Assembly (NCBI GenBank): GCA_002162695.1
Contig: MAAM01000006.1
Span: forward strand, 182,065-246,064
DNA: 64,000 bases
Direction of reading: 5' to 3'
Origin: Cycloclasticus sp. 46_120_T64
Lineage (GTDB): Bacteria; Pseudomonadota; Gammaproteobacteria; Methylococcales; Cycloclasticaceae
Of the stretch, positions 1 to 64,000 are shown piece by piece. Made by a program: the position numbers and the translations under genes. Position 1 is the stretch's first letter; each line of letters opens with the position of its first letter. Under the pieces are notes generated by a model, which saw only the letters and a program-made list of their open reading frames with translations, made no database searches and was not told the origin of the DNA.

Positions 1-240
1 AGCCAAATTCTCAATGATTTTTTCACTGATATCCACATCAATATCCGGCCAGTAAAAGTGCCCTGCAGAGGGTTCCTCTACATTATAAATAACCTTAACG
101 GGCTGATCCCTAAACCAAGGAAAATCATCATACGCCATAAACAGTTCTTTACCGCTCGATGAAAGAATCCAAACCCCATGTAGAGAAACATGAGTAACCT
201 CAGTGACTAAAGTGCTGTTCCCATGCGCAAATAAGCTCAT
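1..240 (-). CDS. DUF2442 family protein (partial, C-terminus off window)
   Basis: The minus strand gives 80 open codons from an ATG at 240 to the left edge, so the C-terminus is missing. The visible part (VSLHGVWIL, ELFMAYDDFPWF, GHFYWPDIDVDI) has the look of DUF2442, a small family usually encoded directly behind a DUF4160 gene. The start lies inside the end of that upstream gene, overlapping it by 41 nt in another frame, which suggests coupled translation. Such pairs are often regarded as toxin-antitoxin-like, but I see nothing that proves a role. The family call is by pattern recall only. Confidence 0.72.
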   Translation of the reverse strand, partial: MSLFAHGNSTLVTEVTHVSLHGVWILSSSGKELFMAYDDFPWFRDQPVKVIYNVEEPSAGHFYWPDIDVDISEKIIENLA

Positions 241-439
241 CTTTATGACCCTCAATTAACTTTTCAACAACCTTAAGTTGCTTTTTTGAATAATGGTAAT
301 TACTCGCAAGCTCTATATCTGGTTCAAGCCAAAACTTAGCCTCACCATCTCCTGACACGATATGAACATGCATCCTATTCTCCTCTCGTGAAAAAAAGAA
401 AAACCTATACCCACTTTCACGAAATACTGTTGGACTCAT
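200..439 (-). CDS. DUF4160 family protein
   Basis: A complete 79-residue protein starting MSPTVFRESGYRFFFFSREE and continuing with MHVHIVSGDGEAKFWLEPDIELA, the conserved pattern of DUF4160 (a strand with RFFFFSREENRMHVHI, then the GEAKFWLEP loop). No signal peptide or membrane segment. It precedes and overlaps the DUF2442 gene, the usual arrangement for this pair, which is common in accessory regions and often treated as a toxin-antitoxin candidate. Biochemical function is unknown. Confidence 0.8.
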   Translation of the reverse strand: MSPTVFRESGYRFFFFSREENRMHVHIVSGDGEAKFWLEPDIELASNYHYSKKQLKVVEKLIEGHKDELICAWEQHFSH

Positions 440-469
440 ATTACCCCCTTCCCCACATAATTCAAAATA

Positions 470-1180
470 TTAACCGCGTCTAGCTTTAAACTTCTTAGAC
501 CGCCTATCTCCACCTTTCTTACAAGGGTTCATAGGCCGGTCAATCTTATCTTTAATCATCCTCTTAAAATAATCACTGCCAAGCACCCAAGACTTATTTG
601 TCGCCTCTCGAAGATCATCCATCGTTTTATTCTCAACATCCACATTAAACAATGCTCGGTAAGCGCTTAAACGCTCAGCAGAATTCTCAGCCAAACTCAT
701 ATATAAACCATGTGGAACAACCCAAGAACCGGCCTCACCCAAAGCATTATACCGATAACTCGACCACGGATACTCAGCAGGGTGCTCAACCATATCGGCA
801 CGCACAGGGTTAAGCTCAATATACCGGTAACAAGCCAAAGCATACTGCTCACCATCAATCAACGTAGCCTTATACCGCCCCTCCCAAAGGGAACCCGTTC
901 GCTGATACGTATAATTAAAATACTGAACGTAATATCGCCCCAGCATTTGAATCACCTTCGAAATACCATCACTCTTATGAGGTGTCATCAACAAGTGCAC
1001 ATGGTTAGTCATCAATACATACGCATGAACATCACAATCATGCTTCTGACAAGCTTGCTTTAACTTATCAAGATAAAACTGATAGTCTTCATCCGCATAA
1101 AAAATAGCCTCTCGGTTAATACCGCGAATAATCACATGCTGAGGGTGACCAACAAGCACAAAACGAGGAAGACGAGCCAT
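470..1180 (-). CDS. REP-associated tyrosine transposase (RAYT, TnpA_REP type)
   Basis: A Y1/HUH single-strand transposase of the type linked to chromosomal REP palindromes rather than to a classical IS. The HxH metal pair is H60/H62 in MTNHVHLLMTP; SLWEGRYKATL follows, and the likely nucleophile is Y120 in RYIELNPVRADM. At 236 residues it is full length and the frame is intact; the C-terminal tail is basic. Two 27-bp imperfect palindromes lie just upstream of its start and related copies occur at 10.4 and 11.85 kb. I infer these are its substrates. No IS ends or target duplication were seen around it. Confidence 0.93.
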   Translation of the reverse strand: MARLPRFVLVGHPQHVIIRGINREAIFYADEDYQFYLDKLKQACQKHDCDVHAYVLMTNHVHLLMTPHKSDGISKVIQMLGRYYVQYFNYTYQRTGSLWEGRYKATLIDGEQYALACYRYIELNPVRADMVEHPAEYPWSSYRYNALGEAGSWVVPHGLYMSLAENSAERLSAYRALFNVDVENKTMDDLREATNKSWVLGSDYFKRMIKDKIDRPMNPCKKGGDRRSKKFKARRG

Positions 1181-1231
1181 AAAATAGTTACCAATAACCT
1201 AAAAACACAATATAAAACAGCAAACGAAATA

Positions 1232-1299
1232 AATCAATCGAGTCTGACCCCATTGATTCTTTGCTTTGAAAAAATCAATCGAGTCCGACCACATTGATT
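1232..1299 (-). repeat. Two REP-like palindromic units next to RAYT
   Basis: Two 27-bp copies (1232-1258 and 1273-1299) separated by 14 bp. Read on the minus strand each runs AATCAAT-GGGGTCAGACTCG-ATTGATT; the 7-bp ends are perfect inverted repeats, and the second copy has two changes in the core. They lie upstream of the RAYT start. Copies in the opposite orientation occur at 10396-10455 and 11846-11870. Confidence 0.85.
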
Positions 1300-1417
1300 T
1301 TCTTGCCCATTAATTTAATAACTTCTTGCCCGATGCGGGTACATTGAGCATTGTCATAGTAAAATACACATGACCCCTTATTTTCATACCGTCCCCTTTA
1401 ACGTTATGATTTCTCTC

Positions 1418-1897
1418 TCAGGGGGCTAATATATTAGAAAAATTTGAGAGTAGTAATTTATAATCAACCGAGTCTTCTAAAACACCACCACCTAGACTGG
1501 AGTTATTCGTAAGTACATCAAATAACTGCTCTTTATCATGGACCACATAAACACCGTCCACATTAGAAAACGAACGTGCAGTAGCTAATTGATGATCATT
1601 TCTATGCTCACCTAATTCAGCTTTACGAGGAAAGATAACAATCGGTTTTTTCACTCGCAATGCAGTTAAAATAGACCCCATACCTGCATGTGAAATAATG
1701 AAATCGCAATCGTGAATATACTTTTCAAACTGCTCAGGCTCTACTGATTTAAAAACTATCATGTTATCAGAGCTATAACCTGAGTTTCCAATCTGAGCCA
1801 CTACCTTTTGTTTATAACCAGATTGACTAACCCAGCCATCTACCAAAGCGATAAGACGGTCAAAAGGGATTTGTGTCCCCACAGTCACTAAAATCAT
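1418..1897 (-). CDS. pssE: PssE/Alg13-like glycosyltransferase subunit
   Basis: A 159-residue protein matching the C-terminal, nucleotide-sugar-binding half of a GT28/Alg13-type glycosyltransferase: MILVTVGTQIPFDRL at the start and the donor-binding signature FIISHAGMGSILTAL near residues 85-100. In split enzymes of this kind the soluble Alg13/PssE part docks on a membrane-bound Alg14/PssD partner. Here that partner is immediately upstream with a 4-nt ATGA overlap. Expected role is transfer of a sugar to a lipid-linked glycan precursor on the cytoplasmic face. Sugar specificity cannot be read. Confidence 0.85.
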   Translation of the reverse strand: MILVTVGTQIPFDRLIALVDGWVSQSGYKQKVVAQIGNSGYSSDNMIVFKSVEPEQFEKYIHDCDFIISHAGMGSILTALRVKKPIVIFPRKAELGEHRNDHQLATARSFSNVDGVYVVHDKEQLFDVLTNNSSLGGGVLEDSVDYKLLLSNFSNILAP

Positions 1898-2343
1898 ATT
1901 ACTCGCCCAATATATTTAATACGTTTACCCGATAAATTTTCCCACTGAGTAAAGCTATGATGCGCTAAATAGGATGCAATTTTACCCGACATAGATATTT
2001 TTTCTGAATTTGCAATACTGTCAAGCCAAATGGTTTTAATACCGTAACAACGACCTAAGAAAATAGTGATGAGACCAGGAAGTGCGCCTGTTGTAATAAT
2101 AATGGCTGGTTTTTCTTTCTTTAAGATTTTAACTATTCCTAAAATAACAGAAAAAATTCGTTGTATTGAATCCCTACTGACATCACCAATAACATAATAG
2201 TTATCATCATCAGATAACTCTGATGCTTTATTATAAGTACATGCATAAACAACATTAGAGTTTTTAAAAGCTGGGATTAATCGGCACAATTGCACCCAAT
2301 GCCCGCCAGGAGAAGATAACGCTAATACTTTGTTTTTATTCAT
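1894..2343 (-). CDS. pssD: PssD/Alg14-like glycosyltransferase membrane subunit
   Basis: Begins MNKNKVLALSSPGGHWVQL, the Alg14/PssD N-terminal motif (SxGGHxxQL). I prefer the ATG at 2343 to the longer open frame reaching 2397, because the extra 18 residues overlap the upstream glycosyltransferase gene and carry no family sequence. It gives about 149 residues. A hydrophobic stretch with ITTGALPGLITIFLG fits the membrane anchor. It recruits the PssE product of the next gene (4-nt overlap) to form one transferase of the polysaccharide pathway. Confidence 0.85.
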   Translation of the reverse strand: MNKNKVLALSSPGGHWVQLCRLIPAFKNSNVVYACTYNKASELSDDDNYYVIGDVSRDSIQRIFSVILGIVKILKKEKPAIIITTGALPGLITIFLGRCYGIKTIWLDSIANSEKISMSGKIASYLAHHSFTQWENLSGKRIKYIGRVI

Positions 2344-2351
2344 CGAATTAC

Positions 2352-3383
2352 CTAACAGCTGTGTGGGTTCAAAAGGGAAATATAGAGTCGTTCCCATTTA
2401 GGTAATACTGTTTTAGACGAGAAGTGTTCTAAATAGTAATCTTTAGCCTTAGCGGTAACCTGAATATCATTCTCGAGTACGTAGCGAATTTTATTAGTGA
2501 TGGCATCAACATCACCGGGATCAACCAAATAGCCAGTTTCACCTTCAACAATGACCTCTGGAATTCCGCCAACCGGTGATGAAATAATAGGTATTTCACA
2601 CGCCATGGCTTCGATGATCACCATCGGTAAACCTTCGTTGTACGAAGGCAAAATGAAGACACTACACTCACTCAACAACTGCCTTTTCTGTTCGGAATTC
2701 ACCCAACCATGATTTGTTATGGAGGCATTCACCCCTAATTGATTTGTAAGTTCCTGAACTTTTTCGTTTTCACCCGCGCCACAAATATGCAGATGACAAT
2801 CACCAGGTAAGTTACTTACTGCTTCTATTAAATCAAAGATTCCTTTTCTTTGAATAAAAGCCCCTAAAAATAATATTTGATTAGCTTTACGCTTTAGATC
2901 TTTCTTTTCAATATCAACAAAGTTATTTATTACCAACGTTTTTCTATTAGCTATTGATAATATAAATTTTTGCCAGCTATCCGATAACACCACAAACTCA
3001 TCAGCAGACTTAATAAGCCAAAGAATAAGTTTTTTACGTAAACGGCTACTACTTGCATAATAATCTTTAAATTCAGAGCCGTGCAAATGAACAATTGATT
3101 TGTGGTTAAACGCTTTAGCAACACCGATAAAAAGTAACTTTCTAAAAAAGCTGCCTTTATACGACATATGGCAATGTAATATGATGTTTTTTTCGACCAT
3201 ACATAAATAAAACAACCTGAATAAAGCCGTGATAAACAGATACAAATCGTGCCATTTATTTTTACCTGCATGAGTACCTATTCGCGTATGTTTTTTGTTA
3301 TCAAATAAGCCATTATCTATATAGCCCTGTATTACAGAATCTATACCACCTTTTTGAACCGTGCCTAATGTTATGATATGCAT
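2352..3383 (-). CDS. Glycosyltransferase family 4 (GT-B fold)
   Basis: A 343-residue retaining GT-B enzyme of the GT4 family. The C-terminal donor domain shows QILFLGAFIQRKGIFDLIEA, HICGAGENEKV and the diagnostic E-x7-E segment in LPSYNEGLPMVIIEAMAC, followed by PVGGIPEVI. The N-terminal acceptor domain begins MHIITLGTVQKGGIDSVI. It is predicted to add one sugar to the lipid-linked repeat unit in the cytoplasm. It sits 5 nt after the acetyltransferase gene and 8 nt before pssD, inside one co-directional operon. Donor and acceptor are unknown. Confidence 0.9.
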   Translation of the reverse strand: MHIITLGTVQKGGIDSVIQGYIDNGLFDNKKHTRIGTHAGKNKWHDLYLFITALFRLFYLCMVEKNIILHCHMSYKGSFFRKLLFIGVAKAFNHKSIVHLHGSEFKDYYASSSRLRKKLILWLIKSADEFVVLSDSWQKFILSIANRKTLVINNFVDIEKKDLKRKANQILFLGAFIQRKGIFDLIEAVSNLPGDCHLHICGAGENEKVQELTNQLGVNASITNHGWVNSEQKRQLLSECSVFILPSYNEGLPMVIIEAMACEIPIISSPVGGIPEVIVEGETGYLVDPGDVDAITNKIRYVLENDIQVTAKAKDYYLEHFSSKTVLPKWERLYISLLNPHSC

Positions 3384-3388
3384 GAACT

Positions 3389-3937
3389 TTAATTCATTGG
3401 TATTGGGTGTTTGAGGGTTTTTTCAGCACCCTTATATGAAACAATATTACTAGGGTTTCCTGCTACTATTGCGTTATCAGGTATATCTTTTGTCACTACT
3501 GCATTAGCGGCAATAACAACATTATTACCAATGGTGATACCACCTAAAACACAACAGCCAGGCCCAAAATATACATTGTTCCCACTTTTAGGATATAGCC
3601 CATTCACAGAGCCTAAAGTAACTCCATGCAGTATTGTATTGTTCGCTCCTAATATTACTTTATCGCTAAACGTTGTTCCAAAAACATGGTAAAGACTAAA
3701 GCCTGCGCCAATTTCTGCCCTATAGTTAATATCCGACACTTGTACCCTTTTATAGTACATAAATAATAACTTAGGAAGCCACCTGATGACGGGGGCTTTA
3801 TCGTAATGCTTAGCTAAACGTAACCAAAATGAAAACTTAAAACCTTTTACCGTTACCAAACTTTTAATTAATAGCAAGATACTATATCTTCCATGGTATC
3901 GATATAAATCCGACTTTATTAGCTCAAAAACACTCAT
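3389..3937 (-). CDS. Left-handed beta-helix O-acetyltransferase (serine acetyltransferase-like)
   Basis: A 182-residue hexapeptide-repeat protein resembling CysE-type acetyltransferases shortened for polysaccharide work. An N-terminal helical part (SDLYRYHGRY, FSFWLRLAKHYD) precedes repeats such as VILGANNTILHGVTLG, where the His is the likely general base, then GCCVLGGITIGNNVVIAANAVV and the terminal IVAGNPSNIV. It would transfer acetyl from acetyl-CoA to a hydroxyl of a sugar intermediate. Operon position between two glycosyltransferases favours that over cysteine synthesis. Confidence 0.85.
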   Translation of the reverse strand: MSVFELIKSDLYRYHGRYSILLLIKSLVTVKGFKFSFWLRLAKHYDKAPVIRWLPKLLFMYYKRVQVSDINYRAEIGAGFSLYHVFGTTFSDKVILGANNTILHGVTLGSVNGLYPKSGNNVYFGPGCCVLGGITIGNNVVIAANAVVTKDIPDNAIVAGNPSNIVSYKGAEKTLKHPIPMN

Positions 3938-3981
3938 GACTCACCCTTATTAATAAATATATACAATTATTACTCAACAAT

Positions 3982-4983
3982 TTAAAAAACCTTTCCTTTG
4001 ATAGCCAAATTAGGTTTATCGACTTGCATAAACAAAGAAAGTAATAAAGCAATAAAGCCGACATGCCAGGTTAATAATGTATTAGTGGCACGAAGTATGC
4101 TTTTTTTCTGTGCTGAAAGCAGCATGAATACAACAACCCAACTTGAAATAAAGAGAAAAATAGCGGTTCCAATAGACAACGGCACTATATAATTAAACGT
4201 AACTAAACCTGCTAAAATAAAAACATTAATAATTAACGGCATAAATAAATACCACAAATGTTTTATACATAAGCTAAACCAAGTCTTACCTATGGCACTT
4301 TTTAATAACGCACCACTAGAGAATAATCTGCCATTACTCCACAAACGACATATTCTCTGCAAATCCCCCTCGTTGTGACCCGTATGCATTACGGAATTTA
4401 CTGGTAAACGTTTTAACGACCAATTTTTACTTAATAGCCTAGCACCCAACTCAAATTCTTCACGCGCGAGCAATGCCGAATGAGAGAAGTAACCAACACT
4501 ATCAATAGATTTTTTACGGTACAAACCTCCACCACCTAAGTGCTGTTCACTTTTCATCGTTAATATTTTATCGTAAACATCAGCTCGCCTTCGGTCTTCG
4601 TCTGACAGATGCCGAGTATCAACCAACTTACCAGCAACACCAGCAACTTGTGAATTATCGGCCATGTAGTTCATGGCCGTTACAAGAAAGCCCTCGCAGA
4701 GCTCCATATCACCATCAAGCAAATAAATGTATTTCCCCTGTGCATATTGATACCCTAACTGCGGGGCAGCACCACAACCAATATCAGCTTTGTTTTCAAA
4801 CTGGACAATTTTTACTGGGTATTGCTTGGCTATGGCAATGGTTTTATCTGTTGATAAGGAATCAACCAAAATAACTTCACTGGTATAGGGTAGTCCTTCT
4901 CTTAGACACGACTCTATGCAGGCCGCAATATTATCTTCTTCATTTAATGCTTTAATAATAAACGTTATTTCTATTTTTTTCAT
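3982..4983 (-). CDS. Glycosyltransferase family 2 with C-terminal membrane helices
   Basis: A 333-residue GT-A enzyme. The N-terminal domain has EITFIIKALNEEDNIAACI, EVILVDSLSTDKT and the metal-binding DxD as YLLDGDMEL; LLAREEFELGARL is the usual downstream acidic motif. The last third carries about four hydrophobic segments (WYLFMPLIINVFILAGL, AIFLFISSWVVVFMLL, LLTWHVGFIALLLSL), which should anchor it in the inner membrane. It is expected to add one sugar to the lipid-linked intermediate. It lies 32 nt after the pyruvyltransferase gene in the same direction. Confidence 0.9.
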   Translation of the reverse strand: MKKIEITFIIKALNEEDNIAACIESCLREGLPYTSEVILVDSLSTDKTIAIAKQYPVKIVQFENKADIGCGAAPQLGYQYAQGKYIYLLDGDMELCEGFLVTAMNYMADNSQVAGVAGKLVDTRHLSDEDRRRADVYDKILTMKSEQHLGGGGLYRKKSIDSVGYFSHSALLAREEFELGARLLSKNWSLKRLPVNSVMHTGHNEGDLQRICRLWSNGRLFSSGALLKSAIGKTWFSLCIKHLWYLFMPLIINVFILAGLVTFNYIVPLSIGTAIFLFISSWVVVFMLLSAQKKSILRATNTLLTWHVGFIALLLSLFMQVDKPNLAIKGKVF

Positions 4984-5015
4984 CGGCGTATCCTGCTCTT
5001 GATAAAGTCGTAAAA

Positions 5016-6125
5016 TTACGCTAATGCGTCGGCCAAAAATTTAGCTGACGAGCCTCTAAGCCTGGCCAGTTTTTTATTGACCAATGCATAATCTATTCTC
5101 ATTAACTCCTGAGTCAACTCCACAGGGTCAACATCACCGCGGTAAATATGATGTGTCAAATCTAATAACGAAAGTAAGCTTTCTAGACGGGTCAGCCCCC
5201 TGTTGTCATTAGGGTAATATACAAATGGCACTTCAAATAAAAGTGCAAAACAAACACAGTGAAATGAGTCAGTGATCACTAACTTACTGTCTTTAATATT
5301 TTGTAACCAACTATCAACAGGCCTATAGTAATGAGAACGCCCTTTTGAAGAATAATATATATTCTTCTCAGTAAACTTTAATGTTGTAGCCGCAGTGTGA
5401 ATAAACTCCTCGAAATCACTATCAATATCTAATTTATAGTAAACAACATCCGCAGCAGCGCTTTCTGACTTATCACCAATAATGCCATCAAAAAAATCAC
5501 GCCCAACTAATAAAGTTGGGTCTAATACATGTTCAGCATTTACCCCGAAGGTATTTCTACAAATATCAACAGCTGACTTTTCTCTCACTGAAATAGCACC
5601 AAAAGATTTTATTTCGGCGGCTATTTTAACCGTGTCTTCTTTGTTGAGTTCCCAGAAGTCATTACCAAAACTTGCCGCGTAAGAAATCTTCTTTACGCCT
5701 ACATTTAAAAATGCTAAGAAATAAACTAAAGAAGAGTTACCCGAATATGACGGGCGCCATACTTGATCGCTACCTACAATAACATGGCTATAATTTAAAT
5801 CGGCTTCGCTAAGTTCATCAAAAGTATGGAACGTTTTAGCGCTTGTTGGTAGCCACTTATTTCGAAAATCTTGAAATATTTCAGGGTTAACAAACGAGTT
5901 ATGGGTTATTTTTTTTTCTTTTAAACCTAACTCCATCAACGCGGCTTTAATGTGGCTTTTTAATTTAGTATGCCATTGAGCCTTAACACCTTTAGGCATA
6001 AAGTTAATATGCTCCGATTTATAACCTAGTTCATTATTTACATAATAATGTAAAGCCGCTGCTTGTAACACAGCACCGTAGTTATGATTTGAGTAATGAT
6101 AATTAATAATACCTATTTTTTTCAA
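5016..6125 (-). CDS. Polysaccharide pyruvyl transferase family protein
   Basis: A 369-residue protein of the PS_pyruv_trans (WcaK/CsaB-like) family. The N-terminus KIGIINYHYSNHNYGAVLQ, the central SDQVWRP segment and the late DSFHCVCFALLFEVPFVYY are the recurrent family motifs. Members usually transfer pyruvate from PEP to form a ketal on a glycan sugar, which adds negative charge. It directly follows the FrhB-like gene (13-nt gap), a pairing often seen in exopolysaccharide loci. Some homologues may act on other groups, so the reaction is family-level inference. Confidence 0.88.
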   Translation of the reverse strand: MKKIGIINYHYSNHNYGAVLQAAALHYYVNNELGYKSEHINFMPKGVKAQWHTKLKSHIKAALMELGLKEKKITHNSFVNPEIFQDFRNKWLPTSAKTFHTFDELSEADLNYSHVIVGSDQVWRPSYSGNSSLVYFLAFLNVGVKKISYAASFGNDFWELNKEDTVKIAAEIKSFGAISVREKSAVDICRNTFGVNAEHVLDPTLLVGRDFFDGIIGDKSESAAADVVYYKLDIDSDFEEFIHTAATTLKFTEKNIYYSSKGRSHYYRPVDSWLQNIKDSKLVITDSFHCVCFALLFEVPFVYYPNDNRGLTRLESLLSLLDLTHHIYRGDVDPVELTQELMRIDYALVNKKLARLRGSSAKFLADALA

Positions 6126-6138
6126 TGTATTAAGCTCA

Positions 6139-7482
6139 TTATTTAGTATCTAGTTTGATCGGGAAAAAAATCTTAAATGTTCTTAAAACCCCCTTAAAGC
6201 CACTTAATAAATAATGATATTTCACTAACCGTGGAAACATCGCCAATTTAAAAAATAGTAATGAGTCAATTTTTTTTGCTTTACCAAAGTACCTTACACT
6301 CAAGCTAGATAATTTCGATCTATACCTATATATTGAATTTTGCTTTACGTTTCCTTGAAACTCTTCACACAACTTAATTCTTTTTTCTGGAACCCACCCT
6401 TGAGTCTTTTCTAAACGAGCTAAGATCCCCCCCCTTCTATTACGATAATTTCCGGCCTGGGTTTCAAAAAATGTATTTACATCCACTTTTTCTAAAGAAA
6501 CTTCTTTGGTAAATTTATTTAGTATTTGATCAATTAATTTACTTCTTACAATTAGTATATTGGTACCTAGATAGTCTTTCGTATATTTGGGTAACCAAGC
6601 ATCCCCCAAGGCAACATCAGCCAACTCGCCACCGATATCATCACAGAAGTCACATGCTTTATGCTTAAAAAACCCCATACCCCAATTTGAACCTAACAAA
6701 TCTCCATTTTTTGCTGTAAATTTATTACCATCAAAATTTTGAGCCTCAAAGAAGTAACTAGATGCTAGGTTATTTTCTTTTTTCACTCTGAAATCTACAG
6801 TCTGTAAATCGTTAGGCTTTACACCTACTTGCCAAGCTAATGACTCTGCAAAACCAGATAACTTCATATGGCCACACAATAGTGATATACAAAATTTAAT
6901 ATTATTAAGGAACCCTTCTTTCTGTAGTAGCCTAATCGACTTGATAAAACAAGGAATGCCAACAAATGCAATTATTTCATCGCTTTCTTTTAATTGAGTC
7001 ATAACATCTTGATAAGAAACGGGGTAATATCTTGATTTCTTATTAGATTTCATTCTTAGTTCGGCTACAGATCGAGATACTTTATATTTAAATAATTCAC
7101 CATCAACCCCAACATGCACAATGGCATCTACCTCGTTACTTTCTAATAATTTCTCAGTTAGCCACGATGTTATCCCTCCAGATGAAGAGTTAAGCCTTTG
7201 AGTATTATCGGTTACATTCCCAGCATAAATATTTCGATAAAAACCTACCCTTGTATCAAAGTTATTTACACTTCCTCCATATAATTCTTTTCCAAGCTTT
7301 GTTTCAGAATCAGAATCAGATGAAAAAGGACATATCTCATTTACTAATTTTTCTTCATTTACAACTGTCGCTTCATAATAGCCAGATTCAACAAACTTTA
7401 TGTTCACACTATCAGAATTTGCAATTTTACAAGCTCCACAACCAACACAAAAACCATTTTCAATAACTTGCTTTATTGTCAT
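6139..7482 (-). CDS. FrhB/FdhB-like Fe-S protein of a polysaccharide locus
   Basis: A 447-residue protein of the coenzyme F420 hydrogenase/dehydrogenase beta-subunit family. An N-terminal ferredoxin-type motif is visible (C12, C15 and C18 in FCVGCGACK, and C51 in EICPF). The catalytic-domain motifs NSSSGGITSWL, FVGIPCFIKSIRLL, LLCGHMKL and KHKACDFCDDIGGELADVALGDAW follow. In F420-lacking bacteria these proteins occur in glycan clusters with pyruvyltransferase-family partners and are assumed to do flavin/Fe-S redox chemistry. Function here is unproven. Confidence 0.87.
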   Translation of the reverse strand: MTIKQVIENGFCVGCGACKIANSDSVNIKFVESGYYEATVVNEEKLVNEICPFSSDSDSETKLGKELYGGSVNNFDTRVGFYRNIYAGNVTDNTQRLNSSSGGITSWLTEKLLESNEVDAIVHVGVDGELFKYKVSRSVAELRMKSNKKSRYYPVSYQDVMTQLKESDEIIAFVGIPCFIKSIRLLQKEGFLNNIKFCISLLCGHMKLSGFAESLAWQVGVKPNDLQTVDFRVKKENNLASSYFFEAQNFDGNKFTAKNGDLLGSNWGMGFFKHKACDFCDDIGGELADVALGDAWLPKYTKDYLGTNILIVRSKLIDQILNKFTKEVSLEKVDVNTFFETQAGNYRNRRGGILARLEKTQGWVPEKRIKLCEEFQGNVKQNSIYRYRSKLSSLSVRYFGKAKKIDSLLFFKLAMFPRLVKYHYLLSGFKGVLRTFKIFFPIKLDTK

Positions 7483-7513
7483 TTCAAAATACCTAAACGA
7501 TTAAATAGACCTG

Positions 7514-8941
7514 TCATTTTTTAAAGCCTCTAATTTTTCCCAGCCCACCAATAATAAAAAACCACACAATAGCAAGTACAGAAATCAGCGAATACCTTAG
7601 AAGAATATTATCAAAGGAAGAGCTAACTATTGCAGTAAGCACATGGAATAAAATAAGCGGTATTACATTAGTGATTAAAGCAGATAGCAGCGATTGTATT
7701 TGTTGTACACACCTTAGCAATAACCCCATAGCGATAACATTCATAAATATTGAGGCTATAGCATAGATAAGCACTGTTTTAGTTAAGTCATAACCCAAAT
7801 AAACACAAAGCAGTAACGCTCCTATTCGGACAAAAAAATTGCCAATGTGAAAGATCAAACGTGTCTGTTGCTTATTCATCACATCGAATAAGCCACCAAA
7901 TGCCTGTACTAAAAGCGTAGACATAGCAAAATACGATAAAAAGCTGGCTAATATTCCAGCATCTGCCCATTTATCACCCAAAACAATAATAAATAAAGAG
8001 TCAGCAACCACCGATAGTACGGAAAAAGGAATCAATAAAAAAGCAAATAATACGGTAAAAAAAACATCGGTATTTTGTTTTATTTTCTCTATATCATCAT
8101 TCGCTTTATCTTCTGCAATTTTCTGCATAAAGGTTTTGGATATAGCGCTACCAAGCGCTGTAACAGGTATATTAACCAAGCGATTAGCTATAGCAAACAA
8201 TCCAGCGGAAGCAGAAGAGAAGTAAGCGGCAATAATAACAACCGGAAGCTGTAACATGCTGTTAATTAATAGCATTGATGGCGTATTGTATTGTAAATAA
8301 CGTTTATATTTAGAAACAATAAAACCATTGCTTATGCTTGTTTTGCCTTGACCTTGATAACGCTTTAATGTGGGCAGTAAGTACAAAATAGCTAAAGCAC
8401 TTGATGTCACTCTCGCTAAGATCAAATTACCAACAAAGGCGAACCCACTAAAGCCACTTAAAATAGCAATACCTCTATCAGATATTCCTTCGACGACCTT
8501 CGACGCACTCACCTTTCCAAAGACTTTAACTCGTACGCCCATATAAGTAACGGTGACATAGACACTTTGAAGTAGCACAAGTAATGGAATTGAATATACA
8601 ATTAAAGGGGTCGACTTAATATTTAACAAAGAAACAACATCTTCATTGAAAAAGTAAAGAACGGCACTAATCAACAAACAAAAAACATAAGTAAGAGATA
8701 AAGAAAACTTAAATACCTTAATCGCTTCTTCTTCGCTTTTTGGAATTAAAATGGCTAAGTGCAAACTAAGCGTCGATAGCGTAGCCAAAATTAGACTTAT
8801 GGCAAGTAATGATGAAAACTCACCGTAGGCCTCCACACTATACAGCCGAGTAATAATAGGTATAGCTATGATGCCTATTAGTTGACCTATCGAGTTTCCA
8901 GCTAAGAGCTTTCCGGTGTTTTTTAAAAAACTAGACGACAT
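7514..8941 (-). CDS. wzx: Wzx-type oligosaccharide flippase
   Basis: About 475 residues, almost wholly hydrophobic, with 12 or more predicted membrane spans. It begins SSSFLKNTGKLLAGNSIGQLIGI and contains VEAYGEFSSLLAISLILATLS, the polysaccharide biosynthesis (MOP-superfamily) N-terminal pattern. I prefer the ATG at 8941, which has GGAAAG just upstream, over the one at 8959. It should flip the undecaprenyl-linked repeat to the periplasm. It lies between the FrhB-like gene and the polymerase-like gene. Confidence 0.87.
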   Translation of the reverse strand: MSSSFLKNTGKLLAGNSIGQLIGIIAIPIITRLYSVEAYGEFSSLLAISLILATLSTLSLHLAILIPKSEEEAIKVFKFSLSLTYVFCLLISAVLYFFNEDVVSLLNIKSTPLIVYSIPLLVLLQSVYVTVTYMGVRVKVFGKVSASKVVEGISDRGIAILSGFSGFAFVGNLILARVTSSALAILYLLPTLKRYQGQGKTSISNGFIVSKYKRYLQYNTPSMLLINSMLQLPVVIIAAYFSSASAGLFAIANRLVNIPVTALGSAISKTFMQKIAEDKANDDIEKIKQNTDVFFTVLFAFLLIPFSVLSVVADSLFIIVLGDKWADAGILASFLSYFAMSTLLVQAFGGLFDVMNKQQTRLIFHIGNFFVRIGALLLCVYLGYDLTKTVLIYAIASIFMNVIAMGLLLRCVQQIQSLLSALITNVIPLILFHVLTAIVSSSFDNILLRYSLISVLAIVWFFIIGGLGKIRGFKK

Positions 8942-9095
8942 ACACTTTCCGGTTTCCATTCAAATATATTAACACTTGCTGAAGCTGAACCTAAGTGATA
9001 AGTGTTACACACTAGTCAACTTCATTAGACTCTAAATCTGGCATCGTCACTATAGGGCGCAGTTGTTGCTATGATTCGTTATAGTTACATAGAGC

Positions 9096-10373
9096 CTATG
9101 CTTTTTCTTTTTTCACCAAAGAAATCCAGAAAAACGCTAATAACAAAAAAAATATACTTGTAAGGCTACTGCTAGTAATCGAGTTAATTGTAAACATTAG
9201 TAATATACAAAATACAATTCTAGAATCTAGCCCGGCATCACCACCTATAGCAACTTGTTTCTTAAGGTAAGTAAGCAAATTATAAATTGCACACAAATAC
9301 AACGCAAAACCAATCCAACCTGTTTCTGCCACAACCTGTGACCAGCCAACATCTAATAGAAACATATTTTCTCTATAAAAGTAATAATCATTATAGAAAA
9401 GATCTTCATACAAATCTCTATTCGCAAGAAAGGCACCAAGACCACCAAAACTTCCAAAGCCACTACCCAAAGGGAAGTAATCACTTGCAATAAAAAAAGA
9501 ATCTCTTAGCAAAACTACTCGCGCTGCTTCGCTATATTCAACGTTATCCAAACCCAAATTACTAATTTCCACAGACAGATAATTTGTTATAGTTGATAAA
9601 TTAAGAAGCATAAAAAAAGAAATAACGGTTATTACACAGGCTCCCATCACAAACTTATTCTTTTTTGATTTCAAAGGCTCAAAAAAGAGCCAGCAAAAAA
9701 ATAGAGATACCAACAGAGAAAACAGCTCCTGCCGCTGAATAGCTAATATTAAAAGAAGAAACGACAGTGATAACCAATGAACCCTATACCTTTCACTCTT
9801 TCCAAAATAAAAATAAACAAATGCCGTCGAAGCAAAAAATGCAACTTGCGAGGCATGCCAAAATGCACCCTCCGTATTATAAATGAAACTTCCTTGTGAA
9901 TTAATAATCCCTTTAAGAGAACCACTGAACACAGACCTATACGCTGATATATCTATGTATTTAAAAACCGTTAAAAATAGAGATAAAACCAAAATAAACT
10001 TAATAAAATAAGTGATTTTGGCCTTTTCAGCTGATTCAAAATTAAGACCTAAGAAAACCATTAAAACAATAGGGAATTTAATACTATCAATTAACTGATA
10101 TAAAACCGCCAAGATAGGAATACCAGAAAAAACTGATGAAACTAAGCCAAGAAAAATATAGATTAAGAACAATAAACACATCATTCTTAAGTTTTTATCT
10201 TCTAACGCTACCATCACTCCCTTAAAGGCAACAGGAAAAAAAAGTAGTAATATAATTTCATCCATCGTATTAAAAAAAGAGTTATTTTTAAAAAATTCAA
10301 ACTTTTTAAAAAATGGCTGCAACAATACAACTAACACAAAAAGATACAACAAGTTACTTTTTCTTATTAACAT
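9096..10373 (-). CDS. wzy: Wzy-like polymerase / O-antigen ligase family membrane protein
   Basis: A 425-residue protein with about ten or more hydrophobic spans and a large periplasmic loop late in the sequence (DYFPLGSGFGSFGGLGAFLANRD, then WSQVVAETGWIGFALYL). The pair PLGSGFGSFG and ETGWIGF is characteristic of the Wzy_C/O-antigen ligase superfamily. Next to a flippase, polymerase is the better call than ligase. The coding sequence is very AT-rich, as usual for polymerases. A 154-bp gap separates it from wzx. Confidence 0.8.
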   Translation of the reverse strand: MLIRKSNLLYLFVLVVLLQPFFKKFEFFKNNSFFNTMDEIILLLFFPVAFKGVMVALEDKNLRMMCLLFLIYIFLGLVSSVFSGIPILAVLYQLIDSIKFPIVLMVFLGLNFESAEKAKITYFIKFILVLSLFLTVFKYIDISAYRSVFSGSLKGIINSQGSFIYNTEGAFWHASQVAFFASTAFVYFYFGKSERYRVHWLSLSFLLLILAIQRQELFSLLVSLFFCWLFFEPLKSKKNKFVMGACVITVISFFMLLNLSTITNYLSVEISNLGLDNVEYSEAARVVLLRDSFFIASDYFPLGSGFGSFGGLGAFLANRDLYEDLFYNDYYFYRENMFLLDVGWSQVVAETGWIGFALYLCAIYNLLTYLKKQVAIGGDAGLDSRIVFCILLMFTINSITSSSLTSIFFLLLAFFWISLVKKEKA

Positions 10374-10395
10374 TTTTTACTACCACCCGTGATAC

Positions 10396-10455
10396 ATAAC
10401 CAATGCGGTCAGACTCGATTGATCCATAACCAATGGGGTCAGACTCGATTGATCC
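10396..10455 (+). repeat. Tandem pair of REP-like units
   Basis: Two adjacent 30-bp units (10396-10425 and 10426-10455), each ATAACCAAT-G(C/G)GGTCAGACTCGATTGATCC, differing at one base. The core equals the palindrome next to the RAYT gene but is in the opposite orientation, so copies face each other across the glycan operon. The tandem fills nearly all of the short gap between wzy and ugd. Confidence 0.85.
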
Positions 10456-10462
10456 CTGTTTT

Positions 10463-11815
10463 TCATTCACCACCCACCGACAACCCACGCCCAATCGCAT
10501 AATACTCAATCCCCTTAGCCTTCACCCGCTCAGGATCAAACAAATTCCTGCCATCAACAATCACCGGCTGTTTCAGCTCTGCTTTTATCAAATCAAAATC
10601 AGGGGCTTTAAAATTCTGCCATTCGGTACAAATAACTAACGCATCCGCGCCTTTTAAGGCCGCTTCTTTTGTGCCCATTAAGGCTAAGTCTTCCCGGCTA
10701 CCATAAATACGCTGAGTTTCTTCCATGGCTTCTGGGTCAAAGGCTTGTACCTTTGCTCCGGCTGCCCAAAGGGATTCCATGAGTACTCGGCTGGGTGCTT
10801 CGCGCATATCGTCTGTTTTGGGTTTGAACGATAGACCCCATAGTGCGAAGGTTTTACCTTTGATGTTGCCCTTAAAGTGCTTGTTAATGTATTCAAACAG
10901 TTTATTTTTTTGGCGTTGGTTAATGGCCTCTACTGCGTGGAGTAATTCGGGTTGGTAACCAATAACTTCGGATGTTTTGCTAAGTGCTTGCACATCTTTT
11001 GGGAAGCATGAACCGCCATAGCCACAGCCTGGGTAAATAAACTGAAAGCCGATGCGAGAGTCGGAACCAATGCCTTGGCGTACGTGTTCAATATCTGCGC
11101 CTACTTTTTCGGCGATATTGGCCATTTCGTTCATAAAGCTAACTTTGGTGGCTAACATGCAGTTAGCGGCGTATTTGGTTAGCTCGGCACTGCGGGCATC
11201 CATAAAGATGATGCGATCGTGGTTACGATTAAACGGTGCATATAAGTCTTTAAAGGTTTCTTGTATGTGTTGTGAATTATCATTTGGGCGTATGCCTACC
11301 ACGATGCGATCGGGCCGCATACAATCGGCTACGGCTGAGCCTTCTTTTAGAAATTCGGGGTTGGATACCACTGAAAAGCTTAGCTCTGAATTTTTAGCGG
11401 TTAAGGCTTGTTGTATGCTGGCCGCTACTTTATCGGCTGTGCCGACGGGTACGGTGGATTTATCCACAATCACCTTAGCGCTTTGCATATGCGTTGCGAT
11501 GGTATTGGCCACGGCCAGCACGTATTTTAAATCGGCTGCGCCATCTTCATCGGGGGGTGTGCCAACGGCTATAAATTGCATATCGGCAAAGTTAACGCCT
11601 TCTTCCGCATTGGTGGTGAAGGTGATGCGCCCTGCTTCAAAATTTGATTTTACTAAGGGGGTTAAGCCTGGCTCGTAAATGGGGATAATGCCTTGTTTCA
11701 GCTTTTCTATTCTGGCGGCATCCACATCGACACAACAAACATGATGGCCTACTTCTGATAATACAGCGGCTTGTACTAAGCCTACATAGCCTATGCCAAA
11801 TACGGTTACGTTCAT
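10463..11815 (-). CDS. ugd: UDP-glucose 6-dehydrogenase
   Basis: A 450-residue member of the UDP-glucose/GDP-mannose dehydrogenase family. The NAD-binding start is [29 protein letters not shown] lies near 117-130, and the catalytic Cys is C270 in [36 protein letters not shown] follows. It oxidises a nucleotide sugar at C6, most likely UDP-glucose to UDP-glucuronate, as precursor for an acidic glycan. UDP-GlcNAc-type substrates cannot be excluded from sequence alone. It is flanked on both sides by RAYT-type repeats and is less AT-rich than the genes downstream. Confidence 0.92.
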
Positions 11816-11845
11816 TGTTTTCTCTTACCAGGGTTCATTGTTTTT

Positions 11846-11870
11846 CAACGGGGTCAGACTCGATTGATTA
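11846..11870 (+). repeat. Single REP-like unit
   Basis: CAACGGGGTCAGACTCGATTGATTA, sharing the GGGTCAGACTCGATTGAT core of the RAYT-linked repeats. It is in the same orientation as the tandem pair at 10.4 kb, so ugd is bracketed by direct copies. Confidence 0.8.
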
Positions 11871-12187
11871 CCGCTTTTCATCATTCCTTCTCACCACTTA
11901 ATGCAAGCCATGAGTTCGCCCCAGCTTGAATTGCTTGAGCGTGTTTTATATTGGGGGAATATGAGTCGCTTACAAACGATAAAGCGGTTTGATTCAGCTT
12001 TATAGAAAAGCTTCTTTTGAGAGTGTTGATAGCAATATCCTTATTTGCTTGGCTTCTTCAGCCCGTTTTAAGCTTGTTTGAATGGGGGATACCCCATAAC
12101 ACGCTTTTCCTTGGCGGCGGATTATAGACGATTATTTATGGCTTGTGATTATATCTTGAAAGGTTTGTGGCGTTTTTTTAGGGTTAA

Positions 12188-12239
12188 GGTCAAAAGATAT
12201 TAACCACAAAAACATATCATGGGGTCAGCCAGCTTGATT
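12188..12239 (+). repeat. Adjacent GTCAAAAGAYATTAACCAC and GGGGTCAGCCAGCTTG repeats
   Basis: The first element (about 12188-12206) is GTCAAAAGATATTAACCAC in its core. The second (12217-12239) is TCATGGGGTCAGCCAGCTTGATT. The latter shares its GGGGTCAG half with the RAYT units but differs afterwards, so it is a second family or a diverged branch. Both recur at 12.45-12.65 kb and at 13.68 and 14.75 kb. Confidence 0.65.
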
Positions 12240-12503
12240 TCTGCAACCAAGCGTAGAAGCCGCTGCGATTCACTCTGAATTCTAAAGATTCAACAAGTTA
12301 CGCGAAGGGTACGAGTTAAAAGAAACTGAAAGATGGCTGGGTAATTAATTAGAGTCATTTGCTTAATTGGCTGATATTTTTTTCATTTCATACCTTTTCA
12401 CGGTGCGCTCTATGTTCTCGGTGGTGAGCTCTATCGGCCGGTAGTAATGTCAAAAGACATTAACCACAGGGGGGGCTACAAGGCCAAAAGTAGGCGCTAT
12501 TAG

Positions 12504-12713
12504 GCGATGTAGGTAAGTAGAGCAATGCAGGAGCAGTTGCCGAGGGCACGGAGAACATCGGCAACAACTATTATGCAATTCGGGACTTGATGTATTTATT
12601 TGCATAAAAATATCATGGTAAATATCATGGGGTCAGCCAGCTTGGTTTTGTTAGGCTTCGTGCTTCGGTAACTGCTCCATACGTCGCCTAAAGCGCGATG
12701 TAGGTAAGTAGAG
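12504..12713 (+). repeat. Direct 19-bp repeat pair
   Basis: GCGATGTAGGTAAGTAGAG occurs at 12504-12522 and again at 12695-12713, in each case soon followed by TTGCCGAGG(G/A)CAC. The length makes chance unlikely. A GGGGTCAGCCAGCTTG unit lies between the copies. This may be a local duplication of non-coding DNA. Confidence 0.7.
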
Positions 12714-12760
12714 CCATTGCCGAGGACACATGTTCCCTCTCGATGGCCACATTGTCATAT

Positions 12761-13057
12761 TTAGTGGAACTCTAACTCTACAAAATCTTTTCTTATTGAT
12801 TCAAACATTTTTTTGCTTAAGTTGTGCTCTTGCAAAACATCTACAAAGTACGGTAAATCGGATTCGCTGAAAGCACCTTTTAATTTAGCCATTTGTGAAA
12901 AAGATAGTTTTTCACCGGCTATGCATAAATCTAAATCAGAAAACTTTCGTGCTTCATTTCTAGCGCGAGAACCAAAAACAAATACTTTTTGCGTTGTTAA
13001 CTGCTTTTTGATAACGTTTTCAACAATGCTTTGATGTTTCGCGCTTAATTGAATCAT
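12761..13057 (-). CDS. Nucleotidyltransferase domain protein (HI0073/MntA-like antitoxin candidate)
   Basis: A 98-residue minimal nucleotidyltransferase with the active-site signature VFVFGSRARNEARKFSDLDL (GS-x-R, then DxD), followed by LPYFVDVLQ as third acidic strand. It is preceded by one base by a HI0074-type helical partner, a typical two-gene module. Such pairs are classed with HEPN/MNT toxin-antitoxin systems, in which the nucleotidyltransferase neutralises the helical partner. The size is normal for the HI0073 group. The assignment to a working toxin-antitoxin is inference. Confidence 0.85.
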   Translation of the reverse strand: MIQLSAKHQSIVENVIKKQLTTQKVFVFGSRARNEARKFSDLDLCIAGEKLSFSQMAKLKGAFSESDLPYFVDVLQEHNLSKKMFESIRKDFVELEFH

Positions 13058-13058
13058 A

Positions 13059-13475
13059 TTAACGAACCACTAATTCTTTATAGTGTTTTTCAGCGACGGG
13101 TAAAAAATCAAGCACTAACCGATAAATATCATTAGCGGTCTTTTCATCATAGGTCTGTGACGTTTCGTTTCTGCCTTGATGAAAAATAAACCAGCTTTCA
13201 GGGTCATCTATCAACCCTTTTTGCGCTGCTAATCGGTATAGGTCTTTTCGGCTAAGTCGAGTAACGTGATCAGCACCTTCTTCACTTTTAAGCTGCCTGC
13301 GTAACATTTTCCAGCTTAGCTCATAAGTGAACTCAAAGTTTTGTATGACACCCGCACGCATGGTACGACGCTGAGAGGCATTTAGAAAAGCCATAAACTC
13401 AGTATCCTGAGTACTAGTAATAGCCTCAGATAGCGAGACTAATGCTTTTTTAAGCGGTGTTAAATCTAACTTCAT
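13059..13475 (-). CDS. HI0074-type nucleotidyltransferase substrate-binding protein (HEPN-like)
   Basis: A 138-residue all-helical protein: MKLDLTPLKKALVSLSEAI, then RAGVIQNFEFTYELSWKMLRRQL, the hallmark of the HI0074/NTase substrate-binding family, and later WFIFHQGRNETSQTYDEKTA. It lies one base upstream of its nucleotidyltransferase partner. The RNETSQTYD segment occupies the place of the HEPN R-x4-6-H site but has no His at the expected spacing. Ribonuclease activity is therefore doubtful. Confidence 0.85.
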   Translation of the reverse strand: MKLDLTPLKKALVSLSEAITSTQDTEFMAFLNASQRRTMRAGVIQNFEFTYELSWKMLRRQLKSEEGADHVTRLSRKDLYRLAAQKGLIDDPESWFIFHQGRNETSQTYDEKTANDIYRLVLDFLPVAEKHYKELVVR

Positions 13476-13797
13476 TTTTGCCTCTGTCTATGACACTTCT
13501 TCATGTACGTCGCTGTAGCGAATAATTTTACCACCGAGAGAACATTAAAGCAGTCACTTGACCGTGATTCTATCTCTTCGTTGATATTGCAAACCTTACA
13601 ATGAGAACCTTAAACGGCTTGGTTTTTGATCATACTTTAGGGGGGCGGTACAATCGATGGTAAGTTTTATTCTGAGACTCATGTCAAAAGACTATTAACC
13701 ACCGTGGTCACGAAGAGTATAGAAGTTTTTTATTTCTAGACTTTTCTCGGTGAGCTCTGTGGTAAATTGAGCACCCCTCTAAACTAGCAAACACCCA
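13476..13797. other. Intergenic region with an imperfect inverted repeat
   Basis: Contains one GTCAAAAGACTATTAACCAC copy (13683-13702) whose TTAACCAC end forms the left arm (13695-13715) of an imperfect inverted repeat with 13746-13766 (15 of 21 positions pair). A long hairpin is possible. No gene, terminator or clear promoter recognised. Confidence 0.55.
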
Positions 13798-14223
13798 TTG
13801 GTAAAGGTATTGAACAACAACAAAATAGTTAACAGTGAAGCTGACTGGTTTGAAAAAGGTTTGTTACAGCGTGTGCCTGCAAATATTAGAGAGAGCTTTT
13901 CTGATGAGCAGTTATCCGCTTTAAAAGTGGCCTTTGGCGCGCGCAAGTGGGGCAAGCATGCTATTGATTTGCGTGGCACGCTGAGTTTTTGGCGCTGGCG
14001 CTACTATGTTGTTGTGCTGATGGGGCGGAACAAGCGCCTATTAACTGCGCGAGAAAAAAGAATTTCATTAATGATAAAAACCCTGCTTATTTTGCTATTT
14101 TTTAGCTTTTCCACCTTGATGGGTTTACTGGTTCTATACCTTGCTAAATCGGCGATGGGTATTGATCTATTCCCTGGGTTTTCTTTAGGTATATGGGGTT
14201 GGTTTAAAGGGGAGTTTTTGTGA
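13798..14223 (+). CDS. Small membrane protein of unknown function
   Basis: About 141 residues if the TTG at 13798 is the start; no ATG is available near the N-terminus. A soluble, charged first half (ADWFEKGLLQRVPANIRESF, FGARKWGKHAIDLRG, FWRWRYYVVVLMGRNKRLL) is followed by one long hydrophobic segment, LLILLFFSFSTLMGLLVLYL, and a short Trp/Gly-rich tail. I recognise the general pattern as recurrent in marine gammaproteobacteria but not a named function. It stands alone on the plus strand amid accessory genes. Confidence 0.65.
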   Translation: MVKVLNNNKIVNSEADWFEKGLLQRVPANIRESFSDEQLSALKVAFGARKWGKHAIDLRGTLSFWRWRYYVVVLMGRNKRLLTAREKRISLMIKTLLILLFFSFSTLMGLLVLYLAKSAMGIDLFPGFSLGIWGWFKGEFL

Positions 14224-14314
14224 TTATCGACGCTTTATGCCCTACCAGCAATGAGCTTAGATCACCGTAAGGCTAAGACTTTAGCTTGCCCATCTATCAA
14301 TCAACTATTGTCGC

Positions 14315-14741
14315 TTACAGCCCCTCAACTTGAGTATCGGCAATTTTTAACAGCACTTCGGTATAATTAGTAAAGTCTACTAAATGTTTTCGAGACCCCA
14401 GCATAACTACTGCGCTTGACAATACAGTGTTAAAAATCAGCTCAAAATGCTCATTTACACTAGTAAACTGTGCTTTTTCGCCAATTTTTGCCTTGTCTTG
14501 CCTACGCTCGCGACGTTATGCAGAGGCCTCTTCTTATGATCATTTCCATGATATCGAGGTTTATTTTTTGATCGTCATGCACGGCTATATTCCTGAAGCC
14601 GATCATCGCTTTCATTTTTTTCGATACATTTGAGCTCAACAAACCCGCCTGCTCCAATAGCTCAAATGCATCGCGACTACTTTGCGGGACACCTAATTTA
14701 TTGACTCGTACAATATGCATTGCCGAATCATGGCGAATCAT
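14315..14741 (-). pseudogene. hepT-like toxin gene, truncated and interrupted by a MITE-like element
   Basis: Minus-strand codons give a DUF86/HepT core: SAMHIVRVNKLGVPQSSRDAF, ELLEQAGLLS and the RNase motif FRNIAVHDD (R-x4-H), ending at MEMIIR. The matching C-terminus, KHLVDFTNYTEVLLKIADTQ, resumes 139 bp further on and ends at the TAA at 14315-14317. Removing the inserted segment plus a 3-bp duplication restores IIRKHLVDF in frame. The N-terminal part before SAMH is missing, replaced by a 10-bp tandem repeat and a GGGGTCAGCC unit. The gene therefore carries two independent lesions. Confidence 0.85.
14392..14530. mobile_element. 139-bp MITE-like insertion with terminal inverted repeats
   Basis: Ends are GAGACCCCAGCATAAC (14392-14407) and, on the other strand, GAGGCCTCTGCATAAC (14530-14515): 13 of 16 positions match. 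It is flanked by TTC on both sides (14389-14391 and 14531-14533), a 3-bp target duplication, and it splits a hepT reading frame cleanly. It has no coding capacity; a small internal palindrome TTTACACTAGTAAA sits near the middle. Probably moved by an IS of the matching end type, which is not present in the window. Confidence 0.82.
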
Positions 14742-14773
14742 GGCGAATCATGGGGTCAGCCAGCTTGAATTTT
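14725..14773 (+). repeat. 10-bp tandem repeat joined to a GGGGTCAGCC unit
   Basis: GAATCATGG(C/G) is repeated three times (14725-14754) and runs directly into CATGGGGTCAGCCAGCTTGA (from 14749). The block abuts the point where homology of the hepT remnant stops, so it marks the 5' breakpoint of that gene. Confidence 0.7.
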
Positions 14774-14777
14774 CAGA

Positions 14778-14818
14778 CAACGTGCAAGCTTTTCCAACAA
14801 AGCTCTTAGTTTTAACGC
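14778..14818. repeat. Copy of a repeat shared with the 3' end of the MntA-like gene
   Basis: Twenty-six bases starting CAACGTGCAAGC and ending AACAAAGC are identical to 15911-15936. The match continues with two changes to the TTAGTTTTAACGC that follows. At the second site this sequence forms one arm of a roughly 95-bp inverted repeat, so the copy here may be half of a small palindromic element rather than part of a gene. Confidence 0.65.
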
Positions 14819-14967
14819 GATTAAGGGTAGGAAAAGAAAAACAGCACCATAAAGAAGGTGACTTGGTTGCAATTAGCTTAATTTGTTAAATTCGTTAATG
14901 AGGTTTTTGTTTTAAGGCTTTTCTCAGTGATGAGTCTTTTTTAGGTTTAAGGTCAAAAGAATCGACG

Positions 14968-15357
14968 TTAGGGCACTTCAACCGAACAATTAGTTAAACC
15001 TTTTGATTGCGATGAAAACTTTTTGTCAAAGGTGTAGAGCTTGTCGTATTGTTGGCATTGCGTCAAATGAAGAGCATCAGAAAAATCCATTCCTTGTTTA
15101 TGCCATTCAATAGCCTGAGCAATGAAGGATGGATTGGATAAGTGGATATTTTTCAGCCCAAATAATTTCATCAGGGCATTACAAATATCTTCAGGTGCAA
15201 AGTTATAGGCATATCTCAAAACCCATTCAGTTTCTAAAATTACGGTATCGGAAATGAAAATTTCTTGGGTATTGAAAATTGAAAATGCCTTTTTGTATTG
15301 CTTGGCATCATCCTGGGTAAGAAAGCGAATGATGATATTTGTATCAACTGAAATCAT
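14968..15357 (-). CDS. vapC: PIN-domain toxin, VapC type
   Basis: A 129-residue PIN domain with D5 in MISVDTNIIIRFL, E42 in ILETEWVLR, the DxxD pair in GMDFSDALHL near residues 93-96 and the late acidic LYTFDKKF. These form the four-acid Mg site of VapC ribonucleases. It follows an AbrB-type antitoxin gene with a 4-nt ATGA overlap, the classical antitoxin-first order. Predicted type II toxin that cleaves RNA, often initiator tRNA or rRNA; the target here is unknown. Confidence 0.92.
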   Translation of the reverse strand: MISVDTNIIIRFLTQDDAKQYKKAFSIFNTQEIFISDTVILETEWVLRYAYNFAPEDICNALMKLFGLKNIHLSNPSFIAQAIEWHKQGMDFSDALHLTQCQQYDKLYTFDKKFSSQSKGLTNCSVEVP

Positions 15358-15608
15358 TGGAATTTATCCATAATTCCTTTCTGAATAGCAGAGTCCATAT
15401 CATCAAGTGACTTGGGGGTGCCTTCATGTTTCAAACAGGCGGCCACATCAGAAATATTCGTTTCATTAAACGGCATTCTAGGTTTTAGTAAAATACCATC
15501 ACCCACGTCAACCACGACAAGCTCTTGCCCAACTTCCCAATGATGAGAGGTTCTAAGAGGCTTCGGGATAATAACCTGACCTTTACTTGATAGTTTGGTG
15601 ATGTTCAT
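15354..15608 (-). CDS. vapB: AbrB/SpoVT-fold antitoxin, VapB type
   Basis: Starts MNITKLSSKGQVIIPKPLR, the swapped-hairpin AbrB DNA-binding motif, with WEVGQELVVVDVGDGILLKP completing the domain; the remaining half (to QKGIMDKFQ) would wrap the toxin. I use the ATG at 15608, because the longer frame back to 15710 adds only unrelated hydrophobic residues before the motif. About 84 residues. It should neutralise the overlapping PIN toxin and repress the shared promoter. Confidence 0.9.
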   Translation of the reverse strand: MNITKLSSKGQVIIPKPLRTSHHWEVGQELVVVDVGDGILLKPRMPFNETNISDVAACLKHEGTPKSLDDMDSAIQKGIMDKFQ

Positions 15609-15856
15609 TATACTAGCCCTGATAAGTAAGAAATATGTAAGAATAATAGCCTTTGAAAACATAGGTGTCAAATCGATGATGAACCTTACATTCTGACGTA
15701 AAAAGTTCAACGGCTCTAAAAACTTTTCTAATACCGCTTCCCGCTGAGGGGCTGTTCATTTTTTTAGTCTCAGTTTGGCAGAGGGTTTACTCTGCCTTAT
15801 TAAGACTTATACCTTGGTGTTGTACACACAAAAAAAACGAACCAAAAAAAGCTGCC

Positions 15857-15952
15857 CTATCGCAAAACTAAACGCTTGGTTGGGCTTACACTAAACTCGC
15901 TGCGCTCAGGCAACGTGCAAGCTTTTCCAACAAAGCGTTTAGTTTTAACGCA
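15857..15952. repeat. Imperfect inverted repeat at the 3' end of the MntA-like gene
   Basis: TCGCAAAACTAAACGCTTGG (from 15857) pairs with the reverse complement of about 15927-15952, leaving a loop of about 45 bp that includes GCTGCGCTCAG. The right arm encodes the last residues of the nucleotidyltransferase (ALKLNALLEK) and is repeated at 14778-14818. Confidence 0.6.
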
Positions 15953-16281
15953 GCATAGTCGGAATAAACAAAGTCTTCAAAAATGGCGGCTTCATTTTTA
16001 TTGTTGGCATACAAGCGCTCACCATTAGCCACAATTTGTATACGCATAACGGTTGATGCATTCGATAAGTCTATAAGGTCAACATCACACCCGGCTAGGT
16101 CGGCTAATTGGCCAGACAGTTGCCAAATACGTTCTATTGTTATGGTTTTTTTGCACTTTACGGCCAAATCTAAGTCACTGTTTTTGTGCGATTGACCCGC
16201 TGCTTGCGAACCAAATTGATAAACTAATTCAATATCTTCCAGCTCATTTTTTAAACATTCGCTTATCTGATTAATATCCAT
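15886..16281 (-). CDS. MntA-like nucleotidyltransferase antitoxin, orphan
   Basis: A 131-residue nucleotidyltransferase with the MntA signature VYQFGSQAAGQSHKNSDLDL (GS-x10-D-x-D) and a third acidic strand in GCDVDLIDL. MntA proteins inactivate HepT toxins by adding AMP to a tyrosine, and the toxin gene normally follows. Here no hepT follows. Instead the last 25 or so codons (ALKLNALLEKLARCLSAASLV) run through a repeat element, so the natural C-terminus may have been replaced. A broken hepT lies about 1.2 kb downstream, past VapBC. Confidence 0.82.
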   Translation of the reverse strand: MDINQISECLKNELEDIELVYQFGSQAAGQSHKNSDLDLAVKCKKTITIERIWQLSGQLADLAGCDVDLIDLSNASTVMRIQIVANGERLYANNKNEAAIFEDFVYSDYAALKLNALLEKLARCLSAASLV

Positions 16282-16562
16282 GCTGGGATACTAGCACAGA
16301 GGAACCGTGTCGAAAGCTATGGGGTTATCCAATATTGACATAATAGACTGTATCGCTACCGCGAGAGCTTACTTACCCTCCACACTTTATACCACACCGA
16401 TACGTAGAATCATGAGTTCATGAGAGCTTAATTTCATTCGTTTTCGCAGCAAAGTGATCATCACCATAAGCTCATTTTTTAACAATGTTTCGTGCCTAAA
16501 CAAAGAAACGCCCTTACACTCATAACGAACACACCACCCCTACAAAACAACAAGATTCTATT

Positions 16563-17192
16563 ATGCTGACCATTCATGCCACCCAAAAACTCTATAAGAA
16601 GCTAACCTTAGATGATCAAGGCTGCCTTGCAGCAGAAAACATACCCGCAACCGCTCATACCCAGCACGCAAACAATAATCCGTTAAGTGGCTGGCACGCC
16701 AACATCATAAGACTGCAAGGTTGTCAGTGTGTGCTGCTGGTGCACGATGCCACTCGGTTCCCATTATTTATTAAAGGGCTGCTGAAAGCTGACTTGGCTA
16801 GTTTTGATTGGCACTTTGCTGATGCTTTAATGAACACGCTGTTAAAGCTGGGAGCCCATCAGCATCAATTGGATACCGCCGCTGCGCTGCTCGGACCTTG
16901 CCAATTTGATAGCGATTGTAACCGCTCTGTCCAGGGCACGATGAACCAAATGAAGGGCGATATTGAGCATATGCTCTGCTATGACGATATCAAGTTAGCG
17001 GCTGTTAGCAACGATCGTACTGCCGCTTGGCTAGCCGACCGGCCATGTACGGTTAAAGGCATTAAAGGCTCTATTTGGCCGCACAAGGCGATGTTAGCAC
17101 TATTATCACAGGCTATTCAGCCAAGTGAAGAGCCAGCACTAGCCGATAATGTTGTGCAATTGGCGGGTTATCGTGACGCGAAGAAACCCTAA
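16563..17192 (+). CDS. DUF6933-type protein
   Basis: A 209-residue soluble protein starting MLTIHATQKLYKKL, with NPLSGWHANIIRLQGCQCVLLVHDATRFPLFIKGL in the first third, and later RSVQGTMNQMKGDIEHML. This arrangement (short N-terminal MIxIxATxKL strand, LxxWHAN, then LF-I-GL) fits the DUF6933 family as I remember it. No catalytic motif, signal peptide or membrane segment is evident. It is isolated, with about 280 bp of non-coding DNA on each side. Function unknown. Confidence 0.7.
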   Translation: MLTIHATQKLYKKLTLDDQGCLAAENIPATAHTQHANNNPLSGWHANIIRLQGCQCVLLVHDATRFPLFIKGLLKADLASFDWHFADALMNTLLKLGAHQHQLDTAAALLGPCQFDSDCNRSVQGTMNQMKGDIEHMLCYDDIKLAAVSNDRTAAWLADRPCTVKGIKGSIWPHKAMLALLSQAIQPSEEPALADNVVQLAGYRDAKKP

Positions 17193-17397
17193 ACTTAGAC
17201 TGATTCCCGACACGAGTACACCCAAGGAATTAGGCATTTTAGCTTTAAACCTAACGACCCATTAACCGAGTAGCTTACTTCTCATCGCAGTCAACAAAGT
17301 AAGCACTCGGCTTTAACACACTAATAAGCAGCGACTCAGCCAACGTCCATCGTTGACAGCACACTATAATATGCGCTAAATCATTGCGAACAAAAGT

Positions 17398-17416
17398 AGG
17401 AATGATTATCATATAC
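17398..17416 (+). promoter_or_regulatory. Candidate Fur box upstream of the iron uptake unit
   Basis: The palindromic core ATGATTATCAT (17402-17412) matches the centre of the 19-bp Fur consensus perfectly; 13 of 19 positions match overall. It lies about 60 bp before the first gene of the FTR1 unit, where iron-dependent repression would be expected. Confidence 0.6.
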
Positions 17417-17475
17417 ATAATTTCGGCGTACGCATAACCGGTTCATCGCGCCCACTTTCTTGATTTGGAGTTTTT

Positions 17476-17895
17476 ATGTCTCTGTTAAAAAAAACCTTGT
17501 TCATCATAGGCTTTTTCTTCTTCACCGCCCTACCGCTGCAAGCCAACGATAAGGTTTGGGCACCCGTCGCCGAACAAATTATCCTGCATATTGAGTCGGC
17601 TGAAAGCCATTACCAAGCAGGCGACCTGCTGACCGCCAAGCAGTTTATTATTAAGGCCTATTTTGGGGTGTTTGAAGACCGCAAAATGGAGGCGGCGATG
17701 CGCCAAGAACTCGGTAGCAAACATACCTACCAAGTAGAAAGGTTATTTGGCAATCTACGCAAGGCAATGACTCGCGGTGCGGATGCGGCTGAAGTAACGG
17801 CGATAGTTGAATCCATTCGAACTGAAATGCGCGACGGTGCGATCAAACTCGACCAAGCGGGTATTCCGCTAAATGTTTTTCGGGTTAATCAATAA
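17476..17895 (+). CDS. Secreted helical protein of the FTR1 unit
   Basis: 139 residues with a signal peptide (MSLLKKTLFIIGFFFFTALPLQA, cleavage after about residue 23). The mature part contains AYFGVFEDRKMEAAM at 61-75, then QVERLFGNLRKAM. The same pattern occurs at the same positions in the periplasmic head of the FTR1 permease encoded next (LYFDHFEESGMEMAI at 61-75). It thus appears to be a free copy of that permease domain, possibly a periplasmic iron-handling or assembly partner. The stop overlaps the next start by one base (TAATG). Confidence 0.82.
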   Translation: MSLLKKTLFIIGFFFFTALPLQANDKVWAPVAEQIILHIESAESHYQAGDLLTAKQFIIKAYFGVFEDRKMEAAMRQELGSKHTYQVERLFGNLRKAMTRGADAAEVTAIVESIRTEMRDGAIKLDQAGIPLNVFRVNQ

Positions 17896-19091
17896 TGCGT
17901 TTATTGGCTGTATTCACCTTATTGCTGGCACTGCTCAGCACGAACACCCTCGCTGCCGCTAATGCGCCGCTTGATTTCCAACCGGTGGTTGCTGAAATCA
18001 GCCGTCAAGGCGATCGTCTGCTGCTTAATTATTCTGCCGACACCGCGCTAAGCAGTTCCGACGCTTTTTCTGCACTGTACTTTGACCACTTCGAAGAAAG
18101 CGGCATGGAGATGGCGATTGGGCTGGTCGACCCGGGTTTAAAAAGCCAGTTAGAATCTCAGTTCAGTCAGGTCATCGGTCAGGCCGCACGCGGTAATAAC
18201 AAGGCCGATGTTAACGCCGCATGGTTGATTTTGAAAAGCAGCTTACAACAGGTGGCCGATAATCAAACTGCTGACGATGGCGCGGGCTACTGGAGTTTAT
18301 TTACTCAATCCCTGCTGATCATTATTCGTGAAGGTTTTGAGGCAATGTTGGTGATTACCGCCTTAACCACGTATTTACGCCGCCAAAATGCCGGTCAACA
18401 ACTCCCGGTGATTTATTACGGGGTCGGCTTGGCATTAATAATGAGTCTGTTAACCGCCTATTTACTAACCCAGGTGTATCAAATTGCCGGCCCGCAACAA
18501 GAAGCACTCGAAGGCTTAACCATGCTGCTCGCCTCGGCGGTGCTGTTTTATGTCAGCTATTGGCTCATTTCTAAAAGCGAATCGAGCCGTTGGCAAGCGT
18601 ATATTAATGGCAAAATTGACAGCGCCTTATCAACCGGTAGCGCATTAACCCTAGGTTTCGCCGCTTTTTTAGCCGTTTATCGAGAAGGCGCGGAAACCGT
18701 GCTGTTCTATCAGGCTATCGCGGGGCAAAGCAACGGTGAGTTCACCCCAATTATTTTAGGTTTTTTGCTCGGCTTAGCGGTACTGGCGGTGCTCTATTTC
18801 TTGATGCGTAGCGCATCGTTCCGCTTACCGATTGGGCTGTTTTTTGGCCTAACCGCCGGTTTACTGTATTACCTCGCCATTTCTTTTGCCGGCGGTGGTG
18901 TACTCGAACTACAAGAGGCGGGTTGGTTAAGCATCACCCCAGTCGCTGGTATCCCCACCATTACTTGGTTAGGACTGTACCCCACTCAAGAAACGCTACT
19001 AGCACAATCCCTGTTAGTAATACCGCTATTCATCGCCCTAGCTTGGTGGTTACCTAAATTGCGTAAACAAAATACCGAGAAACAATCATGA
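17895..19091 (+). CDS. FTR1 family iron permease
   Basis: A 398-residue permease. A signal sequence and a periplasmic helical head of about 110 residues precede the membrane domain. That domain carries the two REXXE iron motifs, REGFE at 145-149 and REGAE at 263-267, in separate membrane helices, with about seven spans in all. FTR1 proteins move iron across the inner membrane after oxidation of Fe(II) or together with P19-type proteins. It overlaps the next gene by 4 nt (ATGA). The head resembles the preceding small protein. Confidence 0.93.
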   Translation: MRLLAVFTLLLALLSTNTLAAANAPLDFQPVVAEISRQGDRLLLNYSADTALSSSDAFSALYFDHFEESGMEMAIGLVDPGLKSQLESQFSQVIGQAARGNNKADVNAAWLILKSSLQQVADNQTADDGAGYWSLFTQSLLIIIREGFEAMLVITALTTYLRRQNAGQQLPVIYYGVGLALIMSLLTAYLLTQVYQIAGPQQEALEGLTMLLASAVLFYVSYWLISKSESSRWQAYINGKIDSALSTGSALTLGFAAFLAVYREGAETVLFYQAIAGQSNGEFTPIILGFLLGLAVLAVLYFLMRSASFRLPIGLFFGLTAGLLYYLAISFAGGGVLELQEAGWLSITPVAGIPTITWLGLYPTQETLLAQSLLVIPLFIALAWWLPKLRKQNTEKQS

Positions 19092-20536
19092 GTTGTCAAG
19101 AACCGTTAGCAGGCTCGCCGTCTCGCTTAAAAGAATACCCTGTTCGTAAGCCGGGTTCATTCAACGCGCGTGTCGCGGTACCGGTAGAACGCTTCTTTGC
19201 GCGCCACAAGAAGAATCTTGTTTGGGTACACGTGGTCATGTTCCTGTTTTTTTTAGTGGTCATTGCACTGCCGCTATTTTTACCCGAACCCGCAGAAACA
19301 GCCACCGCGTTTAATAACTTCACCCGCTTCGCCAATTTTGCTATGTGGGGCCTCTGGTTCCCGTTAGTTTTTCTATCGGTGATTGTCACCGGACGTAGTT
19401 GGTGCGGAGTCCTTTGTCCGATGGGAGCAGCAGCTGAATGGGCCAACAAAAAGGGTTTACAACGGCCTATTCCTGCGTGGTTACGCTGGGAAGGCACGCC
19501 GATTGTTAGCTTTTTGATTATCACCGTACTAGGGCAAACGGTGGGCGTACGCGACCATCCTGAAGCAGCCGCAGGCATTTTTGGTGGCACCATGCTGGTG
19601 GCTATCCTCAGCGGCTACCTATACGGCAAAAACAAACGCGCTTGGTGTCGACACGCCTGCCCTATCGGCCTATTACTCGGTGTTTTTTCTAGAATTGGCG
19701 CGGTGCAATTTGCCCCCAAACAGCACATAGCCGGTGGCGATCGCTATACCGAAAAAACCCCTTGCCCAACGATGATCGATATTCCGCGTAAAGAAGAGTC
19801 TCGCCATTGTATCGAGTGTTTCCGCTGTGTCAGCCCACAAGCGAAAGGCGGGCTGTTCCTGCAACTTCGCAAACCCGGTGAAGAAGTGGAAAACATCCGT
19901 GACTATAACCCTAATAGCTATGAAGTCGCGTTTATGTTTTTTGGTGTTGGCATCGCCCTAGGTGGCTTTTTATGGCTGGTGTTACCGCAATACGACGTAT
20001 TACGTAGCGTCATCGGTAGCTGGTTTATCGAACACGACCAGTTCTGGATCGGTGAATCTGGCCCTAGCTGGCTAATGAGTGTTCACCCCGACCGTCGAGA
20101 GGTGTTTAACTGGCTCGATTTTATGATGATCGTCGGCACCATGCTCGCCTGTATGTTTGTCTTTGCCTTAGTGCTAACCCTAACCACCAGTCTTGCATCA
20201 TGGCTATCGGGCAAGCTGGGCGGCGATAGAAGCTTCCGTGAGCGCTTTATTGAACTCGGTTACCAATATACCCCCGTGGCGATGGTCTCACTCATTATTG
20301 GTCTCGGTGGCCAGCTATTCGACCTGCTTAGTCTCTTCAACATCAGTGCCTCAGGCATCGGGCTCACGAAGGGCGGTTTATTCTTGCTCGGCCTATTATG
20401 GAGTGTTCACTTAGGTAACCGCATTTTACAGCGGCAAGGCTTAGACTTCCCACAGCGCTTAATCCCCCTAATACCTGGCGTCATCGGCAGTCTATTGGTC
20501 GGTTTAGGCTGGTGGCCAGCCATCTTTGGCGTTTAG
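19088..20536 (+). CDS. NapH/CcoG-like membrane polyferredoxin (FtrD-type)
   Basis: A 482-residue membrane protein with several spans and cysteine clusters for 4Fe-4S centres: WCGVLCPMG, WCRHACPIG and HCIECFRCVSP. This architecture matches the 4Fe-4S membrane proteins that accompany FTR1/P19 transporters (FtrD in the FtrABCD systems). It would pass electrons across the inner membrane for the iron redox step. It is translationally coupled to the FTR1 gene. No cupredoxin (FtrB-like) gene is visible in the unit. Confidence 0.88.
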   Translation: MSCQEPLAGSPSRLKEYPVRKPGSFNARVAVPVERFFARHKKNLVWVHVVMFLFFLVVIALPLFLPEPAETATAFNNFTRFANFAMWGLWFPLVFLSVIVTGRSWCGVLCPMGAAAEWANKKGLQRPIPAWLRWEGTPIVSFLIITVLGQTVGVRDHPEAAAGIFGGTMLVAILSGYLYGKNKRAWCRHACPIGLLLGVFSRIGAVQFAPKQHIAGGDRYTEKTPCPTMIDIPRKEESRHCIECFRCVSPQAKGGLFLQLRKPGEEVENIRDYNPNSYEVAFMFFGVGIALGGFLWLVLPQYDVLRSVIGSWFIEHDQFWIGESGPSWLMSVHPDRREVFNWLDFMMIVGTMLACMFVFALVLTLTTSLASWLSGKLGGDRSFRERFIELGYQYTPVAMVSLIIGLGGQLFDLLSLFNISASGIGLTKGGLFLLGLLWSVHLGNRILQRQGLDFPQRLIPLIPGVIGSLLVGLGWWPAIFGV

Positions 20537-20593
20537 TTCACGGTTCTATAGAAGCTGATTCGCCCTTAGTACAACACGGGTATCGCGAGCAGG

Positions 20594-20638
20594 CGATAAT
20601 AGTTATTGAAAATCTAACTGATAACTATTACCATTACT
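20594..20638 (+). promoter_or_regulatory. Candidate Fur box within an inverted repeat upstream of the P19 gene
   Basis: GATAACTATTACCATTACT (20620-20638) matches 14 of 19 Fur consensus positions. Its left part also pairs with GATAATAGTTAT (20594-20605), giving a dyad of about 11 bp across 16 bp. It lies about 100 bp before the P19-like gene, so that gene may have its own iron-regulated promoter in addition to read-through. Confidence 0.5.
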
Positions 20639-20733
20639 TGATTGACTAGAAATGACAGCTCTCAAGGTATTCTTGATCGGTTTTTAGATTCATTCAACGG
20701 CTACACAACTCATCTCAACTATGGAGCAACCAG

Positions 20734-21273
20734 ATGAACTTTAACTTTAAAAAAGCTGCTTTAGGCTTAAGCGCACTACTCTTATCGGCCAGTTCACTGG
20801 TCAACGCCGGCGAACACCCTATTGGCGAGCCTGTGGAAAAAAATGGCATGGAAATTCTTGCTGTTTACTTACAGCCGGTGCTAATGGAACCTGTGATGCC
20901 GGGCATGCAACATACCACTGACATGCATCTTGAAGCCGACATTCATGCGCTTAAAGGCAATAATAATGGCTTCGGTGAAGGCGAATGGATTCCTTATTTA
21001 AATATCAGCTATACCATCACTAAACATGGCAGCGACTGGTCAACCACCGGCTCATTCATGCCAATGATCGCCTCTGATGGCCCGCATTACGCCGATAACA
21101 TCAAACTGGATGGCCCCGGCAAATACCACTTGAAATACCACATCAAACCACCTGGTTATGAAGGTTTCTTCCGCCATACCGATAAAGAATCAGGTGTTGG
21201 CAGCTGGTGGGCACCGTTCGACCTTGAATGGGACTTTGCCTTTGTTGGTGTGGGTAAAAAAGGCGGTTACTAA
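20734..21273 (+). CDS. P19/Tpd family periplasmic iron-binding protein
   Basis: 179 residues with a signal peptide (cleavage near SSLVNAGEH). The P19/Tpd (FtrA-like) fold is indicated by EILAVYLQPVLMEPVMPG, the metal-site motif TDMHLEADIHAL, and EGEWIPYLNISYTI with YHLKYHIKPP near the end. The Met, His and Asp/Glu residues of those motifs bind the metal in characterised homologues. It delivers iron to the FTR1 permease encoded upstream. A strong terminator follows, closing the unit. Confidence 0.92.
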   Translation: MNFNFKKAALGLSALLLSASSLVNAGEHPIGEPVEKNGMEILAVYLQPVLMEPVMPGMQHTTDMHLEADIHALKGNNNGFGEGEWIPYLNISYTITKHGSDWSTTGSFMPMIASDGPHYADNIKLDGPGKYHLKYHIKPPGYEGFFRHTDKESGVGSWWAPFDLEWDFAFVGVGKKGGY

Positions 21274-21319
21274 GCCCCTGCACTGAACACTGGCTTACGC
21301 CAGCTTTCAATAAACGCCC

Positions 21320-21360
21320 AATGGCGGCTGTTCTATTAATAGGGCAGCCGCCATTTTTTA
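21320..21360 (+). terminator. Rho-independent terminator after the iron uptake unit
   Basis: Perfect 11-bp stem AATGGCGGCTG / CAGCCGCCATT (21320-21330 and 21345-21355) with a 14-nt loop, followed by a T-run. Confidence 0.9.
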
Positions 21361-21607
21361 TGAAACACCCTACGCTCCCCCTCCTTACTAACGAGCTCCG
21401 CTGCTAGCCGCACAAACGCTTCCTAAGCTCCAACACCGCGCTCTCCAATCGTTTTATCGCCGCATTAAGCGATTTAGACAAGTCAAAACACCACTCCAGA
21501 ACTACTCATTAGCTGCTTAGCAGAGGCATACTTGAACGCTATGCATTCTGCATTGCTTGGCTACCCTAGCCAGCAGAAAAACATTACATAACACTCAGGA
21601 GACTATT
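21361..21607. other. Intergenic region before the SDR gene
   Basis: After the terminator about 250 bp remain before the SDR start. I see no gene, repeat or clear operator. A promoter for the SDR-MaoC genes is expected here but I could not place -35/-10 boxes with confidence. Confidence 0.4.
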
Positions 21608-22372
21608 GTGGATATTAAAGGTAAAGTTATCGCTATCACTGGCGGCGGTCGTGGTATTGGTCGTGAAATCGCGCTAAGTTTCGCCGCTAAAGGTGGCAAG
21701 CTTGCGCTATTAGATTTAGACGCCGATGCGATGGCAGAAACCGTGAAATTGGTTAGCGAAGCAGGCTCAGAAGCTCGTGCTTATGTTTGTAACGTTGCGG
21801 AAGAGCAAACTGTTGAAGATACGTTCAACAGCATCGTCAAAGATTTTGGTGCGATCCATGGTTTGGTCAATAACGCCGGCATTTTACGCGATGCAACGCT
21901 GATTAAAGTAAAAGACGGTAAAGTGGTAAAAAAACTTTCCGGCGATAATTTCAGCCTCGTGGTCGATGTACACATGAAAGGTGCTTTCTTATGCGCCCGT
22001 GAAGCTGCGGCTCACATGGTTGAACTGGGTGTTGAAGAGGGTTGTATCGTGAATATGTCATCCGGCGCATTCCGCGGCAACTTCGGGCAAACAAACTATT
22101 CAGCCGCGAAGGCCGGTATCGTTTCAATGAGCCGCGTTTGGTCAAAAGAATTAGCTCGTTACAATATCCGTTCGATGGCGATTGCACCGGGTGCGATTGA
22201 AACATCCTTGCTACGCAGCATGCCTGAAGCCGCGCTAGCAGCCTTAGCCAAGACCATTCCTCTACAACGTATTGGTCAAGTCAAAAACATCGCCCAAACC
22301 GTTGAAATGATTTTCGAAAATGATTACCTCACCGGTGATGTTATCGACGTTAACGGCGGCATGTTCCTATAA
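21608..22372 (+). CDS. SDR family oxidoreductase (3-oxoacyl/3-hydroxyacyl reductase-like)
   Basis: Classical short-chain dehydrogenase of about 254 residues. The cofactor motif TGGGRGIGRE begins at residue 11; LLDLDAD follows strand 2 (acidic, which favours NAD(H)); NNAG and SS-x12-YSAAK provide the catalytic Ser-Tyr-Lys. The GTG at 21608 with AGGAG seven bases upstream is preferred to the in-frame TTG at 21557. It heads a group with two MaoC-fold proteins, so a CoA- or ACP-linked hydroxyacyl substrate is likely. The exact substrate is unknown. Confidence 0.87.
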   Translation: MDIKGKVIAITGGGRGIGREIALSFAAKGGKLALLDLDADAMAETVKLVSEAGSEARAYVCNVAEEQTVEDTFNSIVKDFGAIHGLVNNAGILRDATLIKVKDGKVVKKLSGDNFSLVVDVHMKGAFLCAREAAAHMVELGVEEGCIVNMSSGAFRGNFGQTNYSAAKAGIVSMSRVWSKELARYNIRSMAIAPGAIETSLLRSMPEAALAALAKTIPLQRIGQVKNIAQTVEMIFENDYLTGDVIDVNGGMFL

Positions 22373-22386
22373 ACAGCGCTTTTTTT

Positions 22387-22416
22387 ACGCCCCAGTGACT
22401 GGGGCGTATTTATTTT
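22387..22416 (+). terminator. Hairpin between SDR and first MaoC gene
   Basis: Perfect 7-bp stem ACGCCCC / GGGGCGT (22387-22393 and 22401-22407), 7-nt loop, then ATTTATTTT. It is short and the T-run is broken, so it may be an attenuator or partial terminator that lowers expression of the downstream genes. Confidence 0.55.
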
Positions 22417-22433
22417 CACGAGGAATAGATCCC

Positions 22434-22874
22434 ATGCTCGATAAAACTAAAATTGGTTATGAGTTCAACCCGTTCACCGTCGATATTGAAAAAGGCCGTT
22501 TATGCTTTTTTGCCGATGTGATTGGTGAAACTAACCCCATCTACAAAGATGAAACCGCCGCACGCGAAGCCGGTTATAAAACCATTCCGGCACCCGCCAC
22601 CTTTATGATGTCGGTAGAGCTCGGCTCCCCTGATTTTTTACCGGTACTCACCCTGCTGGAAATGGATATTGGCCGTATTTTGCACGGTTCTCAAGAGTTT
22701 GAGTACCCCGGTATTATTTATGCTGGCGACAAAATCACGTCTGTTTCAAAGATCATTGATATCTTCGATAAAAAAGGCGGTGCACTCGAATTTGTCGTAC
22801 TTGAAAGCAGTTACACCAACCAAGATGGAGAACTCGTCGGTAAAGCGCGTCAAACCGTCGTTTACCGTAACTAG
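22434..22874 (+). CDS. MaoC-fold (R)-hydratase, FAS1_DH-like
   Basis: A 146-residue single hot-dog protein. IGYEFNPFTVDIEKGRLCFFADVIGETNPIYKD followed by AAREAGYKTIPAPATFMM is the N-terminal MaoC dehydratase (FAS1_DH) pattern, and HGSQEFEYPGIIYAGDKI lies in the second half. The ATG at 22434 with an AGGA upstream is the start; longer in-frame sequence back to 22320 overlaps the SDR gene. It probably pairs with the next protein as a small heterodimeric hydratase, in which only one subunit carries the active-site Asp-His. Confidence 0.85.
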   Translation: MLDKTKIGYEFNPFTVDIEKGRLCFFADVIGETNPIYKDETAAREAGYKTIPAPATFMMSVELGSPDFLPVLTLLEMDIGRILHGSQEFEYPGIIYAGDKITSVSKIIDIFDKKGGALEFVVLESSYTNQDGELVGKARQTVVYRN

Positions 22875-22901
22875 TTCTTACTTATTTTCAGGAGAAATAC
22901 T

Positions 22902-23306
22902 ATGTCAGATATTCAACCAGGAAGCGAAATACCTTCCCTGACACTACCGGCCATTTCACGCGGCACCTTGGCTTTATATGCGGGTGCCTCTGGCGACCAC
23001 AACCCGATTCATATTGATATCGACTTCGCTAAAAAAGCCGGCATGGACGATGTGTTCGCCCAAGGCATGTTATCGATGGCCTATTTAGGTCGTTTTATTA
23101 CCGCTTGGCAGCCACAGTCTAAATTGCGCAAATTCACCTCGCGTTTTTCTACCATCACCCAGTTATACGACGTGATCACCTGCTCCGGCACGGTGATTGA
23201 ACTGATCGAACAAGATGGCGAAACACTCGCTCGCTGTGAAATTCAGGCTTGTCGTGCCGATGGCGTGCAAACCTTAGCCGGTGAGGCACTCGTCGCCGTC
23301 AGTTAA
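22902..23306 (+). CDS. MaoC-fold (R)-specific hydratase
   Basis: A 134-residue hot-dog protein carrying the hydratase-2 catalytic motif: YAGASGDHNPIHIDIDFAKKAG supplies the Asp and His, and FAQGMLSMAYLGRFI follows. It would add water to a trans-2-enoyl thioester, giving a substrate for the SDR encoded upstream. It sits 27 nt after the other MaoC gene. Small MaoC pairs of this size are known from steroid and branched-chain lipid catabolism, but the substrate cannot be inferred. Confidence 0.87.
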   Translation: MSDIQPGSEIPSLTLPAISRGTLALYAGASGDHNPIHIDIDFAKKAGMDDVFAQGMLSMAYLGRFITAWQPQSKLRKFTSRFSTITQLYDVITCSGTVIELIEQDGETLARCEIQACRADGVQTLAGEALVAVS

Positions 23307-23319
23307 TATTCAACAGCCG

Positions 23320-23352
23320 TTGCGCTATGACTCAGCTCATAGCGCAACTATC
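23320..23352 (+). terminator. Probable terminator after the MaoC genes
   Basis: Perfect 11-bp stem TTGCGCTATGA / TCATAGCGCAA with a 6-nt loop, followed by CTATCTT. The T-run is weak. Confidence 0.65.
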
Positions 23353-23439
23353 TTACTCTTTAATGCTGCAATCGATTCCCTTCAACTACGGGGTTGGTTA
23401 AGATAAGCAACCGATATAATTGAAGGTTTTACTCGCTCG

Positions 23440-24444
23440 ATGTTAACAATTCCCAGCCGCTTTGTTCGTGCCATCGTACAAGGTGCAGACAGGCACGGTA
23501 TTAATTCCGCAGAGTTATTGCAGGAACAAGCCATATCATCCAAAATCCTACAAGAAGAAGACGGCCTCGTACACGGCATCCAGTTTGTCTCCTTATTACA
23601 GCGAATCTGGGAAACGACTCAGGACGAATACATCGGCATGACCGACTCACGCTGCATTCCTGGACACTTCGCGCTGATGGTGCGTTATGTCTGCCAGTTT
23701 AATAGTGTTGAGGCGCTACTGAACGAGATGGTGCGTTATTTCAATACCACCCGTGAAGACGTATCCCTCAGTGTTTCATCCGATCAACAGACGGTTGCTT
23801 TACACGTAAAACTGAAAAATCCTGAATTGGATATCGAGCACTATTTGGTCAAGTTCATGATGACCACCCTACACCGTTTCATCTGTTGGATTACTGGCCA
23901 GCGTATCATCCTCGACCAAGTCAGCTTTGATTACCCACAGCCGGCACAACACAGCACTTACCCTTTGTTATTCCCTTGCTCGCTGAGCTTCGAACAAAGC
24001 AGCAATGCGTTTTATTTCAGCACACAATATTTAGCCTTACCGCTGGTTCGTGGTTGGCCGGAAATTAAAGAGTTTCTGAAAAACTCACCGGCTGATATTT
24101 TGTTAATACCTGGCAGTGATAACCGTTATAGCACCCGCATCAAGGGTCAGCTACTCGAACAACAACGCGCTGGTCGCGGTATTCCCGATTTTAATGCGGT
24201 GGCTTCGGAATTGTGCATCAGCACCCCGACCTTAAGGCGAAAGCTGCAGGCGGAAAACACCAGCTTCCAAGTCATTAAAGATACCATTCGTCGAGACTTA
24301 GCGATTGATAAATTGGTGCGCGAGCGTTTACCTATCGCCAGCATCGGTGAACAATTAGGTTTCATTGAACCGGCGTCCTTTACCCGTGCATTTAAACAAT
24401 GGACTGGGGTCAGCCCTGGCGAATACCGCTTGGGTGTGCGCTAA
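23440..24444 (+). CDS. AraC family regulator with Arabinose_bd-type N-terminus
   Basis: A 334-residue regulator. The first 200 residues (IPSRFVRAIVQGADRHGINSAELL, later HFALMVRYVCQFNSVEALLNEMVRYF) match the Arabinose_bd domain of OruR/AraC-like proteins often found next to lipid and steroid catabolic genes. The C-terminal AraC DNA-binding domain has two HTH units, with LCISTPTLRRKL and PIASIGEQLGFIEPASFTRAFKQWTG. It follows the SDR-MaoC group on the same strand but after a terminator. It is a candidate local regulator; ligand unknown. Confidence 0.88.
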   Translation: MLTIPSRFVRAIVQGADRHGINSAELLQEQAISSKILQEEDGLVHGIQFVSLLQRIWETTQDEYIGMTDSRCIPGHFALMVRYVCQFNSVEALLNEMVRYFNTTREDVSLSVSSDQQTVALHVKLKNPELDIEHYLVKFMMTTLHRFICWITGQRIILDQVSFDYPQPAQHSTYPLLFPCSLSFEQSSNAFYFSTQYLALPLVRGWPEIKEFLKNSPADILLIPGSDNRYSTRIKGQLLEQQRAGRGIPDFNAVASELCISTPTLRRKLQAENTSFQVIKDTIRRDLAIDKLVRERLPIASIGEQLGFIEPASFTRAFKQWTGVSPGEYRLGVR

Positions 24445-24474
24445 AGATCTTAGGAACCTCAGATCTACTCAGGG

Positions 24475-24502
24475 TTGTTTTATCTCGGCTGAGATAAAAC
24501 AA
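24475..24502. terminator. Hairpin between convergent araC-type gene and kdsB
   Basis: Perfect 12-bp stem TTGTTTTATCTC / GAGATAAAACAA with a 4-nt loop in the gap between convergent genes. No clean T-run on either side, so a terminator role is likely from position only. Confidence 0.5.
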
Positions 24503-24547
24503 AACGTCATCTCAGCCTAAATTCAAGCAGACTGATTCCGTATCGCC

Positions 24548-25303
24548 CTAACTGAGTAAGGCGTTAACCCGATCTAAATCTTGCTGGGTGTCTATGCCTG
24601 CCGCCGGTGCCTTCGACACAGCGGGTACAAAAATACGTTCACCCATGTTCAATATGCGTAATTGCTCCAACGACTCTATTTGTTCTAATTGGCTAACCGG
24701 CCAAGTAATATAACGACGCAAAAAACTGGCGGTATAACTGTAAATGCCAATATGGCGAAAATGACTTGCTGTAGAATCAGCAGCCTTCGCCGGAAAACAA
24801 TCACGATCCCAAGGGATCGGCGCACGGCTGAAATACAAGGCATATTCTTGCTGGTCGCGTACCACCTTGACCGCATTCGGGTTGAAGACTTCCTCAACAT
24901 CATCGATTGGTGCGCAGAGGCTAGCCACTTGGGCAAGCTCTTGTTCAATCAATGCGCTAGCCGCCTTATGAATTAATTCTGGCGGAATTAATGGCTCATC
25001 ACCTTGGCAATTGACAATAACCGTGTCATCCGCCCACTGCAAAACATTGGCAACCTCGGTCAAACGTTCAGTGCCGCTATTATGTGATACCGAGGTCATC
25101 ACCGCATTAAACCCAGCCTGTTTAACACAGTCTAAGATACGCTGATCATCGGTCGCTACCACCACTTCTTCCGCACCCGCCAGTACGGCCTTTTCGCAAA
25201 CGTGCAAAATCATCGCCTTACCGGCTATCGGTAGCAGTGGCTTGCCCGGCAAGCGACTAGAGGCATACCGAGCAGGAATCACAACCTTATACGTTTTCTG
25301 CAT
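24548..25303 (-). CDS. kdsB: 3-deoxy-manno-octulosonate cytidylyltransferase
   Basis: A 251-residue cytidylyltransferase: YKVVIPARYASSRLPGKPL is the KdsB signature start, then MILHVCEKA, VVATDDQRI and NCQGDEPLIPPELI. It activates Kdo as CMP-Kdo for lipid A core assembly in the cytoplasm. It is the last gene of a minus-strand run exbB-exbD-lpxK-trm112-kdsB, one base after trm112. This order is conserved in many gammaproteobacteria. Confidence 0.96.
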   Translation of the reverse strand: MQKTYKVVIPARYASSRLPGKPLLPIAGKAMILHVCEKAVLAGAEEVVVATDDQRILDCVKQAGFNAVMTSVSHNSGTERLTEVANVLQWADDTVIVNCQGDEPLIPPELIHKAASALIEQELAQVASLCAPIDDVEEVFNPNAVKVVRDQQEYALYFSRAPIPWDRDCFPAKAADSTASHFRHIGIYSYTASFLRRYITWPVSQLEQIESLEQLRILNMGERIFVPAVSKAPAAGIDTQQDLDRVNALLS

Positions 25304-25304
25304 A

Positions 25305-25496
25305 TTATTTACGTAAACTATCCGTTTCGTCGCTGCTCATTTTCCGCGCCTGATCAATCAACATAATCGGAATATCATCACGCACGGTATAGGCCAAACG
25401 ACACGGGATACAGACGAGTTCTTGTTGCTGCTGCTGGTATTGCAAACCCGACTTACAAGCAGGGCAGGCCAAAATTTCCAGTAATTTTTTATCCAT
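25305..25496 (-). CDS. ycaR: Trm112-like zinc-ribbon protein (YcaR)
   Basis: A 63-residue protein: LLEILACPACKSGLQY, then LVCIPCRLAYTVRDDIPIML, the UPF0434/Trm112 pattern with two CxxC pairs. It overlaps lpxK by 8 nt and precedes kdsB by one base, its usual place. Trm112-like proteins act as small partners for other enzymes. The bacterial role is not settled. Confidence 0.92.
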   Translation of the reverse strand: MDKKLLEILACPACKSGLQYQQQQQELVCIPCRLAYTVRDDIPIMLIDQARKMSSDETDSLRK

Positions 25497-26487
25497 TTGT
25501 TTTCTCTTTTATCAATGCTAATAAGGACACGCTAAATTTTTCAGACATCGCCGCTTTAATCGGCACATACCAGTGTTTGTCACTGGCGATGGTGCTGCAC
25601 TTAACCGCGTCTTTTTCGGTCATTAACACCGTTTTATCGTCATCAAAACTAATGTCTTGCTGGCGGTATTTAAAATGATCCGGAAAAATATGCGAATCAA
25701 AGCGTAGACCAAACTTTTTCAGGTGGGCAAAAAAACGTGACGGGTTACCCAATCCAGCCAATGCGTGACAGGACTGCTGGCTAAACTCGCTTAGCGCTCG
25801 AGATTTAGAGGCATCCAGAATATTAACCGCCCGATCACCTTCGACCCGCAACGGAAATTCATTGTTATTCGCCAAACCATTACAAACGATAAGGTCGGCC
25901 GTTTGCAGACGACTCACTGGCTCACGCAATGGGCCTGCTGGCAGTAAATAGCCATTACCCTGCCGGCGTTCACCGTCAACTAAAACAATTTCAATATCGC
26001 GCTGTAACGCATAATGCTGCAAACCATCGTCAGAAATAATAATATTACAGCCGTGGTGATCGATTAACGCTTGCGCACTATCGGCGCGTACCGGTCCCAC
26101 CGCAACGGGGCAGTTTGTCCGTGCGGCCAATATTTTCGCCTCATCACCCACCACTCTGGCGTCACTATCGGCCCTGACTTGTTGCGGCCAACTCGAGGCG
26201 ATTCCACCATACCCTCGGCTTATAACCCCCGGCGAATAACCCGCTTTTTTCAGCAGTTCGGCTAGCCAGATCACCAACGGTGTTTTTCCCGTACCGCCCA
26301 CGGTTATATTGCCGACAATGATCACCGGCACCGATAAACGGGTGGATTTCAGGTAGCCTTTTTTATACAGATAAGCGCGTAATTTAATGACCACAGCAAA
26401 TAACCAAGACAGCGGTACAAATAACAACGCCACGACGCGTTTGCCATACCACATGCTATCAAAAAAATGATTCAGCTTATGACTCAT
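25489..26487 (-). CDS. lpxK: Tetraacyldisaccharide 4'-kinase
   Basis: A 332-residue membrane-bound kinase. An N-terminal hydrophobic anchor (VVALLFVPLSWLFAVVIKL) is followed by VPVIIVGNITVGGTGKTPLV, whose GGTGKT is the P-loop, then GVISRGYGG, VGDEAKILA and IISDDGLQHYAL. It phosphorylates the lipid A disaccharide to lipid IVA at the inner membrane. It is encoded between exbD (17-nt gap) and trm112 (8-nt overlap). Confidence 0.96.
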   Translation of the reverse strand: MSHKLNHFFDSMWYGKRVVALLFVPLSWLFAVVIKLRAYLYKKGYLKSTRLSVPVIIVGNITVGGTGKTPLVIWLAELLKKAGYSPGVISRGYGGIASSWPQQVRADSDARVVGDEAKILAARTNCPVAVGPVRADSAQALIDHHGCNIIISDDGLQHYALQRDIEIVLVDGERRQGNGYLLPAGPLREPVSRLQTADLIVCNGLANNNEFPLRVEGDRAVNILDASKSRALSEFSQQSCHALAGLGNPSRFFAHLKKFGLRFDSHIFPDHFKYRQQDISFDDDKTVLMTEKDAVKCSTIASDKHWYVPIKAAMSEKFSVSLLALIKEKTNG

Positions 26488-26504
26488 GGAAGCGGTCTAC
26501 CGGC

Positions 26505-26924
26505 TTATTCAGTTGACGCTGGCTGATTCGCCGCAAAGGTAATATTAACGAAGCCCAATTGCCCCGCCGCATCCAATACGCTGATCACCGCTTGGTGGGT
26601 TGCTTTACCATCGGCACTAATTAATAACAGCGGTTCTTTATTGTCGCCAGCCGCCTGTCTAAGCGCTTTTTTAATGGTATCCAAACCTGAGTTCACCAGC
26701 TCTTTTTCATTGATGAAAAAGTGGCTGCGTGCATCAATGCTAATTTCTAACGGTTTATCCAGTTTTTTCTGTTCACCCGAGGCCTGTGGCAACTCAATCT
26801 TTAATTGGGTTTCTCGATCAAAGGTGGTAGTCACCATGAAAAAGATTAACAATAAAAAAACCACATCAATCAAGGGGGTTAGGTTGAGATCGAACTCGAC
26901 TTTATTCTTTTTCCTAAAGTTCAT
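26505..26924 (-). CDS. exbD: ExbD/TolR family protein
   Basis: 139 residues: a short cytoplasmic N-terminus, one membrane span in NLTPLIDVVFLLLIFFMVTT with the conserved membrane Asp, and a periplasmic domain ending in HQAVISVLDAAGQLGFVNITFA. With the ExbB-like protein encoded 4 nt upstream it forms a proton-driven motor. In this lpxK-linked location the pair could energise TonB-type uptake or lipid transport. Two TonB receptors occur elsewhere in the window. Confidence 0.93.
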   Translation of the reverse strand: MNFRKKNKVEFDLNLTPLIDVVFLLLIFFMVTTTFDRETQLKIELPQASGEQKKLDKPLEISIDARSHFFINEKELVNSGLDTIKKALRQAAGDNKEPLLLISADGKATHQAVISVLDAAGQLGFVNITFAANQPASTE

Positions 26925-26928
26925 GCTC

Positions 26929-27537
26929 TTACTCGCGGTCCCCGTGCATCATCTCAATCATTTTGACCGCTTCGTCTTCCATTTTAATCACCAAACCATC
27001 AATTCGGCCGGTGAAATAACGGTAAAACATTAAACTCGGAATCGCCACGGTCAAGCCTGAAGCGGTAGTGATGAGTGCCTGTGAGATGCCGCCCGCTAAC
27101 ACACTCGGGTCACCGACCCCGTGCGAAACAATTGCAGCAAAAACATCAATCATTCCCAGCACGGTGCCCAATAAACCCAATAAAGGGGTAATCGATGCGA
27201 TGGTACCGAGTGTATTGAGGAATCGTTCCAGTTCGTGCACCACTTGTCGCCCGGCTTCTTCGACACTTTCTTTCATGATCTCGCGCCCATGCGCCGCATT
27301 GCTAATACCCGCCGCAAGCACTCGCCCCAAAGGCGAACTTTGCGCCAAGGTCTGCACCTTGTTTTTATCTAAATGCCCCGCTTTATGCATTTTCCAAACC
27401 GACGTTAACAATTGGTTAGGCAAGATCTTCTCACTGCCCAAAGACCAAAAACGCTCCGCGATAATCGCTAAAGAAACAACCGAGCAGGTAATAATAGGCA
27501 GCATCAACCAGCCACCTTGTTCTAAAATTTCAAGCAC
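26929..27537 (-). CDS. exbB: MotA/TolQ/ExbB proton channel protein
   Basis: 202 residues with three membrane spans: MLPIITCSVVSLAIIAERFW at the N-terminus, then TLGTIASITPLLGLLGTVLGMIDVF and SQALITTASGLTVAIPSLMFY. The last two hold the small and hydroxylated residues typical of the proton path. It pairs with ExbD encoded 4 nt later. It heads the run that continues to kdsB; the comEC gene lies about 90 bp upstream on the same strand. Confidence 0.93.
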   Translation of the reverse strand: MLEILEQGGWLMLPIITCSVVSLAIIAERFWSLGSEKILPNQLLTSVWKMHKAGHLDKNKVQTLAQSSPLGRVLAAGISNAAHGREIMKESVEEAGRQVVHELERFLNTLGTIASITPLLGLLGTVLGMIDVFAAIVSHGVGDPSVLAGGISQALITTASGLTVAIPSLMFYRYFTGRIDGLVIKMEDEAVKMIEMMHGDRE

Positions 27538-27628
27538 AATAGCCTCTATTCAACATAATTCACAGTGCGCTCATATTACTTCATTTTCAGCCTATCAGCA
27601 CCTACTCAACACCGCTTTAAGTAGCGTT

Positions 27629-29905
27629 TTATTCATCCCAAGACCAAAACATCGAATGCTGACGTCGGAAACTGTCTATCTCAAGCCGTTTATGCTGCAG
27701 AAAAGCCACTTCAATTGCGCCGTCTCGCCCCGTATTAAAACCCTCGATAGCACGTTGCTGATAACGGTCCACGACCTCGGCTTTAGGGAAAGCGAACTTA
27801 TTTCTATAACCACTGGCAAATAATACATAACGCGGTTTCACCGCATCAATAAACGCAGCGCCTGACGAGGTTTTACTGCCATGGTGTGGGGCAATTAATA
27901 CATCCGCGCTGAGTTGATCGGCAGAGTACTGTAATAAGGATTGTTCCGCCTCGCGTTCGATATCCGCTGGCATTAATAAGCTTCCATTCGGCGAACTCAC
28001 TTTCAACACACAGGAACCATTATTACCCTCGAACACCGAACCTATACTCGGTGAGATGAATTCAAACACCACCCCATCCCAGCGCCAAACCTGCCCCTGC
28101 TGACAAGCTATAGCTGGGTAGGCGCTGAACATGTCCGGTACACTGGTATATAGCTTGCTGACCGATAAACCGTTAAGTACCGTGTGTGCGCCGCCTGCGT
28201 GATCATTATCAGCATGGCTGATCACTAGGGCATCGAGCCGCTTTACCCCCTCGCCTTTTAAATAAGGCATCACCACCGATGAGGCCAAGTCTTTACCATC
28301 ACCGTAACTAGCGCCGGTATCAAACAATAAACTATGTTTCGCGGTATGCACCACCGCCGACAAACCTTGACCGACATCCAGTAATAACAGCCTAAACTCA
28401 CCATCCTGTAAGGGTGTTGATTGCTGCGGCCAAAATAACGGCAGAAAAAGCGCGCACGCCACCGGTTTCGCAATAAACCCCCTCGGTAATAACAGCAGGA
28501 AGCTCCCCACTAAGGCCATCAGAACCACCCAAACAGGCACCTCGCTAACATAGACACTGGCCAGCTCAACGTCCGCCAAATAGCTTAAAACATCCCATTG
28601 ATAGCCCAATAAGTAATCAGCCAGCAGTAACACCTGTGTCGCTAAGGTATCATTCAATAACGACAGCAACATCGCCAATAACAATAAGGGCACAATCACA
28701 AAACTGGCCCAAGGTACCGCTAAGGCATTCGCCAACGGTGCGACCAGTGATATCTGCTGAAAGAAATAAACCAATAAGGGTAATAAACCCAGCGCCAGCC
28801 AGAACTGAATTTTTAGTAACTGAATAAACCATGGTGGACGCTGCATTCGACCCACAAAGGCCAAAATAATCACCGCCACCGCGGCAAATGATAACCAAAA
28901 ACTCACCGACATCGGTGCCAAGGGGTCGTACAGCAGCACCCCAACCAAGGCCAAAGAAATAATATGGAACGCGCTATAGTGCCGCTGCCAATATACCCCC
29001 GCTAACACCAAACCCAACATCAGCAAAGCGCGCTGAGTTGGCAGAGAAAAACCCGCCAGCGCCGCATAGAGTGCCGCCACCATAAAACTAGACGATAGCG
29101 CCAACGGTATCGTATAACGGCTAAATCTCTCGCTACGAATCGTTAAATAAGACACCAGCATAAACAGCAACCCTGCCACCAAGCCGATATGCAAACCGGA
29201 TATAGCGATCAGGTGCGACGTTCCCGTAGCCTGAAAAACCCGCCATTGTTGTTGAGTAATAGCACTGCGATCACCCACCACCAAGGCCTTGACCAACGCA
29301 AGCTGTGGCGCACCGGCCAGCGAACGTTCTAGGTAATCCTTTATCGATTGCCGCCAAGACGCCAACGACCAAGCGCTGGCCAGCGCAATACGCTTATTAT
29401 CCGAGCTGTTGCGCACATAACCCGTCGCACCTATTTGTTGCTGGAACAACCACTTTTCATAATCGAAACCATGCGGGTTAGCCAACCCATGTGGCCGTTT
29501 CAACTTCACCAATAACTGCCAAGTATCCCCTGAACGTAAGGTTTCAGCGCTGCCATACCAATTCAAACGAACCCTCTTCGGGAAACCAGCAATAGCCGAC
29601 GTCGGCTGGAATAGAAAGCGCGTCACTCGAGCATTTTGAAGCGGCAAGTCCAGTACCTCTCCGACCAACAATATTTCCTGCCCTTCTAGTTCGTTGGATA
29701 GCCGGTGTTCGGATAATGAAACCGCGTAGAACGCAGCCCATAGCAGGCCTAATACATATAAGCTCAAGTAGCGCGCAGGCTTGTACAAGCCAACGAGCAA
29801 AATCAGCATGAGCCAGAGCACCTTATTTTCGGGTATTACAGTGAAGCATTGTAAGGACAATATGCCCGCACAAAAAAACCCCGCCATTTTCTGGAAATTA
29901 TTCAT
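27629..29905 (-). CDS. comEC: DNA internalisation protein ComEC/Rec2
   Basis: A 758-residue protein with three parts: an N-terminal DUF4131-like region with an OB-type segment (GQEILLVGEVLDLPLQNARVT), a polytopic Competence domain (HLIAISGLHIGLVAGLL, LPTQRALLMLGLVLAGVYW) and a C-terminal metallo-beta-lactamase-like domain (LLDVGQGLSAVV, ISHADNDHAGGA, LIAPHHGSKTSSG). It forms the inner-membrane channel for single-strand DNA in natural transformation and may degrade the other strand. Full length and intact, so competence is plausible if the pilus genes exist. Confidence 0.94.
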   Translation of the reverse strand: MNNFQKMAGFFCAGILSLQCFTVIPENKVLWLMLILLVGLYKPARYLSLYVLGLLWAAFYAVSLSEHRLSNELEGQEILLVGEVLDLPLQNARVTRFLFQPTSAIAGFPKRVRLNWYGSAETLRSGDTWQLLVKLKRPHGLANPHGFDYEKWLFQQQIGATGYVRNSSDNKRIALASAWSLASWRQSIKDYLERSLAGAPQLALVKALVVGDRSAITQQQWRVFQATGTSHLIAISGLHIGLVAGLLFMLVSYLTIRSERFSRYTIPLALSSSFMVAALYAALAGFSLPTQRALLMLGLVLAGVYWQRHYSAFHIISLALVGVLLYDPLAPMSVSFWLSFAAVAVIILAFVGRMQRPPWFIQLLKIQFWLALGLLPLLVYFFQQISLVAPLANALAVPWASFVIVPLLLLAMLLSLLNDTLATQVLLLADYLLGYQWDVLSYLADVELASVYVSEVPVWVVLMALVGSFLLLLPRGFIAKPVACALFLPLFWPQQSTPLQDGEFRLLLLDVGQGLSAVVHTAKHSLLFDTGASYGDGKDLASSVVMPYLKGEGVKRLDALVISHADNDHAGGAHTVLNGLSVSKLYTSVPDMFSAYPAIACQQGQVWRWDGVVFEFISPSIGSVFEGNNGSCVLKVSSPNGSLLMPADIEREAEQSLLQYSADQLSADVLIAPHHGSKTSSGAAFIDAVKPRYVLFASGYRNKFAFPKAEVVDRYQQRAIEGFNTGRDGAIEVAFLQHKRLEIDSFRRQHSMFWSWDE

Positions 29906-29954
29906 TTAGCCGCTTCCCTGCTCTGCTACACTAACCAAAAAACCACCCGACTGT

Positions 29955-30473
29955 ATGCCGAAACGAATCATAAAAAAATATTTCCCTGATCCAAAAACAA
30001 TCAAGGAACACAAACACTTACAAGTGTTTGGCAGTCTGTTGCACGATCAAAACCTATGGCATTTAAACCGCCGTTCCTTTGCGGGTGCCATCGCTACCGG
30101 CTTATTTATCGCCTTTATTCCACTGCCGACACAAATGATCATTGCCGCCGCTGCGGCCATCATCTTACGCGTCAACCTACCGATTTCGGTGGCCACCGTA
30201 TGGGTAACCAACCCCATCACCATGCCGCCGATGTTTTATGCCGCTTACTGGTTAGGGGCTACTTTAATGGATATTCCACCCGATAGCCAAGCGTTTGAGT
30301 TTTCAGTCGAAGCACTGATGTCCAGCCTCGGCACGAACTGGCAACCCTTTTTACTGGGCTGTTTAGTGTTAGGCCTGATATCTGCCGCACTGGGTTACGC
30401 CTTGGCGCGTGGGGTCTGGCGCTGGATCGTGGTGAAGAAGTGGTCATTACGGCGACAAAAAAATAAAACCTAA
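29955..30473 (+). CDS. DUF2062 membrane protein
   Basis: 172 residues: a basic N-terminus (MPKRIIKKYFPDPKTIKEH), then LWHLNRRSFAGAIATGLFIAFIPLPTQMIIA and VTNPITMPPMFYAAYWLGA, the DUF2062 motifs, and a last membrane span near LLGCLVLGLISAALGYAL. It is divergent from comEC across 49 bp, the arrangement seen in Pseudomonas-like genomes. Function unknown; predicted inner membrane. Confidence 0.9.
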   Translation: MPKRIIKKYFPDPKTIKEHKHLQVFGSLLHDQNLWHLNRRSFAGAIATGLFIAFIPLPTQMIIAAAAAIILRVNLPISVATVWVTNPITMPPMFYAAYWLGATLMDIPPDSQAFEFSVEALMSSLGTNWQPFLLGCLVLGLISAALGYALARGVWRWIVVKKWSLRRQKNKT

Positions 30474-30478
30474 ACGCC

Positions 30479-30870
30479 TTAAATCACTTTCGAAAAGCGG
30501 GCCACCTTCTGTGCTGAATAACGATCAAATAGCATGCAGATATTGCGAATCAATAAACGCCCAGCCGGCTTAACAACAATATCTTGCGGCGACATCGTTA
30601 ATAAACCATCTTGCTGCATGACACCCAACTGCTGAAGCGCATCGGCAAAATATGCAGTAAAAACAATGTCATATTTTTGTTCAATAGCTTGCTAATTCAG
30701 CTCAAAATGACACATCAGCTGGCTAATAATAGCCCCGCGCAATTTATCATCCGCATTGAGCAACATCCCTTTGAACACGGCTAAGTGATCTTTTTCAATG
30801 AACTCTGATACTGACCCAATTGTTTAATATTTTGTATATAAGCATCACCCAGAGGTACATGAGGGCGATT
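30479..30870 (-). pseudogene. hemN: hemN remnant (oxygen-independent coproporphyrinogen III oxidase, C-terminal part)
   Basis: Translating the minus strand gives a recognisable HemN C-terminus: FKGMLLNADDKLRGAII, SQLMCHFEL, YFADALQQLGVMQQDGL and the diagnostic GRLLIRNICMLFDRY, ending at a TAA (30479-30481). It is broken by an in-frame TAG at 30692-30694 and by a frameshift near the A-run at about 30791-30795. Upstream of the shift QNIKQLGQYQ reads in another frame. The radical-SAM N-terminal domain is absent. This is a decayed fragment between DUF2062 and lolD. Confidence 0.85.
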
Positions 30871-30956
30871 GAAGAGATCCCTGCCATTAAAAAAAAGGAT
30901 CTAAAACCGATCTTCAATACCGCTAATTCACCTGTACCCAACATGGCCTATACCTT

Positions 30957-31637
30957 CTATGCTTGCAAACAACCATCATCAAGCATACGTACGCTGTCCA
31001 TTTTCGCGGCCAATTGTGCGTCATGCGTGACCAACAATAAACTAATATTAAAACGTTGATTTAACGACAGCATTAGTTCATAAATTTGTTCCGCCGTTTT
31101 TTTATCTAAATTTCCGGTCGGCTCATCGGCCAACACACATTTCGGTTTAGTGACTAGCGCACGGGCAATCGCCACGCGTTGCCGTTCACCACCCGAGAGT
31201 TCACTAAAACGGTGCTCTATTCGATGCTTCAAACCTACCGCATCGAGCATTTCAAAGGCCTGTTGTTTGGCTGAAGCCACGCTTTCCCCCGCAATCAATA
31301 AGGGCATAGCAACATTTTCTAGTGCGCTAAACTCGGCCAATAAATGATGGAACTGATAGACGAAACCCAGGCATTTATTCCTTAACGCCGACAGTTTTGC
31401 CTCTTTCAGCTCACTTAGCTCATACCCATCCATCACCACCGAGCCTGCGCTGGGTTTATCTAAGCCGCCGAGCAATTGCAATAGAGTGCTCTTGCCCGAA
31501 CCCGAGGTTCCCATAATGGCCAAGCGCTCGCCCTGTTTAAGCTCTAAATCAACGCCCTGCAATACTGGCACTAATAAACCTTTTTCGCCAAAGGTCTTAC
31601 TCAAACCGGTACAACTCAAAATAACCGAGTTACTCAT
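30957..31637 (-). CDS. lolD: Lipoprotein-releasing ABC transporter ATP-binding protein
   Basis: A 226-residue ABC ATPase: Walker A GTSGSGKSTLLQLLGGLD, signature LSGGERQRVAIARALV and Walker B CVLADEPTGNLD. FVYQFHHLLAEFSALENVAMPLLI is typical of the LolD/MacB branch. It powers release of outer-membrane lipoproteins from the inner membrane to LolA. It overlaps the permease gene by 8 nt. No second permease follows; the hemN remnant occupies that place. Confidence 0.95.
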   Translation of the reverse strand: MSNSVILSCTGLSKTFGEKGLLVPVLQGVDLELKQGERLAIMGTSGSGKSTLLQLLGGLDKPSAGSVVMDGYELSELKEAKLSALRNKCLGFVYQFHHLLAEFSALENVAMPLLIAGESVASAKQQAFEMLDAVGLKHRIEHRFSELSGGERQRVAIARALVTKPKCVLADEPTGNLDKKTAEQIYELMLSLNQRFNISLLLVTHDAQLAAKMDSVRMLDDGCLQA

Positions 31638-32877
31638 AACGCAAGGCCTCCGCAGGATTCACACGGGATGCTTGCCATGCTGGATAAATTGTTGAAATAA
31701 GCGATAACACAAAGGAGTAGATGGCAATCGTACTGACATCTGAACTGTCTAATTTTGAAGGTAAATCACTAATATAATAAATATCTGCGGGTAGGAACTG
31801 CACCTGAAAGAAGTGTTCTATCGCCGGCACGATTGTTTCAACATTGAGCGCCAAAGCCACCCCGGCTATCACCCCGACGACCGTGCCGATTAAACCGATC
31901 AGAATACCTTGCACCATAAATACCGCCATCACCGAGCGTGGGGTAAAACCTAGGGTACGTAAAATAGCTATTTCTGAACGTTTATCGGTCACCACCATCA
32001 CCAAGGTAGACACTATATTAAATGCCGCTACTGCAACGATTAACATCAAAATAATAAACATCACCCGCTTTTCCGTCTTGATCGCTTTAAAGAAATTTCG
32101 GTGCTCCATGGTCCAATTAGAAAGTCGATAATTCGGGCTGAGCAGCCTCGCCATATCCCGCGTGACTGTAGGCGCTTTAAATAAGTCGTCTAATTTAAAA
32201 CGAATCCCCGTCACCCCGTTATTTAACCGCAATAACTTGGAACCGTCATTGATATGGATCAAGGCGAGGTTACGATCATACTCATACATGCCCACCTCAA
32301 ATACCCCGCGCACGGTGAAACGCTTCAACCGCGGTAAAATGCCGGCAGGCGTTGGCGTCACTTGCGGGGTGATGACAGTAACTTTATCCCCCAGCGTTAC
32401 GCCTAGGAAACGCGCTAGCTCAGACCCCAAGACAATACCAAAATCACTCGCCTGCAATGACTGCAACTGACCTTGCAACATATTTTGTTGAATATCCGAC
32501 ACCGCGCCTTCACGCTCGGGCAATATACCGCGCAACAAGCTACCACTGACCCGCTGGTTAGCGCTCAGCATCACTTCGGCTCTGACAAACGGTGCCCAAC
32601 CAATCACCGAATCCACCTGACTGAAAGACTCACCCAATTCGGGCCAGTCTTGCAGAGCATTCTGATACTCAGAGACCGTCACGTGCGAGGCCATGCCCAG
32701 AATTTTTTCGCGTAACTGGGCTTCGAAACCATTCATCACCGATAACACAGTAATCAGCGCCATCACCCCCAGCGCAATACCGAGCATCGAGGTCATGCTA
32801 ATAAATGAGATAAACCCAGAGCGCTGTTTCGCTCGGGTGTAACGTAATCCTATAAAAATTTCTAGTGGTCTAAACAT
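31630..32877 (-). CDS. lolC: Lipoprotein-releasing ABC transporter permease LolC/LolE family
   Basis: A 415-residue permease with four membrane spans: one at the N-terminus (SFISMTSMLGIALGVMALITVLSVMNGFE) and three at the C-terminus (including FIILMLIVAVAAFNIVSTLVM and FSFVLSLISTIYPAWQASRV-type sequence). A large periplasmic domain lies between. FIGLRYTRAKQRSGFISFIS is the family start. It works with LolD. As only one permease is encoded here it may act as a homodimer (LolF-like) or pair with a LolE encoded elsewhere. Confidence 0.93.
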   Translation of the reverse strand: MFRPLEIFIGLRYTRAKQRSGFISFISMTSMLGIALGVMALITVLSVMNGFEAQLREKILGMASHVTVSEYQNALQDWPELGESFSQVDSVIGWAPFVRAEVMLSANQRVSGSLLRGILPEREGAVSDIQQNMLQGQLQSLQASDFGIVLGSELARFLGVTLGDKVTVITPQVTPTPAGILPRLKRFTVRGVFEVGMYEYDRNLALIHINDGSKLLRLNNGVTGIRFKLDDLFKAPTVTRDMARLLSPNYRLSNWTMEHRNFFKAIKTEKRVMFIILMLIVAVAAFNIVSTLVMVVTDKRSEIAILRTLGFTPRSVMAVFMVQGILIGLIGTVVGVIAGVALALNVETIVPAIEHFFQVQFLPADIYYISDLPSKLDSSDVSTIAIYSFVLSLISTIYPAWQASRVNPAEALRYE

Positions 32878-32993
32878 AGCGGAGAATTAGAGCATAAATT
32901 AGTACTTTTAACCGCTATAAACTAACAATAGAATGTTACCAGCAGGGGTAAAGCTGCTATATTTAGCAAAAATACTGTCGCTGGAGACACTTA

Positions 32994-33296
32994 ATGAAGT
33001 TCAATACAATTTTTTTAGCGACGCTATTATGCGGCGCATCCTTTAGCCTCAGTGCCGATGTATTATTAATTGATGTCCTTAACAAGGAACCTGTCAATTC
33101 CGCCACCGGCATCCTCCGCCCGGTGAACGGACAATCGATGGAACAAGTCCGTACGCAATATGGAGAGCCTGATAAAACCTATGCTGCCGTTGGCAAACCA
33201 CCGATTACACGCTGGAACTATGATCAATTTTCAGTTTACTTTGAACATCAATTGGTTATTCACAGTGTAATTCACAAACCCGCCAAAGCCCCTTAA
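32994..33296 (+). CDS. Small secreted protein of unknown function
   Basis: 100 residues with a signal peptide (MKFNTIFLATLLCGASFSLSA). The mature part has GQSMEQVRTQYGEPDKTYAAVGKPPITRWNYDQFSVYFE. The SMEQVRxxYGxP segment followed by a W-x-Y strand resembles the SmpA/OmlA (BamE-like) fold pattern, in which a short helix precedes a small sheet, but there is no lipobox. It has no co-directional neighbour within 250 bp. Function unknown; periplasmic by prediction. Confidence 0.75.
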   Translation: MKFNTIFLATLLCGASFSLSADVLLIDVLNKEPVNSATGILRPVNGQSMEQVRTQYGEPDKTYAAVGKPPITRWNYDQFSVYFEHQLVIHSVIHKPAKAP

Positions 33297-33588
33297 GCCA
33301 TTTATTCAACGAAGTAATCTGCCTTCGTTTGAAGATAACAACGTTTTTTTTGCGATGACTATCTGCCGTCCCCCGTAGCTAAAAAGCTACCGACTACCGA
33401 AACCAGCTTATAAGCCAGCGCCCACTTAAAGTCGGCGTGTAAAGCGAGTTCGTAGGTTTTTCCAACGTTAGCTGCGTTTAAGAGCCGAATAAGTAATAGC
33501 AACTACTCCTGATTTTATTCATTTGCCCATATGACCACGTTTCGCTTTATGAGAAAATACGCTTTTCTGTTTTTAGCTAAAGCACCGT

Positions 33589-36500
33589 ATGTCAAAGACC
33601 CTGTACCCCTTACCCAGCAACCCTAACGACAATCTTATATGGGGTGAATTGGACGGTTGCGCCGATGCGTTAGCCATCGCACATGCCGGCAGCCAAGCAA
33701 AAAAGCTGCTCGTCGTTATCTGTTGTGACACCCAGTCGGCGCTTCGTTTAGAACGCGAAATTCCATTTTTCCTAGACAACGATTTACCGATATTTTGTTT
33801 CCCCGACTGGGAAGTTCTACCCTATGACAGTTTTTCACCCTTAGGTGAGATCATCTCCGAACGATTGCAAACCTTATACCGCTTACAGAGCCAAACACGC
33901 GGCATCCTCATCGTTAGCGTCAATTGTTTATTACAACGTCTGGCACCTCGCGAACAATTACTCAGCGAGTGTTTTTCCTTGTCCATTGGCGACTCGTTGA
34001 GCCTAGAAGAAACCTGCTTAAGCCTAGACACATTAGGTTACCAAAATGTGCACGCGGTACAAGAATACGGTGAATACTCGGTGCGCGGTTCAATCCTCGA
34101 CATATTCCCGATGGGCAGTAAAACCCCCTATCGCATCGACCTACTCGATAAAGACGTCGATTCGATACGAACCTTCGACACGGAAACTCAACGATCCATC
34201 CAAAAGGTCGACGAGATACGCTTATTCCCCGCGCGCGAATTTCCCGTTAACGAAACCAGCATTCAATTATTCCGCCAAAAATTCAGGCAGGTTTTCCCAA
34301 ACGTTTCCGACAAAAACCCCGTATACCAGCAAGTATCTAAAGGCAATATGCCAAATGGGGTGGAAAATTACTTACCGCTTTTTGTTGAAAGCACCGAGTC
34401 ATTTTTTGATTACCTACCCAATGCCTGCTTGTTATTGCACGGCGAGGTAAGCACCGCTGCCGAGCAATTTTTGACTCAGGTAGACGAACGTTTTAAACAT
34501 CGCCTAGGGAACTTAGATCGACCCGCGTTGGCACCCGAGCTATTATTTCATCCGCTAAGCAGCTTCAAACAAGCCATTGCGGCTTACCCCTCCGTACAGC
34601 TGCAAAGCTCGATCAATGAAACCGCTAAAACCGCGCTCATCAACAATAATCAACATCAGGCTTTACTCGACCTACTCGCCCGCCCGCAGCATAAAACCTT
34701 GTTTATCGCCGAATCGGCTGGACACCGCGAGTCGATCATCCAGCAACTACAGAAACTATCGATTCGACCGAGCATTGTCGCTAACTGGGGGGATTTCATT
34801 GCCGCTGAGAACAGCCCCTGCATTAGTGTTGCGCCGATAGATGAAGGCCTGAGTTCCGATGCTATATCAATTATTACCGAAAATAATTTATTTGGTACCC
34901 GTGCGCAACAACGCCGACGTAGACGTTCATCGTCAAGCCAGCGCTTAGAAAATGTTTTTAACAGCCTCGCTGATTTAGAAATTGGCTCGCCAGTGGTTCA
35001 CCAAGAACACGGTGTTGGCCGCTACACGGGCTTAAAACATATTTCTGTTGATGGCATTGAAACTGAGTTTCTCTGCTTAGAATACGCCAACGACGACAAA
35101 CTCTACGTCCCGGTCTCCTCGCTCAATTTAATTGGCCGATACATGGGCACCCAGGGCGACACTGCCCCGCTACACCGCTTAGGCAGCGATCAATGGGATA
35201 AAGCGCGTAAAAAGGCACTCAAACGGGCACGCGATGTCGCCGCTGAATTGCTCGATATTCATGCCCGCCGCGCCGCCAAACCGGGTTGCGCCATGCTCAG
35301 TGAGTCGGCCGAATATGACACGTTTGCTCGCGCCTTTCCTTTCGAGGAAACTGAAGACCAAGCCACCGCGATTGAACAAACGTTGCACGATATGAGTCTC
35401 GCTAAACCAATGGACCGTGTGGTTTGTGGCGATGTCGGTTTTGGCAAAACAGAGGTCGCCATGCGTGCAGCCTTTACCGCCGCCAATAACAACCTACAAA
35501 CCGCGATTTTAGTGCCGACCACCTTGCTCGCGCAGCAACACTTCCAAAACTTCTCTGACCGCTTTGCTGATTGGCCGATGCGGGTGGAAGTACTCTCTCG
35601 TTTTGTCAGCGCTAAACGGCAAAAACAAATTATCGAAGACACCGCCAGGGGGCAAGTGGACATATTAATCGGCACCCATAAATTATTGCAAAAATCGCTG
35701 GTTTATAAGGATTTGGGGCTGGTGATTATTGATGAAGAACAGCGTTTTGGTGTGCGTCATAAGGAGCACTTCAAGTCGATGCGTTCTGAAGTTGATATGC
35801 TGACCCTGACCGCCACGCCGATTCCAAGAACCTTAAATCAAGCCATGTCGGGCTTACGTGATATTTCGATCATCGCCACCCCGCCACCGAATAGGCACGC
35901 AATTGAAACCTTTGTTTCTGAGTGGAATAGCAGCCTCATCCAAGAGGCTTGCCAACGTGAAATACGCCGCGGCGGGCAACTATTCATCTTGCATAATGAT
36001 ATTGCCTCGATGGATAGAATGATCCTTGAGATCCAAGAATTAGTGCCTGATGCAGACATCCAAAAGGCTCACGGGCAAATGCGCGAAAGTGAATTAGAAC
36101 AGATCATGCTCGATTTTTATCACCACCGCTTCAATATTTTGGTGTCCACCACCATCATCGAAAACGGTATTGATCTACCCAATGCCAACACCATTATCAT
36201 CAACCGTGCGGACAAACTGGGTTTATCCCAATTACATCAACTCCGTGGTCGTGTTGGTCGCTCGCACCATCGTGCCTATGCCTACATGATTGTGCCGCCC
36301 GAAGGGATCATGACCAAGGATGCGAAAAAACGAATCGACGCGATTCAAAGCAGCGCCGATCTGGGTGCCGGTTTCAGCCTATCCACCCATGATATGGAAA
36401 TTCGTGGTGCCGGCGAATTACTCGGTGATAACCAAAGTGGTGAAATTCAAGAAATTGGTTTCACCCTCTATACCGAACTGCTGGATAACGCGGTTGCCGC

Positions 36501-36990
36501 GATTAAGTCGGGCAAACAACCGGAGCTTGAACAACGCATCGATAGCGGGCCTGAAATTGACTTACACGAAAGCGCCTTAATACCCGAAGACTATCTACCG
36601 GATGTACATACCCGCCTAGTGCTTTATAAACGCATAGCCAGCGCCGACAACCCCGAAGAATTACGCGAGTTACAAATCGAGATGATCGACCGCTTTGGGC
36701 TGCTACCTGACAGTACGAAACACTTATTTGGCATCACCGAACTGAAACAGCGCGCTAGCCAACTCGGTGTCGAGAAAATTATTTTTGCCGCATCGGCTGG
36801 GCGCTTACAGTTCAGCAGCGAACCACAGGTGGACCCTGGAAAACTGATAGGCTTAATTCAACAGCAAAACCAGGTGTTTCAGCTCGATGGCCCACAAAAA
36901 TTACGTTTTACTAAAAAACTTGATAACACCGAACAGAAAGTTGAGTTTATACTCGACCTACTCAATTCAATAGCCCTAGACACACCCTAA
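33589..36990 (+). CDS. mfd: Transcription-repair coupling factor
   Basis: A 1133-residue protein with the full Mfd layout. It has a UvrB-homology N-terminus (PYDSFSPLGEIISERLQTL), an RNA polymerase-interacting domain (DLEIGSPVVHQEHGVGRYTGL), SF2 translocase motifs (Walker A CGDVGFGKTEVAMRAAF near residue 614, DEEQRFGV, TLTATPIPRTL, QLRGRVGRSHH) and a TRCF C-terminal domain. It removes RNA polymerase stalled at lesions and recruits UvrA. It is 2 nt upstream of csiV. Confidence 0.97.
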   Translation: MSKTLYPLPSNPNDNLIWGELDGCADALAIAHAGSQAKKLLVVICCDTQSALRLEREIPFFLDNDLPIFCFPDWEVLPYDSFSPLGEIISERLQTLYRLQSQTRGILIVSVNCLLQRLAPREQLLSECFSLSIGDSLSLEETCLSLDTLGYQNVHAVQEYGEYSVRGSILDIFPMGSKTPYRIDLLDKDVDSIRTFDTETQRSIQKVDEIRLFPAREFPVNETSIQLFRQKFRQVFPNVSDKNPVYQQVSKGNMPNGVENYLPLFVESTESFFDYLPNACLLLHGEVSTAAEQFLTQVDERFKHRLGNLDRPALAPELLFHPLSSFKQAIAAYPSVQLQSSINETAKTALINNNQHQALLDLLARPQHKTLFIAESAGHRESIIQQLQKLSIRPSIVANWGDFIAAENSPCISVAPIDEGLSSDAISIITENNLFGTRAQQRRRRRSSSSQRLENVFNSLADLEIGSPVVHQEHGVGRYTGLKHISVDGIETEFLCLEYANDDKLYVPVSSLNLIGRYMGTQGDTAPLHRLGSDQWDKARKKALKRARDVAAELLDIHARRAAKPGCAMLSESAEYDTFARAFPFEETEDQATAIEQTLHDMSLAKPMDRVVCGDVGFGKTEVAMRAAFTAANNNLQTAILVPTTLLAQQHFQNFSDRFADWPMRVEVLSRFVSAKRQKQIIEDTARGQVDILIGTHKLLQKSLVYKDLGLVIIDEEQRFGVRHKEHFKSMRSEVDMLTLTATPIPRTLNQAMSGLRDISIIATPPPNRHAIETFVSEWNSSLIQEACQREIRRGGQLFILHNDIASMDRMILEIQELVPDADIQKAHGQMRESELEQIMLDFYHHRFNILVSTTIIENGIDLPNANTIIINRADKLGLSQLHQLRGRVGRSHHRAYAYMIVPPEGIMTKDAKKRIDAIQSSADLGAGFSLSTHDMEIRGAGELLGDNQSGEIQEIGFTLYTELLDNAVAAIKSGKQPELEQRIDSGPEIDLHESALIPEDYLPDVHTRLVLYKRIASADNPEELRELQIEMIDRFGLLPDSTKHLFGITELKQRASQLGVEKIIFAASAGRLQFSSEPQVDPGKLIGLIQQQNQVFQLDGPQKLRFTKKLDNTEQKVEFILDLLNSIALDTP

Positions 36991-36992
36991 GT

Positions 36993-37691
36993 ATGCCTAA
37001 TAAATTCTATTCAGTTTATGCTCTCAGCCTTCTACTATTAAGCGGTGCCGCCTTTGCCGAACAGCCGAGAACCTGGTATAGCGTTGAATATATCGTATTT
37101 GCCAATAAACCCTTAGGTAATCAGTACTTGGAGCCTTGGAGTAAAGCGGCCTTTAGCATGCCTGAAAACGCCCAAGTGTTGAACCGACGAAGCCCGCCAC
37201 AAGAGTTCTCCTTGCTCAGGGTGAATCAACAACAGCTACACGGGGTCTTCGCTAAACTAAAAAGCCTATCGGCTTACCAACCCTTAGCACACGGCGGCTG
37301 GATTCAATCCCTAGGCAGCAATCACAGCCCAGCGGTACAGATCAACTACCAAACCAGCAGCCAAAGGCTCGAAGGCACACTCCGTTTTCACCGTGGTAAA
37401 TATTTACACTTAGATGCCGACTTGCAGCTCAGCGATTTACCCGAGCTATTGGCTGATGATCAAACTTCCGCGACACGTTTATACCGCTTAACAGAAACGC
37501 GGCGGATAAAAACCAGAAAATCAAATTACTTTGACCACCCGCGTTTTGGCATCATCACCCTCGTAGAAAAAATTGATTCACCGATGGCGGCCAGCCCGAC
37601 GGATGATATCATCGATAAACAAGCGCCAAAGATCGAGCCGCTGATAAACCCAAATGCACCGCAGCGACTACCGGTACGCAACGAGAACTAG
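36993..37691 (+). CDS. csiV: CsiV family periplasmic protein
   Basis: 232 residues with a signal peptide (cleavage after AAFA). The mature start RTWYSVEYIVFANKPLGNQYLEPW and the later RLYRLTETRRIKTRKSNYFDHPRFGIITLV are the CsiV family pattern. In Vibrio, CsiV is a periplasmic protein needed for activity of the LdcV peptidoglycan carboxypeptidase and binds peptidoglycan. It sits directly behind mfd, the conserved position. It overlaps the convergent DUF3581 gene by 4 nt at its 3' end. Confidence 0.87.
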   Translation: MPNKFYSVYALSLLLLSGAAFAEQPRTWYSVEYIVFANKPLGNQYLEPWSKAAFSMPENAQVLNRRSPPQEFSLLRVNQQQLHGVFAKLKSLSAYQPLAHGGWIQSLGSNHSPAVQINYQTSSQRLEGTLRFHRGKYLHLDADLQLSDLPELLADDQTSATRLYRLTETRRIKTRKSNYFDHPRFGIITLVEKIDSPMAASPTDDIIDKQAPKIEPLINPNAPQRLPVRNEN

Positions 37692-38395
37692 CTTCTATAC
37701 GCCTGCTTAGTCGCATCGTACTCTGCCACCAATTGATCGATAGCACCTTGTTCATACGGTCTTAAACCACTCACCACCATACTTTTAGTGCCATGGCCGA
37801 TATTATTACCATCGACGCTCAGATCAAAGTTCAGTTTCACACTGCCTTTTTTGCCCGCTACATCCATTGTCGCGCCAGAAAAATCCAGTTTTAACTCACC
37901 ACTGGCAAAGCTGTTAATCTCTATCGCCATATCCTTATAAATTACCAAGGGGCGAGCAGGGTTAATCATCACACCTTCTTGGCGCATCAATTCAACCAGA
38001 ATATCGGGGAAGGTACGCCCAGAAAACTGCACGTAACGTTCAATTAAACCCTCGATAAAATCCGCATCATGGCTGACTGAACCCGCGCTACGAATCGTCA
38101 ACTGAGGTTTGTCATTTTGATCCAAGATACTAAACTCTGCCGACAATGCTTGCGGCAAACTCAGCTGACTTTGATCGGTCACCATACTGTCAAAACTAAA
38201 CTGCATCGACTGGCTCAGACCCAATTCGCTCAAGGCCACCGCAAACAATAAATCACCGGGCACACAAAAACGCTTCGCATTGGTATCGTGCAGCGGGTTA
38301 AAGTCGCCGGCAATTGATTTTGCAAAATGGCTCGCCTGCTCACGACCAACTCTAAGCTGTTGCTTTTCAATACTATAAAACTGCTGTAATTTCAT
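37688..38395 (-). CDS. DUF3581 family protein
   Basis: 235 residues, soluble, no signal peptide. It has VGREQASHFAKSIAGDFNPLHD followed by RFCVPGDLLFAVAL, which resembles the MaoC/hot-dog hydratase motif (GDxNPxH) and suggests a double hot-dog fold; SMVVSGLRPYEQGAIDQLVAEYD closes the protein. The DUF3581 name is from recall of this sequence pattern. If the hot-dog reading is right, an acyl-thioester ligand is possible. It is convergent with csiV. Confidence 0.82.
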   Translation of the reverse strand: MKLQQFYSIEKQQLRVGREQASHFAKSIAGDFNPLHDTNAKRFCVPGDLLFAVALSELGLSQSMQFSFDSMVTDQSQLSLPQALSAEFSILDQNDKPQLTIRSAGSVSHDADFIEGLIERYVQFSGRTFPDILVELMRQEGVMINPARPLVIYKDMAIEINSFASGELKLDFSGATMDVAGKKGSVKLNFDLSVDGNNIGHGTKSMVVSGLRPYEQGAIDQLVAEYDATKQAYRS

Positions 38396-38441
38396 CTACC
38401 CGTTAGATCCTTATTTTGTCCTGCGATTATACGTGATCAAG

Positions 38442-39185
38442 CTAGACATAGCTTTTCATTAACTGATCCAGCACCCGCTGAAACGTCGTCATTCCTTGCT
38501 CGGCAAAGGCCTCTATCTGCTGCATACAGATCTCCTCACCGTCCAAACCAGCCGCCCAATTAACCACAATCGCGCAGCAGGCATAGTTTAACTTCAATTC
38601 TCTAGCCAACGCCGCTTCCGGCATCCCGGTCATTCCGACGAGGTCACAACCGTCGCGTTCAAGTTTTATAATTTCCGCCGCCGTTTCCAAACGTGGGCCT
38701 TGCGTACAAGCATACGTCGCCTTATCGAATATAGGCCCACCCGTTTGCCGTATCGCTTGCACAATATGCTGTCTTAAGGCTTGGGTATAGGGGTAAGTAA
38801 AATCGATATGGGTTACTTTCTCGAGATCTTCTTCAAAATAGGTGGCCTGCCGGCCCCAGGTGTAATCGATCAACTGGTCCGGTAACACCACGCTGCCGGG
38901 TGCCATGCTTCGATTAATCCCACCCACCGCAGCCACCGCGATAATGTCGGTCACCGCCGCTTCTTTTAAAGCCCAAATATTCGCGCGGTAATTAATTTTA
39001 TGCGGCGGAATTGTATGCCCATACCCATGCCGCGCCATAAAAACAATTTCCTCGCCGTTGAGTTTGCCAAACGTTAACGCTGACGAAGGTTCCCCATAGG
39101 GCGTTTTGATCACCCGCTTATGTACCTCGCTGAGATTAACCATCTTACTCAAACCGGTACCACCGATAATACCTAGTCTTGACAT
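38442..39185 (-). CDS. S-methyl-5'-thioinosine phosphorylase
   Basis: A 247-residue PNP/MTAP-family enzyme: RLGIIGGTGLSKMV at the phosphate site, FMARHGYGHTIPPHKINYRANIWAL, and MTGMPEAALARELKLNYACCAIVVNWAAG. The NWAAG segment replaces the purine-binding TDYD of adenosine-type MTAPs, a feature of MTIP from Pseudomonas aeruginosa PA3004. It cleaves methylthioinosine with phosphate to hypoxanthine and methylthioribose-1-phosphate. The hypoxanthine can be used by the Hpt-like enzyme encoded just upstream (13-nt overlap). Confidence 0.9.
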   Translation of the reverse strand: MSRLGIIGGTGLSKMVNLSEVHKRVIKTPYGEPSSALTFGKLNGEEIVFMARHGYGHTIPPHKINYRANIWALKEAAVTDIIAVAAVGGINRSMAPGSVVLPDQLIDYTWGRQATYFEEDLEKVTHIDFTYPYTQALRQHIVQAIRQTGGPIFDKATYACTQGPRLETAAEIIKLERDGCDLVGMTGMPEAALARELKLNYACCAIVVNWAAGLDGEEICMQQIEAFAEQGMTTFQRVLDQLMKSYV

Positions 39186-39748
39186 AATAACTCCGCTAAA
39201 TTGTTTGGGCAGGCGTATAAACCATTGACGTTGCGTAAATAGCCCTTGTAGTCCATACCTAAACCATACAGGTATTGGTCCCCTGCTTGGTAACCAATAA
39301 AATCAGCCTCGATCGGCTTTGCGCGCAAGAGGTCTTTATCCACCAGCACCGCGCTATAACAGTCTTTAGCACCTTGTTGCAGGCAATAGGCCTTGATCAT
39401 CGCCATCGTAATACCTTCATCCAACACATCATCGACGATAATCACCGTTCTATCGAGCAAGGAGGTACTCGGCAATTGTTTCCAAACCAGCTCCTTACCG
39501 CTCAACTCGCCTTGATAACGTGTCGCATGAATATAATCTATTTCTAAGGGGAAATTTAAGCGCGGTAATAACATCCCCATCGCTACCACCGCACCGGTCA
39601 TCACACATAATAATAAGGGGTTGTCATTGGCACATTGCGCGCTGATATCGTCCGCCAATTTCTTGAACATCTTTTCCACACCCGCCTCGTCTAATAGGCA
39701 CTTGCTATGCTCTGTTACTAGCTTAATCTCACTGAGCTCAGGGCGCAT
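39173..39748 (-). CDS. hpt: Hypoxanthine-guanine phosphoribosyltransferase
   Basis: A 191-residue type I phosphoribosyltransferase: the PRPP loop TVIIVDDVLDEGITMAM, an early LLCVMTGAVVAMG and DFIGYQAGDQYLYGLGMDYKGYLRN, the HGPRT-type C-terminus. It converts hypoxanthine or guanine plus PRPP to IMP or GMP. Coupling with the MTIP gene (overlap 13 nt) makes a short salvage path from methylthioinosine to IMP. nagZ is adjacent on the other side with no gap. Confidence 0.93.
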   Translation of the reverse strand: MRPELSEIKLVTEHSKCLLDEAGVEKMFKKLADDISAQCANDNPLLLCVMTGAVVAMGMLLPRLNFPLEIDYIHATRYQGELSGKELVWKQLPSTSLLDRTVIIVDDVLDEGITMAMIKAYCLQQGAKDCYSAVLVDKDLLRAKPIEADFIGYQAGDQYLYGLGMDYKGYLRNVNGLYACPNNLAELLCQD

Positions 39749-40783
39749 TTATGACAGCTCCTGAATGATTTTTTGTGCAGATTGCCAGTTTGCGGTGTCG
39801 CGTAAATCGCCATTCAGCGACCAGCCAGATGGGCGCATAACCATCAGTCGCTGAATAGAAGCGGACTCCGGTTTATAGTCTGCCAAACCATCAATGATTT
39901 GTTCCGCCGCCGTTCGATTATTACACACCAACGCCATATCTCCCCCCGCCTTCAATGCCTGCCGTGCCCGTTGTTCAAAGTCACCCATCACACTGGCACC
40001 GTGCATACTGAGGTCATCGCTAAAAATGGCTCCTTGGAAACCGAGTTGTTGGCGTAACACGGTTTGCAGCCAATATTCAGAAAAGCCAGCGGGGTTTTCG
40101 TCCAACTGCGAATAAATCACGTGCGCCGGCATAATACCTTGCATGCCCGCCTGAATAAGTTCTTTAAAGGGGTAAATATCGTCCGCGAGAATTTCATCAA
40201 ATGGACGTTCATCTACCGGTATTGCAATATGCGAGTCTGGCGCTACCGCCCCATGCCCAGGAAAATGTTTACCAATACTGGCCATTCCCGCCTCCGCCAA
40301 GCCTCGCTGAAAAGCCAATGCCACGGCGGAAACCACCTTTTTATCCGCCGAAAAAGCCCGGTCACCGATAACCTCGCTACAGCCATAATCCAAATCCAGT
40401 ACCGGCGCAAAACTAAAGTCGACCCCAACTTGGCGCAGTTCAGCGGCCATTAACCAGGCCAAGGATTGCGCATACTCTTCGCCACGCTGTTGCTGCTCGT
40501 TATAGACTTCGCCCAAGGCTTGCATACAAGGAATTAGACTAAAACCCTCGGTAAAACGCTGCACTCGCCCGCCTTCGTGGTCGACCGCTATTAACAAAGG
40601 CTCTTCTCTAAGCGCATGCACCTGCTCACATAACAGGCTCACCTGCTCAACAGACTCATAGTTTCTAGAAAATAGAATCAGCCCTCCAACTAAAGGATGC
40701 TGTAAAATTTCTCGGTCTACTTGCGATAACTCAACGCCATCAATATCGATCATTAAAGGGCCAAGTGGCATAGGCGATTTCAT
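39749..40783 (-). CDS. nagZ: Beta-N-acetylhexosaminidase NagZ
   Basis: A 344-residue GH3 enzyme: GPLMIDIDGVELSQVDREIL, LIAVDHEGGRVQRF, and the flexible catalytic loop IGKHFPGHGAVAPDSHIAIP, whose Asp/His pair is the NagZ acid-base motif; FSDDLSMHGA carries the nucleophile Asp. It removes GlcNAc from anhydromuropeptides in the cytoplasm during wall recycling. It is the first gene of a run nagZ-hpt-MTIP. The start is supported by a short upstream gap facing the FliL-like gene. Confidence 0.95.
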   Translation of the reverse strand: MKSPMPLGPLMIDIDGVELSQVDREILQHPLVGGLILFSRNYESVEQVSLLCEQVHALREEPLLIAVDHEGGRVQRFTEGFSLIPCMQALGEVYNEQQQRGEEYAQSLAWLMAAELRQVGVDFSFAPVLDLDYGCSEVIGDRAFSADKKVVSAVALAFQRGLAEAGMASIGKHFPGHGAVAPDSHIAIPVDERPFDEILADDIYPFKELIQAGMQGIMPAHVIYSQLDENPAGFSEYWLQTVLRQQLGFQGAIFSDDLSMHGASVMGDFEQRARQALKAGGDMALVCNNRTAAEQIIDGLADYKPESASIQRLMVMRPSGWSLNGDLRDTANWQSAQKIIQELS

Positions 40784-40843
40784 ATTTATAGTTTATCCTT
40801 ATTCATTAATTTCTTATTCAGCATAAACCTTTGGAGATTTATT

Positions 40844-41239
40844 ATGCGTTCCGTTATTTTACTACTTAGTTTATTGTTACTGAGCCCGACTGCGTTTTCC
40901 GAAGACAGCGAAGAGGAAGCGGCACCCGAAATAATATACATGGCCCTAACCCCGCAATTTACCGTTAACCTGCTCGGTAATAAACATTATTTACGCGCCT
41001 CTATTCAGCTGCAAGTTACCGATAATGACACAAAAAGCGCCATTCAAAAAAATGACCCCGCTATTCGCCACACCCTCATCGTATTATTAAGCAACAACCT
41101 GATTGAAAATGTTTCAAGCACCACCGGCAAGCTTGAGTTACAAGATAAAGCGGTCATCGAGCTCAATAAAACACTCGAAAAATACACCAACAGCAGTGGC
41201 GTTGAAAAGGTATTTTTTACCGAGTTTGTCGCCCAATAG
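40844..41239 (+). CDS. FliL-like protein with a signal peptide
   Basis: 131 residues: a cleavable-looking signal (MRSVILLLSLLLLSPTAFS), an acidic linker EDSEEEAAPE, then IIYMALTPQFTVNLLGNKHYLRASIQLQV and a C-terminal HTLIVLLSNNLIENVSS with KVFFTEFVAQ. These are the FliL periplasmic-domain motifs. Classical FliL keeps its N-terminal helix as an anchor in flagellar operons. Here no other flagellar gene is present, so this is a stand-alone FliL-domain protein, role unclear. Confidence 0.85.
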   Translation: MRSVILLLSLLLLSPTAFSEDSEEEAAPEIIYMALTPQFTVNLLGNKHYLRASIQLQVTDNDTKSAIQKNDPAIRHTLIVLLSNNLIENVSSTTGKLELQDKAVIELNKTLEKYTNSSGVEKVFFTEFVAQ

Positions 41240-41243
41240 TCGT

Positions 41244-41732
41244 TTATTCGATAATCACCCGCGTCGCCACCTCGACTCGTTCATACAACTCAATGATATC
41301 TTCATTGAACATCCTGATGCAGCCATGTGACGATGGCTGCGGCAGGATCAACTCGTCTGGCGCGCCGTGGATATAGATATAGCGACGCATCGTATCCACC
41401 GAACCTAAACGATTGCGGCCTTTTTCAAGGCCCGACAGCCATAAAATACGGCTTAATATCCAATCTCTGTTTGGCTGACTAGCAGCCAATGTCGGCTGAT
41501 AGATCTCCCCCGTTAAACGTCGCCCAACAAACACACTACCAAGCGCTGCGGCTCGGCCAATTTTTGCACGAATAGTATGCTCACCACGTGGTGTACATTC
41601 ACTACCAGCCTGCTCACCTAAACCGTTTTTTGCACTGCAAATTTGATACGATTTTATTAAACTATTGTTATCAAACAGGCTCAGTAACTGCTGCTGAATA
41701 TCAATCTTTATAAACGGCAACGAGGGCATCAT
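41244..41732 (-). CDS. L,D-transpeptidase (YkuD) family protein
   Basis: 162 residues consisting of little more than a YkuD domain: FIKIDIQQQLLSLFDNN at the start, YIYIHGAPDE in the middle and the catalytic SHGCIRMFNEDIIELYE with His and Cys. Such enzymes form 3-3 crosslinks or attach lipoproteins in the periplasm. No signal peptide or membrane segment is visible at this start, and the gene abuts rlmD with no spacer. Export by another route or a cytoplasmic role is possible. Confidence 0.87.
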   Translation of the reverse strand: MMPSLPFIKIDIQQQLLSLFDNNSLIKSYQICSAKNGLGEQAGSECTPRGEHTIRAKIGRAAALGSVFVGRRLTGEIYQPTLAASQPNRDWILSRILWLSGLEKGRNRLGSVDTMRRYIYIHGAPDELILPQPSSHGCIRMFNEDIIELYERVEVATRVIIE

Positions 41733-43061
41733 TTATTTTTCGAATAAGGCTATCGATTCGACGTGTGAGGTATGTGGGAACATATCCATCACCCCCGCTT
41801 TTTTCATCGTATACCCCAACTCATTCACCATAATCGCCGCATCACGCGCCAATGTTGATGGATTACATGAGATATACAGCACCTGCTTAGCGCCCCATTT
41901 AGGCAAGTAGTGCAATATTTCTTTAGCGCCTAAACGCGGTGGGTCGATCAATACTTTATTGTATTTTTTGTTAATCCAATCATCATTGGGCAATTCTTCC
42001 ATTAAGTTTGCCACATGAAAATCAACATTACTTAAACCGTTTTTATCGGCATTTTGCTTAGCGCGTTTAATTAGATCATCGCTACCTTCAACCCCGGTCA
42101 CTTGCCCGGCAACACGCGCCATGGGCAAGGTAAAATTACCCAAACCACAAAATAAATCCAACACCTTGTCGTCTTCATTAAGCTGTAACGTTTCCAACGC
42201 ACGGTTAATCATCTTACGGTTGATTTCTACGTTCACTTGCACAAAATCGCTCGGACCAAAATACAAGGTGACATCATTCGGTAATTGATAACTCAGTGCG
42301 GGCTTTTCACCACTGATCGGCTTAATGGTATCGGGGCCTTTCGACTGGCTATAAATATCCACCTCGGCAGACTGCTCAAAAGCTTTTAATAAGTCGAGGT
42401 CATTATCGCTCAAGGGCTCTAATATTCTAAACACAAGGGCGGTACGGTTATCGCAGATAGACACTTCAATTTGTGGGATTTTATCTTTAATCGATAACTC
42501 ACCAATCAACGCAGACAAGTCCATCAAACGCTTACCAACGGCGCTATGCAAGACCTCACATTGTTCAATTTCAGCGAGGTACGGGCTCGCTTTTTCCCTA
42601 AAGCCGACCAATACACGGCCTTTTTTCACCACGTCCTTAACCCCTAAACGGGCACGGTGGCGATAACCCCAATGCGGGCCGCTCAATGCTGGCCAGAGTT
42701 CAATATTTTCCAGCTTACCGATGCTCTTAAACTGATCGATAAGAATCGTCTGTTTCGCTAAAATTTGTTTCTCGGGGTCTAGATGCTGAAAACTACAGCC
42801 ACCACAAATATCGTAATGCTGGCAGCCCGGCTCCACTCGGTCGGCAGATGCTCTTAGTACCTCGGTGACGCGACCTTCAGCGAAGTCCTTCTTCTTTTTA
42901 CTGTATTCAAAAATGACCTCCTCACCCGGCAAGGCTCCGGCAATAAAAACTGCCTTATCATCTACGTGGGCAACCCCACGTCCATCGTGAGCCATCGACT
43001 CGATAGTCGCTTTCGCCGTTTCTGGGGGTAAATTCTTACGTCTGTTTCTACGTCTTGCCAT
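41733..43061 (-). CDS. rlmD: 23S rRNA (uracil-1939-C5)-methyltransferase
   Basis: 442 residues: a basic N-terminus MARRRNRRKNLPPETA, a TRAM domain (KATIESMAHDGRGVAHV), the Fe-S cysteines in GCQHYDICGGCSFQHL, a SAM-binding VLDLFCGLGNFTLPMA and the catalytic YISCNPSTLARD. It methylates U1939 of 23S rRNA. It is immediately followed by the L,D-transpeptidase gene. About 60 bp upstream the cysM gene ends. Confidence 0.95.
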   Translation of the reverse strand: MARRRNRRKNLPPETAKATIESMAHDGRGVAHVDDKAVFIAGALPGEEVIFEYSKKKKDFAEGRVTEVLRASADRVEPGCQHYDICGGCSFQHLDPEKQILAKQTILIDQFKSIGKLENIELWPALSGPHWGYRHRARLGVKDVVKKGRVLVGFREKASPYLAEIEQCEVLHSAVGKRLMDLSALIGELSIKDKIPQIEVSICDNRTALVFRILEPLSDNDLDLLKAFEQSAEVDIYSQSKGPDTIKPISGEKPALSYQLPNDVTLYFGPSDFVQVNVEINRKMINRALETLQLNEDDKVLDLFCGLGNFTLPMARVAGQVTGVEGSDDLIKRAKQNADKNGLSNVDFHVANLMEELPNDDWINKKYNKVLIDPPRLGAKEILHYLPKWGAKQVLYISCNPSTLARDAAIMVNELGYTMKKAGVMDMFPHTSHVESIALFEK

Positions 43062-43122
43062 GTCGCTGTTACAACCATTTTGTCAGTCATTAATGAGCGA
43101 TATTTTAAACGCTAAACGCTCA

Positions 43123-44010
43123 TTAGTCTGGAAAAATACCGGTCGATATATATCGATCGCCACGATCACAGATCACCACCACGATGGTGGCGTTTTCAAG
43201 CCGCTTTGCCAATTCCAAGGCGACATACGTTGCACCACCGGATGATACCCCACAAAAGATGCCTTCTTTTGCCGCCAACGCTCGTGTTGTGTCTTCTGCC
43301 TGTTGTTGATCAACCTGCAAAATCTCATCGACTCGAGAGCGGTCATAAATCTTTGGTAAGTACTCTTCAGGCCAACGACGGATACCAGGGATTTTTGACT
43401 CACCTTCCGGCTGCACCCCGATAATTTGAACCGCTGGATTTTGCTCTTTTAAAAACATCGAGGTCCCCATGATCGTGCCGGTGGTCCCCATCGAGCTGAC
43501 AAAATGAGTCACCTCGCCAGCCGTATCACGCCAAATCTCTGGCCCAGTCCCTCGGTAATGCGCCAACGGATTATCGGCATTAGCAAATTGATCCAACACC
43601 TTGCCCTCGCCATTAGCTTCCATTTCCCTAGATAGGTCTATCGCGGCTTCCATACTACCCGCCGCTGGGGTCAGGATAATTTCTGCACCATAGGCCTTCA
43701 TCGATGCCCTACGCTCGGCGCTCATATTATCGGGCATGATTAAAATCATTTTATAACCCTTGATCGCCGCCGCCATCGCCAAGGCAATACCGGTATTGCC
43801 GCTGGTGGCTTCGATCAAACAATCACCCGGTTTAATATCACCCCGTAATTCCGCTTGCTGGATCATGCTCAGGGCCGGGCGATCTTTCACTGAACCCGCT
43901 GGATTATCACCTTCTAACTTTAATAAAATAATATTGGAGGTGGTATTTAGCCGCTGTAAACGCACTAGCGGCGTATTACCAACAAAGTCTTCAATCGTAG
44001 GGTAGCTCAT
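43123..44010 (-). CDS. cysM: Cysteine synthase B
   Basis: About 295 residues from the ATG at 44010 (MSYPTIEDFVGNTPLVRLQR); 14 further residues upstream in frame lack family sequence. PLP-binding Lys lies in NPAGSVKDRPAL, the substrate loop is EATSGNTGIALAMAAAIKGY, and the late SSGGATYVAL holds the phosphate-side Ser. It makes cysteine (or S-sulfocysteine) from O-acetylserine. CysM rather than CysK is supported by the PTIEDFVGNTPLV start and short length. It is divergent from the first TonB receptor gene. Confidence 0.93.
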   Translation of the reverse strand: MSYPTIEDFVGNTPLVRLQRLNTTSNIILLKLEGDNPAGSVKDRPALSMIQQAELRGDIKPGDCLIEATSGNTGIALAMAAAIKGYKMILIMPDNMSAERRASMKAYGAEIILTPAAGSMEAAIDLSREMEANGEGKVLDQFANADNPLAHYRGTGPEIWRDTAGEVTHFVSSMGTTGTIMGTSMFLKEQNPAVQIIGVQPEGESKIPGIRRWPEEYLPKIYDRSRVDEILQVDQQQAEDTTRALAAKEGIFCGVSSGGATYVALELAKRLENATIVVVICDRGDRYISTGIFPD

Positions 44011-44169
44011 GTTTTCTCTGAAAAGATCAATAAGTGCGCCACCGTACCACACCTGCTCCGCTGGTTTTAATAGTTTTACGTTATGTGCTTAGGCCTAGCT
44101 GTCTATGTTAATATCTTTATAAAGAGCATAAAAAGCACCTCGTTAACACCTAAATAAAGACCTCCTAAG

Positions 44170-46191
44170 ATGGGCCCTCAACAACTATTTATTTATTTTC
44201 TAGCCAGCCTTGGCTTCCTCGGTTCATCACCATTACTCGCGCAGCATAATGGCGGCTTGGACTTTTTCCACGGCGAAGCCCCCGTTGTATTATCCGCCAC
44301 TCGGCTTGCTCAGCCACAAATTGAAGCACCGGCAACCATTAGCATCATTGATCGTCAAATGATTCAACTGTCTGGGGCTAAAAACATAGCCGATCTCTTT
44401 CGCCTAGTACCGGGCATGCATGTCGCGAATTTTCGAGGCAATCGAGCCATTGTCGGCTATCAGGGCCTTAGCAGTGAATACCCACAAGGCGTGCAAGTAC
44501 TGATTGATGGTAAGTCTGAATACAGTCCATTATTTGGCGGGGTTAACTGGGCCACCTTCCCCTTATTATTAGAGGATATTGAACGCATTGAAATAAGCCG
44601 TGGACCTAACGGTGCCACCTTTGGTTCTAATGCCTTCCAAAGTGTCATCAACATCATGACCAGTCATAGCCAGCAATTACAGGGCAGTCAGTTGAAGGTC
44701 ACCCTCGCGAATCGAGGTTATCAACGCACTATTTTCCGGCATGGTCTACACACTAAGCAGCTAGACCTTCGGCTTAGCATCAGCCAACTTGACGACGCGG
44801 GTTATGCCAATAATTTTGATGATACGCGACAAAGCATGCTCAACACTCGCGCCGATTATTCATTTAACCAACAAGACAGCCTGCAAATAAACCTTAATGC
44901 GCTCAATACACTAAGAGAAACCGCTAACCCAGACGACCCCAATGACCCGTTTGACCCTCGACGCCAGCAAGATGAAAGTTATTATTCAATAGCCACTAAA
45001 TGGCAGCGCAGCATCAATTCGGACGAACAATTATCGGCAAAACTGTCATATACCTTGATGAACAGCAAGGATGCCTATAGCCACGATGCCAGCACTTTAT
45101 TTGGTGCCGGCGCTAACTACTCCGCAGATCAAAGTGCTAGTTACGACCGTTGGGACTTTGAATTCGAACAACTCACAAAACCGAATGATAACACTCGAAT
45201 AGCTTGGGGCTTCGGCTTACGCAGTGACCGTGTTAGCTTACCGTTTTGGATCGGCGACGACAAAAAATACGATAACTCCTTACAACGTATATTTAGTAAT
45301 ATTGAGTGGCGAGTCAGTCAGCAGTTGATCATCAATACCGGTGCATTATGGGAACATACTCAACTATCCGGTCATCAGCTATCCCCCCGCTTCGCGCTCA
45401 ATTATTTAGTGAATGAGCAGCAAAGTTTACGACTGATTGTCTCACGCGCCTATAGAAGCCCCGTCCCCGTTGAGAATCAATTCAACGCCGAACACGTCAT
45501 TCAAACTGCTGCCGGTGAACTACGAATTCCCGTGCTGAATAATAACGGCAATACGATAAGACCCGAAACCATCAATTCCTTGGAGCTTGGTTACCACGGG
45601 CGGTATTGGCATAATGCTCTGGTGATTGACTTTAAGTTATTTCGCAATGAGTATGACCACCTCGTTGACACCGACATTAGCAGTCAAGCAGACGCTATCA
45701 CACTCAATGGCCTCACCGTCGCCCATAGCCCGTTGACACCCAACCCCGCGCCTTTTTTAAGCATTCATAATTGCCAGGCTGCCGATGTTAACGGGTTTGA
45801 ACTAGAGTTAAACTACCGGCCTAACCGGCAGGATTTATTGCATCTGACTTATAGTCACAACCACGTGACAGCCAACGCAGACCCTAGGCTGCAAGCGTCC
45901 ATCCCCACAGACACCTTCAGCCTGTTAGCCGCGCACCATTTTAATGCTGAGCAATGGGCCAGCGTCGCCTTTTATTACACCGGCAGTATGCGTTACAAAA
46001 ACTCGGGGCAACAGCAAGGTCCAACGAGGCGGTTGGACCTCAACGCTGGCACTAAACTAAAAGTGTCGCCGCGACAAAACATTGACATCAACCTTGGTTT
46101 ACAACTCGCCTTAGATACTAATACTGACTTTTTAACCGCGTTCAAACTTGATAACCGTGCCTTCGTTGAAGCCAGTGTTAACTTCAACTAA
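44170..46191 (+). CDS. TonB-dependent outer-membrane receptor (paralogue 1)
   Basis: 673 residues: a signal peptide (cleavage near LLAQ), a probable TonB box APVVLSATR, then a plug domain (ISIIDRQMIQLSGAKNIADLF, LVPGMHVANFRG, VLIDGKSEYSPLFGGV, IERIEISRGPNGATFGSNAF) and a 22-strand-type barrel ending RAFVEASVNF. The plug is almost the same as in the next gene, showing recent duplication. It imports an unknown ligand with ExbB/ExbD/TonB energy. Followed by its paralogue after 71 bp. Confidence 0.92.
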   Translation: MGPQQLFIYFLASLGFLGSSPLLAQHNGGLDFFHGEAPVVLSATRLAQPQIEAPATISIIDRQMIQLSGAKNIADLFRLVPGMHVANFRGNRAIVGYQGLSSEYPQGVQVLIDGKSEYSPLFGGVNWATFPLLLEDIERIEISRGPNGATFGSNAFQSVINIMTSHSQQLQGSQLKVTLANRGYQRTIFRHGLHTKQLDLRLSISQLDDAGYANNFDDTRQSMLNTRADYSFNQQDSLQINLNALNTLRETANPDDPNDPFDPRRQQDESYYSIATKWQRSINSDEQLSAKLSYTLMNSKDAYSHDASTLFGAGANYSADQSASYDRWDFEFEQLTKPNDNTRIAWGFGLRSDRVSLPFWIGDDKKYDNSLQRIFSNIEWRVSQQLIINTGALWEHTQLSGHQLSPRFALNYLVNEQQSLRLIVSRAYRSPVPVENQFNAEHVIQTAAGELRIPVLNNNGNTIRPETINSLELGYHGRYWHNALVIDFKLFRNEYDHLVDTDISSQADAITLNGLTVAHSPLTPNPAPFLSIHNCQAADVNGFELELNYRPNRQDLLHLTYSHNHVTANADPRLQASIPTDTFSLLAAHHFNAEQWASVAFYYTGSMRYKNSGQQQGPTRRLDLNAGTKLKVSPRQNIDINLGLQLALDTNTDFLTAFKLDNRAFVEASVNFN

Positions 46192-46262
46192 AGATTAATC
46201 ATCGTACCTATTTATTTGTCCGCTATAATCCCCCAAAAATACCAGGCCCCTACTCTGCACCA

Positions 46263-48311
46263 ATGAAAACACTCTCGCTATCCACACTCGCTGCGCTTTT
46301 TTGCTCAGCAACGCTGGCATCACCCACCGTTATAGCTAAGGATAGCGCCGACTTGTCTTTTTTTGAGCAAGAAATACCCATTGTATTATCCGCGACCCGC
46401 TTAGCTCAGCCACAAAATGAAGCGCCCGCCACGGTTAGTATTATTGACCGTGAACTCATTAAACTATCGGGTGCAAAAAACATCCCTGAAATTTTTCGTC
46501 TAGTGCCTGGCATGCACGTGGGTTATTTCCGCGGAAATAATCCCGTTGTCGCCTACCAAGGGCTGTCCAGCGAATACCCGCAAGGGGTACAGGTGCTAAT
46601 CGATGGCCGTTCAGTTTACAGCCCCCTGTTTGGCGGGGTTGACTGGGCCAACCTACCCTTACTTATCGAGGATATCGAACGCATCGAAATTATTCGCGGT
46701 GCTAACGGCTCCTCTTTTGGCTCTAACGCCTTTCAAAGTGTTATCAATATCAGCACCAGCCACTCGGTGCAATCAAACGGCTTGCAAGTTAAGTCGATAC
46801 TGGGTGAGCACGGCTATCAACGCAGTGTACTCAGGGCCGGAGGCGGATCTGAGGACATGAACTTCCGCATCGGTGCCTCGCATATTGATGACTCGGGTTA
46901 TCGTAATAATCATGATGACAATCGACAAGACACCATCAATGCACGTATTGACTATCAGCTCAGCGCCAACGATTCACTACAGCTCAACATCGGCGCCGTT
47001 AACAGCCTAAGACAAACTAAAAACCCTAAGCAAACCCCTGACCCGTTTGACCCCGCTCGCCAAGTCGAAAGCTCTAATTACTCTGCACATATAAAATGGG
47101 AAAAGCAAACAGCGGACCGGCAGCAATTTATCACCCAGTTTTCATACACCCAACACCAGCAAACTGACAAGGTCAGCTCGGTATTTGACTCAGGTATTCC
47201 AGGAGTTGGTGATGTCAGCAGCCAGCTCGATTACAGTCAATATTACGAGCGTTATGACCTTGAATTTGAACACCAGTTTGAAGCCTCAGAGGCGCTACGC
47301 ATATCATGGGGAATAGGCAATAGAAACGATCGTGTGTATATCCCTCTATGGCTCGGTAGCGATAAAACCTTTGATAACTCACTGCAACGCATCTTTAGTA
47401 ATATTGAGTGGCGGCCCTTTCGCCAAGTCGTGGTCAATCTAGGTGCGCTTTGGGAGCAAAACCTACTAAGTGGCGATGGCTTATCTCCTCGAATAGCCGT
47501 TAATTATTTGCCCTCCAAACAGCATAGTTTCAGACTATCAGCCTCACACTCCACTCGTGTGCCAGTACTCACTGAAGAGCACTTTCACGTCGACCTGGCG
47601 TTGGAGTCGGTATCGGTACCCGGTTTACTATTTACCCAGCCTGTAGGCAGAAGCACCCATGAGCTTGAAGCCGAAAAGGTGGATTCATTTGAGCTCGGTT
47701 ATCACGGCTTATTTATCAACAACGCACTAAGCCTCGACCTCAAATTATTCAGAAATGAATACGATCAACTAATCGACACCCGTGATATAGACACCCCCCT
47801 TTCTATTAGCCTTGATGGTAAGCCCCTAGCTCCCTTTACGATTGATGCCGGCAATAAAATAAAGTTATTTGACAACCTTTATTACGCCAACATAAACGGC
47901 TATGAATTTGAACTAAACTACCGCCCAAACAAAAACAATTTAGTGCATATTGGTTATGCTTACAATCACGTCAATGTAGGTGGTTTAAACAATAAGGATA
48001 TAAGGAATATCCAACGCTCTGTCCCCAAAGACATCTTTAATATGCTATTGGCACACACCTTTAATAATGGGCTTTGGCTCAGTACAGCCTTATATTATAC
48101 CGGCAGCATGGAGTATTTAGACTCCGGCAACCCGCAAGGCCCGATGCGCCGCTTAGACCTGAATATTGGTCAAGCTATTAAACTCGCTGCTGGACAAAAC
48201 CTAGACCTATCGTTCAGCCTGCAATTAGCACTCGATAAAAACAAGGATTTCCTAAACGAGTTCCACCTCGATAACCGCGCCTTTATTGAAGCGAACTACA
48301 GCTTCGAATAA
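46263..48311 (+). CDS. TonB-dependent outer-membrane receptor (paralogue 2)
   Basis: 682 residues with a signal peptide, TonB box IPIVLSATR, and a plug (VSIIDRELIKLSGAKNIPEIF, LVPGMHVGYFRGN, VLIDGRSVYSPLFGGV) nearly colinear with the preceding receptor. The barrel diverges more, mainly in extracellular loops, for example GLLFTQPVGRSTHELEAEKV here, so ligand range may differ. It ends NRAFIEANYSFE. It is probably cotranscribed with paralogue 1 and lies 175 bp before the binding-protein/kinase pair. Confidence 0.92.
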   Translation: MKTLSLSTLAALFCSATLASPTVIAKDSADLSFFEQEIPIVLSATRLAQPQNEAPATVSIIDRELIKLSGAKNIPEIFRLVPGMHVGYFRGNNPVVAYQGLSSEYPQGVQVLIDGRSVYSPLFGGVDWANLPLLIEDIERIEIIRGANGSSFGSNAFQSVINISTSHSVQSNGLQVKSILGEHGYQRSVLRAGGGSEDMNFRIGASHIDDSGYRNNHDDNRQDTINARIDYQLSANDSLQLNIGAVNSLRQTKNPKQTPDPFDPARQVESSNYSAHIKWEKQTADRQQFITQFSYTQHQQTDKVSSVFDSGIPGVGDVSSQLDYSQYYERYDLEFEHQFEASEALRISWGIGNRNDRVYIPLWLGSDKTFDNSLQRIFSNIEWRPFRQVVVNLGALWEQNLLSGDGLSPRIAVNYLPSKQHSFRLSASHSTRVPVLTEEHFHVDLALESVSVPGLLFTQPVGRSTHELEAEKVDSFELGYHGLFINNALSLDLKLFRNEYDQLIDTRDIDTPLSISLDGKPLAPFTIDAGNKIKLFDNLYYANINGYEFELNYRPNKNNLVHIGYAYNHVNVGGLNNKDIRNIQRSVPKDIFNMLLAHTFNNGLWLSTALYYTGSMEYLDSGNPQGPMRRLDLNIGQAIKLAAGQNLDLSFSLQLALDKNKDFLNEFHLDNRAFIEANYSFE

Positions 48312-48486
48312 CAAATAACTAATACATGGACCGTATCATTACAACAAACAAGCACGGCAGAAGCACTCTCTTTTCGAGCGTGTCAAAACCGTCTAATCCG
48401 CGCTCAGCCCCCCTGCTGAGCAGTGATCGACTTACCTGCTTATTTCTCTGCCGGTACACTGGAGTCGCTAGCCGTGAGCACGCCGC

Positions 48487-49455
48487 ATGAGAATATTAGC
48501 TAATATGCTTTTAAATAGCTTACGTCGCCCCCTCACGCGTATATTCTTCGCCATTATACTCTTGTGCCCCTTTAGCACCTTTGCGCTCAATATTAGCCTT
48601 ATTTATAACCCTGAGAGCTCTTACCAGACTAGCTTTCTACACGCCTTATCTGAGCATTTAACGAATAGCGACAATATTCAGCTTAAGACAATCCCCAGTA
48701 CTGAACTGTCTTCGGTTTCATTATCACCCCCGTCTATTGATGCGCTGGTCAACCTTGATGGCAACAGTATTGGCAAGGTTCTGACACTGGGCTTACAAAG
48801 ACCGACCTTCCACGCGATGACCACACTGGCTAACGCTCGCCGTTACGCCGCCTGTCTGCCTAATTGCCTCAACAGTTTGGCGCAGCACCGTTTCTTTGTG
48901 CTCGACCAACCAGCCGCCCGCCAGCTCGATTTAATTCAGTTGATTAGCCCCGCATTTAACAATATCGGCGTCATCGTCACCGATTACTCCTTACCCCACT
49001 TTACCGGCTTAAAAAAACTAGCGGTAATAAGGCAGCAAACCGTTATTCAACATTTAACCAGCTCAGCCAGCCTTCGTTACAAAATCAACGATATCGCAAA
49101 AACATCCGACATCATCTTAGCCGTCGCCGACACACGTATTTATAACGCCTCATCATTACCACAAATACTGCTAACCAGTTACCGCCATAAAACCCCCGTC
49201 ATTGGTTTTTCTAAGGGTTTCATCAAGGCGGGCGCCATCGCGGGAACAGTTAGTAACTTACAACAACTCACCCAGCAACTTAGTGAACGCTTATTAGTAC
49301 ACGACTCGGCCATAGAATATGAGGATGGCAACCTAGTCTACCCAAAATACTTCGATGTACTGACTAACCGTCATGTCGCCAAAAGTTTAAACCTCCACTT
49401 TCCCAGTGACGATGAACTAAAAAAGCAGCTGCTGTCCCATGAAGGCTTACAATAA
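48487..49455 (+). CDS. Periplasmic solute-binding-like protein (ABC_sub_bind family)
   Basis: 322 residues: an N-terminal hydrophobic export signal (FFAIILLCPFSTFALN), then ISLIYNPESSYQTSFLHAL, FVLDQPAARQLDLIQLISP, NIGVIVTDYSLP and VIGFSKGFIKAGAIAGTVSNLQQLTQQL. This is the pattern of the ABC_sub_bind (pfam04392) group of orphan binding proteins. No ABC permease or ATPase is near. Its 3' end overlaps the kinase gene by 17 nt, so it more likely feeds the kinase sensor than a transporter. Confidence 0.83.
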   Translation: MRILANMLLNSLRRPLTRIFFAIILLCPFSTFALNISLIYNPESSYQTSFLHALSEHLTNSDNIQLKTIPSTELSSVSLSPPSIDALVNLDGNSIGKVLTLGLQRPTFHAMTTLANARRYAACLPNCLNSLAQHRFFVLDQPAARQLDLIQLISPAFNNIGVIVTDYSLPHFTGLKKLAVIRQQTVIQHLTSSASLRYKINDIAKTSDIILAVADTRIYNASSLPQILLTSYRHKTPVIGFSKGFIKAGAIAGTVSNLQQLTQQLSERLLVHDSAIEYEDGNLVYPKYFDVLTNRHVAKSLNLHFPSDDELKKQLLSHEGLQ

Positions 49456-51790
49456 ACTTCCCGTACAAAGCAAACTACTGCTGCTCAGCGTATTACCTGC
49501 CGCAGTAGTGGCCATTACCCTAGCGATCTACTTCACCAGCACTCGTTTAAATGACATGTATGACTTATTGCATAAAACGAATCAAAATTTAGCCAGCTCT
49601 ATCGCCGAAGCCAGTATCAACAGTGTATTCACAGGCAATATCGAAGCCTTGGACACCATCATCAGTTCTTATGAAAATGAAACCGACCTCATTTCCATCA
49701 GCATCACCGATGCATTTGGTAGTCTGTTATCAACAAACCATACGGCTAATAACAACAGTGCCGAAGCGTCAACGGCCACTACAAAAATAGTGCAGGCGAT
49801 TCAATTAAAAAGAATTTCTACAGACGAAGGCTTTGATAGCTTACTTGTGGGAAGCCCTCCGCAAACGAGCGATATCATTGGTTATGTATCCATCGTCATT
49901 TCCTACCAATCTATCCAGCAACGACAATACGATATCTTATTGCATAGTTTTTACATCACCGTGGTATTGTTGATTATCATCGGTATCATTGCCCGCTATA
50001 TCAGCAATTCCTTAGGCAAACCTATTCTCGACTTAGCCGGTAATGTAAAAAACATCACCGATGGTGAGTACCACTTAGCAGACATTGACTACCATAGCCC
50101 CGATGAGATATCCACGCTCATCTCAGGTGTCCAGCAGATGGCCTTAGTTCTTGAGCAACACCAAGATATATCCGCAAAAAAAGTCAGTATTGCCACCCAA
50201 GAATTACGCCTGCAAAACGACAAGCTTTTTGATGCACAAGAAGAGCTCATTAAAGCCGCCCGAGAAAAATCTAGGTTCGTTTCGCATATCAGCCATGAAA
50301 TCCGCACCCCACTCAATGGCATCATTGGTTTTCTTGAAATCATCAAAAAAACGCCACTCGATGAGGCACAAACGAAGCTTGTTAACTCTTCATACCTTTC
50401 GGCTAAAAATTTACACGTTATCATCAATGAAGTGCTCGATTTAGCACAATTAGAAGCCGGTAAGGTGAAGATTAACCGCAGCGACTTTAACCTTAAAGAA
50501 TCGATTGAGGATACCTTAGCTACCTTGTCTGTATTGGCTGAAAGCAATGGTGTCACCGTGCATTACCAACACGACCTAAATGCCGCTGAATTCATCAACC
50601 AAGACCGCGTCAAATTTGGCCAGATATTGCTCAACCTCGTGGGTAATGCAATAAAATTTAGCCCAAATTCTATCGTCAAGGTTAGCTTAAAAGCCGATAA
50701 ACCGAAGAAGAACCATATTGAATTATGTATTCAGGATCAAGGTATCGGTATTAGTAATAAAAATATCAATAAATTATTCCGTTCATTCTCTCAGCTAGAT
50801 GATGCCACTAGCGTACAGGGAACCGGTTTAGGTCTCGCCATCACAAAACGCATACTCGATGCGCTGAACGGTAGTATTAGCGTACAAAGTACGCTCGGCA
50901 CTGGCAGTCTATTTTGTTTTTCACTGCCATTTAGCGACGCTAAAACAGCTGTATCTCCTAAGTATTCTGTCGACACCTGCGACCCCAGCTACCCTGACCT
51001 ATCCTCAATAAAAATATTAGTCGCCGATGATAATGAAATTAATCGTTTATTATTAACTCATTTATTAGAAGAGCAACACGCTCAAGTCAGCTGCGCCAAC
51101 GATGGTCAGCAAGCTGCCGACTTGGCAACCAGCCAAGACTTTGACTTAATGCTGCTGGACCTCAGAATGCCGTTCAAAATGGGTAATGAAACGCTGCACG
51201 AAATTCGTCGCGATAGCCAGCACCGAAATTACACCACACCAGCTATTGCCATAACCGCCCATATAACAACCGGTGAAGTACGCGCTAACCACATCAGCGC
51301 ATTCGACGGCTACCTAACCAAGCCGATTGATCATAGTGAATTTTTCACTCTGCTTGAACAATTACTCGGTGAGCACGATAGTAAATCCACGCCCTTTTTA
51401 GCCGTAGGCGAATATCAGCAAAAAACAAACCCCAATAAGGTCTTTGACTACGAACGTGCAAAGAAAAACATGAACGCCGACAGTCAACTGATGAATATTA
51501 TTATGGCTAAGTTCTTTAGCGAATTACCACAGCTACAGGCTGCCGTTTCAGCTGACATAAAACAGGAAGATTTATTAAGTGCCGCTGAAATCGTACACAA
51601 GATTCAAGGTTCCTGTGCCTATTGCGCGGCAAACGCGCTACAAACCGCAGCCAAGCAACTTGAAGTTAGTTTACGCGATAAACACAACGACTTACTGCAA
51701 GAGAATTACCAACAATTTGAAGCCGAAATGGAACGTTTACTGGCTGCCAAACCCCAAATAATTCGTGCCTTAGAAACGCCCGCCGAATAA
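49439..51790 (+). CDS. Hybrid histidine kinase (HAMP-HisKA-HATPase-REC-HPt)
   Basis: 783 residues. Two membrane spans (about 13-33 and 175-197) enclose a periplasmic sensor; HAMP follows, then HisKA with the phospho-His in FVSHISHEIRTPLNGIIGF (near 285). The ATPase has LLNLVGNAIKF, QGIGIS and GTGLGLAITK. A receiver begins ILVADDNEINRLL (near 522) with the Asp in MLLDLRMP and Lys in YLTKPID, and an HPt has IVHKIQGSCAYCA (near 718). This BarA-like layout needs a separate output regulator, none of which is nearby. It overlaps the binding-protein gene. Confidence 0.93.
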   Translation: MKAYNKLPVQSKLLLLSVLPAAVVAITLAIYFTSTRLNDMYDLLHKTNQNLASSIAEASINSVFTGNIEALDTIISSYENETDLISISITDAFGSLLSTNHTANNNSAEASTATTKIVQAIQLKRISTDEGFDSLLVGSPPQTSDIIGYVSIVISYQSIQQRQYDILLHSFYITVVLLIIIGIIARYISNSLGKPILDLAGNVKNITDGEYHLADIDYHSPDEISTLISGVQQMALVLEQHQDISAKKVSIATQELRLQNDKLFDAQEELIKAAREKSRFVSHISHEIRTPLNGIIGFLEIIKKTPLDEAQTKLVNSSYLSAKNLHVIINEVLDLAQLEAGKVKINRSDFNLKESIEDTLATLSVLAESNGVTVHYQHDLNAAEFINQDRVKFGQILLNLVGNAIKFSPNSIVKVSLKADKPKKNHIELCIQDQGIGISNKNINKLFRSFSQLDDATSVQGTGLGLAITKRILDALNGSISVQSTLGTGSLFCFSLPFSDAKTAVSPKYSVDTCDPSYPDLSSIKILVADDNEINRLLLTHLLEEQHAQVSCANDGQQAADLATSQDFDLMLLDLRMPFKMGNETLHEIRRDSQHRNYTTPAIAITAHITTGEVRANHISAFDGYLTKPIDHSEFFTLLEQLLGEHDSKSTPFLAVGEYQQKTNPNKVFDYERAKKNMNADSQLMNIIMAKFFSELPQLQAAVSADIKQEDLLSAAEIVHKIQGSCAYCAANALQTAAKQLEVSLRDKHNDLLQENYQQFEAEMERLLAAKPQIIRALETPAE

Positions 51791-51832
51791 CTCAGCGCAC
51801 ATCTAGTGATAGACGCCTTGTAGCCAACTCCG

Positions 51833-52267
51833 TCAGTCACTAGACAGCTCTTGTTTCCAGCCGATCACCGCCGTTATCACTCCGAACAACATATAAAATA
51901 TAATTTCGGCAATATTCAAGTTAAAAAACACCGTCACCGGCGTCATCCCCGACAAGCCATACACCCCCATGATAATACAAAATGGCCCAATAATTTGATT
52001 CATCAAACTCGCGTAGGAACCATCAAAGAAAATCACCGAGGCCAGCAAACACATCCCTGTAATAATATGCCCTGTACACTGTAATTGAGTGAGGGTAAAA
52101 AAGATAAACGCCTCGCCAGTAAATGGGATACCTACCACCCCAATGAGGATCAACAAAAAACCCACATACTTCGCATACTCAATATTCAGGTTATGGTGAT
52201 CCGTCCATAATTTGTGCACCCCATCATCCACATGAAGGTGCGCGTGCCGCTCAATAGTTGTACCCAT
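51833..52267 (-). CDS. Small four-helix membrane protein of unknown function
   Basis: 144 residues from the ATG at 52267, which has AGGAGG seven bases upstream; 10 more in-frame residues upstream are unlikely to be used. Four hydrophobic segments: YVGFLLILIGVVGIPF, HIITGMCLLASVIFF, QIIGPFCIIMGVYGLSG and AEIIFYMLFGVITAVIGW. The His-rich N-terminus (ERHAHLHVDDGVHKLWTDHH) could bind metal. It lies downstream of the PQQ dehydrogenase, behind a terminator. I do not recognise the family. Confidence 0.75.
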   Translation of the reverse strand: MGTTIERHAHLHVDDGVHKLWTDHHNLNIEYAKYVGFLLILIGVVGIPFTGEAFIFFTLTQLQCTGHIITGMCLLASVIFFDGSYASLMNQIIGPFCIIMGVYGLSGMTPVTVFFNLNIAEIIFYMLFGVITAVIGWKQELSSD

Positions 52268-52354
52268 ATAGATTCCTCCTAAATACTTCGAAGCCACCGT
52301 AAGACAATCACCTCCTAATGAAGTTCCCTACAGTCAGCAACTACAGCAAGCATA

Positions 52355-52391
52355 AAAAAGGGCCGAGTAGCAAAGCTACTCGGCCCTTTTA
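52355..52391 (-). terminator. Strong rho-independent terminator after the PQQ dehydrogenase
   Basis: Perfect 16-bp stem (52356-52371 with 52375-52390) with a 3-nt loop; on the minus strand it ends in a T-run. It separates the dehydrogenase from the small membrane protein gene. Confidence 0.92.
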
Positions 52392-52425
52392 GCCCCGTGA
52401 TGGCGACTACTAATACATCCCTGAC

Positions 52426-54465
52426 CTAGTGAACAACATAATCGTAAAGGTCTGAAATTTCTTCTTGAGACAGTTTTTCACCCCAAGCCGGCATTTGACC
52501 CTTGCCGTTAGAAACAGAGTTCATAAAACGCTCTTTTTGTCCTTCTGGAAAGGTTCTCAAGTCATACGTTGTACCCGATGTTTTCATCTTAACACCATGA
52601 CAATGCGAACACGTTTGCTCATAAAGCTCTGCACCATGTTTCACCGAAGCGCTCCATGTTGTTTCATCATCCACGACGTCCGCTTTAGCTGATTTAATAA
52701 CCGGAGGCAGAATTGTTTCTGCGGCAACCGTGCTGTTACTGCCTTCGCCTAAATCAAACACCCAAATAGAACCACCGGCATTTACATTTTTAAGCTTAGG
52801 ATCACCGGAGAATGCGTTATACACCCCACCAATACCACTCACTACGGCAATATACTGTTTACCATCTAATTGATAAGTAATTGGCGGTGCAATAATGCCC
52901 GAACTGGTTCTAAATTCCCAAAGCTTCTCACCCGTTTTTGCATTAAAGGCATATAACTCACCCGTTTGTGCACCAGAAAACACCAAGTTACCCTTAGTTA
53001 CCAAGGTTCCACCATTCATTGGAATCGTTGATGGGAACTGCCATACCGTTTTACCGGTGGTTGGCTCAATCGCTTTCAAATAACCCTTAGGCTCATCTGG
53101 CAATAACCATTCGAACGTCATGCCAATATAGAAAATACCCGGTTTATATTCTTGTTGAACCGGTGTGTATTTCCAACCAATATTGAAGGTATTAGCATAA
53201 GCCAAACCTGTTTCTGGGCTAAATGACATTGGTGCAACATTTTTACCACCAAAAGCGGATGGCCAAATTTCAGTTTGCTCGCCAGTGGCAATCATGTTTT
53301 TAACACGTTCAGCACGAATTGGACGCCCAGTTTCCATATCAATACCGTCGGCCCAGTTAAGCTTATCAACATATTGATTCGCTTTTAATAACTCACCGGT
53401 TACTCTATCGATCACATAGAAATAGCCATTACGATTAGCTTGAATAAGCACTTTTCTTGGCGTTCCATCGATATCAATATCGATCAACATCGGATCATTC
53501 ACACCATCGTAATCAAACGGATCATTCGGGGTAAATTGGTAATGCCACACGAGTTCGCCCGTTGTCGGTCTAATCGCAATAATACTATTGGTATAAAGGT
53601 TATCCCCTGGGTGCATTGCCGCATTCCAAGGTGCTGCATTACCCACGCCCCAGTAAACTAGGTCTAAGTCTTTATCATAAGAACCGATCAACCAAGTTGG
53701 GCCACCGCCTCGTTTCCAATCATCACCTTCCCAAGTATCACCACCTGGCTCACCGGGTTCTGGAATGGTGTAAAAGCGCCATAATAGCTCACCTGTTTTT
53801 GGGTCACGGCCATCAATAAAAGCTCTAACTCCAAACTCACCACCCGACATACCGGTAATCAGCACCCCATTGGCGACTAAAGGCGCACTGGTCATGGAGA
53901 AACCTTCTTTCACGTCAGCGGCAACTTCATCCCAAATGATCGTGCCATTTTTAGGGTCCATTGCTAATACGTGATTATCAAGCGTTGCACGGTATAAAAC
54001 ACCATCATGATAAGTCACACCGCGGTTAGTAATACCACAACAGGTCACGGTATCGGCTGGGTATTCAATCATCGACTTCCATAGCTGTCTGCCTGTTTTA
54101 GCGTCAATCGCAAAGGTCGAGTTATGATTCGTCGCATACATGATGCCATCAATCACAATAGGCTGGGTTGATTGGCCACGGTTATCCCCCATGGATAATA
54201 CCCATGCCGGCTTCAAACTGTGAACATTCTTATCATTGATTTGTGTCACTTCAGCAAAACGCTGAAGATTTTGTGCTACGCCGTAAAAGGGCACCGATAC
54301 ATCAGCTTCAGTAACAGGCTCAACACTGTTCTCGGCCAGCACCTCTTTTTCAGGCACCACAACCGCAGCCTCGTTGACTTGGCTGGACGCTGCTTCAGTC
54401 GCCGCCTTGTCATCACTACAAGCCACCAAAAAGGTGGCCATTAAAAAGAAAACTATTTTTTTCAT
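52426..54465 (-). CDS. PQQ-dependent quinohemoprotein dehydrogenase, lipoprotein
   Basis: 679 residues from the ATG at 54465. A lipobox LVAC (C16) ends the signal. The eight-blade PQQ domain shows adjacent C142-C143, metal ligands E210 (SGGEFGVR), N276 (GNAAPWN) and D318 in NDPFDYDG; Asp at +2 (D320) is the position filled by Asp in lanthanide-dependent enzymes. A C-terminal cytochrome c has CSHCHG near 619 and GQMPAWG. It oxidises an alcohol or similar substrate in the periplasm. No PQQ biosynthesis genes are in the window. Confidence 0.9.
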   Translation of the reverse strand: MKKIVFFLMATFLVACSDDKAATEAASSQVNEAAVVVPEKEVLAENSVEPVTEADVSVPFYGVAQNLQRFAEVTQINDKNVHSLKPAWVLSMGDNRGQSTQPIVIDGIMYATNHNSTFAIDAKTGRQLWKSMIEYPADTVTCCGITNRGVTYHDGVLYRATLDNHVLAMDPKNGTIIWDEVAADVKEGFSMTSAPLVANGVLITGMSGGEFGVRAFIDGRDPKTGELLWRFYTIPEPGEPGGDTWEGDDWKRGGGPTWLIGSYDKDLDLVYWGVGNAAPWNAAMHPGDNLYTNSIIAIRPTTGELVWHYQFTPNDPFDYDGVNDPMLIDIDIDGTPRKVLIQANRNGYFYVIDRVTGELLKANQYVDKLNWADGIDMETGRPIRAERVKNMIATGEQTEIWPSAFGGKNVAPMSFSPETGLAYANTFNIGWKYTPVQQEYKPGIFYIGMTFEWLLPDEPKGYLKAIEPTTGKTVWQFPSTIPMNGGTLVTKGNLVFSGAQTGELYAFNAKTGEKLWEFRTSSGIIAPPITYQLDGKQYIAVVSGIGGVYNAFSGDPKLKNVNAGGSIWVFDLGEGSNSTVAAETILPPVIKSAKADVVDDETTWSASVKHGAELYEQTCSHCHGVKMKTSGTTYDLRTFPEGQKERFMNSVSNGKGQMPAWGEKLSQEEISDLYDYVVH

Positions 54466-54564
54466 TGTCCCATGTCCCATTAATATTATTTTATTGATAA
54501 CAACAGTCAGTTCTATCAGATTTCCAGCGATAAATATACCACCGAACTAAACAGCCCGTGATAA

Positions 54565-55938
54565 TTACGCCAATAATAAGGCTAAAATATCGCGGGTTTT
54601 CTCTTTCATCAACTCGACATTGCCTTTCGACTCGACATTCAAACGCACCACAGGTTCGGTATTTGAGCGTCTTAAATTAAAACGCCAACGGTCGAATTCC
54701 ACCCCGATACCATCGGTAAGATCCACCTTAACAGCCTGTTCTTTATACGCTGCTAATACTCGATCAATCGAGCCTTCGGGGTCGTCTAACTTACTGTTTA
54801 TTTCACCCGATGATGGGTACGCCGCTATCCGTTCCGCCACCAATTGTGACAACTTTTTATTTTTAGCATTCAATAAACCGGCCACCAATAACCAAGGAAT
54901 CATTCCGCTGTCACAATAAGCAAAGTCTCTAAAGTAATGATGCGCACTCATTTCTCCACCGTACACCGCATCTTCCTTACGCATACGCTCTTTAATGAAG
55001 GCGTGGCCCGTTTTACTCATAATCGCTTCGCCACCGGCCGCCTCAACAATGTCGATGGTGTTCCAGGTTAAACGCGGATCATAAATAATTTTTGCTTCAG
55101 GGGTCGTCGCCAAAAAGGCGTCGGCCAATAAACCGACGATATAATAGCCTTCAATAAAGTCACCGTTTTCATCGAACAAGAAACAACGGTCAAAATCGCC
55201 ATCCCAAGCAATACCCATATCGGCGCCATGCGCTTTCACCGCCTCAGCGGTCGCAGGGCGATTCTCAACGAGTAAGGGGTTAGGGATTCCATGCGGAAAG
55301 GAACCGTCGGCTTCATGATGAATTTTTATAAATTCAATCGGTACCGACGCTTGCTGAAAACGCTTTTCCAGCTCATCAATCACGTGACCTGCAGCACCAT
55401 TGCCGGCGTTAACCACGAGCTTTAGCGGTTTTAAATCATCGGTATTTAGGTAGGTTAATAAATGGTCGACATACGCAGATAAGGTTGAAATATGCTCGGT
55501 TGTCCCTCTTACTTGACCGGCAATTTCCTTGAAATCATTCTGTTCGGCGAGCTGCTGAATATCGTTTAACCCGGTATCACCACTGATCGGTTTTGAATCC
55601 TCACGTACCAACTTCATTCCGTTGTAGTCAATAGGGTTATGGCTCGCGGTGACTTCAACCCCACCATCGACGCCGAGGTATTTGGTGGCAAAATAAATTT
55701 CCTCAGTGCCAACCATACCAATATCTAATACATCAACCCCGGCATCTTTCAAACCATTCGCCACCGCGGCCTTTAGTGCCGGACTGGTTTCACGTATATC
55801 ACCACCAATCACTATTTTTTTTGCCTGTAAATATTGGCCAAAGGCACGACCAATTCGGTAGGCAATATCTTCATCTAATTCTGTTCCAAGCTGCCCTCTA
55901 ATATCGTAGGCTTTAAAACAACTCAATCGCTCAGTCAT
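54565..55938 (-). CDS. algC: Phosphomannomutase/phosphoglucomutase
   Basis: About 457 residues from the ATG at 55938 ([18 protein letters not shown]). The phosphoserine loop is [16 protein letters not shown], the metal loop [14 protein letters not shown], the sugar loop [12 protein letters not shown] and the phosphate loop [12 protein letters not shown]. Interconverts mannose-6-P and mannose-1-P (and often the glucose pair). It follows manC by 64 bp and would feed it for GDP-mannose; it closes the nucleotide-sugar operon. The symbol manB would serve equally. Confidence 0.93.
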
Positions 55939-56002
55939 ATTTATTCTCTTATTAGTATTTAAGTTAGCCTGGAGCACTGACTCCAAAGCTTTATTATTTT
56001 AT

Positions 56003-57403
56003 CTAGCCGCGTTGGTAGTTATCCGCAAAACGAACAATATCGTCTTCACCCAAGTAACTACCCGATTGCACTTCTATCATTTCCAAGGGCACACAGCCTG
56101 GATTATGTAAGCGGTGTTTAACGCCTAATGGAATATAGGTCGACTCATTTTCACTCAACAATAATACCTTCTCCCCACAAGTGACTTCTGCTGTACCACT
56201 CACTACAATCCAGTGTTCAGCTCGGTGATGGTGCATTTGCAAAGATAAGGAAGCCCCAACATTAACGGTGATACGTTTCACTTGGAAACGCTCACCTAGG
56301 TCTATCGAATCGTAGTTCCCCCAAGGGCGATAACATAGGCGGTGGCTCTCGGCCTCTGGCCGCTGGTCTTTAAGCAAACGGCTAACAATATGTTTCACCT
56401 GCTGGGCACTTTCTTTACTCGCTACCATCACCGCATCGGCGGTTTCAACCACCACAACATCATCCAAACCCAATACCGAAACGAGGCGGTGCTCACTATG
56501 AACGTAAGAATTACTCACCTCATCGATCATCACGTCACCTTGCACAACGTTGTTATTGGCGTCTTGCTCGGCACACTCCCAAAGCGATGACCAAGAACCC
56601 ACGTCATTCCAACCCGCATCAAGCGGCACCACAACCGCCTTACTGGTATGTTCCATTACCGCGTAGTCAATAGAGTCCGCTGGACAGGCTTCAAACGCCT
56701 CGGTATGCAAACGAGTAAAGTCTAAATCTTTAACACCCTTTGCTAACGCATCAACGCAGCTGCTGAGTATTTCTGGCGAATGCTGTTCCAATTCACTCAA
56801 TAAGGCCGACGCCTTAAACATAAACATACCGCTGTTCCAATAATACAATCCAGAATCCACATACTGCTTGGCCGTCGCTAAGTCGGGTTTTTCGACAAAG
56901 GCCTTGACCTCACTCAGTGTATTTTTCTCTGCGGCTTGAATATAACCATAACCAGTATTGGGTGCCGTCGGCACGATCCCAAAGGTTACTAAATACCCTG
57001 CCTGAGCTTGCTTCTGCGCTACTTCAATCGCTCGATGAAAAGCCGCAACATCCTCAATCACATGATCGGCAGCCAACACCAATAAAACAGGGTCTTCCCC
57101 CGATTGTGCGGCTTGCAAAGCGGCAATCGCCAAGGCCGGCGCGGTATTGCGCCCAAAGGGTTCTAAAATAATGCTACTGCTATTTACTTCAAGTTCGTGT
57201 AATTGCTCCGCCACCATAAAACGATGATCATTATTACAAACCACGATCGGTGCGCTTATTCCATCGAGGCCATCCAAGCGTAACAAGGTGTCTTGGAACA
57301 TCGTGTGCTCACCAAATAAGGAAATAAACTGCTTCGGTTTGTGTTTTCTTGATAAAGGCCAAAGGCGCGTGCCGTTGCCCCCTGACATTATTACTGGGAT
57401 CAT
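56003..57403 (-). CDS. manC: Mannose-1-phosphate guanylyltransferase / mannose-6-phosphate isomerase
   Basis: 466 residues, bifunctional type II enzyme. The N-terminal nucleotidyltransferase has VIMSGGNGTRLWPLSRK and KPKQFISLFG, with FVEKPD further on; the C-terminal cupin isomerase has YRPWGNYDSID and LQMHHHRAEHWIVVSG. It makes GDP-mannose from mannose-1-P and can isomerise fructose-6-P. It is encoded between rfbB and algC on the same strand. Confidence 0.95.
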   Translation of the reverse strand: MIPVIMSGGNGTRLWPLSRKHKPKQFISLFGEHTMFQDTLLRLDGLDGISAPIVVCNNDHRFMVAEQLHELEVNSSSIILEPFGRNTAPALAIAALQAAQSGEDPVLLVLAADHVIEDVAAFHRAIEVAQKQAQAGYLVTFGIVPTAPNTGYGYIQAAEKNTLSEVKAFVEKPDLATAKQYVDSGLYYWNSGMFMFKASALLSELEQHSPEILSSCVDALAKGVKDLDFTRLHTEAFEACPADSIDYAVMEHTSKAVVVPLDAGWNDVGSWSSLWECAEQDANNNVVQGDVMIDEVSNSYVHSEHRLVSVLGLDDVVVVETADAVMVASKESAQQVKHIVSRLLKDQRPEAESHRLCYRPWGNYDSIDLGERFQVKRITVNVGASLSLQMHHHRAEHWIVVSGTAEVTCGEKVLLLSENESTYIPLGVKHRLHNPGCVPLEMIEVQSGSYLGEDDIVRFADNYQRG

Positions 57404-57423
57404 ACTACTGTCCTTGTTGATTA

Positions 57424-58470
57424 TTATTGTTGATAACTTCCATCTAAAACGTGTTCACACCAAGCTTGATTAGCTAAGTACCATTGTACAGTTTTCCGAA
57501 TTCCACTCTCAAAGGTTTCTAGCGGAGTCCAATTAAGTTCTTGTTGAATTTTACTCGCATCAATCGCGTAGCGCACATCATGCCCCGCCCGATCGGCAAC
57601 ATAGCTAATTAAGTCCTGATATTGTTCGACGCCAGCCGGTTTGTCAGGCGCTAATTCTTCTAACAACTGACAAATCGTTTTCACCACCTCGATGTTCTGC
57701 ATCTCATTATGCCCGCCAATATTATAGGTTTCGGCAATAGCTCCCGTGGTGGCCACCAACACCAAGGCCCTCGCGTGGTCTTCTACGTATAACCAATCCC
57801 GTATTTGATGCCCTCGACCATAAACCGGTAATGGCTTACCGGCCAAAGCGTTAAGAATAACCAATGGGATTAGTTTTTCAGGGAAGTGATAAGGCCCATA
57901 ATTATTCGAACAATTGGTAATCAACGTTGGAAAACCGTAGGTTCTATGCCAAGCCCGCACGAGATGATCAGAACTCGCTTTGCTGGCTGAGTACGGTGAA
58001 CTCGGTGCATACGGGGTCGACTCGGTAAACAGTTCATCGGTACCTTCTAAATCTCCGTACACCTCATCGGTTGAGACGTGGTGAAAACGAAAACCGGCTT
58101 TCTTCACTTCGCCGAGTGTCAGCCAATACTGCCTCGCTTGTTCCAGCAAGGTATAAGTGCCAATAATATTGGTATGAATAAATTCTGCCGGCCCATCAAT
58201 AGAGCGGTCCACATGTGATTCAGCGGCTAAATGCATAATAATATCGGGCTGATACTGTGCTAATACACGTTGAATTTCCGTCGCATCACAGATATCCACC
58301 TGTTCAAAACTGTAACGTGAATGGCCACTTATCGAGGCTAAGGATTCTAAGTTTCCCGCATACGTTAACTTATCAACATTAACCACGCGATAATCCGCAC
58401 CGTTCATTAAGTGCCTGATAACGGCTGAACCAATAAAACCAGCCCCCCCAGTGACTAAAACTGTTGTCAT
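57424..58470 (-). CDS. rfbB: dTDP-glucose 4,6-dehydratase
   Basis: 348 residues from the ATG at 58470 ([18 protein letters not shown]); the longer open frame overlaps rfbD. It has [26 protein letters not shown], the catalytic [12 protein letters not shown] and [18 protein letters not shown]. It converts dTDP-glucose to the 4-keto-6-deoxy sugar, the second step of dTDP-rhamnose synthesis. The gene order here is rfbA, rfbC, rfbD, rfbB. Confidence 0.96.
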
Positions 58471-58472
58471 TA

Positions 58473-59360
58473 TTATGTTTCCTTTAAGGCCGCTAAGCAG
58501 TGTATTAATGAATCTTTCCAATAGGGTATTTTTAAAGCAAACTGCTGTTTAATCTTCGCCTTGTTTAACAAACTATAGTGCGGCCGTATTGCTGCAGTTG
58601 GGTAGTCCTTGGTTTCAATCGGCAGTACCTCACAATCGATGCTACTTAACTCAAAAATAGCTTTCGCAAAGTCGTACCAGCTACAAACACCTTCGTTGCT
58701 ATAGTGATAAAGCTGTGTCGTGATGCCTTGCTGATTGAATGACTGATGAGTCACAAGCTGCATTATCGTCTCGGCTAAATCTGGGGCATACGTTGGGCTG
58801 CCCAGCTGATCAAAAATAACCGTTAACGTATCTCGTTGCCCGCCTAGCTTTAACATCGTTTTAACAAAATTATTAGCAAACGGCGAATACACCCAAGAGG
58901 TGCGAATAATTAATGCATCCAACGGCATGGTCTTGAATACCGCTTGCTCACCCGCTAGCTTGGTCGCCCCGTAAACACTTTGCGGGTCGACCTTATCAGT
59001 TTCAATGTAAGGCCTGAACTGTTCACCATTGAACACATAATCGGTGGATATATGGATAAACTTAACTTGCTGCTTAACGGCTATGCTGGCAAGCTTTGCT
59101 ACCGCGAGATGGTTAATCGCATCGGCTAGCTCGAGCTCGTCTTCAGCCCGGTCAACCGCTGTATAAGCCGCGCAATTAATGATCAGATCAAACGAATGCT
59201 GCTGGAAATACGCCTCTATACTGCTGTCTTGCGCTAAATCGAAGCTAGCACGGTCGGCAAACACAAACTCATACTGCGGGTAATGAGCCGCTAGTTGCTG
59301 GAACGACTGCCCCAGCTGCCCACTGGCTCCATTGACCAATATCGACTGAAGATTAGGCAT
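58473..59360 (-). CDS. rfbD: dTDP-4-dehydrorhamnose reductase
   Basis: About 295 residues from the ATG at 59360 ([20 protein letters not shown]), overlapping the rfbC stop by 8 nt; a TTG three codons upstream is less likely. [26 protein letters not shown] and the catalytic [12 protein letters not shown] mark the RmlD SDR family. It performs the last step to dTDP-L-rhamnose. rfbB follows after two bases. Confidence 0.94.
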
Positions 59361-59928
59361 AATAATCAACGTTCACATCAAAACAATCTGCCAACTCAGC
59401 GAGTAATGGCTGCTTAGTATCTTTCTCCGACAATAATAAGCTGGCTTGCGGCAACTGCCAGTCAATCGCCAATGCTGGGTCAGCAAATGCCAAGCCGCGA
59501 TCACACTCGGGGGAATAATAATTATCGACCTTATAAGCGAACGTTGCCGTATCACTCAACACCACAAAACCGTGGGCAAAACCACGCGGCACAAACATTT
59601 GTTTCTTGTTTTCAGCGCTCAGCTCAACCGCCACGTAGTGACCAAAAGTATCACTGCCCTGCCTAATATCAACCGCCACATCAAGCACTCTGCCGTCAAT
59701 AACCCGTACCAACTTACTCTGCGCGTGTGGAGCTAACTGAAAGTGCAAACCACGAAGTACGCCTTTGGATGATTTCGATTCATTATCCTGCACAAAATCA
59801 ACCCGATGGCCCACTGCAGCTTCAAACAAGTCTTGGCGGAATGTTTCTACAAAATACCCACGATCGTCGCCGTGAACGAGCGGCTCTAGCACCAGAACAT
59901 CGGTTATTTTTTGAGGAGTAAACTTCAT
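59353..59928 (-). CDS. rfbC: dTDP-4-dehydrorhamnose 3,5-epimerase
   Basis: 191 residues: LVLEPLVHGDDRGYFVETF, QDNESKSSKGVLRGLHFQL with the catalytic His, FVPRGFAHGFVVLSD and YYSPECDRGLAFADPALAIDW, the full RmlC cupin pattern. It epimerises the 4-keto sugar for rhamnose. It starts 3 nt after rfbA ends and overlaps rfbD. Confidence 0.96.
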   Translation of the reverse strand: MKFTPQKITDVLVLEPLVHGDDRGYFVETFRQDLFEAAVGHRVDFVQDNESKSSKGVLRGLHFQLAPHAQSKLVRVIDGRVLDVAVDIRQGSDTFGHYVAVELSAENKKQMFVPRGFAHGFVVLSDTATFAYKVDNYYSPECDRGLAFADPALAIDWQLPQASLLLSEKDTKQPLLAELADCFDVNVDYYA

Positions 59929-59931
59929 TTA

Positions 59932-60813
59932 CTAAATACCTTCTTCCGCACGTTTCAATAAATACTGGCCATATTGATTTTTAGCCAAGGGTTTAGCCAA
60001 TTCGATCAACTGCTGCTTAGAAATGTAACCTTGTTCGAAGGCAATTTCTTCTAAACAAGCCACCTTTAAACCCTGCCGTTTTTCTATTGTTTCAATAAAC
60101 TGAGCGGCTTCCAATAAGCTTTCATGAGTACCGGTATCAAGCCAAGCATAACCACGGCCCATCAGCTCAACTTTCAAGCGTTTTTCAAGTAAATAAGCTT
60201 GGTTAACACTGGTGATCTCAAGCTCACCTCGTTCAGAGGGCTCCACCTCTTTGGCTTTTTGAATGACATCATTAGGGTAAAAATACAAACCTGTCACCGC
60301 ATAATTACTTTTCGGTTCTGTCGGTTTTTCCTCAAGACTCACCACGACCCCATCGGCATCAAACTCTGCGACCCCATAACGTTCAGGGTCAGCGACGCGA
60401 TAACCAAACACCGTTGCCTTATCTTGTTCATTCACATTGGCAACCGCCTGCGCCAACATATTGGTTAAGTCATGGCCGTGGTAAATATTATCTCCAAGCA
60501 CCAAGCAGACGTCATCATCCGCAATAAACTCTTCACCTAAAATAAAAGCTTGCGCCAAACCATCAGGAGACGGTTGCACAATATATTCAAAGCGTATGCC
60601 TAATTCAGTACCATCACCAAGTAAGCGCTGAAAACCGGCTTGATCTTCTGGCGTAGTAATCACCAGAATGTCCTTAATACCCGCTAGCATTAACACTGAA
60701 ATAGGGTAATAAATCATCGGTTTATCGTAAAGCGGTACTAATTGCTTAGAAACACCACGCGTAATTGGATACAAACGGGTACCACTCCCCCCCGCTAAGA
60801 CAATTCCTTTCAC
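59932..60813 (-). CDS. rfbA: Glucose-1-phosphate thymidylyltransferase
   Basis: 293 residues from the GTG at 60813, which has AAGGAG five bases upstream and puts [19 protein letters not shown] at the N-terminus, as in the family; the longer in-frame start at 60876 adds 21 residues with no family sequence. [29 protein letters not shown] and [11 protein letters not shown] follow. First committed step to dTDP-rhamnose. It heads the operon and is divergent from galE. Confidence 0.95.
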
Positions 60814-61001
60814 ACCAGACTCCTTTTCCACATTATTGTGGCTTTTAAGCCACTGTTTTATTTGTAGTAACCACATATTTTATATGGATCTTAGGCCTAG
60901 CTGATAAATTTCATTCTCCTTTTTAAGCATATTCATCGCTGAGCTTCCTGACCCAAACGCTCTTTCTTGTATACTGGCATTTTTTATTAACGGACGAATA
61001 A

Positions 61002-62039
61002 ATGATATTAGTAACCGGTGGCGCTGGCTATATTGCTTCACATACTTGCATAGAATTACTGCAGGCCGGCTATGAAGTACTGGCCATCGACAATCTATCT
61101 AACGCCAGCAAAGAATCCTTGCAGCGAGTACAAAAAATAACCGGCAAAAAACTCACCTTTATTAAGGGTGATATACGCAATGAACAATTAATGGCAGAAA
61201 CATTTCAGCAATATAATATTGCTGCGGTTATTCATTTTGCGGGGTTGAAAGCCGTTGGCGAATCCTGTGCGATGCCCCTTGAGTATTACGATAACAACAT
61301 CAACAGCACCTTAGTCCTCACACAGGCGATGCAGGCGGCTAATTGCAAAAAGCTGGTCTTCAGCTCGTCAGCTACCGTGTATGGCAACCCAGAAAAACTC
61401 CCACTCACCGAAGACATGCCATTATCGGCTACCAACCCTTATGGCCGCTCGAAGCTCATTATTGAAGAAATATTACGCGACTTACCAATAGCCGATGCCA
61501 TCAAGCAAACAAACCCCCCTTGGTCGGTGGCGCTGCTGCGTTATTTCAACCCTGTGGGCGCCCACCAATCCGGCTTAATCGGTGAAGATCCAAGTGACAC
61601 ACCGAATAACTTAATGCCATTTATCACCCAAACGGCCATTGGTCGGCGTGAAAAACTCGCTATTTTCGGTGATGATTACGACACCGTAGATGGCACCGGT
61701 GTTCGCGACTACATTCACGTCGTTGACCTTGCATTGGGACACGTTAAAGCCGTTGAAAAACTCCTATCGGCCGGTGGAATCGAGGGTGTTCAAGCCTACA
61801 ACCTGGGTACAGGCACGGGTATTAGCGTTTTAGAAATGCTCAACGCCTTCGCCAAAACCAATAAAGTTAAAGTACCTTATGAAATTGTCCCGCGCCGCGC
61901 CGGTGATATTGCCGCCTGCTATGCCGATGTTAGCCGGGCAAAAAAAGAACTCAATTGGCAGGCCACACGCCAGTTAGAAGATATGGTCAAAGACAGTTGG
62001 CACTGGCAGAGTAAAAACCCTAAGGGTTATAAAAACTAG
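61002..62039 (+). CDS. galE: UDP-glucose 4-epimerase
   Basis: 345 residues: ILVTGGAGYIASHTCIELL at the NAD site, HFAGLKAVGES, SSSATVYGNPE, the catalytic YGRSKLIIEEIL and YFNPVGAHQSGLIGEDP. It interconverts UDP-glucose and UDP-galactose (possibly the GlcNAc pair), another precursor supply for the glycan genes. It is divergent from rfbA across 188 bp that must hold promoters for both; a possible -10 TATACT lies near 60972 but no convincing -35 was found. Confidence 0.95.
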   Translation: MILVTGGAGYIASHTCIELLQAGYEVLAIDNLSNASKESLQRVQKITGKKLTFIKGDIRNEQLMAETFQQYNIAAVIHFAGLKAVGESCAMPLEYYDNNINSTLVLTQAMQAANCKKLVFSSSATVYGNPEKLPLTEDMPLSATNPYGRSKLIIEEILRDLPIADAIKQTNPPWSVALLRYFNPVGAHQSGLIGEDPSDTPNNLMPFITQTAIGRREKLAIFGDDYDTVDGTGVRDYIHVVDLALGHVKAVEKLLSAGGIEGVQAYNLGTGTGISVLEMLNAFAKTNKVKVPYEIVPRRAGDIAACYADVSRAKKELNWQATRQLEDMVKDSWHWQSKNPKGYKN

Positions 62040-62055
62040 ACGCTACGCTAGCGTT

Positions 62056-62097
62056 ACTCAGCCTCAAATATGCTGAGGCTGAGTTGACAAAAAAAGG
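62056..62097. terminator. Bidirectional terminator between galE and acyl-CoA synthetase
   Basis: Perfect 11-bp stem ACTCAGCCTCA / TGAGGCTGAGT (62056-62066 and 62074-62084) with a 7-nt loop in the gap between convergent genes. An A-run lies just after it on the plus strand. Confidence 0.75.
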
Positions 62098-62108
62098 TTT
62101 CCGCTCGG

Positions 62109-63785
62109 CTAGCCCATTCTGGCCAGCATATCTTCGCGCATTTTGAACTTTTGAATTTTGCCGGTCACCGTCATTGGGTAGTCATCAACAAAGTCGATAT
62201 AACGTGGGATTTTAAAGTGAGTAATTTGCCCCTTACAAAAGCCCTTCACCCCCTCAACATCCATATCCTCCCCTTGCAATAGTTTTATCCAAGCACACAC
62301 CTCTTCCCCCATTTTATGGTCTGGAACCCCAAAAACTTGCACCTCCTGTATTTTAGGGTGGGTGTAAAGAAACTCCTCAATTTCCCGAGGGAAAATATTC
62401 TCACCACCGCGAATGATCATATCCTTAATCCGCCCAACAATTCTGACATAACCATCACTGTCCATTTCCCCCAAGTCCCCTGAATGCAACCAACCCCCAG
62501 CATCGATAGTTTCCTGCGTTTTTTCTTTATCCCCCCAATAACCCTGCATCACCGAGTAACCGCGCGTACAGACTTCACCTTTATCCCCTACGGCGACCAC
62601 CCGCCCCTCCTCATCTATAATTTTTATCTCTACCCGTGGAAAAGCACGCCCCACCGTTTCTAACCGCCTTTCGACGAGATCATCGGGGCGAGTAATATGA
62701 TTCAAGGAACTTACTTCAGTTTGCCCATAACCAATTAAAATATGTTCCATATGCATATCACGCATAACCCGTTTCATCACCTCTTCGGGACAGGGCGAAC
62801 CCGCCATAATACCGGTTCGTAAATGGCTCAAATCAAACGTTGAAAAATCTGGGTGATCCAGCTCGCTGATGAACATCGTTGGCACCCCGTGTAGGCCGGT
62901 ACACTTCTCGGCCTCGACAGCCTCCAAGGTCAACTGGGTATCAAATATTGCACTGGGTAGCACGGCTGTCGCTCCGCTAGCGACGCAGGCGAGACTGGCC
63001 ATCACCATGCCAAAACTGTGATAAAGCGGAACCGGTATACAAAGCCTGTCTTGATCGGTAAACCGCATCGCCTCAGAAATATAAAAAGCGATATTTAAAA
63101 TCCCACCATGCGTCAACGTCGCCCCCTTAGGACGCCCCGTTGTCCCACTGGTAAATTGAATATTAATCGCATCGTCAGGACTTAGCTCCTCTTTTAACGC
63201 GAGCAAACGCTCCTCCTCCTGCGCCCCTCCCATCTCACACACCTCTGCAAAATTCAACATGCCAGCGGTCTTCTCTTCACCCATGCGAATAATCATCTCA
63301 AGTTGGGGCAATGCCTCAAGTTGCTGCTGATAGGGGTCACCATGGCTCAATTCAGGCGCTAGCGTTTGCAGCATTGTCAGGTACTCACTATCCTTAAACA
63401 CTTCATCGGTGATAATGACTCGGCAGCCTACCTTGTTCAACACGTATTCCAATTCATACGTACGGTACGCAGGATTAATGCAAACCATAATCGCACCAAT
63501 TTTGGCCGTGGCGTATTGCGTTAGGCTCCACTCGGTACTATTAGTGCCCCATATACCCACCCGATCCCCCGGTTCGACCCCAAGCTTTAATAAACCGCTC
63601 GCTAGTTTATCAACCTTTTCTTTATACTCTCGATAGCTCCAGCGTATGTCTTGATGACACACCACCAATGCATCGTTATCAGGGTGTTTTTCTGCAATGT
63701 CATCAAAATAATTCCCTATCGTGCTATAAATTAATTGCCCGTCTGCATCACCGCAAATATAACTTTTTGTTAACTTCCCCATCAT
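62109..63785 (-). CDS. AMP-binding acyl-CoA synthetase
   Basis: 558 residues of the ANL superfamily: P-loop QFTSGTTGRPKGATLTHGG, GYGQTEVSS, the hinge-region WLHSGDLGEMDSDGYVRIVGR and the late catalytic Lys in DYPMTVTGKIQKFKMRE. It activates a carboxylic acid as acyl-AMP and then acyl-CoA. The GKLTKSYICGDADGQL start and overall pattern resemble medium-chain or branched-chain acyl-CoA synthetases. Another gene ends about 110 bp upstream on the same strand, so an operon is possible. Confidence 0.9.
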   Translation of the reverse strand: MMGKLTKSYICGDADGQLIYSTIGNYFDDIAEKHPDNDALVVCHQDIRWSYREYKEKVDKLASGLLKLGVEPGDRVGIWGTNSTEWSLTQYATAKIGAIMVCINPAYRTYELEYVLNKVGCRVIITDEVFKDSEYLTMLQTLAPELSHGDPYQQQLEALPQLEMIIRMGEEKTAGMLNFAEVCEMGGAQEEERLLALKEELSPDDAINIQFTSGTTGRPKGATLTHGGILNIAFYISEAMRFTDQDRLCIPVPLYHSFGMVMASLACVASGATAVLPSAIFDTQLTLEAVEAEKCTGLHGVPTMFISELDHPDFSTFDLSHLRTGIMAGSPCPEEVMKRVMRDMHMEHILIGYGQTEVSSLNHITRPDDLVERRLETVGRAFPRVEIKIIDEEGRVVAVGDKGEVCTRGYSVMQGYWGDKEKTQETIDAGGWLHSGDLGEMDSDGYVRIVGRIKDMIIRGGENIFPREIEEFLYTHPKIQEVQVFGVPDHKMGEEVCAWIKLLQGEDMDVEGVKGFCKGQITHFKIPRYIDFVDDYPMTVTGKIQKFKMREDMLARMG

Positions 63786-63894
63786 ATTAATTCCCCGCTA
63801 TTGTAGAGATTCAATCGCCGCCCGAGAAAATAGAGCCGGCGCATTATTGAGATGTATCAACTGATATCTTTATGCCTGCATATCAAAACTAAAT

Positions 63895-64000
63895 TCATCC
63901 GCACCCCGCCTGCGCATACCGCCTAGACATCAGCTTCACCGTGGCCTCTTCATAACCGTATTCACCCGCAAGAATGCCTTCAAACAAAGCAAGCGTTGCT
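63895..64000 (-). CDS. C-terminal end of an unidentified protein (partial)
   Basis: The last 34 codons of a minus-strand frame entering from the right edge, ending in TGA at 63895-63897. The visible sequence includes FEGILAGEYGYEEATVKLM. The frame is open to the edge and codon use looks like the neighbours. Too short to assign; a role linked to the acyl-CoA synthetase downstream is possible. Confidence 0.5.
   Translation of the reverse strand, partial: ATLALFEGILAGEYGYEEATVKLMSRRYAQAGCG

Follow-up and report, generated by a model that had tools for sequence, protein, structure and literature searches.

Periplasmic binding proteins are paired with hybrid kinases in the LuxP-LuxQ and TorT-TorS systems, and LuxPQ is not known to include a TonB receptor. 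In the torS stretch that we inspected, torT adjoins torS and no TonB receptor is found. In YfiBNR and other YfiR/HmsC modules, the periplasmic protein likewise has two partners, one a membrane sensor and the other located in the outer membrane. For the BarA/UvrY and GacS/GacA systems, the following is on record: in E. coli, the periplasmic domain of BarA itself is reported to sense protonated acetate (passage in PMC8639471), passages of a 2020 review (PMC7695008) and of a 2025 paper (PMC12148439) call the GacS ligand unknown, and a passage of a 2026 paper (PMC13390462) notes the lack of consensus on it. Among the open-access titles and abstract openings retrieved, none describes a TonB receptor or a binding protein together with gacS or barA. 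Here, we analyzed 64,000 nucleotides from Cycloclasticus sp. 46_120_T64 (the whole stretch is referred to as the window), in which, as in LuxP-LuxQ and TorT-TorS, a periplasmic binding protein is encoded with a hybrid kinase.

Gene content and position of the window operon

ORF and Pfam checks bore out the original prediction of two TonB receptors, an orphan ABC_sub_bind protein and a hybrid kinase, all four encoded on the + strand. TBDR1 (44170..46191, 673 aa) and its paralogue TBDR2 (46263..48311, 682 aa) both carry a Pfam Plug and a beta-barrel domain. Next comes a periplasmic binding protein (SBP; 48487..49455), a member of the ABC_sub_bind/TrpX superfamily, and its frame overlaps that of a BarA/GacS-like hybrid kinase (HK; 49439..51790) by 17 nt. 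A Pfam scan of six neighboring genes revealed no ABC permease or ATPase by the SBP gene. Divergent from the operon (41733-44052, - strand) lie two barA/gacS locus markers, cysM (43123..44052; NF008735, 525.2 bits, cut-off 413) and rlmD (41733..43061; NF009639, 566.8 bits, cut-off 458). In E. coli, rlmD and barA are likewise divergent, and the same cysM neighbor is also found at loci across the class. Judged by gene order, the window locus is the barA/gacS locus, which had been overlooked when the kinase was called BarA-like, as had its grouping with BarA in a reduced tree. A promoter scan scored below shuffled sequences and a terminator scan within one standard deviation of shuffles. We also looked for traces of a third receptor in the 175 nt that precede the SBP gene, but matches there did not rise above chance (E 0.49 or worse), and the idea was rejected.

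The receptor plugs, described earlier as near-identical, share 79% identity (103/130), making that wording slightly too strong, and the barrels have indeed diverged (46%, 233/502). The nearest named family of both receptors, and the best NCBIfam model for TBDR1, is the alkane-associated OmpS/TOL_0244 family (NF053590), but TBDR1 (198.7 bits) and TBDR2 (196.4 bits) score far below its cut-off of 645. Cycloclasticus is a genus known for hydrocarbon degradation, the source of the window is apparently a marine oil degrader, and the operon might be imagined as a device by which such organisms in particular sense hydrocarbons, whether alkanes or aromatics. A passage of one paper (PMC6304351) would fit this idea, reporting TOL_0244 of Thalassolituus to be sevenfold up on n-C28 and similar to Alcanivorax OmpS. 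We nevertheless regard a hydrocarbon sensor as very unlikely: the window receptors remain far under the family cut-off, four receptors scanned from class genomes score alike (219-247 bits), and the SBP occurs in as many as 55 of the 271 genera sampled. On these scores, the TOL_0244/OmpS ligand should not be transferred to the window receptors.

The SBP scores 25.7 bits on Pfam ABC_sub_bind, just below the cut-off of 25.9 (53.6 for a class relative, L120), and matches the TrpX model NF041285 at 4.5e-8, far under the family cut-off. Its profile matches 3lkv, 6hni and 3lft in the PDB, and the predicted model, with a pLDDT of only 66, matches 6hni in Foldseek (E 1.7e-7) and resembles CD0873 and TrpX-like binding proteins in fold. 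Together with the class homologues, sequence and predicted fold place the SBP among the ABC_sub_bind/TrpX binding proteins. A CxxxC motif, a candidate metal or redox site, is invariant in the 14 genus copies but was rejected as a family feature, the two cysteines being present in just 15 and 14 of 73 aligned SBPs. A plasmid search with the SBP returned two partial Massilia matches, and at one class locus (L116) an SBP homologue adjoins MinC- and ParA/MinD-like genes.

In the HK, HisKA, HATPase, REC and Hpt domains exceed their Pfam cut-offs, while sCache_4 (20.4, cut-off 22.1) and HAMP (20.1, cut-off 25) are both slightly sub-threshold. For the periplasmic sensor domain (about residues 32-165), the predicted structure is of Cache type (Z up to 12.3) and resembles CitA and a LapD orthologue in their Cache domains.

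Recurrence of the arrangement in genus and class

The SBP is present in 14 of 18 Cycloclasticus-genus genomes. Gene order and overlap are kept in the genus at 37-52% SBP identity (14-23 nt between SBP and HK in 14/14 copies fetched). TBDR2 relatives adjoin the SBP in genus genomes, and a TonB receptor accompanies the SBP/sensor pair at 13 of the 14 loci, the 14th contig beginning inside the SBP gene. A divergent cysM is seen at 11 of the 14 loci, the remaining three being short contigs without a cysM ORF.

Beyond the genus, the SBP was detected in 70 of 369 class genomes (two of these from the genus), and 60 of the 71 non-genus places were fetched. A sensor gene adjoins the SBP at 52 of these 60 loci, a receptor at 46 and both at 42; no receptor lies in the stretch at 14 loci and no sensor at eight, which contig ends explain in some cases only. 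Of 53 order/class junctions compared, SBP and sensor overlap by 4 nt in 30 and by 1-23 nt in 40. A receptor is found at 43 of the 53 sensor-linked SBP loci of the order/class survey, so that the originally proposed uptake-and-sensing layout, in which the binding protein would report to the kinase, is partly supported and withstands its own refuting condition, homologous pairs consistently lacking TonB receptors. Since order and overlap recur at 37-52% SBP identity in the genus and again in the class, the SBP-HK arrangement is not a matter of chance. At four loci a GGDEF-motif protein takes the place of the kinase after the SBP; the two of these proteins that were scanned both read sCache_4-HAMP-PAS-GGDEF-EAL, with an sCache_4 sensor domain as in BarA-type kinases.

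Receptors, SBP and kinase might instead share a promoter and a locus without the SBP talking to the kinase, the SBP serving uptake and handing its ligand to an inner-membrane transporter encoded elsewhere. TrpX, a transporter subunit, belongs to the SBP superfamily, and receptor and SBP occur without an adjoining sensor at four of the 60 class loci (L133, L151, L159 and L170, with L159 ending 242 nt past the SBP); the neighbors of the L116 homologue would fit as well. Correlations of evolutionary distances, computed without L119, L123 and L132, point partly in the same direction. Receptor and SBP distances correlate strongly, at r 0.77 (all loci) and 0.73 (non-genus), or 0.50 and 0.55 after removal of the kinase core, which speaks for a joint sensory operon. 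SBP distances track the kinase core (0.61 and 0.41, sensor removed) more closely than the sensor (0.31 and 0.30, core removed). With all loci included, the correlation with the sensor scarcely exceeds that with the REC domain (0.29; 0.10 non-genus). Against such positional hitch-hiking stands the adjoining sensor at 52 of 60 class loci, mostly in overlapping frames. The gene cysM or rlmD lies within the stretch at 32 of the 60. The link persists at 22 of the 53 sensor-linked loci where neither is seen in the stretch, and the SBP is retained where the output domain is swapped to GGDEF. We consider hitch-hiking unlikely.

Relationship of the kinase to BarA and its output

The HK resembles BarA and GacS in its locus on the rlmD/cysM side and, less clearly, in a similar domain order (sCache_4 and HAMP being sub-threshold) and in a branch shared in the reduced but not in the 80-row tree; it differs in being encoded with receptors and SBP and in lacking the HATPase-to-REC stretch of the BarA model (533-665). 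Because it reaches 399 bits on NCBIfam NF008318 (BarA), below the curated cut-off of 890, it is filed as BarA/GacS-like rather than BarA; this cut-off is narrow, being reached in four of 369 class genomes. Two of these four matches are SBP-linked, neither of them with a receptor in the stretch. Among 63 BarA-model matches at E<=1e-170, the SBP lies directly upstream in 30, 25 of which also have a receptor; no SBP is directly upstream in the other 33, nor at E. coli BarA.

In the kinase trees, E. coli BarA is interleaved among SBP-linked kinases. The 80-row tree places the Cycloclasticus HKs just outside the branch holding E. coli BarA, and a reduced tree, made after dropping 29 of the 80 rows, unites them with it in one 46-row branch (SH-aLRT 98). 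This branch excludes ArcB, TorS, RcsC and EvgS as well as four further hybrid kinases encoded in the same genome as the window; the branch containing all 47 candidate rows has a support of just 75. Loss of a basic ligand pocket was not usable as a mark of SBP-dependent sensors: the alignment columns in which at least half of the residues are basic number 0 for the sensors of 46 SBP-linked kinases, 2 for 13 Cycloclasticus sensors, 6 for four of GGDEF type and 1 for 14 BarA sensors without SBP.

The output regulator had been called unknown. Because the locus is that of barA/gacS and the kinase groups with BarA in the reduced tree, this is no longer simply so, and GacA/UvrY is the expected partner. 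It was not found in the window's own 15-contig assembly. Within the genus, 13 of 18 genomes encode GacA (70-100% identity), one further genome has a fragment, and 15 of 18 carry CsrA. SBP and GacA do not strictly accompany each other in the genus: G005 and G013 have GacA without SBP, G000 and G012 show the reverse, and G015 has a distant match only.

A proposed trans-envelope input

Gene content, conserved order and overlap, the barA position, the BarA grouping of many SBP-linked kinases and the reappearance of the SBP before GGDEF proteins lead us to conclude that the operon is, on balance, probably a trans-envelope input module serving a master kinase of BarA/GacS type. Through the TonB receptors, a ligand that is scarce or bulky would reach the periplasm, where the orphan SBP would capture it and dock on the Cache-type sensor of the HK encoded by the overlapping frame; the His-Asp-His relay would then feed a GacA/UvrY-type regulator and, in most relatives, Csr/Rsm control. 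Import, ligand binding, SBP-Cache contact, signaling direction and output are all steps that we infer. A kinase in a row with receptor and SBP, in the window and in many relatives, suggests a route for the signal of GacS/BarA-type kinases and would question the assumption that they sense alone. With both genes directly before such kinases in many gammaproteobacterial families, receptor and SBP could each be purified as bait for the ligand, and the arrangement would lend itself to a simple genetic test. It is a more doubtful proposition, to which we give some weight, that a TonB-imported, SBP-read ligand was the ancestral BarA/GacS input in much of Gammaproteobacteria and that kinases such as E. 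coli BarA later lost these partners; if true, this would help to explain why testing the kinase alone made the GacS signal hard to find.

The SBP could also act in the opposite sense, keeping the kinase off until ligand releases it or until the outer-membrane receptor does so in a sensory role, with no transport involved. YfiR is such a repressor, sequestered by YfiB according to the abstract opening of PMC4655355, and contig C4 of the same genome holds a parallel cluster of a TonB receptor, a YfiR/HmsC-like protein and a CHASE8 hybrid kinase. We judge repression of this type quite unlikely for the window operon, since SBP and YfiR belong to different Pfam families, the sensor domains differ as well (sCache_4 in the window, CHASE8 in the C4 cluster), and the window receptors are full plug and barrel proteins.

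The operon in the window and in Cycloclasticus

The four open reading frames at 44170-51790, all on the forward strand, lie exactly where the original prediction placed them: the TonB-dependent receptors TBDR1 (44170-46191) and TBDR2 (46263-48311), each with plug and barrel domains (Pfam), an orphan ABC_sub_bind periplasmic binding protein (SBP, 48487-49455) whose N-terminus resembles a signal peptide on visual inspection, and a hybrid kinase (HK, 49439-51790) with HisKA, HATPase, REC and Hpt domains (Pfam). The SBP and HK frames share 17 nt, as had been stated, and the receptor barrels have indeed diverged (46% identical), whereas calling the plugs near-identical was a little strong for 79% identity. 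Divergent cysM and rlmD lie upstream of the receptors, and a PQQ-dependent dehydrogenase lies downstream of HK with one small gene between. This gene (51833-52297), 3' of HK, encodes a hydrophobic-looking protein and adjoins the kinase in seven of 14 genus loci; a terminator-like, perfect hairpin of 16 pairs on the minus strand (52356-52390) separates it from the dehydrogenase gene.

The genus sample comprised 18 family members, all of one genus by kinship codes. SBP was present in 14 of them, in one copy each except in G012 (two contigs); three genomes lacking it (G003, G005, G013) were also without a receptor match at E<=1e-30, and the fourth (G004) held only a receptor fragment. Across the 14 genus loci compared, from 13 genomes other than the window's, SBP and HK overlap by 14, 17 or 23 nt and receptors number one to three, with an upstream receptor in 13; the contig of the fourteenth starts inside the SBP gene. 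cysM was found at 11 of the 14, divergent in all 11. Loci L028-L031, L033 and L039 carry an extra receptor type or fragment that overlaps SBP by 11 nt; the window is without this type, and its TBDR2 and SBP are 175 nt apart. A CxxxC motif (C123, C127) and H109 are invariant across 14 Cycloclasticus SBPs and do not extend to the wider family.

Distribution and the barA/gacS locus

A profile of the genus SBPs found the protein in 70 of 369 Gammaproteobacteria genomes (two being genus members) and 55 of 271 genera. Of the 71 non-genus places, 60 were retrieved, together with three loci from an order search; genes at the class loci were labelled with profiles of genus proteins (E<1e-8), and any sensor within 400 nt and any receptor within 700 nt counted as beside SBP. 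A kinase or GGDEF protein lay beside SBP at 52 of the 60 class loci, a TonB receptor at 46 and both at 42, and cysM or rlmD occurred in the fetched stretch at 32. The commonest SBP/sensor junction was a 4-nt overlap (30/53 order and class junctions). In the order search SBP was found in 17 of 301 genomes, 14 of these in the genus; the module is rare in its own order outside Cycloclasticus. Among the non-genus order loci, L118 holds cysM, two receptors, SBP and HK, while neither receptor nor sensor was seen at L116 and L117. The SBP homologue of L116 adjoins MinC- and ParA/MinD-like genes, and the neighbours at L117 are similar in size.

rlmD is divergent from barA in E. coli K-12, and at the class loci the corresponding place is in many cases held by an SBP-linked kinase roughly 900 aa long; at L140, one locus that was scanned, this kinase is followed by genes for holo-ACP synthase and PdxJ. 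The SBP/HK locus is the barA/gacS locus. At E<=1e-170 the BarA model matched 63 times across 62 of the 369 class genomes. SBP lies directly upstream at 30 of these matches (in G314 by ORF call, the model matching later domains only), and a receptor was also present at 25 of the 30. Four matches exceeded the curated BarA cut-off; the two that are SBP-linked, in G619 and G521, had no receptor in the fetched stretch.

In an 80-row kinase tree, SBP-linked kinases surround E. coli BarA, the Cycloclasticus kinases stand beside, outside, the BarA-holding branch, and basal branching leaves various further SBP-linked kinases unresolved; the SBP-linked label needs nine changes, at least three forced by starred branches. 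A reduced tree of 55 rows (29 dropped; E. coli ArcB, TorS, RcsC and EvgS added) unites the Cycloclasticus kinases and BarA in a 46-row branch (SH-aLRT 98). Outside it fall the SBP-linked kinase of L169 and four other hybrid kinases of the window genome, among them that on contig C4, which has the top BarA-model score in this genome (465 bits). Because of these placements we class HK as a BarA/GacS-like kinase located at the BarA locus and do not name it BarA.

Proposed pairing of SBP with a sensor domain

At four loci (L119, L123, L132, L135) a GGDEF-motif protein, not a kinase, follows SBP (L119:3173-8603; L132:3650-9161), with a TonB receptor at three. Two of these four partners were scanned and read sCache_4-HAMP-PAS-GGDEF-EAL; since the L120 kinase has sCache_4 as well, the output varies while the sensor-domain type stays constant with SBP where examined. 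The predicted HK N-terminus (pLDDT 73) is a Cache-type domain amid long helices, with the periplasmic domain of a LapD orthologue (Z 12.3) and CitA (Z 11.7) among its top fold matches. The SBP model (pLDDT 66; conserved stretch 192-252 under 50) matches binding proteins, foremost CD0873 and the TrpX-like 3lft and 3lkv, with LuxP at rank 31.

In pairwise distances across 46 loci, co-variation was strong between SBP and receptor, modest between SBP and sensor domain, and higher between SBP and kinase core than between SBP and sensor. This pattern fits one inherited module and is no proof of SBP-sensor contact. On balance we lean towards a trans-envelope input module for BarA/GacS-type kinases, in which the receptors would import a ligand that SBP captures and the sensor domain reads; our confidence was slightly lowered by the co-variation of SBP with the kinase core and by the absence of a receptor at the two best BarA matches. 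On C4 of the window genome (L042:6093-11532), a TonB receptor, a YfiR/HmsC-like protein and a CHASE8 hybrid kinase form a parallel design built of other parts, in which the YfiR/HmsC-like and kinase frames share 7 nt.

Ligand and output

The top named family for the window receptors is TOL_0244, yet they score less than one third of its cut-off; four class-genome receptors score somewhat higher. The TOL_0244 receptor is alkane-induced according to PMC6304351, and a hydrocarbon ligand would agree with the apparent lifestyle. The GacS ligand is described as unknown or without consensus (PMC7695008, PMC12148439, PMC13390462) and the E. coli BarA signal as protonated acetate or formate (PMC8639471). 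The word TonB is absent from the GacS review PMC7695008 and the BarA paper PMC8639471, and occurs in a GacS signalling paper solely within a BtuB comparison; among the titles and abstract starts listed by searches of an open-access collection, none reported the receptor/SBP/kinase arrangement.

CsrA is found in 15 of the 18 genus genomes, and the window genome encodes it. An E. coli UvrY query matched in 21 of 22 chosen genomes, the sole miss being the window's own. With a Cycloclasticus GacA query, 13 of the 18 genus genomes matched at 70-100% identity, G004 gave a fragment, G015 a distant match only, and G003, G012 and the window's assembly (G000) no match. That assembly has 15 contigs and an estimated completeness of 99.97%; the gene may have been lost or may fall in an assembly gap. 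Two Cycloclasticus genomes carry gacA divergent from a ~600-codon gene (L224:5990-8845; L225:4421-7298), and its neighbour there is not uvrC, unlike in E. coli.
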